Source of the DNA: Acidobacteriota bacterium | Lineage (GTDB): Bacteria > Acidobacteriota > Terriglobia > Bryobacterales > Bryobacteraceae | NCBI GenBank assembly: GCA_016871115.1 | Contig: VFZP01000016.1 | Span: 1 to 34,031, forward strand | DNA: 34,031 nt | Direction: 5' to 3' | Part shown: one piece after another, positions 1-34,031 of the stretch | Layout of the letters: each line of letters starts with the position of its first letter | Numbering within the stretch: position 1 is the first letter of the stretch | Made by a program: the position numbers and the translations under genes | Notes under the pieces: model-generated | Seen by the model: only the letters and a program-made list of their open reading frames with translations | The model's database searches: none | What the model was told of the DNA's origin: nothing

Positions 1-1369
1 CCTCTGTCAACTCCGCTACGCCCGCCGCCACCGACGGCGCGTGGCAAATCGCATGGAGCAGTTGAAACCCCGACGCCGTCAGTTCCAGCGGTCCCAGCCA
101 CGCGTCACCCTTGGGCAGTATCGTCGTCGACCGCCCAGGCAACTTCGGCGCAAACGGCTCGTCCTGCGCAAACAACGCCGTGCATCCCGGCGTCAGGCGC
201 AAGCACATGTTCGCCACATCCTCGGCTGGCGTGCGCTGCACGCGCATCGCGCGATCCAGGTCAGACCGGTGCATCGTCTCCCAACGCGGCCCGGGCACCA
301 CAACAGTACGCACCGTACGCCCATCGCCGCCCGCCACCATCACCACCGCCTGGCAAATCCCCACGATGCCCTGCGCCTTGAGGTGCTCATGCAAATGCTG
401 CGCGGCTTCTTCAAGACCAGCGCCCCCATCAAGCACACGCGCGTAGTTCGTCGCAAACGCGCGCGCATCGCCATTCTTCTCCTGCACCGTCACCAGCACG
501 TCGCCCGCGGGAATGGCGGCGCGCACGCACTGTTCCAGAGGCATATCGTCAAGCGGGTAATCGCTCAGAAAGATCGCGCGGCCGCCGGGTGTCAAATGCT
601 CCGGCACTGCCGCCAGCAACCGCAGCGCGGTCTCATCGCCCCGCGCGCCGCCGTGTAGATACACAATCTCGCGGTCCGGTTCCGTGCTCGGGCAGAACGG
701 CGGCTGGCACACGATCAGACCGAACCGCACCGCGCCGACCGGCGCAAAGTCCGCGCCCTCAGCCAACTCCACATTTGTAATTCCGTTCACCGCGGCGTTG
801 AAGCGCGACAACGCGAGCGCACGCGAATTGATGTCGGTGGCGACAACCCGTTCTGCCGCCGACGCGGTGGACAGCGCCAGAATGCCGCAGCCGCAGCCGA
901 CATCGAGAGCCGCGCCAATCCGCACCTGCGGATAACTGGCGCGCGCCAGAATACAAGAGGTACCGCCCGCGCCCATCACCGCATCCGGGTGGCTGTCGAG
1001 TGCGTCGCTGAACAGGTAGAGATCGTTGAGAATCTCAAGCTTGAACGCGCACGTCCACCGGCCCGCGGCCTCCTGCACCGCCTTTGCCGCCGTCAACGTA
1101 TCGCACAGATCCGCGCCCAACAACGCCAGCAACTCCGCCGGCGTGAGCGGGCCGCCTGCCATAAAAAACCGCGCCGCGAGCGCCGCCGGCTCTTCCGACT
1201 CGCGCGCCGCCCACGCGAGCGCCACGCGGCGCATGTGCGGGGCCAGCAGCGGATGAAACTCGGTCAGCGTCGATAGGTATTCGTTGTGGAACCCAATCGC
1301 CCGCGGCCGCGCGGAGAGTCGGGCGAGCCGTTCCGGCGGCGGGCTAGCGAGGCGATCGATACCGGGCAA
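1..1369 (-). CDS. class I SAM-dependent methyltransferase (partial, runs off window start)
   Basis: Manual reverse-strand translation gives a continuous frame from a TTG at 1369 to base 1, containing ALDVGCGCGILALS (SAM motif I) and LIVCQPPFC (motif IV-like). Not in the ORF track because of the alternative start and the window edge. The plus-strand ORFs here are antisense. Confidence 0.75.
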   Translation of the reverse strand, partial: MPGIDRLASPPPERLARLSARPRAIGFHNEYLSTLTEFHPLLAPHMRRVALAWAARESEEPAALAARFFMAGGPLTPAELLALLGADLCDTLTAAKAVQEAAGRWTCAFKLEILNDLYLFSDALDSHPDAVMGAGGTSCILARASYPQVRIGAALDVGCGCGILALSTASAAERVVATDINSRALALSRFNAAVNGITNVELAEGADFAPVGAVRFGLIVCQPPFCPSTEPDREIVYLHGGARGDETALRLLAAVPEHLTPGGRAIFLSDYPLDDMPLEQCVRAAIPAGDVLVTVQEKNGDARAFATNYARVLDGGAGLEEAAQHLHEHLKAQGIVGICQAVVMVAGGDGRTVRTVVVPGPRWETMHRSDLDRAMRVQRTPAEDVANMCLRLTPGCTALFAQDEPFAPKLPGRSTTILPKGDAWLGPLELTASGFQLLHAICHAPSVAAGVAELTE

Positions 1370-2240
1370 GTGCGTTGCCCGAGGGCACCGCACCCACTAT
1401 CCCGCGCGCGACGAGGCCGAGCTTTTCCAGCGTCGACAATCGAATGCGCTCGCCCAGTACTTCGTAGCGGTGCGCCGCGATCCGCGTGAGCAGCCGCGAG
1501 TAGATCTCAATCAGCGCCCACAGCGACGCCCCGCACGACGGGTCTACGAGTTCGATCAGCGGCCGCGACTCATCGTAGTAACCCCGCGCCCGCGCGCCGT
1601 AATCCTCCAGCAGCGCCCGCAACGCCGGCGTCAACGCCGCTCCGCCGAAGTCCGTCTCGCTCACGCCATGCCGCGCGCGATCCTCGGCCGGAAAGTAGAT
1701 CCGCCCCAACCGGTAGTCCTCTCCCGCATCGCGCAGAATGTTGGTGAGCTGAAACGCAATCCCGCACTTCTCCGCCAGTTCCAACGCGTGTTCCCCGCCC
1801 CGGTAGCCGAAGATGTGCATCACGCACAGCCCCGCCAGGGACGCCACTTGATAACAATAGCGGTAGAGTTCATCGAACGCCGCAAAGCGCGTGCGCACCA
1901 AGTCCGAACTCACGCCGTCGATCATGTCGTGCAAATACTGGTGCGGAATCCGGTAACGCCGCACCGTATCCACGAACGCCGGCCACCGCGGCCCGTCAAC
2001 GCCACGCCCGTCTAGCGCCGCCGTCATCTCCGCGCGCCACGCTTCGAGCGCCTCGGCCTTCGCGCCCGGCTCATCGCTCAAATCGTCGCAGTGCCGCATG
2101 AACGCATAGATCGCGCACAACGAATCGCGCCGGGCGTGGTCCAGCAGCACAAATGCGTAGTAGAAGTTCTTCGCCCGCACCCGCGTCACCGCGCGGACGT
2201 GCGCGTACGACTCTGCTAAGCCGCGGCTGCCCATGCCCAC
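1344..2240 (-). CDS. hpnD: presqualene diphosphate synthase HpnD
   Basis: 298 aa squalene/phytoene synthase family; KNFYYAFVLLDHARRDSLCAIYAFMRHCDDLSDEPG; adjacent to hpnC. Confidence 0.9.
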   Translation of the reverse strand: MGMGSRGLAESYAHVRAVTRVRAKNFYYAFVLLDHARRDSLCAIYAFMRHCDDLSDEPGAKAEALEAWRAEMTAALDGRGVDGPRWPAFVDTVRRYRIPHQYLHDMIDGVSSDLVRTRFAAFDELYRYCYQVASLAGLCVMHIFGYRGGEHALELAEKCGIAFQLTNILRDAGEDYRLGRIYFPAEDRARHGVSETDFGGAALTPALRALLEDYGARARGYYDESRPLIELVDPSCGASLWALIEIYSRLLTRIAAHRYEVLGERIRLSTLEKLGLVARGIVGAVPSGNALARYRSPR

Positions 2241-3133
2241 CGCACTAATGACCCGATCAGCAGCGCCACCCGCTCCACCTTGCCGGTGCGCGGCCGCGTC
2301 GACAACACGTCATAGTCCTGCGCCGCCACTTTGTCCAGAATCTTGAGGCCGCCACGATTGAACAGCTCCAGATCGAGCGCCAGCCGCCGGTCCACCGTGC
2401 GCGCCAGCGGCAATCCCACGGCGAACAGCTCACGCGTGCCCGCCACCAGTTCCGCCATCGCCGCGCGAAAACCCGGCGTCGAGCGCCGCGCCAACACATC
2501 CGCTTCGCTCGCACCATGCTTGCGCAGCACACCGAGCGGAATGTAGATGCGGTCCTTGCCGAGGTCCACCGAAACATCCTGCCAGAAGTTCGCCAGTTGC
2601 AGCCCGGTGCACGTCGCATCGGACATGCGCTGCCGCTCTGCATCCCGATACCCGCCCAGATACAGCACCAGCCGCCCGACCGGATTCGCCGAGTAGCGGC
2701 AATAGCCGTACACGTCATCGAGCGTCTCATAGCGCGTGACGGTTTGGTCGTGCACAAACGCGCGGATCAGGTCGAAGAAGGGCTCAGACGGCAGTTCGTG
2801 GCGCATAACGGTGTCGCGCAGCGCCACGAATACCGGATGCGCCGCCTCGCGCGATTCATACAAACGCGCCGTCTCCCCACGCCACCACTCCAGCAACCGC
2901 AGGCTCTCCTGCGTGTCGCCGATCTCATCGCCCAGATCGTCCGCCCAACGACAGAACGAATAGACGTTATAGAAATCCTGGTGCAGATGTTTGGGCAACA
3001 GAAAGCTGACCACATGAAAATTCTCGTAATGATGCGTCGCCAGCCACCGCGTATAGGCAATCGACTCGTGCGGCGTCCACACGCCGCCCATCGCCGCCCG
3101 GTCCGCCACAAAGTCTTTCGGCTGGAGAAACAC
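2216..3133 (-). CDS. hpnC: hydroxysqualene synthase HpnC
   Basis: 305 aa squalene/phytoene synthase family; HHYENFHVVSFLLPKHLHQDFYNVYSFCRWADDLGDE; overlaps the hpnD start. Confidence 0.9.
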   Translation of the reverse strand: MFLQPKDFVADRAAMGGVWTPHESIAYTRWLATHHYENFHVVSFLLPKHLHQDFYNVYSFCRWADDLGDEIGDTQESLRLLEWWRGETARLYESREAAHPVFVALRDTVMRHELPSEPFFDLIRAFVHDQTVTRYETLDDVYGYCRYSANPVGRLVLYLGGYRDAERQRMSDATCTGLQLANFWQDVSVDLGKDRIYIPLGVLRKHGASEADVLARRSTPGFRAAMAELVAGTRELFAVGLPLARTVDRRLALDLELFNRGGLKILDKVAAQDYDVLSTRPRTGKVERVALLIGSLVRWAWAAAA

Positions 3134-3134
3134 C

Positions 3135-4172
3135 TTACGGGATGATAGCGGTTTTCAGATGCCCGTTGTGGCTCATCAGGTGGCGCATCACTTCGAGGAG
3201 GTTCTCGAGCGGCTCCACGCGATTCACGAAATCCTTCGCCGTGATCTCGCCGCGGCTCACCGAATCGAGCGCCGCCTTCACGTGCCGGGGTGTGAAGTGG
3301 AAGCTGGCCTTGCACGTGATTTCCGAATAGTGCAGCAGTTGCGTATCGAGACTCACCACGGTGTTCGACGGGCAACCGCCGAAGAAGTTCACCGTGCCCC
3401 CGCGCCGCACCATCCGCACCGCCTGTTCCCAGATCTCCGGCACGCCAACGGCTTCAATCGCGACGTCAACGCCGTGCCCGCCCGTGAGGCGCCGCACTTC
3501 GCTCACAATGTCGTTGCCGTCGCTCACCAGCACGTCGTCCGCGCCCAACCGCGCCGCGCGGTCCGCCTGCGCCTTGCGGCGGCCAATCGCAATCACGCGC
3601 GCGCCGCGCACTTTGGCCAGGCGCACAAACATCATGCCGATCGGCCCGAGGCCGATCACGGCAATCGTATCGTCCGGGCGCAGATTGGTTTCCTCCAGCC
3701 CGCGCATCACGCACGCCAGCGGCTCAGAAAGCGCGGCGTCCTGATAGCTCACGTGCTCGGGAATGACGTAAGTGTTCTTCTCCACGATGCGCGCTGGCAA
3801 CCGCACGTATTCGGCGTAGGCCCCGTTGTTGAACAACAGGTCCTCGCACAAATTCTCGTTGTTCTTCCGGCAATAAAAACAGTCGCCGCACGGCGCTGAA
3901 TTCGCCGCTACAACACGCTGCCCGACGCGAAAATTCGTCACCGCCGACCCCACCGCCACCACGTCGCCCGCCAACTCATGGCCGAACAACGCAGGCGGCA
4001 CGATCATGCGGGCATGATAGCCGCGCCGAAAGACCTTCACGTCGGTACCGCACGTTAGCGCGGCCTTGACGCGCACCAGAATGTCACCGGGTTCAATGGA
4101 GGGTACTGCAACAGGCTCAACCTTAAGGTCCTCCTTGCCGTATAGTACCGCCGCCATCATTTTTTGTGTCAC
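3135..4172 (-). CDS. zinc-dependent medium-chain alcohol dehydrogenase (MDR)
   Basis: 345 aa; CGTD, GHELAGDV, structural-zinc lobe CGDCFYCRKNNENLC, Rossmann VIGLGPIG. Confidence 0.9.
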   Translation of the reverse strand: MTQKMMAAVLYGKEDLKVEPVAVPSIEPGDILVRVKAALTCGTDVKVFRRGYHARMIVPPALFGHELAGDVVAVGSAVTNFRVGQRVVAANSAPCGDCFYCRKNNENLCEDLLFNNGAYAEYVRLPARIVEKNTYVIPEHVSYQDAALSEPLACVMRGLEETNLRPDDTIAVIGLGPIGMMFVRLAKVRGARVIAIGRRKAQADRAARLGADDVLVSDGNDIVSEVRRLTGGHGVDVAIEAVGVPEIWEQAVRMVRRGGTVNFFGGCPSNTVVSLDTQLLHYSEITCKASFHFTPRHVKAALDSVSRGEITAKDFVNRVEPLENLLEVMRHLMSHNGHLKTAIIP

Positions 4173-5227
4173 TAGAGCAACCTCTGTGGCTGAACTATTA
4201 TTTTCAAAGATTTAGCATCCGGATGCAACGCGAGTGCAACACCACGCTCAAATTCGTCGAGAGGAATCCGATCCGAGATCAGTTCCTCCACGCGCAAATC
4301 ACCACTGAAGACCAAGCGGGCAGACTCCTTCTGTAGGTCAACCGAGGCGCTGTAGGACCCCAGCAGCACCCGCTCACCCAAACAGATGTCGGCACCAGAC
4401 AACTCGATACGCTCTTTATCGGAGGTTTGGGCGAATAGCAGAATACGCGCCCCTGGCCGCGACGACCGGACCGCCTCTTCTACCAACCCGCGTGCCGATA
4501 CCGCCGAGACCACGAGGTCCACGCCGCGTCCGCCCGTCAATTCTTTTGCCAGTTGAGCTACGTTCACGTCGCGCGGGTCCCACGCCTCGGCCGCACCCAT
4601 GGAAACCGACAACTCGCGGCGATGCGGGATGGTATCCGTGGCAATCACGCGGCGCCCGCGCAGCGCCAGCATTCGCGTGAAGATCAATCCGATCGGCCCC
4701 TGCCCCTGCACCAGCACGGTATCGCCCGCGCGAGGCTCGATCAGTTCCACACCCTTCAGAATTGTGTTCACCGGCTCCACGAAGCAAGCCTGGTCATAGC
4801 TGACGCCGTCCGGGATCTTCTCCACGCCGCGCCGCACAATCCAGTCCATGACGCGCACATATTGCGCAAAGCCGCCACCGGCCGGTTCAAAGCCCGCCGT
4901 GATGCCCACCTTCTTATAAACGGGGCACTGGGCGTACAATTTCCGTTCGCAGAAGAAACAATGGAGGCACGGGATGTGATGGAAGGCCACCACACGGTCG
5001 CCCACGCGAAAGTTCTCCACGCCTTCGCCCACGGCCGCCACTTCGCCCGCCGTTTCGTGCCCATACACGCGCGGCCCGGGCAGCAGGTTGTACTCGATCT
5101 TTTTGAGGTCCGTGTGGCAGATGCCGCAGCTTTCCACGCGAATCAGGATTTCACCCGCACCCACGGCCGGCACCGGGATGGAGTCCACCTGCACGCGGCT
5201 GTCGCCCACGTAAACCGCCGCGCGCAT
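4172..5227 (-). CDS. zinc-dependent medium-chain alcohol dehydrogenase (MDR), second copy
   Basis: The ORF extends to 5419, but MRAAVYVGDSRVQVDSIPV at 5227 is the natural MDR N-terminus, 8 nt after the hpnG stop. CGICHTD, GHETAGEV, CLHCFFCERKLYAQC, VQGQGPIG. Confidence 0.88.
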   Translation of the reverse strand: MRAAVYVGDSRVQVDSIPVPAVGAGEILIRVESCGICHTDLKKIEYNLLPGPRVYGHETAGEVAAVGEGVENFRVGDRVVAFHHIPCLHCFFCERKLYAQCPVYKKVGITAGFEPAGGGFAQYVRVMDWIVRRGVEKIPDGVSYDQACFVEPVNTILKGVELIEPRAGDTVLVQGQGPIGLIFTRMLALRGRRVIATDTIPHRRELSVSMGAAEAWDPRDVNVAQLAKELTGGRGVDLVVSAVSARGLVEEAVRSSRPGARILLFAQTSDKERIELSGADICLGERVLLGSYSASVDLQKESARLVFSGDLRVEELISDRIPLDEFERGVALALHPDAKSLKIIVQPQRLL

Positions 5228-5234
5228 GGCCGCA

Positions 5235-5927
5235 CTAGAAGGGGTGAGTGACAAGGTAGTCCCCCAATCTGGCCGTCGCCGTGCGCGCGTGGCCGCCCAG
5301 CCGCACCAGTTGCGGCAAAGCCTTGCCGGGCGAACGCAACGCCGCCCGCAGAATCGGCCCCGTGCGGAAGCGCCCGTCGGCTCCGCGCGCCGCATTGAAG
5401 TCCACGGCCATGTCTTCATGAGCCGTATCGCTCACCACGCGGATGCAATGGAACGGCACACCCAAACGCGCAGCCTCTACCGCGACGCCCGCCGCTTCCA
5501 TCTCCACCACCGAGGCACCGGTAGTCTCATGCAGATACTGTTTCTCGCGCGCAGTTTGAATCACCCGGTCGCCGCTCAAGCATGTCGCGCCAAACTCATC
5601 GGCGGTCAGATACCGCTCGTTTGAATCGGCGTCCAGCACGCGATTGCACACCACAATGTCGGCAATGCGCAACGCCGGGTCCAACGCGCCACAATAGCCA
5701 GTGCTCACCACACGGCTCGGCATCTCTGCCGCAAACGCACACACCGCCGCGGAGGCAAGGCGCGGACCGGGCCCGTTGGCCGCCGCAATCCAGCGCCGCC
5801 GGCCATGCTCGCCGGCTTCGGCGTAGGCCACCGCGCGCGTGCCAGACAAACGCCGCCGGCCCGCCAGTTGGGCGGCCAGCGCGGTCAGTTCGCGAGTCTC
5901 AGCGGCGATCACCAATATCGTCTCCAC
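5235..5927 (-). CDS. hpnG: HpnG-like phosphorylase/nucleosidase (adenosylhopane purine removal)
   Basis: 230 aa nucleoside phosphorylase fold (ASVVEMEAAGVAVEAARLGVPFHCIRVVSD) within a hopanoid operon. Confidence 0.82.
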   Translation of the reverse strand: METILVIAAETRELTALAAQLAGRRRLSGTRAVAYAEAGEHGRRRWIAAANGPGPRLASAAVCAFAAEMPSRVVSTGYCGALDPALRIADIVVCNRVLDADSNERYLTADEFGATCLSGDRVIQTAREKQYLHETTGASVVEMEAAGVAVEAARLGVPFHCIRVVSDTAHEDMAVDFNAARGADGRFRTGPILRAALRSPGKALPQLVRLGGHARTATARLGDYLVTHPF

Positions 5928-5934
5928 GGCATTG

Positions 5935-6918
5935 TCAGTTGTTGCAGTACCCGCGCGCGCGGAACCAATCCACGGCGCGGCGCAGCGCTCCTTCCACCGG
6001 CGCGGCGGAGAATCCCAGTTCCTTCACGGCCTTCACCGGCGTCACAAACATTTTCTTGCGCGCCATGCGGACTCCATCCAGCGGCGCGCGCGGTTCCCAT
6101 CCAGTGAGATGCGCCAGCGCTGTACTGGCAACGCCCGCCGCATACGCCACCACATACGGAATCTGATGTTTCGGCGCAGGCACGCCGCTGAGCTCAGCCA
6201 GCTTTTGAAAGATCTGCGCCAGCGTCAGGTTCTCGCTGCCTAAGATGTAGCGTTCCCCCGGCGTGCCGTGCTCACACGCCAGCAAATGCCCGCGCGCGGT
6301 GTCGCGGACGTCCACCAAATTCAGCCCGGTGTCCACATACGCCGGCATGTTGCCCTTCAGAAAATCGAGAATGATGCGGCCCGTGGGGGTGGGCTTCACG
6401 TCGTGATCTCCCACCGGCGCGGTCGGATTCACGATAATCACCGGAAACCCTTCGCGCGCAAACCGCAGCGCTTCCTGCTCGGCCAGAAACTTTGAGCGCT
6501 TATAAGCGCCCGCCATCTCATAAAGGCCCACCGGCGTACTCTCATCGCCCACGCCGTGATCGGGAATGCCGATGCAACCCACCGTGGACGTGTAGACAAA
6601 CCTCTCGATGCCGGCCACCCGCGATACATTCAGCAGATTGCGCGTGCCCTCTATGTTCGACTCATACAACTCAGCCGGATCTTTCGACCACAACCGGTAA
6701 TCCGCCGCCACGTGATACACCACCCCGCACCCTTCCACCGCGCGCTTCAGCGACGCGGCATCGCGCAAATCGCCCAGCACAATCTCCACGCCGTCGAGGT
6801 CTTTCACGCGCTTGGCATCGCGCGCCAGCACGCGCACGCCCGCGCCTTGATCGAGCAGGTGACGCGCCACGTGCCAGCCGATGAACCCCGTTGCCCCGGT
6901 GATGAGAGTCGGTTTCAA
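5935..6918 (-). CDS. hpnA: hopanoid-associated sugar epimerase HpnA
   Basis: 327 aa extended SDR: TLITGATGFIGWHVARHLLDQG, YHVAADYRLWSKDP, YKRSKFLAE; immediately downstream of shc. Confidence 0.9.
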   Translation of the reverse strand: MKPTLITGATGFIGWHVARHLLDQGAGVRVLARDAKRVKDLDGVEIVLGDLRDAASLKRAVEGCGVVYHVAADYRLWSKDPAELYESNIEGTRNLLNVSRVAGIERFVYTSTVGCIGIPDHGVGDESTPVGLYEMAGAYKRSKFLAEQEALRFAREGFPVIIVNPTAPVGDHDVKPTPTGRIILDFLKGNMPAYVDTGLNLVDVRDTARGHLLACEHGTPGERYILGSENLTLAQIFQKLAELSGVPAPKHQIPYVVAYAAGVASTALAHLTGWEPRAPLDGVRMARKKMFVTPVKAVKELGFSAAPVEGALRRAVDWFRARGYCNN

Positions 6919-6927
6919 GTGGTGTGC

Positions 6928-8865
6928 CTAGGCCGCCTGTTCCCGCGTCTTCAAGAAGCCTGCCAGGGCCATCAACGGAAACGAATCCCGGTACATGTGA
7001 TAGGTGAGATAAAACACCTTGGGGAAGCCCGTGCCCGTGGCCAGGTCCTCGTGCCAGCACCCGTCCGGCCGCTGCGTGTTCACCAGATACTCCACGCCAT
7101 TGTGCAGGCTTTCCGAGGTTGTATCGCCACTAGCAATCAACCCCAGCACCGCCCACGCCGTTTGCGATGCCGTGCTGTGAGCCGCCACAAAGCTGCCCTT
7201 GTCATAGCTGGCGCAACTCTCGCCCCAACCACCGTCCGCATTCTGGACAGACCGCAACCACTCGCCCGCGCGCAACACGTGCGCCTCGCGGTCATCCTCG
7301 CCCGCCGCGCGCAATCCGCGCAGCGCCAGGAACGTTCCGTAAATGTAGGCCACGCCCCAGCGCCCGAACCAACTGCCGTCCGCTTCCTGGTTGCGCCGCA
7401 GGAACTCCACGCCTTTGCGGATCGCGGGCAACGCCGGATTCACGCCGCACTCGCACAACGCCTCCACCACGCGGCCCGTGATGTCCGGGCAGCTTGGATC
7501 GAGCATTGCGTTGTGGTCAGCAAACGGCACGGCGTTCAGAAAGCTCCAATTGTTGTCCACGTCAAACGCGGCCCAGCCGCCGTCAGAACCCTGCATCGCC
7601 AGCAGCCACTGCACGGCGCGATCCATGCACGCGCGCTGCCGCTCCATATGCAATGACCGCGCATGCTTCAACCCCAGCAGCACTTGCGCCGTGTCATCGA
7701 TGTCCGGGTAGAACTCGTTGGCAAACTCGAAGTACCAACCCGAAGGCTCGACGCCCGGCCGCTTGACTGACCAGTCGCCCTTCTGCCGCACTTCCTTCGT
7801 CAGCAGCCAATCGGCCGCGCGATGCATGCCCTTCGATTGATCGAAGCCGGCTTCGCCCAGCGCATACGCCACAATGCCCGTATCCCACACCGGCGAAAAA
7901 CAAGGCTGGAAGAAAAAGTGATGCCCGTCGTCTTTGATCAACGCCTCAAATTGCCGCCGAGCCTCCACGGCCTCGGGATGTTCGGGCGGATAGCCCAGCA
8001 CATCGAGCGCCATCATGAGGTACATCATCGGCGGGTAAATTGCGGCCAATCCATCGGAGTGCTTGGTGCGTTCCAGAATCCAATTCTCAGCCGCCTTGAT
8101 CGCCTTCTGTCGAACTGCCTTCACCGGCAGGCGCTCCACGGCTTTGCTCGACCAGAACTTGAACGCGCGGTCGAGCGACAAAAACAGCGTGCGCCAGCTA
8201 AACAGCCCGTCGCCGTTGGTGAACTCCAGCGGCACGCCCGGCGTGATCAACTCGTCCAGGTTGAAGCCGGCCGGCGCCGGTTTGGGCGCGTGGGCCTGCA
8301 CAATTGCCAGCGGAATCACAATCGCGCGCGTCCACGAGGACATCTCGTAGATCACATCGCGCATCAGCATAATCTCCACGGGCACCACGGGCGCATGCTC
8401 GCGCGGATACAGATCGAACAGCGAGAGATTGATCTTGACGTAGCTGTTGGCCGCCTGCAAGCCGCCCAACGCCAGCACACATTCGCGCAACCGCCGCATC
8501 CGCGCGTCGTCCGGCGAAAGTCCGCCCAGCTTGAGCGCGAAATACGACTTCACACTCGCACTGATCTCGCTCGGCCCATGCGGATAAATATTGAAGCCGC
8601 CGTCAGGCAACTGGCGCGCCAGAATCGCTTCGAGCGCGCGACGGATCCGGCCTGGGTGGAGCGGGTTCCATACGCCGTTCACCGGCGGATGCATCCACAG
8701 CTCCAGCAAAAGATAATCGGCTTCGAGCGTCGTATCGGCGGTCAGATCCCCCCACCAGTACCCGTCCGGATGCTGGCGGTCGAGCAAGGACTGCGCCGAA
8801 CGCTCCATCGCTCGCGCGCTGGCAATTTCCAGCGCGCTATCGGCTAGTTCACAACTGGATCTCAT
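6928..8865 (-). CDS. shc: squalene-hopene cyclase
   Basis: 645 aa; DIDDTAQVL (DXDD catalytic motif) and multiple QW motifs (GSDGGWAAF, EADGSWFGRWG, NADGGWGES, RPDGCW). Confidence 0.97.
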   Translation of the reverse strand: MRSSCELADSALEIASARAMERSAQSLLDRQHPDGYWWGDLTADTTLEADYLLLELWMHPPVNGVWNPLHPGRIRRALEAILARQLPDGGFNIYPHGPSEISASVKSYFALKLGGLSPDDARMRRLRECVLALGGLQAANSYVKINLSLFDLYPREHAPVVPVEIMLMRDVIYEMSSWTRAIVIPLAIVQAHAPKPAPAGFNLDELITPGVPLEFTNGDGLFSWRTLFLSLDRAFKFWSSKAVERLPVKAVRQKAIKAAENWILERTKHSDGLAAIYPPMMYLMMALDVLGYPPEHPEAVEARRQFEALIKDDGHHFFFQPCFSPVWDTGIVAYALGEAGFDQSKGMHRAADWLLTKEVRQKGDWSVKRPGVEPSGWYFEFANEFYPDIDDTAQVLLGLKHARSLHMERQRACMDRAVQWLLAMQGSDGGWAAFDVDNNWSFLNAVPFADHNAMLDPSCPDITGRVVEALCECGVNPALPAIRKGVEFLRRNQEADGSWFGRWGVAYIYGTFLALRGLRAAGEDDREAHVLRAGEWLRSVQNADGGWGESCASYDKGSFVAAHSTASQTAWAVLGLIASGDTTSESLHNGVEYLVNTQRPDGCWHEDLATGTGFPKVFYLTYHMYRDSFPLMALAGFLKTREQAA

Positions 8866-9854
8866 AGGGCAATTTGCGTAAGCTGAGCAGCCTTTTGCAG
8901 TTCAGACGGCAACGAGAATCGCACGCCTTCCTGTTTGATCTCCATTTCCTCTACCTGGCCAAAGCCAAACGCCGCCAGGGACTCCACCAAATCCTGTACC
9001 AGATGCTCGGGCGCCGAAGCTCCGGCCGTCACCACCACCGTCTCAACGTTTTGCATCCACTCCGGCCGAACGTCACGGAAGTCGTCCACCAGATAGGCCG
9101 GCGTACCGGCATTCTCGCAAACCTCCACCATGCGCCGCGAGTTGGAGCTGTTTTGCGAACCCACCACCAGCAACAACTGACAAACTTCGGCCACCGCTTT
9201 CACCGCCAATTGGCGATTCTCAGTGGCGTAGCAGATGTCCTGCGCTGGGGGAGGTGAGATCTTCGGAAAGCGCTTCTGCAGGATCGCAATGATCCCGGAA
9301 GTCTCTTCAATACTCAGCGTGGTTTGGGTCAGGTAACAGACCTTGTCCGGGTTCGGCACGTGCACGGTAGCTGCCTCAGCCTCATCGGAAACCACGATGG
9401 TGTGCTCGGGCGCTTCACCGCTGGTGCCTACCACTTCGTCATGCTCGCGGTGGCCGATCAGCAGAATCGTGTAGCCCTGCTTGGCAAACCGCAGCGCCTC
9501 CAAGTGCACCTTCGTCACCAGCGGGCAGGTGGCATCGATTACCTGCAATCCGCGCTCCTTGGCCTCGCTGCGCACCGCCGGCGAAACTCCATGCGCGCTG
9601 AAGATCACCCGGCCGCCCGCAGGCACTTCTGAGAGCTCTTCCACAAAGACCGTGCCCATCAAACGTAGCTCTTCCACCACGTGACGGTTGTGCACAATTT
9701 CTTTGCGCACATAAATCGGCGGGGGATAAATCTGGAGAGCGATCTTGACCACGTCGATAGCGCGCACCACACCTGCGCAGAAACCACGCGGCGTCAATAA
9801 GATCACGAGCTTTCCAGTCACCCCGTTACTGGTAGCGGGCAACGGCGAATTCAT
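8862..9854 (-). CDS. ispH: 4-hydroxy-3-methylbut-2-enyl diphosphate reductase (IspH/LytB)
   Basis: 330 aa; PRGFCAGVVRAIDVV, FSAHGVSPAV, DATCPLVTKVH, TQTTLS. Confidence 0.97.
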   Translation of the reverse strand: MNSPLPATSNGVTGKLVILLTPRGFCAGVVRAIDVVKIALQIYPPPIYVRKEIVHNRHVVEELRLMGTVFVEELSEVPAGGRVIFSAHGVSPAVRSEAKERGLQVIDATCPLVTKVHLEALRFAKQGYTILLIGHREHDEVVGTSGEAPEHTIVVSDEAEAATVHVPNPDKVCYLTQTTLSIEETSGIIAILQKRFPKISPPPAQDICYATENRQLAVKAVAEVCQLLLVVGSQNSSNSRRMVEVCENAGTPAYLVDDFRDVRPEWMQNVETVVVTAGASAPEHLVQDLVESLAAFGFGQVEEMEIKQEGVRFSLPSELQKAAQLTQIAL

Positions 9855-9867
9855 ATCAGGAACAGCT

Positions 9868-12210
9868 TCAGTATACCAAGGCCCGGATGCGGGTAATCAC
9901 CCAGTCGGCGAACTCTTTTTCGTTCACCAAACGCAACGCCACCGGCAGCACACAAACGGGTGGCAACTCGGCATCGCGCGCCGCCAGCGCCCAATCCGCA
10001 GGAAAGTTGGCGGCGTCTTTTTCGGTGGTCCACAGCACGCTGGCGCCAGCCTCACGCGCCTGCGCCGCCAAGCGCCGCACGTCACGCGGATGGTACCGGT
10101 AGTGATCTCGATACTCCACGCGCGCTCGCACATCCATCCCCATTTCGTCCAGTTGATTCCAGAAACTCGCCGGATTGCCGAGCCCGCAAAAGGCGACACC
10201 CGGCCGGGCAGCCGCCACCGGATCGCTCCACGCTCCCGGCTCTAGGCGCGAACGGAAGATGGGCTTACCCGGGGCATACCGGTTCAGCATGCGGACAATG
10301 CCTTCGTAGGTGCGATGCGGGCGGCACCGCGTCAGTACAAACGCATCGGCCCGCGCCAACGCCGTCAGCGGTTCGCGCAACCGGCCGGCGGGCAGGAGCG
10401 CATGCCCGGCGAACGGATCCAGTGTGTCGACAAGGACGATGTCGATGTCGCGCGCCAACCGGGCGTGTTGAAACCCGTCGTCCAGCACAAACACCGACGG
10501 CGCGTGTCCCGCCTCCAGCACCGCACGGCCCGACTCAGCCCGGTTCTTGCCAATGCCCACTGCACCTAGTGCAGACCGCACCAGGAGTTGCGCCTCATCG
10601 CCCGTCTTCTCGGCCGCTACGCGCTCACCCGGAGCCACCACCGTCACACGGTCTTGAGAAATGCGCCCATAGCCGCGCGTCAGAAACGCCGGCGGATGTC
10701 CGTGCGTGCGCAGAAGGTCCGCAAGGCACAACGCAAAAGGTGTCTTGCCCGCGCCGCCCACGCCAATGCCGCCGACGCTGATCACCGCTTGCGGCAGCCG
10801 CTGCTGTCCGCCTAAATCGCGCGCGCGCTTGATTCGTCCTCCCGTGAGCCACAGCCAGGACAGAACCGTCAGCACGGCAGAAGGAAACGCGCGCGGCAGC
10901 GCGAGTTCGTACAACTCCTTGGCCTCGCACACTGCGCGCGCCGTTGCGCCGGTCTTCGCCTGTGCCTGCTGTTGCGCCGCCGCGCCCAGTGCGGCGCGCA
11001 GCTTGTCTTCGGTGATCAACCGCCGCAGGGCCGCTTCCAGCCCCGTGGGCTCAGACACCTCCACACAGGCCGACGCGGCAGCGAAGTCCGCCGCGATCTC
11101 CGGGAAGTTCTCCATGTGCGGCCCGATCACCACCGGCTTGGCGAAAAACGCAGGCTCCAGAATATTGTGCCCGCCGCGCAGGCAAAACGTGCCGCCCACG
11201 AACACCACATCGGCCAGCCGGTACACGCCGGCGAGTTCACCCATCGAGTCCAACAGCAGCACCGGCGCGGTTTCGCCCTCGGCCATCGCCGACCGCCGCG
11301 CATACCGCAACCCCGCGCGCTCCAGCGCCGCCGCCGCCGTGGCGAAGCGCTCGGGCCGCCGCGGCACCAGAATCAGCCGCAGCGAAGGAAAGTCGCGCGC
11401 CAGCCGCTGGTAGGCCGCAATCACCACGTCGTCTTCGTCCGGGTCGCCATCGGCGGCCGGCGGCATCGTGCTCGCGGCCACCCATAGCAGCCCAGGGCGT
11501 CCGCGCTCCAACCAGTCGGCCACGGGCGGGGGCGGCACGGCACGGGCAGCGTCGAAATCGTACTTCAAATTTCCGCCAACCACCACACTCCCGCAGCCGA
11601 GCCGCGCAAACCGCTCGCGCGAAACTTCGGTCTGCGCCAGCACTCGGCTGGCCCACGGCAGCACGCCCGCAAAGAACCACCGCAGCAACTCGTACCGGGG
11701 CATCGCACGGTCGGAGATGCGCCCGTTGACCACCATCAGCCCCGCGCCCGCGCGCCGCGATTCGCGCCAGAGGTTCGGCCAGATCTCGGTTTCAAGCACA
11801 ATCACCAACGCCGGCCGCAATCGCCGCAGCACGCGCCGGACGATCCATACAAAGTCGAAGGGCGCGTAGAAAACCCCATCGGCTAGCCGTACGTCCGCCA
11901 ACCGGCGGTCCGCAATCTCCCGCCCGGCGAGCGTCGCAACGGAGACGAAGATCTTCGTGCCGGGCAGCGTCGCGCGAAGTCCAGCCGCCAGCGGCGCGGC
12001 GGCGATCGCCTCGCCCACGGATACGGCATGAATCCAGATGGCACCCGCAACCGGCTGCCGGAAATGCGCCGGGAGAAACCCGCAGCGCTCGACGAGCGTC
12101 TTTGAATAAGCGCGGTTCCGCGCGCAGCACACTGCCACGTAGGCTAGGATGAATGGAAACGCCAGCCACAGCGCCGCGCGATAAAGGAGATAGATGACTC
12201 GGCTCGGCAA
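9868..12210 (-). CDS. waaA-lpxK: fused Kdo transferase (WaaA/KdtA) - tetraacyldisaccharide 4'-kinase (LpxK)
   Basis: Single open frame. N-half: WIHAVSVGEAIAAAPL, NGRISDRAMPRYELLRWFF, FVGGTF...GGHNILEPAFFAKPVVIGPHMENF (Kdo transferase). C-half: VGGIGVGGAGKTPFALCLADLL, FLTRGYGR, VLDDGFQHARLARDIDIVLVD (LpxK). The ORF-track start at 12654 lies inside the opposite gene. A TTG near 12210 is the best start I can see; the exact start is uncertain. Confidence 0.88.
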   Translation of the reverse strand: MPSRVIYLLYRAALWLAFPFILAYVAVCCARNRAYSKTLVERCGFLPAHFRQPVAGAIWIHAVSVGEAIAAAPLAAGLRATLPGTKIFVSVATLAGREIADRRLADVRLADGVFYAPFDFVWIVRRVLRRLRPALVIVLETEIWPNLWRESRRAGAGLMVVNGRISDRAMPRYELLRWFFAGVLPWASRVLAQTEVSRERFARLGCGSVVVGGNLKYDFDAARAVPPPPVADWLERGRPGLLWVAASTMPPAADGDPDEDDVVIAAYQRLARDFPSLRLILVPRRPERFATAAAALERAGLRYARRSAMAEGETAPVLLLDSMGELAGVYRLADVVFVGGTFCLRGGHNILEPAFFAKPVVIGPHMENFPEIAADFAAASACVEVSEPTGLEAALRRLITEDKLRAALGAAAQQQAQAKTGATARAVCEAKELYELALPRAFPSAVLTVLSWLWLTGGRIKRARDLGGQQRLPQAVISVGGIGVGGAGKTPFALCLADLLRTHGHPPAFLTRGYGRISQDRVTVVAPGERVAAEKTGDEAQLLVRSALGAVGIGKNRAESGRAVLEAGHAPSVFVLDDGFQHARLARDIDIVLVDTLDPFAGHALLPAGRLREPLTALARADAFVLTRCRPHRTYEGIVRMLNRYAPGKPIFRSRLEPGAWSDPVAAARPGVAFCGLGNPASFWNQLDEMGMDVRARVEYRDHYRYHPRDVRRLAAQAREAGASVLWTTEKDAANFPADWALAARDAELPPVCVLPVALRLVNEKEFADWVITRIRALVY

Positions 12211-12802
12211 GAAACTATTGATTCTACCCGCCTGGGCGATGCTGTGCGCATCGGCGGCCGACAAAGACGCTCCGGTGTTCCGCCCGAAGCCCGCCGCCGA
12301 GTATCCCAATTCCACGCGGCAGGAGGGTTTGCGCATGAGCGCCGAGATCTTCGGATCGGCCGAACAAACCAAAGGCGCCTTCGGCAAACTCAACCCCAAC
12401 GAGCATGGCGTGCTGCCCGTGCTGGTGGTGATGCAGAACGACAGCAAAAACGTGATCCGGCTCGAAGGTCTCACAATCGAAGTCATCGACTCGAACAAAG
12501 ACCGCTGGCAAAACATCCCGCCGCTGGAGTTGCCGTACCTCAAGCCGCCCGAGCGCCCCACGGTGAAGGCCTCGCCCATTCCCCCGATTTTCCAGCGCAA
12601 GAAAAAGAACGCGCTCACGGGGATTGAGCTGGACCAGCGCGGCTTTGCCGCCAAGATGCTGCCGCCCGGCGAATCGGCCAGCGGATTTTTCTACTTCCAG
12701 ACGCCCAACGAACCGGGCCTCACGCTCTATCTCACCGGCCTGCGCAACGCCTCTACCGGCCAGGAGTTGTTCTACTTCGAGCTCCCGCTCGACAAGAAGT
12801 AG
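12194..12802 (+). CDS. hypothetical exported protein
   Basis: 202 aa, hydrophobic N-terminus KKLLILPAWAMLCASAADK, AAGGAG RBS just upstream of the ATG. Confidence 0.8.
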   Translation: MTRLGKKLLILPAWAMLCASAADKDAPVFRPKPAAEYPNSTRQEGLRMSAEIFGSAEQTKGAFGKLNPNEHGVLPVLVVMQNDSKNVIRLEGLTIEVIDSNKDRWQNIPPLELPYLKPPERPTVKASPIPPIFQRKKKNALTGIELDQRGFAAKMLPPGESASGFFYFQTPNEPGLTLYLTGLRNASTGQELFYFELPLDKK

Positions 12803-12845
12803 CCACGCTCACTTGCGATATCCTCTTGGACAAGGAGGCGGTCGC

Positions 12846-13343
12846 TTGAAACCCATTGGCGGCTCGGTCGGCGTCACTGGCAAAAACAACTCGCGCGACG
12901 TCATGATCTTCCAGTATTTGTTGAATTACGTGCCTGCGGTGAAAGGCGGCCCCGGCGCCGAACTCGCTGTTGATGGCATATGCGGTCCGCTCACTTGCGC
13001 GGCAATCGGTAAGTTCCAGAAAAAGCAGATTGGCTGGGGCGACGGCTGTGTCGACCCGAACGGCAAGAACATCGCTTCGCTCAACAACTTCGATCCCTAC
13101 CCGGCTCACAATCCGTTCGCCGGCGGCGCAGGAGGGACTGTTGGCGGCAAGCCGGGCAAGAGCGGCACTGGCTTCGGTGTCGGAAAACAAGACTCCGGTG
13201 GCGGACAAGACGATTTTCCCGGCCAGTTCGGCAAGCAAACCGGCTTTGGCGGTGGTGGCTCGGGCGGCGGCAGCAAGCAACCAGGCGGCTCCCCGGGTGG
13301 AGGTTCCTTCCCGTCGAAGTTCGGCGGCAAACAAGGCTGGTGA
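12846..13343 (+). CDS. peptidoglycan-binding-like domain protein with Gly-rich tail
   Basis: TTG start at 12846 preceded by AAGGAGG (about 12832-12838). DVMIFQYLLNYVPAVKGGPGAELAVDGICGPLTCAAIGKFQKKQ resembles PG_binding_1; then a Gly/Ser/Lys-rich tail. The ORF-track start at 12624 is too far upstream. Confidence 0.75.
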   Translation: MKPIGGSVGVTGKNNSRDVMIFQYLLNYVPAVKGGPGAELAVDGICGPLTCAAIGKFQKKQIGWGDGCVDPNGKNIASLNNFDPYPAHNPFAGGAGGTVGGKPGKSGTGFGVGKQDSGGGQDDFPGQFGKQTGFGGGGSGGGSKQPGGSPGGGSFPSKFGGKQGW

Positions 13344-13879
13344 ACCGCGCCATGAACATGAAGAAGATCGCGGCCCCAGTGGGGCAGAATGGCCGTAATC
13401 TCGCAGCCGATGTGATGACCGTTCAGTTCCTGCTGAACTGCGTCCCACCGGGCCGGGGCGGACCGGTCAACGAACTGACGATCGACGGCCTTTGCGGTCC
13501 GCTCACCACGGCCGTCATCGGCAAGTTTCAGCAGTCAAACCTTCGCTTCGCTGACCGGCGGGTGGATCCGGGCGGACGCACGTTGGCCGCACTCCACGGC
13601 TTCGATCCCTTCCCCTCCATGGAAATGCCGGCGCTCATCCGCAGCGGCAAAGCGGGCGGCAAGGGAAAAGGCGGCAAAGCGGGTGGCGGCGGAAAGTCGG
13701 CCAGAGGCGGCCATGTTTTGCATGACCATCCCAGCGGCGCCAAACACTCCGGCAAGAAGTCCTCTGACTTCCCCTCGAAAGGCGCGCCCCAGGACTTTCC
13801 TTTCAAATCGGGCCATGGCAGCCTTGGCGGCAAACACAGCGACCCGTTCCGGCCCGGCGACGGCAAGTTTTCCAGCTAA
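13340..13879 (+). CDS. peptidoglycan-binding-like domain protein with Gly/Lys-rich tail (paralogue of preceding gene)
   Basis: 179 aa; DVMTVQFLLNCVPPGRGGPVNELTIDGLCGPLTTAVIGKFQQSN aligns with the upstream protein; GTGA overlap with the upstream stop; internal ATGs at 13352/13358 are alternative starts. Confidence 0.78.
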   Translation: MNRAMNMKKIAAPVGQNGRNLAADVMTVQFLLNCVPPGRGGPVNELTIDGLCGPLTTAVIGKFQQSNLRFADRRVDPGGRTLAALHGFDPFPSMEMPALIRSGKAGGKGKGGKAGGGGKSARGGHVLHDHPSGAKHSGKKSSDFPSKGAPQDFPFKSGHGSLGGKHSDPFRPGDGKFSS

Positions 13880-14376
13880 TGCCCCGCCAGTTCCGCCTCA
13901 CGAGATTTGTGCGTGAGGTTCTCATACCGGGTGATCCCAACCGGCAGCCGCGGGTCAGCGGCCGTCATGCTCGCTTCAAGCTGCTTCCCGTCCGATCGTC
14001 CATTCACGGATGGGGTTTGGTGGCTGGAGAAGACATCCCCGCGCGTCGCCGCGTGATTGAGTACACCGGCCAAGTCATCTCGAACGAAGGAGCCCGCCGC
14101 CGCATCTGGCGTCCGGTGCTGCATCTGTTTCACCTCGATGAGCACCGCCAACTCGACGGCGGCATCGGCGGCAGCGGCGCGGAACTCGTCAACCACAGTT
14201 GCGAGCCAAGCCTGTACGCGCGCGTCATCCGGCGCCGGCGCATCTACTTCATCAGCCTGCGCCGCATTCGCGCGGGCAAAGAACTCAGCATTGACTACCG
14301 CCTCCGCCCGGACTCGTGGCCCGTGCCGTGCCACTGCGGCGCGCCGTCGTGCCGGGGCGTGATGAATCTACCCTGA
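13879..14376 (+). CDS. SET domain-containing protein-lysine methyltransferase
   Basis: 165 aa; SSIHGWGLVAGEDIPARRRVIEYTGQVIS, ELVNHSCEPSL, GKELSIDYRL, post-SET-like CHCGAPSCRGVMN. TAATG overlap with the upstream gene. Confidence 0.9.
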   Translation: MPRQFRLTRFVREVLIPGDPNRQPRVSGRHARFKLLPVRSSIHGWGLVAGEDIPARRRVIEYTGQVISNEGARRRIWRPVLHLFHLDEHRQLDGGIGGSGAELVNHSCEPSLYARVIRRRRIYFISLRRIRAGKELSIDYRLRPDSWPVPCHCGAPSCRGVMNLP

Positions 14377-14377
14377 T

Positions 14378-14560
14378 ATGAACATCGGCGGCCCCTGGCT
14401 CATCCTCGTCTGGATCGCGCTCATCGCCGTCACCACCCGCTGGCTCTTTCGCGACGCGCGCCAACGCGGCCGCACGCCACTGGCGACGCTCGCCATGCTG
14501 CTCGCTTTCTTTCCTATCGGCCCGCTGATTTGGCTGATGGTGCGCCCGCCCCGACTCTAG
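14378..14560 (+). CDS. small two-TM membrane protein
   Basis: 60 aa; WLILVWIALIAVTTRWLF and LATLAMLLAFFPIGPLIWLMV; starts 1 nt after the SET stop. Confidence 0.65.
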   Translation: MNIGGPWLILVWIALIAVTTRWLFRDARQRGRTPLATLAMLLAFFPIGPLIWLMVRPPRL

Positions 14561-14570
14561 GTCATCAGTC

Positions 14571-16154
14571 CTACGGCAGTGCGAACGTGAAGATCGAATT
14601 CCCCGCCGCGATCGCCACTACCTGCTTGCCCTTGCTTTGATACGTGACCCCGTTCGCGCGGATGATCCCGCCGCAATACTGCCGCCACAACTCCTTGCCC
14701 GTCTCGGCGTCCACGGCGAAGTACGTGCCTTCATCGCTCCCGCCAAACAGCACCTTGCCCGCCGTCGTCAACACGCCCGCCCACGGCTTGGTGTGGAGCT
14801 TGTACTCCCACACGCGCTCGCCGGTCGCCGGGTTCAGCGCGCGGATCGCTCCGTGCCCCGGATCGTCCGGCAGATCGATCAGCGGCACGCTGCCGATGTA
14901 GCGGTTCCCCGGCGTGTGCTCCTGATCGCCCTTGCGATAAATGCTGCGATTCTCCCACGTGGAAAGATAGAGCAGCTTGGTCAGCGGGTTGTAACTGGGC
15001 GAGTACCAATTCGTCGCGCCCTGCACGCCCGGAAAGATCGTCACACCCTCAGGCGTCGGATCGATGTTCGGCAATCGAATCGGCCGCCCGTTCGCATCGA
15101 GCCCCTTCGCCCACGTCTGCGTGGCGAACGGTTTGCCCAGCAGAAACTTGCCAGTCTCGCGATCCAGCACATAGAAGAAACCGTTGCGATGCGCCCAGTA
15201 GACCAGCTTGCGCTCTCGTCCCTGCCACGGCGCCTCCACCAGCACCGGCACCTGCACCGCGTCCCAGTCATGCACGTCATGCGGCACAAACTGGAAGTGC
15301 CATTTCAGCTTGCCCGTGTCGGCGTCGAGCGCAATCGCCGAGTCCTTGTAGAGGTTGTCGCCGGGCCGCACGTCGCCGTTCCAATCGGGCGACGGGTTCC
15401 CCACGCCCCAGATGATCAGATTCTGCGCCGCGTCATAGGAGCCCGTCACCCACGTGGACCCGCCGCCTTGCTTCCACGCGTCGCCCTTCCACGTATCGTG
15501 GCCCGCCTCGCCCGGCCCCGGCACGGTATTGAAGCGCCAGATCCGCTTGCCCGTCGCCGGCTCATACGCGTCCAGCCAGCCGCGAATGCCATACTCGCCG
15601 CCCGCGATGCCGAGGATGATCTTGTCCTTCACCACCAGCGGTGCAACCGTCACCGAATAGCCGTGCGCGTAGTTGGCCACTTCCACGTCCCACAGCACCG
15701 CGCCCGTCTTCGCATCGAGCGCCACCAGATGCGCGTCCACCGTGCCCACAAACACGCGGTTGCCCAGCACGGCCACGCCGCGGTTCACCTGCCCGCAACA
15801 CACATTGATGCGCCCGGGCAATTCGCACCGGTAGCGCCAGAACTGCCGGCCCGTCTCGGCATCGAGCGCCACCACGTTGCTCGGCGGCTCGGTCACGTAC
15901 ATGATGCCGTCCACTACAATAGGCGACGTTTCCACCATGTGCGTGGTGGGCATCTGATGCACCCACTTCACCTTGAGTTGCGGCGCGTTGCCGCGGTTGA
16001 TCTGATCGAGCGTTGAGTAGCGCCAGCCATTGTAGCCGCCCGAGTAGGTCATCCAGTTCGCCGGCTCGCGGTCGGCGCGCAGCAACCGGTCAGAGGTCAC
16101 CTGCGCCAGCAGCGCCGCGGCGGCGGCCATCAGCAAAACAAAACAGCGCAGCAT
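14571..16154 (-). CDS. PQQ-dependent (quinoprotein) dehydrogenase
   Basis: 527 aa, signal peptide, NVCCGQVNRG vicinal Cys pair, repeated ALDAxTG(K/R) beta-propeller motifs, IIWGVGNPSPDWNGDVRPGDNLY. Confidence 0.93.
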   Translation of the reverse strand: MLRCFVLLMAAAAALLAQVTSDRLLRADREPANWMTYSGGYNGWRYSTLDQINRGNAPQLKVKWVHQMPTTHMVETSPIVVDGIMYVTEPPSNVVALDAETGRQFWRYRCELPGRINVCCGQVNRGVAVLGNRVFVGTVDAHLVALDAKTGAVLWDVEVANYAHGYSVTVAPLVVKDKIILGIAGGEYGIRGWLDAYEPATGKRIWRFNTVPGPGEAGHDTWKGDAWKQGGGSTWVTGSYDAAQNLIIWGVGNPSPDWNGDVRPGDNLYKDSAIALDADTGKLKWHFQFVPHDVHDWDAVQVPVLVEAPWQGRERKLVYWAHRNGFFYVLDRETGKFLLGKPFATQTWAKGLDANGRPIRLPNIDPTPEGVTIFPGVQGATNWYSPSYNPLTKLLYLSTWENRSIYRKGDQEHTPGNRYIGSVPLIDLPDDPGHGAIRALNPATGERVWEYKLHTKPWAGVLTTAGKVLFGGSDEGTYFAVDAETGKELWRQYCGGIIRANGVTYQSKGKQVVAIAAGNSIFTFALP

Positions 16155-16660
16155 TAGCGGACACCTCCAGGACGGCGCAATGAACCAAGGTACGCAACCA
16201 GGTTGTCAAGTTCAGCGGCGGGCAGTTTGGCAAACGAAGGCATCTTCGATTTCTTCGCCACGGCGTAGTCGCGCAGTCCCGGCTTCGAGAGCGAGCGTAA
16301 GTTCCCCACGTCGTCAAACAACTGCACCGTGTACGTGTCTTCGTTCATGAGAAACCCGTTCACCGGGCGTCCGTCTTCGCCGCGCGCGGTCACCACCCAG
16401 TAACGCTGCCGCACATCGGCATCGGGATTCGTCATCGCTTCGCGCAAGTGGCGCACGGAGCGCGAACTGCCGATCTGTGTCAGATCCGGCCCGCTCCGCC
16501 CTCCCTGCCCCGCCACGCGATGGCACCCCGCGCAACCGCGCGACGCAAACAACGCCGCCCCGTGCGCCGCGTCGCCTTTCGGCGTCTCACGCTGCGCGAG
16601 CGAACGCAGATACGCCACCACTTGCCATACACGATCGGGCGAGTAGAACAGGCCCGGCAT
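16154..16660 (-). CDS. c-type cytochrome, apparently 5'-truncated
   Basis: CAGCH haem motif plus distal Met (KMPSF). Open frame without ATG/GTG/TTG continues to an in-frame TAG at 16757-16759, reading VPDEALLKNISDGLEGTEMPGLFYSPDRVWQVVAYLRSL. No signal peptide. Confidence 0.7.
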   Translation of the reverse strand: MPGLFYSPDRVWQVVAYLRSLAQRETPKGDAAHGAALFASRGCAGCHRVAGQGGRSGPDLTQIGSSRSVRHLREAMTNPDADVRQRYWVVTARGEDGRPVNGFLMNEDTYTVQLFDDVGNLRSLSKPGLRDYAVAKKSKMPSFAKLPAAELDNLVAYLGSLRRPGGVR

Positions 16661-16764
16661 TTCGGTGCCTTCCAGGCCATCGGAGATGTTCTTCAGCAGC
16701 GCTTCATCAGGGACGCTAGAATTAAATAGTACAGATTCCGCAATCCGGGCCTGCCACTACGCAT

Positions 16765-18075
16765 ATGAAGACCTTTTACCTTGAGACGTTCGGCTGTCAG
16801 ATGAACGCTCACGATTCCGAGAAAGTGGTCGGCACGCTCGTCGGCCAAGGCTACGAACAGGTGGACGAACCAGCCGCCGCTGAACTCGTGCTCTACAACA
16901 CCTGCTCGATTCGCGACAAAGCCGAGCAGAAGGTCTTCCATCGCCTGCAGCAATTCAAGCGCGAGGGTGGCCGCGGCAAGGTGATCGGATTGCTCGGCTG
17001 CGTGGCGCAGCAGGAAGGCGAGAAGATTTTTGAGCGGGCGCCGTTTGTGAACCTGGTGTGCGGTTCGGCGAGCTACAACCGGTTTTCTGAACTCCTGGTA
17101 CAGATCGAAAACGGCGCGCGCCGGGTCACGGGCTTGAGTCTCGACACGCAAGACACGTTTGAAACTCCGCTCACACGGCGCGACAACCCGAACCGTGCGT
17201 TCTTGACGATTATCGAAGGCTGTGACAAGGCGTGCTCCTACTGCGTGGTGCCCTTCACGCGCGGCCCGGAGCGGAGCCGCACTTCACAGAGCGTGCTGCG
17301 CGAGGCGCGCGAGCTCGCCGACATGGGCTATACTGAGATTCAGTTGCTCGGCCAGAACGTCAACAGCTATCGCGACCCGTCGGCCGCGGGCCTCAACTTC
17401 GCGCAATTGCTGAACAAAGTGGGCCAAGTGCCCGGCATCCGCCGCGTGCGCTTCACCACCTCGCACCCGCGTGACTTCACCAAGGACATCATAGACGCCA
17501 TTGATGAGAATCCGGTTCTGTGCAATCACGTCCACCTGCCCGTGCAGTCCGGCTCCAATAGCACGTTGAGCCGCATGCAGCGCCTCTACACTCGCGATGA
17601 GTATCTGCGCCGCATTGAATGGATGAAGAAGTCGTCCCGCAACATCGCCATCACCACCGACATCATCGTCGGCTTTCCCGGCGAGACCGAAGCTGAGTTT
17701 GCCGAAACGCTCGCTTTGATTGACGAGGTGGAGTACGAGTCGATGTTCAGCTTCAAGTACTCGCCGCGCCCGAACACCGCGGCCGTGAAGATGGACGACT
17801 CGCTCGATGAAACCGAGAAGAGCCGCCGCCTGACGATCGTGCAGGAAAAGCAACGCGCCATTCAGATCCGCCGCAACGCCGAGTTGATTGGCTCGCGCGA
17901 AGAGGTGATGATCGAGGGTTTCAACAAAAACACACTCCAATGGATCGGCCGCACCAGCCAGCACCGCACGTTGAACTTCACCGCACTCGAGGATGCTAGC
18001 CTGAAAGTCGGGGAGTACCGGCACGTGCTGGTCACGCGTTCAGGACCCAACTCGCTGGTGGGTGAACTGGCTTAG
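16765..18075 (+). CDS. miaB: tRNA-2-methylthio-N6-dimethylallyladenosine synthase MiaB
   Basis: 436 aa; ETFGCQMNAHDSEKV, NTCSIRDKAEQKV, radical-SAM CDKACSYCVVPFTRGPERSR, TRAM-like C-terminus. Confidence 0.96.
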   Translation: MKTFYLETFGCQMNAHDSEKVVGTLVGQGYEQVDEPAAAELVLYNTCSIRDKAEQKVFHRLQQFKREGGRGKVIGLLGCVAQQEGEKIFERAPFVNLVCGSASYNRFSELLVQIENGARRVTGLSLDTQDTFETPLTRRDNPNRAFLTIIEGCDKACSYCVVPFTRGPERSRTSQSVLREARELADMGYTEIQLLGQNVNSYRDPSAAGLNFAQLLNKVGQVPGIRRVRFTTSHPRDFTKDIIDAIDENPVLCNHVHLPVQSGSNSTLSRMQRLYTRDEYLRRIEWMKKSSRNIAITTDIIVGFPGETEAEFAETLALIDEVEYESMFSFKYSPRPNTAAVKMDDSLDETEKSRRLTIVQEKQRAIQIRRNAELIGSREEVMIEGFNKNTLQWIGRTSQHRTLNFTALEDASLKVGEYRHVLVTRSGPNSLVGELA

Positions 18076-18096
18076 CGGCGGGAGCGGAGGTAAACC

Positions 18097-18585
18097 ATGG
18101 AAGTGGAAATGAAGATTCGGGGTTTGATGATGGACCCCGGCAACAACACGCCGATCGTCATTTTGCACGATGCCGCCCGCACGCGCATTTTGCCGATCTG
18201 GGTGGGTCCGTATGAGGCCAACGCCATCGCACTGGAAATCGAAAAGGTAACCACGCAGCGGCCGATGACGCATGATCTCATCAAGACGCTGCTGCTCGGC
18301 CTCGATACCAACGTCAACAAAGTAGTGGTGAACGAACTGAAGGACGACGTGTTTTATGCCGTGATCTGGCTGGAACGCGACGGCAAGCTGACCACCATCG
18401 ATTCGCGCCCCAGCGATGCGCTGGCCATAGCCCTGCGGCTTGACTGCCCCATTTTTGTCGATGACTCGGTGCTCGACAACTCGCGCATGGCCACCTCGCT
18501 CACCGAACGCGCGTCCGGCAACGAGGAGCTTCGCCGGTGGCTCGAAAACCTGGGCGACGAAGACCTCGGCCGCTACAAAATGTAG
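18097..18585 (+). CDS. bifunctional nuclease family protein (BFN/DUF151)
   Basis: 162 aa; LPIWVGPYEANAIALEIE, TTIDSRPSDALAIALRLDCPIFV. Confidence 0.9.
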   Translation: MEVEMKIRGLMMDPGNNTPIVILHDAARTRILPIWVGPYEANAIALEIEKVTTQRPMTHDLIKTLLLGLDTNVNKVVVNELKDDVFYAVIWLERDGKLTTIDSRPSDALAIALRLDCPIFVDDSVLDNSRMATSLTERASGNEELRRWLENLGDEDLGRYKM

Positions 18586-18598
18586 CCCGAGGCTCCGC

Positions 18599-18916
18599 AT
18601 GACCCGGCAACTTGAACAACTGGCACAACTCGGTATTGCACCCATGGACGTTCCCGGCCAGGAACGCCATACGTTTTTTGTGCGGGGCGAATTCGCCGCG
18701 CTGGTAGAACGTACGCGAGAGGGCGCCTTCGGCCGCGTTGGCACCGCCGGCCTGATGTCAGAGCGCGGCCTCGCGATGCTGATGTGGCGGGAAGGCAAAC
18801 CGTTCTTCGTGGTGCGCAACTACGAGGCGGAGGCGACGCCCGAATCCGTGAACGCCCTGCGCGCCTTCACGGCGGATCTTGAGCGCATCCTGCTTGAGGG
18901 CCAGACGCTACAATAG
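18599..18916 (+). CDS. hypothetical protein (105 aa)
   Basis: ATG at 18599 in the 18440..18916 frame, 13 nt after the upstream stop; MTRQLEQLAQLGIAPMDVPGQERHTFFVRGEFAALVERT. Confidence 0.6.
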   Translation: MTRQLEQLAQLGIAPMDVPGQERHTFFVRGEFAALVERTREGAFGRVGTAGLMSERGLAMLMWREGKPFFVVRNYEAEATPESVNALRAFTADLERILLEGQTLQ

Positions 18917-18921
18917 CGTCG

Positions 18922-19980
18922 ATGTCTCCCGCTTCCCTGCTCTCGCGCCGCGACCTGCTCGCTGCTGCCGCCGCTTTAAAACTACCGCAGAAAATCAGGG
19001 TTGCGATGATCGGCCTCGATGGGCACCCAACGGAAGTGACGCGCCCGCTGCCGCAACTGCCGGATGTTGAGATGGCGGGCGTGTGGGATCCGAACCCGAA
19101 ATCCGTCGAGCGCTTTTTGAAAGCCCCGCGCCATGCCGGCGCCAAGCCGCACACCGATTGGCGCAAGATGCTGGACGAAGTGAAGCCCGACGTGGTGGGC
19201 GTGTGCCATGCCAACTCACATCACACCGAAGCGATCATTGATTGTCTTGGCCGCGGCATTCACGTGATCGGCGAGAAGCCCATCGCCACGGAACTCCCCA
19301 GTTTGAAGCAGGTACAGCGGGCCGTGGAGTCGAGCCGCGCCAAGTTCACCTCCATGCTGCCGATGCGCTTTTCGCCGGCGTATCAGGCACTGCGCGACGT
19401 GGTACGTTCGGGCGAAATCGGCGAAGTGATTCAGATGGACGCGCAGAAGTCGTATATGGTATCGGACCGGCCGGCTTGGTTCTATCAGCGCTCCACCTAC
19501 GGCGGCACGATGGCCTGGATCGGCATTCACATGATCGATCTGATGATCTACACCACCGGCCTTGACTTCACCGAAGCGTTCGGCTTCCAGAACCACCTGT
19601 TCGCCGACGGCACCGGCGACACAGAGAACGTGACGGCCACGGCGTTCAAACTCGACAACGGCGGCGTGGCACTGCTGCGAATGGACTACCTGCGGCCGAA
19701 AACGGCGACCTCGCACGGGGATGACCGTTTGCGCCTCGCCGGCAGCAAGGGCATCGCCGAGTACATGGAAGCAACGGGGGTGACGGTGATGAGCCCCTCG
19801 CGTAAAGGCCGTGAGCGGATCGACCAACTCCCCGAGGAGCGCTCGCTATTCACCGAATTCCTCGATCACGTCTACAACGCCAAGCCTGCGCCGATTCCGT
19901 GGAAAGAGATTCTCCGCGGGCATCAGGTGGCGCTCGCCGCGCGCGACGCCATGGAAGCGGGCAAGCCGGTGAAACTCTAG
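18922..19980 (+). CDS. Gfo/Idh/MocA family oxidoreductase
   Basis: 352 aa; SRRDLLAAAAA leader; VAMIGLDGHPTEV Rossmann; VCHANSHHTEAIIDCLGRGIHVIGEKPIATEL. Confidence 0.9.
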   Translation: MSPASLLSRRDLLAAAAALKLPQKIRVAMIGLDGHPTEVTRPLPQLPDVEMAGVWDPNPKSVERFLKAPRHAGAKPHTDWRKMLDEVKPDVVGVCHANSHHTEAIIDCLGRGIHVIGEKPIATELPSLKQVQRAVESSRAKFTSMLPMRFSPAYQALRDVVRSGEIGEVIQMDAQKSYMVSDRPAWFYQRSTYGGTMAWIGIHMIDLMIYTTGLDFTEAFGFQNHLFADGTGDTENVTATAFKLDNGGVALLRMDYLRPKTATSHGDDRLRLAGSKGIAEYMEATGVTVMSPSRKGRERIDQLPEERSLFTEFLDHVYNAKPAPIPWKEILRGHQVALAARDAMEAGKPVKL

Positions 19981-20243
19981 TCCACGCTCAGCTTGGTCCC
20001 GCGCGCCGTGCCGGAGTTCTGCAGATCGTTGATCCGCGAGTCAATCATCGCGCGGAGGCCCTTCAGGATTTCCAGGCGCGCATTCTGAAAGTGCCGCTTC
20101 ACGGGCTCCGATGGGCCAAACTGCTTCAGCATCTGCTGGGCCACTGCGCTCACCGTTGGCCCGGTGCCTCCGCACAAACAAACGCTCTTGCCGCAACCGC
20201 TGGTCTGCTTGTCTGGCTGCTCGTTCGTTTCGGTCGTCGTCAT
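19977..20243 (-). CDS. small Cys-containing protein, coupled to ArsA-like ATPase
   Basis: 88 aa; SGCGKSVCLCGGTG then amphipathic HFQNARLEILKGLRAMIDSRI; ATGA overlap with the upstream ArsA stop. Confidence 0.65.
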   Translation of the reverse strand: MTTTETNEQPDKQTSGCGKSVCLCGGTGPTVSAVAQQMLKQFGPSEPVKRHFQNARLEILKGLRAMIDSRINDLQNSGTARGTKLSVD

Positions 20244-21436
20244 TGCGCGGCCTCCTTCATCTCCACCACCAGCATACGGTTTTCCAGGCGCGCCCGCACT
20301 GGTTCGAGAGCAGCCATAGACGTGGGCAGGCCGATGTGACGCCGGAGCGTGCCGATCTCCACCACCATCTCGTCGCCCTTCTTGAACAACCCCACTTCAG
20401 CCTTCTCGGTGAACGGCAACCGCAGCCGCACTTCGTAGACGCCGTTGCCCTTCGCAAACTCGTACGGACGCTCGGTGCGCGTCACCGCCGCCGGGTTCGC
20501 GCCGTCCGGGTACAGCAGGTTTGCAAAGGCGCGAATGCGGTCAAGACCCAGAATCTCATGCTGCAACAGTGGCACGCGGCGCAAGGGCACAGGGTTGAAG
20601 TAGGTCTCAAGCTCGCCGAGGAAATGCAGTTGCGAGGCGCGCCACTCGGCAAAGAAGTTGTCCTGCACCGCTTCGGGCAGCACGCGGTTCACCACGATCT
20701 CATCCACCGTCAGCCCGTGCAGCGACACATACACAAACGCACGTTGCGTCTCGCGCACCACCATCTTTTCGGCGTTGGTCACCAGGCGCACGCTGGTGGT
20801 TTGCGGGTTTTCAAGAATCGTATCGATACCGTCGATTTTCGCGTAGAGATCGCGGATGTTGGCGAAGTAGGAGTCCGTCGGCAGTTCAACCGGTGAGAGC
20901 CGGTTGGCGATCGGGCGCACCGCTTTAAACAATCCGCGCTGCACCGGGAAGACGTGCTTCATGTACCAATCAAGCGTCGCGGGCATCGAAATAAAGCGGA
21001 GCGACTCAGCCGTCGGTGCGCAATCGAGAATGATCGCATCGTAGCGTTCCTCGCGCCGGAACTGATTCACATACATCATGGCCGACAGCTCTTCCATGCC
21101 CGGGAAGATGGCCACCTCGTCAGCCTCCACGCCGCTCATGCCAGACGTGCGCAGCACGGAGGTGATGTAGCTGGAAATCTCCTGCCAGTGCCGCTTGATC
21201 TCTTTCTGGATGTTCACTTCGTGAATGTCGAGGTTGGGCGCCACGCGGAGTGGATCGAACGTGCGCGAGTGAAACAGCCCGGAGCTTGACACGTCGAAGG
21301 AATCGGCGAGCGAGTGCGCGGGATCCACGCTCATCACCAGCGTCCGCATGCCCATCTCAGACAGCCGCAGTCCGGTGGCGGCCGCCACACTCGTCTTGCC
21401 TACGCCACCCTTGCCGGAGAACAATAGAATTCGCAT
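20240..21436 (-). CDS. ArsA/Get3-family ATPase with C-terminal HSP20-like domain
   Basis: 398 aa; FSGKGGVGKTSVAAATGLRLS, MSVDPAHSLADSFD, DCAPTAESLRF; C-terminal beta-rich VYEVRLRLPFTEKAEVGLFKKGDEMVVEIG (ArsA_HSP20 style). Confidence 0.92.
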   Translation of the reverse strand: MRILLFSGKGGVGKTSVAAATGLRLSEMGMRTLVMSVDPAHSLADSFDVSSSGLFHSRTFDPLRVAPNLDIHEVNIQKEIKRHWQEISSYITSVLRTSGMSGVEADEVAIFPGMEELSAMMYVNQFRREERYDAIILDCAPTAESLRFISMPATLDWYMKHVFPVQRGLFKAVRPIANRLSPVELPTDSYFANIRDLYAKIDGIDTILENPQTTSVRLVTNAEKMVVRETQRAFVYVSLHGLTVDEIVVNRVLPEAVQDNFFAEWRASQLHFLGELETYFNPVPLRRVPLLQHEILGLDRIRAFANLLYPDGANPAAVTRTERPYEFAKGNGVYEVRLRLPFTEKAEVGLFKKGDEMVVEIGTLRRHIGLPTSMAALEPVRARLENRMLVVEMKEAAQ

Positions 21437-21440
21437 CTCT

Positions 21441-22292
21441 ATGATAAAGATGTCAGTGGCAGAAGGTGAGGTTTATGAAGTGATGCATGACGAAATCGTG
21501 AAGATGTTCGATTTGCGTGGGAAAATGGCGCTCATTACAGGCGGGGCGCGGCACTTGGGCTACGACGCCGCTTCGATCCTGGCGGCGGCGGGTTGCCACT
21601 TAGCCGTGACCTCACGAACGGCGGCGCACGCCGAAGAGTCCGCGGCGCGACTGGCGGCGGAGTACGGCGTGGAGGCGATCGGATTGGGACTTGACCAGAC
21701 GAAGTTTACCGACGTGGAACGGGTGGTGGAGAGCGTCCTCGCCTGGAAGCCGCAACTCGACATCCTGGTGAATAATGCCGGCGGCGGCGTGGGCAACAGC
21801 GCGGCGTTGCTTGCCGAACGCGACCCCGCTGATCTTGCGCTACTGATCGACACGAATCTTACCGGTCCGCTCTATTGCGTGCGTCAGGCGGCTCGGCACA
21901 TGATGTCGCACCAGCGCGGCGGCAAGATCATCAACATCGCCTCCATCGCGGGCATGGGGGGACGAGACCGGCGTGTCTACGCGCGTACGGGCCTCAAAGG
22001 CCAACCGGTCGACTACGCCGCCGCCAAGGCCGGTGTAATCGGCATGACGCGCGACCTCGCGGGCTATCTCGCGCCCCACAACATCAACGTAAACTGTATT
22101 TCTCCCGGTGGTTTTGAACGCGGCCAACCGGAGGCGTTCATTCGTGAGTATGCAGATCGCACGCCGCTTGGCCGCATGGGCCGCGACGGTGTTGACCTGA
22201 AAGGCGCAGTGCTATTTCTCGCCTCGCCCGCATCGGACTATATCACCGGCGAGAACATCCTGGTGGACGGCGGATTCGTACTCTGGAAATAG
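21441..22292 (+). CDS. SDR family oxidoreductase
   Basis: ALITGGARHLG, LVNNAGGG, YAAAKAGVIGMTR, INVNCISPGG. Start at 21441, 21483 or 21504; the ORF-track start at 21348 would overlap the divergent ArsA gene. Confidence 0.9.
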   Translation: MIKMSVAEGEVYEVMHDEIVKMFDLRGKMALITGGARHLGYDAASILAAAGCHLAVTSRTAAHAEESAARLAAEYGVEAIGLGLDQTKFTDVERVVESVLAWKPQLDILVNNAGGGVGNSAALLAERDPADLALLIDTNLTGPLYCVRQAARHMMSHQRGGKIINIASIAGMGGRDRRVYARTGLKGQPVDYAAAKAGVIGMTRDLAGYLAPHNINVNCISPGGFERGQPEAFIREYADRTPLGRMGRDGVDLKGAVLFLASPASDYITGENILVDGGFVLWK

Positions 22293-22525
22293 AGACGGCC
22301 GGCGGAACGATGTCCGCCGGCGCTTGCCAAGTGTCGCTTGCCCTGGGGTTGAGCGATGGTCCTTCTTTTGGTGGTCGTCCTTCTTGCGGTCTTGTGATCG
22401 TCCTTCTTGTGGTCATCCTTTTTCTCGGCCTTGCGTTCGTCTTTCTTGTGATCGTCGGCGAGCGCCAGCGAACCGGTGCAGAAAAGCAGGCCAGAGCCCA
22501 GGGTGATCGAAAGGAGTTTCTTCAT
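22238..22525 (-). CDS. small exported DHKK-repeat protein, C-terminus possibly frameshifted
   Basis: Signal peptide MKKLLSITLGSGLLFCTGSLALA followed by DDHKKDERKAEKKDDHKKDDHK; the reading frame loses the pattern near 22390. Confidence 0.5.
   Translation of the reverse strand: MKKLLSITLGSGLLFCTGSLALADDHKKDERKAEKKDDHKKDDHKTARRTTTKRRTIAQPQGKRHLASAGGHRSAGRLYFQSTNPPSTRMFSPVI
22298..22321. terminator. GC-rich hairpin between convergent genes (9-bp perfect stem, 6-nt loop)
   Basis: GCCGGCGGA-ACGATG-TCCGCCGGC just after the SDR stop; no clear T tract, so termination is only suggested. Confidence 0.4.
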
Positions 22526-22582
22526 GAAAAGGTCTTCGGCCCCCTGGACGGCGCCTTGAAGAACTTTCTATAGTCTGGGTGT

Positions 22583-23743
22583 CTACTTCGGTAGCCGCAC
22601 CGCGCGGATATTCTTGAAATCCAGGTTCGTTATCGGGTCATGCGCCTGCAGGCTGATCGCGCCCGCTCCCAGCCTCGCCTGCTTGTCACGCACGGATTTG
22701 CCTTCCGGATGCGGATCGTCCCAATCCATCACCTGCTGGCCGTTCACCCACGCCGCAAAGTGCCGCCCGCGCGCCACAATCGTCTCGACGAAGAACATCC
22801 CTTCGTCACCCACCACTTTACGCGTGGGCTGATATAAGTACATGCCGCCGGTGCCGAAATCGACGGGCTTGGTGCGGTCGCCGTCTTTATACTCATTGCG
22901 GATCTGAATCTTGTAGCCGGTCCAGAAGGCATTCGGCTCCCCGCGCACAAATACGCCGGAATTGGGGTGGTGTTTATCGTCCGCCGGATTGGTTTTGATG
23001 TCGAGTCGGAGAATCAGGTCGTCGAACGCCGCTTCGGTTTCCATTTGCCCTGGACCCTTCTCCACGTGAATCGCGCCTTTCCTTGTGCTCCACACCGCGG
23101 GCTCTTTCGCGCGCGGCGCCTTGACCTCGCGCCACCCGCCGAGTGTATTGCCGTTGAACAGCGGCTGCATCCCGAGCGGCTTCAGCTTCACGTTGCGGAA
23201 CTCGATCTTGTTCTTGTTCGACTGAAACCCGACGTGCCCGATCTTGCTTTTCGCATCGCGCGCATCGAGCACGGTCTTGCCGTTCAGCCGGATGATGAAG
23301 CGGTCGCCCTGGAGCGTCACATGATACGAGTTCCACACATCGCCCTTGAACTTGCCCTTCATCGTCGAGGCGTGGCCGATCAGGCTTCCGGTGGGGAACT
23401 CTTTGTTGCCGGTCCAGATCTGCAGTTCGTAGCCCGTTTTGTGCGGTTCGCCGGCGGCGGCCGAGCGTAGAAACACGCCGCTGTTGCAGTGCTCGCAGGC
23501 GCGGAATTCGAGCTTCAATTCATAGTCGGCAAATTCGCTCGTCGTGCGCAGCCAGCCGTACGGACCGGGCTTCGTCGTAATCGCGCCGCCCTCCACCATC
23601 CACTCGGCGGCGCCTTCCACCTTCCAGCCTAAAAGCGACGAACCGTCGAACAGCGAGATCCACCCGCCGTCGATTTCTTTCTGCGTCAACTGCGCGGCCA
23701 GAGGCAGCGCGAGGAACAGGAGTGCAAGCGTACGCGGCAACAT
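22583..23743 (-). CDS. secreted protein with two DUF1080 (3-keto-disaccharide hydrolase-like) domains
   Basis: Start MLPRTLALLFLALPLAAQ at 23743; WISLFDGSSLLGWKVEG...NSGVFLRS and LFNGNTLGGWREVK...HPNSGVFVRGE. Confidence 0.87.
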   Translation of the reverse strand: MLPRTLALLFLALPLAAQLTQKEIDGGWISLFDGSSLLGWKVEGAAEWMVEGGAITTKPGPYGWLRTTSEFADYELKLEFRACEHCNSGVFLRSAAAGEPHKTGYELQIWTGNKEFPTGSLIGHASTMKGKFKGDVWNSYHVTLQGDRFIIRLNGKTVLDARDAKSKIGHVGFQSNKNKIEFRNVKLKPLGMQPLFNGNTLGGWREVKAPRAKEPAVWSTRKGAIHVEKGPGQMETEAAFDDLILRLDIKTNPADDKHHPNSGVFVRGEPNAFWTGYKIQIRNEYKDGDRTKPVDFGTGGMYLYQPTRKVVGDEGMFFVETIVARGRHFAAWVNGQQVMDWDDPHPEGKSVRDKQARLGAGAISLQAHDPITNLDFKNIRAVRLPK

Positions 23744-23766
23744 CGGGGTTATCGTATCAACAACGT

Positions 23767-23772
23767 TATACT
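23767..23772 (+). promoter_or_regulatory. possible -10 element for argS (TATACT)
   Basis: TATACT 20 nt upstream of the GTG start in an AT-richer divergent spacer; no convincing -35. Confidence 0.3.
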
Positions 23773-23791
23773 GAAAAATAGTTCCAACCCC

Positions 23792-25732
23792 GTGTTTCAT
23801 CAAATTCAAAGCCGCCTCCAGGAAGAAGTGTCTGGCCACATCCAGACCCGCTACGGTCTCGATCTCGCTGTCGTGCTGGAGGAGCCGTCAGACGCGAAGT
23901 TCGGCGAACTGGCGCTTACGGTCGCCTTTGCGCTCGCCAAGCAATTGAAGAAGGCCCCGCGCGTCATTGCGCAGGAACTTGTCGACGATCTCGGCACGCT
24001 CCCGGGCGTCGTCGCCATGGAGATCGCTGGTGCCGGCTACATTAACATTCGGCTCGATCGCGGCGCCTATGCCGCGAGCCTCATCGCGCCGCCCGCCGCA
24101 GCCACCGCCGCCGCGGCGGATAAGGTGATCGTCGAGCACACCAACATCAACCCGAACAAGGCCGCGCATATCGGCCACCTGCGCAATTCGGTGCTGGGAG
24201 ACACGTTCGTGCGCATGCTGCGCGCGTCGGGCCAAACGGTGGAAGTGCAGAACTATATCGACAACACGGGCGTGCAGGTGAGCGACGTCGTGGCGGGGTT
24301 CCATCACCTGGAACACAAGACTGCGGCCGACGTCACCGAACTCGCCAAGGGCGACCGCTTCGACTACCTTTGCTGGGACCTCTACGCCCGCACGTCACAA
24401 CATTTCAAAGATCACCCGGAGGATGAAAAGGCGTGGCAGCACGAAGCGCTCCACGCCATCGAAACGGGTGAGGGTGACCTTGCCGAACTCGGCCATGTGG
24501 TGGCCGACGCGATCGTGCTCTGCCACCTCCGCACCATGCGGCGACTGGGCATCATTTACGACGTCCTGCCGCGCGAAAGCGAAATCCTACACCTCCAGTT
24601 CTGGGCCACGGCGTTTGAGCAGCTGAAAGAGCGCCAGGCGATCTACCTGGAGACCGAGGGCAACAAGAAAGGCTGCTGGGTGATGGCCGGCTCGTATTAC
24701 TCAGACTCGGATGACGACAGCAAGGTCATCGTGCGGTCCAACGGCATCGTCACGTACGTGGGCAAAGACATTGCGTATCAGATGTGGAAGTTCGGCGTGC
24801 TGGGCAAGGATTTTCACTACCGCAAGCTCTTGACCGAAGCAGACGGGCACGAGGTGTGGGTTTCCACCGCCGAGCCGCAGCCTGCAAACAACGCGCCGAA
24901 GTTCGGCGGCGGCGCGACAGTCTATAACGTCATCGACACGCGGCAATCGTATCTGCAAGACGTCGTCGCCGCAGGGCTCCGCGCGCTGGGCTACACCGGG
25001 CAGGCGGAGCGTTCGATCCACTTCAACTACGAGATGGTGGCGCTGACGCCCCGCACGTGCGTAGAGCTCGGCATTGAGTTGAGCGACGAGGATAAGTCGA
25101 AGGCGCACGTCCAGGTGTCGGGCCGCAAGGGGCTCGGCGTGAAGGCCAACGATCTGCTGGATAAGCTCATCGAAAAGGCGCTGGGTGAGGTGGAGAGCCG
25201 CCATGCCGACGCAACCGTTGAAGAGCGCCGCGCCGTCGCCACCCAAATCGCCATCGGCGCGCTGCGCTACTTCATGCTGAAGTTCACGCGCAACACCGTG
25301 ATCGCGTTCGATCTGGGCGAAGCGCTCGCCTTCACCGGCGAGACCGGTCCGTACCTCCAGTATGCTGCCGTACGTGCGAAGAAGATTCTGCACAAACTCG
25401 CCGAGCAAGGCGACCAGCTTGACTGCGCCGCATTGACGCCGGAGATGCTCGCGCGCCAACTGGCTTCCGATGACTTCTGGCACCTGCTCATGCGTATTTC
25501 GAAGGTAGACTCGGCGGTGGCGAAAGCCGTGACTGCGGGCGAACCGTCGCACGTGGCGCGCTACGCCTTCCAACTCGCGCAGGCCTTCAGCGGCTTCTAC
25601 GACAAGTACTCCGTGAAGGACGAAGCTGACGCCGAGCGTAAGCAGTTCCTCATCTGGATGACCGGCTACTTCCGGCAGCAACTTGAGCGCGTGGCCGCCG
25701 TGTTGGGCATTCCCCTGCCACAATACATGTGA
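23792..25732 (+). CDS. argS: arginyl-tRNA synthetase
   Basis: 646 aa; EHTNINPNKAAHIGHLRNSVLGD (HIGH-type motif), GKDIAYQMWKFG, DALR-like C-terminus YAFQLAQAFSGFYDKYSV. Confidence 0.95.
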   Translation: MFHQIQSRLQEEVSGHIQTRYGLDLAVVLEEPSDAKFGELALTVAFALAKQLKKAPRVIAQELVDDLGTLPGVVAMEIAGAGYINIRLDRGAYAASLIAPPAAATAAAADKVIVEHTNINPNKAAHIGHLRNSVLGDTFVRMLRASGQTVEVQNYIDNTGVQVSDVVAGFHHLEHKTAADVTELAKGDRFDYLCWDLYARTSQHFKDHPEDEKAWQHEALHAIETGEGDLAELGHVVADAIVLCHLRTMRRLGIIYDVLPRESEILHLQFWATAFEQLKERQAIYLETEGNKKGCWVMAGSYYSDSDDDSKVIVRSNGIVTYVGKDIAYQMWKFGVLGKDFHYRKLLTEADGHEVWVSTAEPQPANNAPKFGGGATVYNVIDTRQSYLQDVVAAGLRALGYTGQAERSIHFNYEMVALTPRTCVELGIELSDEDKSKAHVQVSGRKGLGVKANDLLDKLIEKALGEVESRHADATVEERRAVATQIAIGALRYFMLKFTRNTVIAFDLGEALAFTGETGPYLQYAAVRAKKILHKLAEQGDQLDCAALTPEMLARQLASDDFWHLLMRISKVDSAVAKAVTAGEPSHVARYAFQLAQAFSGFYDKYSVKDEADAERKQFLIWMTGYFRQQLERVAAVLGIPLPQYM

Positions 25733-26926
25733 TGCTCTTCGCCCCGCTCCTCGCCGCGGCCGCCATTCCAATCGTCCACACCGGATTCGAAGGCGCGCAG
25801 CTGGAACGTGTGGAACCCGTCACGCCCACGCACTTCCGCGCGCTCCTGCGCAGCGACGTGGATCAGGACGGCCGCAACCGTCAGGCCAACTGGTATTACT
25901 TCCGCATCGACGGCGCGCGCGGCCACGAGATCACCGTCGATCTCACTAACCTCCTCGGCGAGTACAACTATCGCGCCAATCGCGGCGCTGTCACCAAAGA
26001 CATCGTACCAGTGTGGAGCGGAGACAACGTCCACTGGCGGCACTTCACCGCCACCGATTTTCATGACGAGCCGCAGCCCTTCCTGCGCCTGACACTCAAG
26101 CCCACGCGCGACCGCGTTTGGATCGCCCACGTGCCGCTCTACACCAACGAACATCTTGCGCGGCTCGAACGCGACGTCCGCCGTTCGCCGTACTCAACCA
26201 TCGAATCCGCGGGCCGCACGCCGCAGGGCCGCGCAATGCCGCTGTGGACGTTCACCGACACCGCCGCGCCCGCCGACGCCAAGCGCGGCGTTTGGCTCAT
26301 GTTTCGCCAACACGCGTGGGAAACCGGCTCCTCCTGGGCAGGCGAGGGCGCCGTGCGATTCCTCATCTCGAACCACCCGGACGCAGCCCGCATCCGCCGC
26401 GCGTGCATCTTCAAGATCTTCCCCATGGCGGACCCCGATGGCCTGGCGCGCGGCAACGTGCGCTTCAACGCCGCGGGTTTCGATCTCGACCGCAACTGGG
26501 ACGTAGACAACGCCGTGACGATGCCCGAGATCAGCGCCCAAAAGCGCTCAATCCTGGCCTGGCTGGACGCCGGCCGCCGCCTTGATCTCTTCCTCTCGCT
26601 CCACAACACCGAGACCAGCGAGTATCTCGAAGCTCCACCCGCTGGGCATGACGAACTCGGCCCGCGCGTTTTTTGCCGCTTTGTCCCAGTACTCTACGTT
26701 CGCCCCCACGCGCGAGTTATTCCGCGCCGCTGTAACCACCACCGAAGGCAAGCCCGGCCGCATGACTGTGTCGCAGGGTCTCTATCACGCGCGCAATTCA
26801 CCCACGTTCATCATGGAGCAGATGATCGCCAGGAACCCGAGGCCGGGCGACTTACCCAAGTTGGAGCACCGCATCGCCTTCGGAGCGGGCTTAGTACGCG
26901 CCGCCGCGGCCGCGGTCCTGCCATAA
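25732..26926 (+). pseudogene. M14 zinc carboxypeptidase, frameshifted at T6 run 26669-26674
   Basis: Frame A (ORF 25729..26988): RQHAWETGSSW, DPDGLARGNVRFNAAGFDLDRNWD, LSLHNTETSEYLEAPP. Frame B (ORF 26582..26926): FAALSQYSTFAPTRELFRAAVTTTEGKPGRMTVSQGLYHARNSPTFIMEQMI. The two join cleanly if one T is removed. Confidence 0.8.
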
Positions 26927-26996
26927 GTGTTAACTTACCGGTTCAGTCATGTATCCGTTGCCAATTTGCTGGTAAGCTTACGGCCTAGGAAGCCCC

Positions 26997-27578
26997 ATGA
27001 AACACCACTTGATTCGATTAATCGCTGCCGCCGCGCTATGCGCGTCGCTGTCGTCTGTCGCCATCGTTGTCCGCGAAGGCACGATGAGCGGCGCGCAGGA
27101 GGTTCCCCCTAACGCGTCTACGGCCACCGGCAGCGCCTTGGTGACGTTAAACGACGTGGCCAACACGTTGCGCGTCCAGCTTTCCTTCAGCGGCCTGGCG
27201 GTGAATGCCACGGCCGGCCACATCCACTGCTGTGCCGGTACGGGAGTCAAGGGCCCGGTAGCCATTGACTTCAATTTCTCCGGCAACACCGCCGCGTTCC
27301 CGCCTGCCACGGCCGGTTCTTTCGATTTCACTTCCGACCTGACAAACTCAGCCGTGTACGGCGGCACCTTCCGCTCAAACAACGGCGGCACGGCGGCGGG
27401 CGCACGCGCGGCGTTCATCGTCGGCTTCCTCGCCGGCAACTCCTACACGAACATCCACAATGCATCGTTCCCGGGCGGCGAAATCCGCGCGCAAATGACG
27501 CCTGAACCCGCCAGCGTGCCGTTGTCGGCGTCGAGCATCATGGCGGTGCTGGCACTACGCCGCCGCCGCACCGCCTAG
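26997..27578 (+). CDS. CHRD domain protein with PEP-CTERM sorting signal
   Basis: 193 aa; signal peptide, MSGAQEVPPNASTATGSALVTL, AGHIHCCAGTG, C-terminal PEPASVPLSASSIMAVLALRRRR. Confidence 0.85.
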   Translation: MKHHLIRLIAAAALCASLSSVAIVVREGTMSGAQEVPPNASTATGSALVTLNDVANTLRVQLSFSGLAVNATAGHIHCCAGTGVKGPVAIDFNFSGNTAAFPPATAGSFDFTSDLTNSAVYGGTFRSNNGGTAAGARAAFIVGFLAGNSYTNIHNASFPGGEIRAQMTPEPASVPLSASSIMAVLALRRRRTA

Positions 27579-30500
27579 CTCACTTCAGCTGCGTCTTTTT
27601 CCGCCGAGCCCGTGCTCTCTCCGCTGGAAAACCACGGATAGAGCACGGGCAGCAAAAACAGCGTCAGCAATGTGCTGGTGAACAAACCGCCGATCACCAC
27701 GGTAGCCAGCGGACGATGCACCTCGGCCCCGGTAGACGTGGACAGCGCCATCGGCAGGAATCCGAGTGAAGCCACCAGCGCCGTCATCAGCACGGGCCGC
27801 AAACGTAACGATGCGCCTTCAAGCGTCGCCTCCGCCAGTGCCATCCCCTCCTCGCGCAGGTGATTGATCGAACTCACCAGCACAATCCCGTTCAGCACCG
27901 CCACGCCGAAGAGCGCAATGAAGCCCACCGAAGCCGACAGGTTCAAATTCATCCCCCGCAGCCAAAGCGCCGCCACGCCGCCCACCAGGGCAAACGGTAC
28001 GTTGAGAATGATCAGCAGCGATTGGCGGATGGAGTGGAACGTGGCGTAGAGCAACGCGAAGATGATGCCTGCGGTGAGCGGAATCACCAGCATCAGCCGC
28101 CGCGTCGCGCGTTCCTGATTCTCAAACTGCCCTCCCAGGTCGATCGAATAACCGGGCGGAATCTTCAACTCGCGATCCAACCGCCCTCGCACTTCATCGA
28201 CGAACGTGCCGAGGTCACGCCCGCGCACGTTCGACTGCACGATGATGCGGCGCTGCCCGTGTTCGCGGGATATCGTGTCGGGGCCGCTTTCCAGCCTCAC
28301 TGCCGCCACCTGGCCAAGTTGCACCCGTTCCCCGCCCGGCGCCGGCAACAGCACCGCCCGCACGGCTTCGAGGTTCCGGCTCGCCTCGCCCGGCAGCCTC
28401 ACCACCACGTCAAACTGGCGCTGCCCGTCGATCAACGTCGACACCAACTTGCCGCTCACCACCACTTCCATCGCGTCGCGCAGATCCGCCACGTTAAGCC
28501 CATAGCGCGCCAGCGCCACTCGATCCGCGGTGACCGTCATCTCCGTGATGCCCGAGACGATTTCCACCTGTGCATCGGCCGCGCCCCGGACGCCGCTCAC
28601 AATGCGCAGCGCCCGGTCGCCCAGTTGCTCCAGCACGCGGCTGTCTTCTCCGAAAATCTTCACCGCCAGGTCGGCCTTCACACCCGAAACAACCTCGTCT
28701 AACCGCATTGCCATCGGCTGCGTGAAGTTGAACGCCATGCCCGGCACTTCTTTGAGGGCCTTGTCGATGGCCTCGATCAGTTGTTCCTTCGTGCGCTGCG
28801 TGGGCCACTGGCTGTGCGGCTTCAGCAGCACATAAATGTCGCCCTGGTGGATGCCCATCGCCTCGGTGGCAAGGTCCGGGCGGCCGACCTTGGTGACGAT
28901 CCCGGAAATCTCCGGGAATTGGCGCAGCAGAAGTTGCTCTACCTGGGTGGACAAATCCACCGACTGAGTGACCGACACGCCGGGCAGCTTGCGGCTCTCA
29001 ATGAGAATCGAGCCTTCATCCAGCTTCGGCATGAACTCCGAGCCCATGCGCATCAGCAATACGCCGGCCGTCGCCAGCGCGGCCAGCGCGAAGGCCAGCA
29101 TCACCGCGCGGCCGCGCACCGCGCCCGCCAGTACGGACCGGTAGCGCAGCCGGAGCCTCTCAAAGATGCGCTCGGAAAACTCGGCGGGCGCTCGCCGCGC
29201 AAAGGCCATGGACGACGCCGCAGGCACCACCAGCAGCGCCAGCAGCAGTGAACCGACTAGCGCCGAACACACCGTCACCGCCATGGGCCGGAACATGCGG
29301 CCCTCCAGCCCTTCGAGCAGAAAGATCGGCAGGTACACGGCGATGATAATCGCGACTCCGAATAGAGTCGGCCGGCCCACCTCGGCCGCCGCCTGCCGGA
29401 TCCGGGCGAACGGTTGGTAAGCGCCGGCTTCATCGCGCCGTTGCAGGCGGCGCATGGAGTTCTCCATCATCACCACGGCGCCATCCACGATCATGCCGAA
29501 GTCGATCGCGCCCAGGCTCATCAGGTTCGCCGACACGCCGAACACACGCATGCCGATCAAGGCGGCCAGCATCGACAGCGGAATCACCAGCGCTACCAGA
29601 ATCGCCGCGCGCGCATTGCCAAGACACACAAACAACACCGCCATCACCAGCAGCCCGCCCTCAATGAGGTTGCGGGTCACCGTGGCGATCGTGCCGTCGA
29701 TCACGTCCGACTGGTCGTAGAACGGCCGGATCTTCACGCCGTCCGGCAAGCGGAGCGTTGCGATGCGCGCCTTCACGCGCTCGATCACGTTCTTGCCGTT
29801 CTCGCCCTTGAGCATGATCACCATGCCGGAAACGGCTTCGCCTTTGCCGTCTCGCGTCACCGCGCCTTGCCGTGGCATGGGACCGTGGCGAATATCGGCC
29901 ACCTCGCGCAGCAGCACCGGCGTGCCTGCTTGCGCGCGCAGCACGATGCGGCCGAGGTCCGCCTCATCGCGCGCGCGGCCCAAGCCGCGGACGTTGTACT
30001 GCTCGCCTGCGTGTTCAATGTAGCCGCCGCCGAAGTTCTCATTATTCTCGGCAATGCGCGCAAATACCTCGCGCAGCGAGAGCCCGTAACGCAGCAGCGC
30101 CGCCGGGCGCACTTCCACATAGTATTGCCGGGTAACGCCGCCCCAGGTGTTGATTTCGTTCACGCCCGCCAAGCCGCGCAACTGATTGCGGATCTGCCAG
30201 TCATGGAGCGTTTTCAGTTCCATGGCCGGCTGCGGGCCTTCGATCGTGTACTGATACACTTCGCCGAAGGCTGTCGCCACTGGCGCCAGCACCGGCTTGA
30301 CCGTTTGCGGCAAGCGCGAACGCACTTCGGCGAGCCGCTCGTTCATCACCTGGCGCGCGAAGTAGCTGTTCACTTCGGCGTCAAAAACGACGGTCACCAT
30401 CGAAAGCCCGAGCTTGGAGATCGACCGGACCTCCTGCATTTTCGGGAGCCCCATCATCGCTGTTTCGATGGGATAGGTCACCAGCATTTCCACGTCCGCC

Positions 30501-30673
30501 GGGCCCATGGCCGGGCATTCGGTGAGCACCACCACCTGATTGTTCGTCAGGTCCGGGAACGCTTCGATCGGCAGTTGTGTCAGCGAATAGCCGCCGTAGC
30601 CAACCAGGAGCACCAAGCCGAAGAACACGAGCCACCTGTTGTGCAGGCAGAAGTCGACGAGCTGCTTGAGCAC
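27575..30673 (-). CDS. heavy-metal efflux RND transporter, CzcA/CusA family
   Basis: 1032 aa; LPIEAFPDLTNNQVVVLTECPAMGPADVE, DFGMIVDGAVVMMEN (HME-RND signature), 12-TM pattern. Confidence 0.95.
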   Translation of the reverse strand: MLKQLVDFCLHNRWLVFFGLVLLVGYGGYSLTQLPIEAFPDLTNNQVVVLTECPAMGPADVEMLVTYPIETAMMGLPKMQEVRSISKLGLSMVTVVFDAEVNSYFARQVMNERLAEVRSRLPQTVKPVLAPVATAFGEVYQYTIEGPQPAMELKTLHDWQIRNQLRGLAGVNEINTWGGVTRQYYVEVRPAALLRYGLSLREVFARIAENNENFGGGYIEHAGEQYNVRGLGRARDEADLGRIVLRAQAGTPVLLREVADIRHGPMPRQGAVTRDGKGEAVSGMVIMLKGENGKNVIERVKARIATLRLPDGVKIRPFYDQSDVIDGTIATVTRNLIEGGLLVMAVLFVCLGNARAAILVALVIPLSMLAALIGMRVFGVSANLMSLGAIDFGMIVDGAVVMMENSMRRLQRRDEAGAYQPFARIRQAAAEVGRPTLFGVAIIIAVYLPIFLLEGLEGRMFRPMAVTVCSALVGSLLLALLVVPAASSMAFARRAPAEFSERIFERLRLRYRSVLAGAVRGRAVMLAFALAALATAGVLLMRMGSEFMPKLDEGSILIESRKLPGVSVTQSVDLSTQVEQLLLRQFPEISGIVTKVGRPDLATEAMGIHQGDIYVLLKPHSQWPTQRTKEQLIEAIDKALKEVPGMAFNFTQPMAMRLDEVVSGVKADLAVKIFGEDSRVLEQLGDRALRIVSGVRGAADAQVEIVSGITEMTVTADRVALARYGLNVADLRDAMEVVVSGKLVSTLIDGQRQFDVVVRLPGEASRNLEAVRAVLLPAPGGERVQLGQVAAVRLESGPDTISREHGQRRIIVQSNVRGRDLGTFVDEVRGRLDRELKIPPGYSIDLGGQFENQERATRRLMLVIPLTAGIIFALLYATFHSIRQSLLIILNVPFALVGGVAALWLRGMNLNLSASVGFIALFGVAVLNGIVLVSSINHLREEGMALAEATLEGASLRLRPVLMTALVASLGFLPMALSTSTGAEVHRPLATVVIGGLFTSTLLTLFLLPVLYPWFSSGESTGSAEKDAAEVS

Positions 30674-30674
30674 C

Positions 30675-31907
30675 TTACTCCTCGTCCGCCAGCGCCTTTT
30701 TGAGGACCTGCGACTTGAGCACGAACGCGCCCTTCACCACGACCGTCTCGCCGGCCGCCACGCCGCTCAGGATCTGCACGCGCCCATCGAGCAAGCGGCC
30801 CGTCTCAACGGCCCTCGCCTCAAAGCGGCCCGCGCCGGTCTCTACGAACACCGTACTCTGGCCTTTGACATCCTGCAACGCGGTCTCGCTCACGAACAAC
30901 CCGCCGCGCCCGCCGCCAGCCGCTCCGGACGCCCATTGCACGTCGCCATACATCTCCGGCTTCAGCAGGCCCGCGGCGTTGGCCAGTTCAATCTGCACCG
31001 GCAGCGTGCGCGTGTCCGCGTCCAACTGTTCGCCCAGTTTGATCACGCGCCCGGGAAACGAACGGCCTGGATGCGCCTGCACTTCCACCCGCACAGCCTG
31101 CCCGAACCGCACGCCCGAGATGGCCGCTTCCGGCAACGCCGCCTGCATCCACAAAGTGGAAACATCGCTGATCACAAACATCTCCGCCGCAGCCGCCACA
31201 ACCGAGCCCGCCGTCACTTTCCGTTCGAGCAGCACGCCCGCCGCAGGCGCCTTGACCGAAATCAGATCGTCGTCATGATCGTGACTCTCCCCGGCGCGTT
31301 CTTCGACCGCCACCCCGAGAACATCCGCGAGGTGCGTCTTGGCGCGATCCACTTCCGTCTCTGCCTGCGTCACAGCCGACTGCGCCTGCTTCACCTCCGC
31401 CTCGGTCCGCTCTACCTGTTCGAGCGCGGCGGCCTTGAGAGCGTATAGCCGCTTGGCGCGATCGCGCATCTGCTCGGCATAGGCCACCGCCGATTTGGCG
31501 CGCCCCAATTCCGTAAGCGCCTTGCGATGGTCCGCGCGCCCGTCGTGTACGGCGTGGCTGTGCATCCGGGCCAGCACTTGGCCCGCGGCCACGCGGTCCC
31601 CGGCATTCACCATCACGTTCACCAGGTGCCCATCGATGATCGCGCCCACGCGCCACGTGCGGTGGTCGTTCACCGTCAGGTGCCCGGTTGCGCGAATGCC
31701 CTCGGCCACCGATTGCTCCTTCACGGCCTCCGTCGCGAAGTTCCCTACCGACGCGGGCGGAACAGTCACCACTGCAGCGGACTCTGGCGCGGCAGCCGAC
31801 GGCCGATGAGCGGGAGCCGTCGCTGCCGGGGCACTCGGGGGAGCCGCCGGGCCACTGCAACCGGCAGAGAACACCAGGAGCGTAAATACCGCCCATACCA
31901 CCTTCAT
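30675..31907 (-). CDS. RND periplasmic adaptor subunit (CzcB/CusB-like lipoprotein)
   Basis: 410 aa; lipobox LVFSAGC; GDRVAAGQVLARMHS and VKAPAAGVLLERKVTAGSVV lipoyl halves. Confidence 0.92.
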   Translation of the reverse strand: MKVVWAVFTLLVFSAGCSGPAAPPSAPAATAPAHRPSAAAPESAAVVTVPPASVGNFATEAVKEQSVAEGIRATGHLTVNDHRTWRVGAIIDGHLVNVMVNAGDRVAAGQVLARMHSHAVHDGRADHRKALTELGRAKSAVAYAEQMRDRAKRLYALKAAALEQVERTEAEVKQAQSAVTQAETEVDRAKTHLADVLGVAVEERAGESHDHDDDLISVKAPAAGVLLERKVTAGSVVAAAAEMFVISDVSTLWMQAALPEAAISGVRFGQAVRVEVQAHPGRSFPGRVIKLGEQLDADTRTLPVQIELANAAGLLKPEMYGDVQWASGAAGGGRGGLFVSETALQDVKGQSTVFVETGAGRFEARAVETGRLLDGRVQILSGVAAGETVVVKGAFVLKSQVLKKALADEE

Positions 31908-33145
31908 GGCCGCACCCCCATGGCCGCCTGCAACTCTGCTTGCGCTTCCCGCACTTCCGTCAGTCCTTGTATGAAGGCCAATCTTGCCTCAATGCGGATG
32001 CGCTGCGCATCCAGCAGCCGCAGCAGATCCGCGCCACCTTCGCGATAGGCAGCCTCCGCAATGCGATACGTCTCATCCGCTTGCTTCTGGAGCGGCTCCA
32101 GGAACGTCACCACATCGCGACGGTGCAGCGTGTATGCCGACAGCGCTGCGGCAAACTCGGCCCGCACCAGCGCCTCGGCCGCAGCCAGACTGGACTCGGC
32201 CACCCGGTACTCCGCACCAGCGGCGGCGATGTTGCCCTGATTCCGGTTCCGCAACGGCAAATCCCATTGCACGCCGCCCACCATCGTATTGAGGCCCGCT
32301 GTGCGCTTGTAGCCAAACAGCACGTCCACGTTCGGCATCGCCAGCGCCGTCTGCAAAGACTGCTGCGCCCGCGCCTGCTCCATCGCCGCGCGCGCCACCC
32401 GCAGTTCGCGCCGCTCGGCGAGTGCAGTGGACTCGTCGGCGGTCACCGTCTCTGTCAGCGCTTCTTCCACGGTGTCCGCGAACGTCACGCGAGGAAACTC
32501 ACGCTGCCCCATCTCGCGGAACAAATGAATGCGGGCGCGTTCTGCAGCCAGGAACGCGTGGTTGATGTCTACGTTCAACCGTTGCGCTTCCACGCGCACA
32601 CGTAAGAGATCCGCTTCCGCAATCGCACCTTCCCTGACACGAATCTCGTGATAGTCCACCACCCGCTGGAGGTTTTCGGCGCTCTGCACCAGAATGGCAT
32701 GCACGCGCGCTGCACCCAGGGCCGCCCAGTATGCAACGGCCACGCGCGCGGCAATCTGCTGCGTCAGCAATTCGCGTTCGACCTCTACGCGCTGCTTGCC
32801 CGCCGCCGCTACTTCCACCCGCTGCCCGCGCTTGCCGCCGGTTTCGAGCGTCTGCTGCAGGAACGCAAACTGATCGGTGTCGCGGTAGTGGACAAACGGA
32901 CGGCGATACGAACCAGGGCGAGCGTTTTCGTGTTGCAGAACTAACCGGGGATTCGGCGCCAAACCCGCCTGTGACTGGAGCGCAGCCGAAGCATCGATCC
33001 TCCGCGCGGCGGAGTCCAGCAAAGGATGAGAGGCGAGGGCTCGTTCAACGGCGTCCCGGACCGATAATCCAGCCGGAAGCGGTTGCGACCAGGCAACACA
33101 GAAAGAAAGAAGAATCCAAACAACCAGGAGACGGCGGTTGACCAT
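31904..33145 (-). CDS. TolC-family outer membrane efflux protein (CzcC-like)
   Basis: MVNRRLLVVWILLSFCVAWSQ signal at 33145; LSVRDAVERALASHPLL; coiled-coil repeats. The ORF-track start at 33202 overlaps the sigma gene. Confidence 0.9.
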   Translation of the reverse strand: MVNRRLLVVWILLSFCVAWSQPLPAGLSVRDAVERALASHPLLDSAARRIDASAALQSQAGLAPNPRLVLQHENARPGSYRRPFVHYRDTDQFAFLQQTLETGGKRGQRVEVAAAGKQRVEVERELLTQQIAARVAVAYWAALGAARVHAILVQSAENLQRVVDYHEIRVREGAIAEADLLRVRVEAQRLNVDINHAFLAAERARIHLFREMGQREFPRVTFADTVEEALTETVTADESTALAERRELRVARAAMEQARAQQSLQTALAMPNVDVLFGYKRTAGLNTMVGGVQWDLPLRNRNQGNIAAAGAEYRVAESSLAAAEALVRAEFAAALSAYTLHRRDVVTFLEPLQKQADETYRIAEAAYREGGADLLRLLDAQRIRIEARLAFIQGLTEVREAQAELQAAMGVRP

Positions 33146-33182
33146 GCGCTCTCCATATAAGAGCACATTAACGCCGATGAGG

Positions 33183-33779
33183 TTACAACTGCTTGGCTTC
33201 AAGCGCCGTACGCAAAGCCGAATAAGCCCGCCAAAGCAGCGACTTCACCGAAGGCACCGTACAGCCCAACTCGCGGCTGATCTGCTCGTAGCTCATCTCA
33301 TGATAGCGGTGCAAAATCACGGCCCGGCGTTGGCGGGCCGGGAGTGACTTCAGTGCATCGATCACCCGCTGGCGCGTCAGCCGCCGCGACTCATTCGTCT
33401 GGGCCACCTCATCTGGATGCAGCCGGACGTCCCTCACCTGCCGCGCCAGCCCATCCACGCCAGCTTGATCGAGGCTCTCCACCCCGGCTTCATGCCTATG
33501 GTCGCGCAGGAAATTCAACGCGCGGTTGGTGGCAATCCGATAGAGCCAGGTGGTGAAGCGCGCCGTGGGCTCATAGCGGTACCGGGATAGATACACGCGC
33601 AAGAACGATTCCTGGGCGATCTCCTCGGCGGCCCCGCGGTTGCGCACGATGCCCTGCACAAACACCACCAGCCGCTCCCAATGGCGCTCGCACAATACGG
33701 ACATGCAATCCGGCGAGCCGGCCTGCAGGCCCTGCATGATCTCGGTGTCAGCAACCGTCGCCCAGTTCATGCTTCCCAT
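33183..33779 (-). CDS. ECF-type sigma-70 family RNA polymerase sigma factor
   Basis: 198 aa; EEIAQESFLRVYLSRYRYEPTARFTTWLYRIATNRALNFLRD (sigma2), LPARQRRAVILHRYHEMSYEQISRELGCTVPSVKSLLWRA (sigma4). Confidence 0.93.
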   Translation of the reverse strand: MGSMNWATVADTEIMQGLQAGSPDCMSVLCERHWERLVVFVQGIVRNRGAAEEIAQESFLRVYLSRYRYEPTARFTTWLYRIATNRALNFLRDHRHEAGVESLDQAGVDGLARQVRDVRLHPDEVAQTNESRRLTRQRVIDALKSLPARQRRAVILHRYHEMSYEQISRELGCTVPSVKSLLWRAYSALRTALEAKQL

Positions 33780-33831
33780 TCTGAACCGAAAGGACGCGAC
33801 CCGTCACCACCCCGTTGGTAAAGAATTGCTA

Positions 33832-33846
33832 AGAGCTTCCGGCTCT
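33832..33846 (-). terminator. weak hairpin overlapping the metH stop codon
   Basis: AGAGC-5 nt-GCTCT inverted repeat followed on the minus strand by TTAGCAATTCTTT. Confidence 0.3.
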
Positions 33847-34031
33847 ACCCCACCGCCGCCGCTTCTTCCACGTTGGCCTCCGCAGCCGTAAAGTAGGCGC
33901 AATCCGGGTGATGGAACACCAGCGCGCTTACACTCGCCTCGGGCTCCATCATCATCCCCTCGGTGAGCTGCACGTCGATCTCTTCTGGTTGCAACAGTTT
34001 CCAGATCCCAACCTGATCGTCTAGGTTAGGG
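33845..34031 (-). CDS. metH: cobalamin-dependent methionine synthase, C-terminal activation domain (partial)
   Basis: Manual translation ...DQVGIWKLLQPEEIDVQLTEGMMMEPEASVSALVFHHPDCAYFTAAEANVEEAAAVG*; matches the typical MetH C-terminus (LTE..M.P.ASVS.L.F.HP...YF). Confidence 0.8.
   Translation of the reverse strand, partial: PNLDDQVGIWKLLQPEEIDVQLTEGMMMEPEASVSALVFHHPDCAYFTAAEANVEEAAAVG

What the first reader, a model, noticed from the sequence alone, without database searches (positions are those of the whole stretch)
12846..14560. Translationally coupled cassette: two PG-binding-like/Gly-Lys-tail paralogues + SET lysine methyltransferase + two-TM miniprotein
Seen: four plus-strand genes joined by GTGA overlap (13340), TAATG overlap (13879) and a 1-nt gap (14376/14378). 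The first two are tandem paralogues (shared DVM..Q.LLN.VP...GGP..EL..DG.CGPLT.A.IGKFQ...VDP.G) with low-complexity Gly/Lys tails and no signal peptide; the third is a complete SET domain. Known: SET enzymes methylate lysines, often in flexible Gly/Lys tails. Inference: the SET enzyme may modify the tails of its neighbours, giving a dedicated bacterial substrate-plus-writer pair at the envelope or chromosome. I know of no described system with this composition.
Basis: partly seen in the sequence, partly recalled or inferred. Interest (0 to 1): 0.72.

Follow-up and report, generated by a model that had tools for sequence, protein, structure and literature searches.

The report
SET methyltransferase with lysine-tail partner gene
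Some free-living bacteria carry a mobile two-gene unit that makes a small protein with a long lysine-rich floppy tail and, right next to it, a eukaryote-like SET enzyme that probably methylates those lysines; no such dedicated bacterial pair seems to have been described.

Summary
In the window, two tandem paralogues (small PG_binding_1-like head, disordered Gly/Lys tail) precede a complete SET gene. The head+tail / SET pair recurs in other Bryobacteraceae-type genera and in MAGs labelled Planctomycetota, Myxococcota/Deltaproteobacteria, Beta- and Gammaproteobacteria and Pyrinomonadaceae. In the cross-species scan all 19 head genes whose downstream DNA is held have the SET gene next; the other 6 stop at contig ends. 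Tail sequences are unrelated, yet almost all are Lys-rich and Arg-poor in Arg-favouring genomes, and 21 of 23 carry a Lys 2-4 residues from the C-terminus. The cassette SETs are Lys-depleted and distinct from an mdh-linked SET in the same family. This is what a dedicated lysine methyltransferase and substrate would look like, but methylation is untested, and one subclade has Lys-poor tails yet keeps SET. The two-TM miniprotein is not part of the unit. The head domain tracks type VI secretion (26 of 27 strong carriers have TssC, against 62% of other family members; one homologue lies inside a T6SS cluster), so the pair may be T6SS cargo plus modifier rather than an envelope or chromosome protein.

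The parts
12832..12838 (+). Shine-Dalgarno AAGGAGG for gene 1
   Evidence: read directly; 7 nt before TTG 12846
12846..13343 (+). gene 1: PG_binding_1-like head (about 12846-13109) and Gly/Lys tail (about 13110-13340) ending GGKQGW; paralogue of gene 2
13340..13879 (+). gene 2: same architecture; GTG start as annotated mechanically, ATG 13352 more likely from homologues; head about 13352-13624, tail about 13625-13876 ending DGKFSS
   Evidence: AlphaFold head pLDDT above 95, tail about 50
13879..14376 (+). gene 3: SET-domain protein lysine methyltransferase, cassette clade, N-terminal extension LTRFVREVLIPG, Lys-poor (2 K, 27 R)
14008..14298 (+). SET domain proper (Pfam PF00856, residues 44-140); NHSC motif at 14191-14202
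   Evidence: motif read and conserved columns
14329..14352 (+). post-SET zinc cysteines CHCGAPSC (C151, C153, C158)
   Evidence: invariant in all 20 aligned SETs
14378..14560 (+). gene 4: 60-aa two-TM miniprotein; follows SET by 1 nt but is not a conserved part of the cassette
   Evidence: no homologue in any other cassette locus fetched

Best explanation
The unit is a two-gene cassette: a small protein with a folded PG_binding_1-like head and a disordered, Lys-rich, Arg-poor repeat tail, and a dedicated SET methyltransferase made with it by translational coupling. SHOWN: co-inheritance and adjacency across genera and phyla, intact SET motifs, disordered tails, strong Lys bias in tails and Lys avoidance in the enzyme, a conserved Lys next to the C-terminus, genome-level co-occurrence of the head domain with T6SS. 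INFERRED: the SET enzyme methylates lysines of the tail in the cytoplasm, perhaps including the C-terminal Lys, before the protein leaves the cell. INFERRED, weaker: the head marks it as cargo or accessory of a type VI secretion system, as in related proteins that carry a hydrolase instead of the tail. I put the writer-substrate relation at about 0.6 and the T6SS link at about 0.4.
For: Adjacency: 19 of 19 head genes with downstream sequence have SET next, usually -17 to +16 nt away; same in G000, G010, G054, G143, G146, G147, G170, G192, G194, G218, G219, G220. Lys bias: most tails have 5-28 Lys and 0 Arg while neighbouring genes of the same loci have K/(K+R) mostly 0.14-0.47; Gly-rich stretches of other proteins have 0.27. 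C-terminal Lys at -2 to -4 in 21 of 23 tails, 17 of 18 non-redundant, against 4.8 expected and at most 14 in 20,000 draws; mostly not explained by a Shine-Dalgarno for SET. Recurrent DP[FWY] motif in 13 of 23 tails against 0.7 expected. Cassette SETs have a median of 3 Lys against 9 in the mdh-linked SETs, as expected of an enzyme that avoids itself. Cassette SETs compatible with one clade. Nearest solved relatives are MLL/Set1-type. T6SS: 26 of 27 genomes with a strong head-domain hit have TssC against 130 of 210 others; 8 of 8 cassette genomes outside the family have TssC; a homologue fused to a papain-like protease lies directly after tssH on a Sagittula plasmid; the Rhodocyclaceae cassette is followed by a TssB-TssC-like gene.
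Against: No methylation was measured. In G193, G194 and G192:C93 the tails are Arg-rich and nearly Lys-free, yet G194 keeps an intact SET. T6SS is common in the whole family (156 of 237), so that association is confounded by kinship, and most cassettes are not near T6SS genes. Fisher, shuffle and rank tests are not corrected for shared descent. Cross-phylum cases rest on MAG labels.
Confidence: 0.6

Rival explanations
1. The SET protein methylates something else (a ribosomal, translation or DNA-binding protein) and merely travels with the head-tail gene on one mobile unit.
For: Unit is sporadic and apparently mobile; Lys-poor tails in G194 keep the linkage; a second SET lives near mdh with no such partner.
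Against: Nothing else travels with the pair; Lys bias in the tail and Lys avoidance in the enzyme are unexplained.
Confidence: 0.17
2. The head-tail protein is a carrier or tether and the SET enzyme is itself the delivered effector, acting on eukaryotic (for example protist) histones, as RomA and NUE do.
For: Bacterial SETs are known nuclear effectors (PMC3980110); nearest folds are MLL/Set1 H3K4 enzymes; T6SS co-occurrence; cassette-specific N-terminal extension ELTAFVREV could be a docking segment.
Against: Does not explain Lys-rich Arg-poor tails or the C-terminal Lys; no export signal; MLL resemblance may be shared ancestry only.
Confidence: 0.12
3. SET sits in the immunity slot: the tail protein is a T6SS effector whose lysines are methylated to keep it harmless in the producer.
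For: Gene order effector then small partner as in effector-immunity pairs; head domain is shared with hydrolases and one lies in a T6SS cluster before a small unknown gene.
Against: Tails are low-complexity and have no recognisable toxic domain; no toxicity data.
Confidence: 0.08
4. Tails are merely flexible, basic linkers or nucleic-acid binders and the Lys bias is physical.
For: Gly-rich tails, basic charge.
Against: In Arg-favouring genomes charge alone would give Arg; control Gly-rich stretches do; linkage to a Lys-specific enzyme is strict.
Confidence: 0.03

Closest known systems
cpnSET and Hc1 of Chlamydophila pneumoniae; Go1-SET and MC1-alpha of Methanosarcina mazei (PMC3980110)
   Same: a prokaryotic SET enzyme that methylates a basic protein of its own cell
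   Different: those substrates are nucleoid proteins; here the candidate is a PG_binding-like protein with a repeat tail, encoded in the same overlapping cassette, in free-living bacteria
Outer-membrane protein lysine methyltransferases: KmtA on AtaA (PMC11784438), rickettsial PKMTs on OmpB; FliB on flagellin (PMC7181671); HBHA Lys-rich tail (PMC8467707)
   Same: multiple Lys methylation of a bacterial surface or exported protein, in HBHA on a Lys-rich C-terminal tail
   Different: to my knowledge those enzymes are not SET proteins (not tested here); substrates are adhesins or filaments, not this head-tail family
KMT2/MLL/Set1 SET domains
   Same: closest solved relatives in sequence and fold
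   Different: lacks every other KMT2 domain; no histone in these bacteria known as target
PG_binding_1-headed hydrolases without signal peptide (papain-like, CHAP-, M15-, GH19-like by eye), one inside a T6SS cluster
   Same: same head domain
   Different: the cassette proteins carry a disordered Lys tail instead of an enzyme and are paired with SET

Membership tests
SET protein lysine methyltransferase (PF00856) | SET fold and domain above the curated score | tested here: met
   Pfam 65.6 bits, cut-off 22.4; Foldseek MLL SET E 3e-13, TM about 0.7
SET protein lysine methyltransferase (PF00856) | SAM-binding GxG, NHxC, catalytic Tyr, post-SET CxCx4C | tested here: met
   IHGWG, NHSC, DY140, CHCGAPSC; the zinc Cys and Tyr140 invariant in 20 SETs
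SET protein lysine methyltransferase (PF00856) | transfers methyl to lysine | not testable with these tools
   needs an enzyme assay
PG_binding_1 / PG_binding_3 domain | score above curated cut-off | tested here: not met
   window proteins 12.5-15.9 bits against 23-24.6; relatives reach 2e-8; DD-peptidase PG-binding domain is the best weak fold match, E 0.24, prob 0.97
PG_binding_1 / PG_binding_3 domain | binds peptidoglycan | not testable with these tools
   none
Type VI secretion cargo | encoded with T6SS core or VgrG/PAAR/Hcp genes | tested here: inconclusive
   one homologue after tssH, one cassette before a TssBC-like gene; other fetched loci gave no T6SS neighbour in a tblastn check with a few queries
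Type VI secretion cargo | host genome has T6SS | tested here: met
   G000 has two TssC matches; 21 of 22 cassette genomes have TssC
Chlamydial cpnSET-Hc1 type pair | substrate is a histone H1-like nucleoid protein | tested here: not met
   head is PG_binding-like; only G192:C135 has an Ala/Lys H1-like tail
OM PKMT (KmtA/rickettsial) type | enzyme belongs to that family | not tested
   no KmtA comparison was run; the enzyme here is a SET protein

The most novel reading that the evidence does not exclude
A new class of mobile bacterial cassette in which a SET enzyme of MLL-like fold writes methyl marks on the lysine-repeat tail of a type VI secretion cargo or accessory protein, either to mature it or to keep it harmless to its maker: a histone-tail-like writer and substrate evolved outside chromatin.
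Probability: 0.28. Interest if true: 0.9.

Novelty: new variant of a known kind. Interest (0 to 1): 0.72.

Why it matters
Substrates of SET enzymes in free-living bacteria are essentially unknown; most described cases act on host histones. This cassette names a concrete candidate substrate for a whole bacterial SET clade, in a two-gene unit of about 1 kb that can be co-expressed in E. coli and read by mass spectrometry. If true it shows a histone-tail-like writer and lysine tail used outside chromatin, possibly in type VI secretion.

Tried and rejected
1) Two-TM miniprotein and the upstream 12194 gene as parts: absent from all other cassettes. 2) N-terminal Lys (M-x-K-x-I) as the invariant target: 16 of 16 in the first set, but Panacagrimonas has Arg (MPRSI) and one unlinked homologue has Lys; kept only as a secondary candidate. 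3) C-terminal Lys as a by-product of the Shine-Dalgarno for SET: possible in about five cases, not in most. 4) Phage origin: no relative in viral contigs, one weak phage hit. 5) Lys-rich tails as a general property of Gly-rich proteins: rejected (the first version of that control was contaminated by cassette proteins and is not used). 7) No paper joins SET, lysine methyltransferase and peptidoglycan-binding in the held library; the SET plus T6SS hits are a host-epigenetics review and a methylome paper.

Full report
WHAT IS IN THE WINDOW. The window is the whole contig C16 of a draft genome. The four ORFs are as stated. Gene 1 starts at TTG 12846 behind AAGGAGG. Gene 2 is given a GTG start that overlaps gene 1, but homologues begin M-x-K-x-I, so ATG 13352 is more likely. 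Gene 3 is a SET protein with Pfam score 65.6. Gene 4 is a two-TM miniprotein found next to no other cassette. Genes 1 and 2 are tandem paralogues (46%); such tandem copies were seen only in this genome.

THE PAIR IS CONSERVED. Among 101 relatives the head domain was found in 10 genomes and stood directly before a SET gene in the window genome and two others. A wider search of 237 genomes of the family, with both genes, extended this to genera g1, g5, g11, g55 and g92. A scan of GTDB species genomes added MAGs labelled Planctomycetota, Rhodocyclaceae, Lysobacterales, Panacagrimonas, Deltaproteobacteria/Myxococcota, Pyrinomonadaceae and an uncultured proteobacterium. Of its 25 loci, 19 hold the DNA after the head gene and all 19 have the SET gene there; 6 end at a contig end. 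Starts lie mostly between -17 and +16 nt of the preceding stop. In G054 the head and tail are in different frames, either two ORFs or a frameshift. The surrounding genes differ between genera. The unit is rare elsewhere: no further pair was identified among 396 Acidobacteriota genomes (those hits were not read one by one), and in 85 genomes of the Panacagrimonas order the only strong head match was Panacagrimonas itself. Five of eight paired genomes outside the family have no second close SET. This pattern fits horizontal spread of the pair as a unit.

TWO SET CLADES. Nearly all family members have one SET (204 of 237), usually near malate dehydrogenase (17 of 28 loci). Cassette SETs are a different group with an N-terminal extension [EL]T.FVREV..PGGPD..P. 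Free tree: two changes of label. With the cassette rows held as one clade the likelihood is 43.8 higher (the quick search had missed it), p-AU 0.94. Thus a single origin is not rejected.

THE HEAD. AlphaFold gives residues 10-90 pLDDT above 95 and a disordered tail. The best solved matches by sequence and fold are PG-binding domains such as that of the 1LBU DD-peptidase, but weak. Homologous heads without SET neighbours are fused to papain-like, CHAP-like, metalloprotease, muramidase- or chitinase-like domains (my reading of the sequences; only the papain-like case is annotated), apparently without signal peptides.

THE TAILS. Tail repeats are unrelated between lineages (GSKQGFGPAG; GQKDGGQGWKTG; GGQAAKGGGY; GPGFGHKGSFPQGFKD; GKGDPYGKGDPY; GDPWGNKSGGG; GIKRALAHE), yet Lys is kept and Arg shunned. 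Most tails have no Arg, while genes of the same loci have K/(K+R) mostly 0.14-0.47, and 95 Gly-rich windows of other proteins have 0.27, only one of them with four or more Lys and no Arg. A Lys lies 2-4 residues from the C-terminus in 21 of 23 tails, mostly outside any Shine-Dalgarno. DP[FWY] occurs 29 times in 13 tails against 0.7 expected, KQ 39 times against 15; repeats inflate the totals, less so the number of tails. The exceptions are G193, G194 and G192:C93, whose tails are Arg-rich and nearly Lys-free; G194 retains SET, the other two end at contig edges.

THE ENZYME. All core motifs are intact. Nearest solved structures are Set1/MLL enzymes, by sequence 84.7 bits and by fold TM about 0.7. 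The cassette SETs hold a median of 3 Lys and 23 Arg, the mdh-linked ones 9 and 15. Lys in the tail and Arg in the enzyme, in adjacent genes, is what a Lys-modifying enzyme sparing itself would leave; this is inference.

TYPE VI SECRETION. A head homologue with a papain-like protease sits right after tssH on a Sagittula plasmid, before a small unknown gene. The Rhodocyclaceae cassette is followed by a TssB-TssC-like gene. TssC occurs in 21 of 22 cassette genomes. In the family, 26 of 27 genomes with a strong head hit have TssC against 130 of 210 others (Fisher p 1.5e-4, kinship not corrected). Most cassettes are not close to T6SS genes. This is a lead, not a demonstration.

PRIOR KNOWLEDGE. Bacterial SET proteins are described mainly as host-directed effectors; self-directed precedents are cpnSET-Hc1 and Go1-SET-MC1-alpha (PMC3980110). 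Multiple Lys methylation of surface proteins is known for OmpB and AtaA (PMC11784438), flagellin and HBHA. No paper in the held library describes this pair; the library lacks most subscription journals, so prior mention elsewhere cannot be excluded.

VERDICT. Real, conserved, and with an unusually clear sequence signature of a writer-substrate pair; the chemistry and the site of action remain to be shown.

Noticed in passing
L001, L007, L009, L014, L016, L018, L027, L029, L031: In the same family a second SET gene lies near malate dehydrogenase, in about a third of the loci with a 35-45 aa single-TM peptide between or beside them, ending in a Lys/Arg-rich stretch and E/D-D-F (RRKxKKxxxEDDF): a possible second small SET partner.
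   Followed up: partly
L178 (Sagittula plasmid NZ_CP021914.1, 7977-9420): PG_binding-like head fused to a papain-like protease directly after tssH, followed by a small unknown gene: looks like a T6SS effector-immunity pair with this head as N-terminal module.
   Followed up: partly
L108 5325-6821 (L160 18492-19991): Gene matching both the TssB (small) and TssC (large) sheath subunit models, apparently alone, directly after the cassette in a Rhodocyclaceae MAG.
   Followed up: partly
L051 6559-7307 (G054:C43): Head and tail are in different reading frames: separate ORFs, a frameshift, or an assembly error.
   Followed up: no
G192 contigs C29, C93, C135 (L078, L089, L083): Three head-tail paralogues in one genome with different tails (Ala/Lys, Arg/Ala, H1-like Lys/Ala); only C135 has its SET visible.
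   Followed up: partly
L057 1240-2139 (G005:C472): Three tandem PG_binding-like heads in one protein without any enzyme domain or SET.
   Followed up: no
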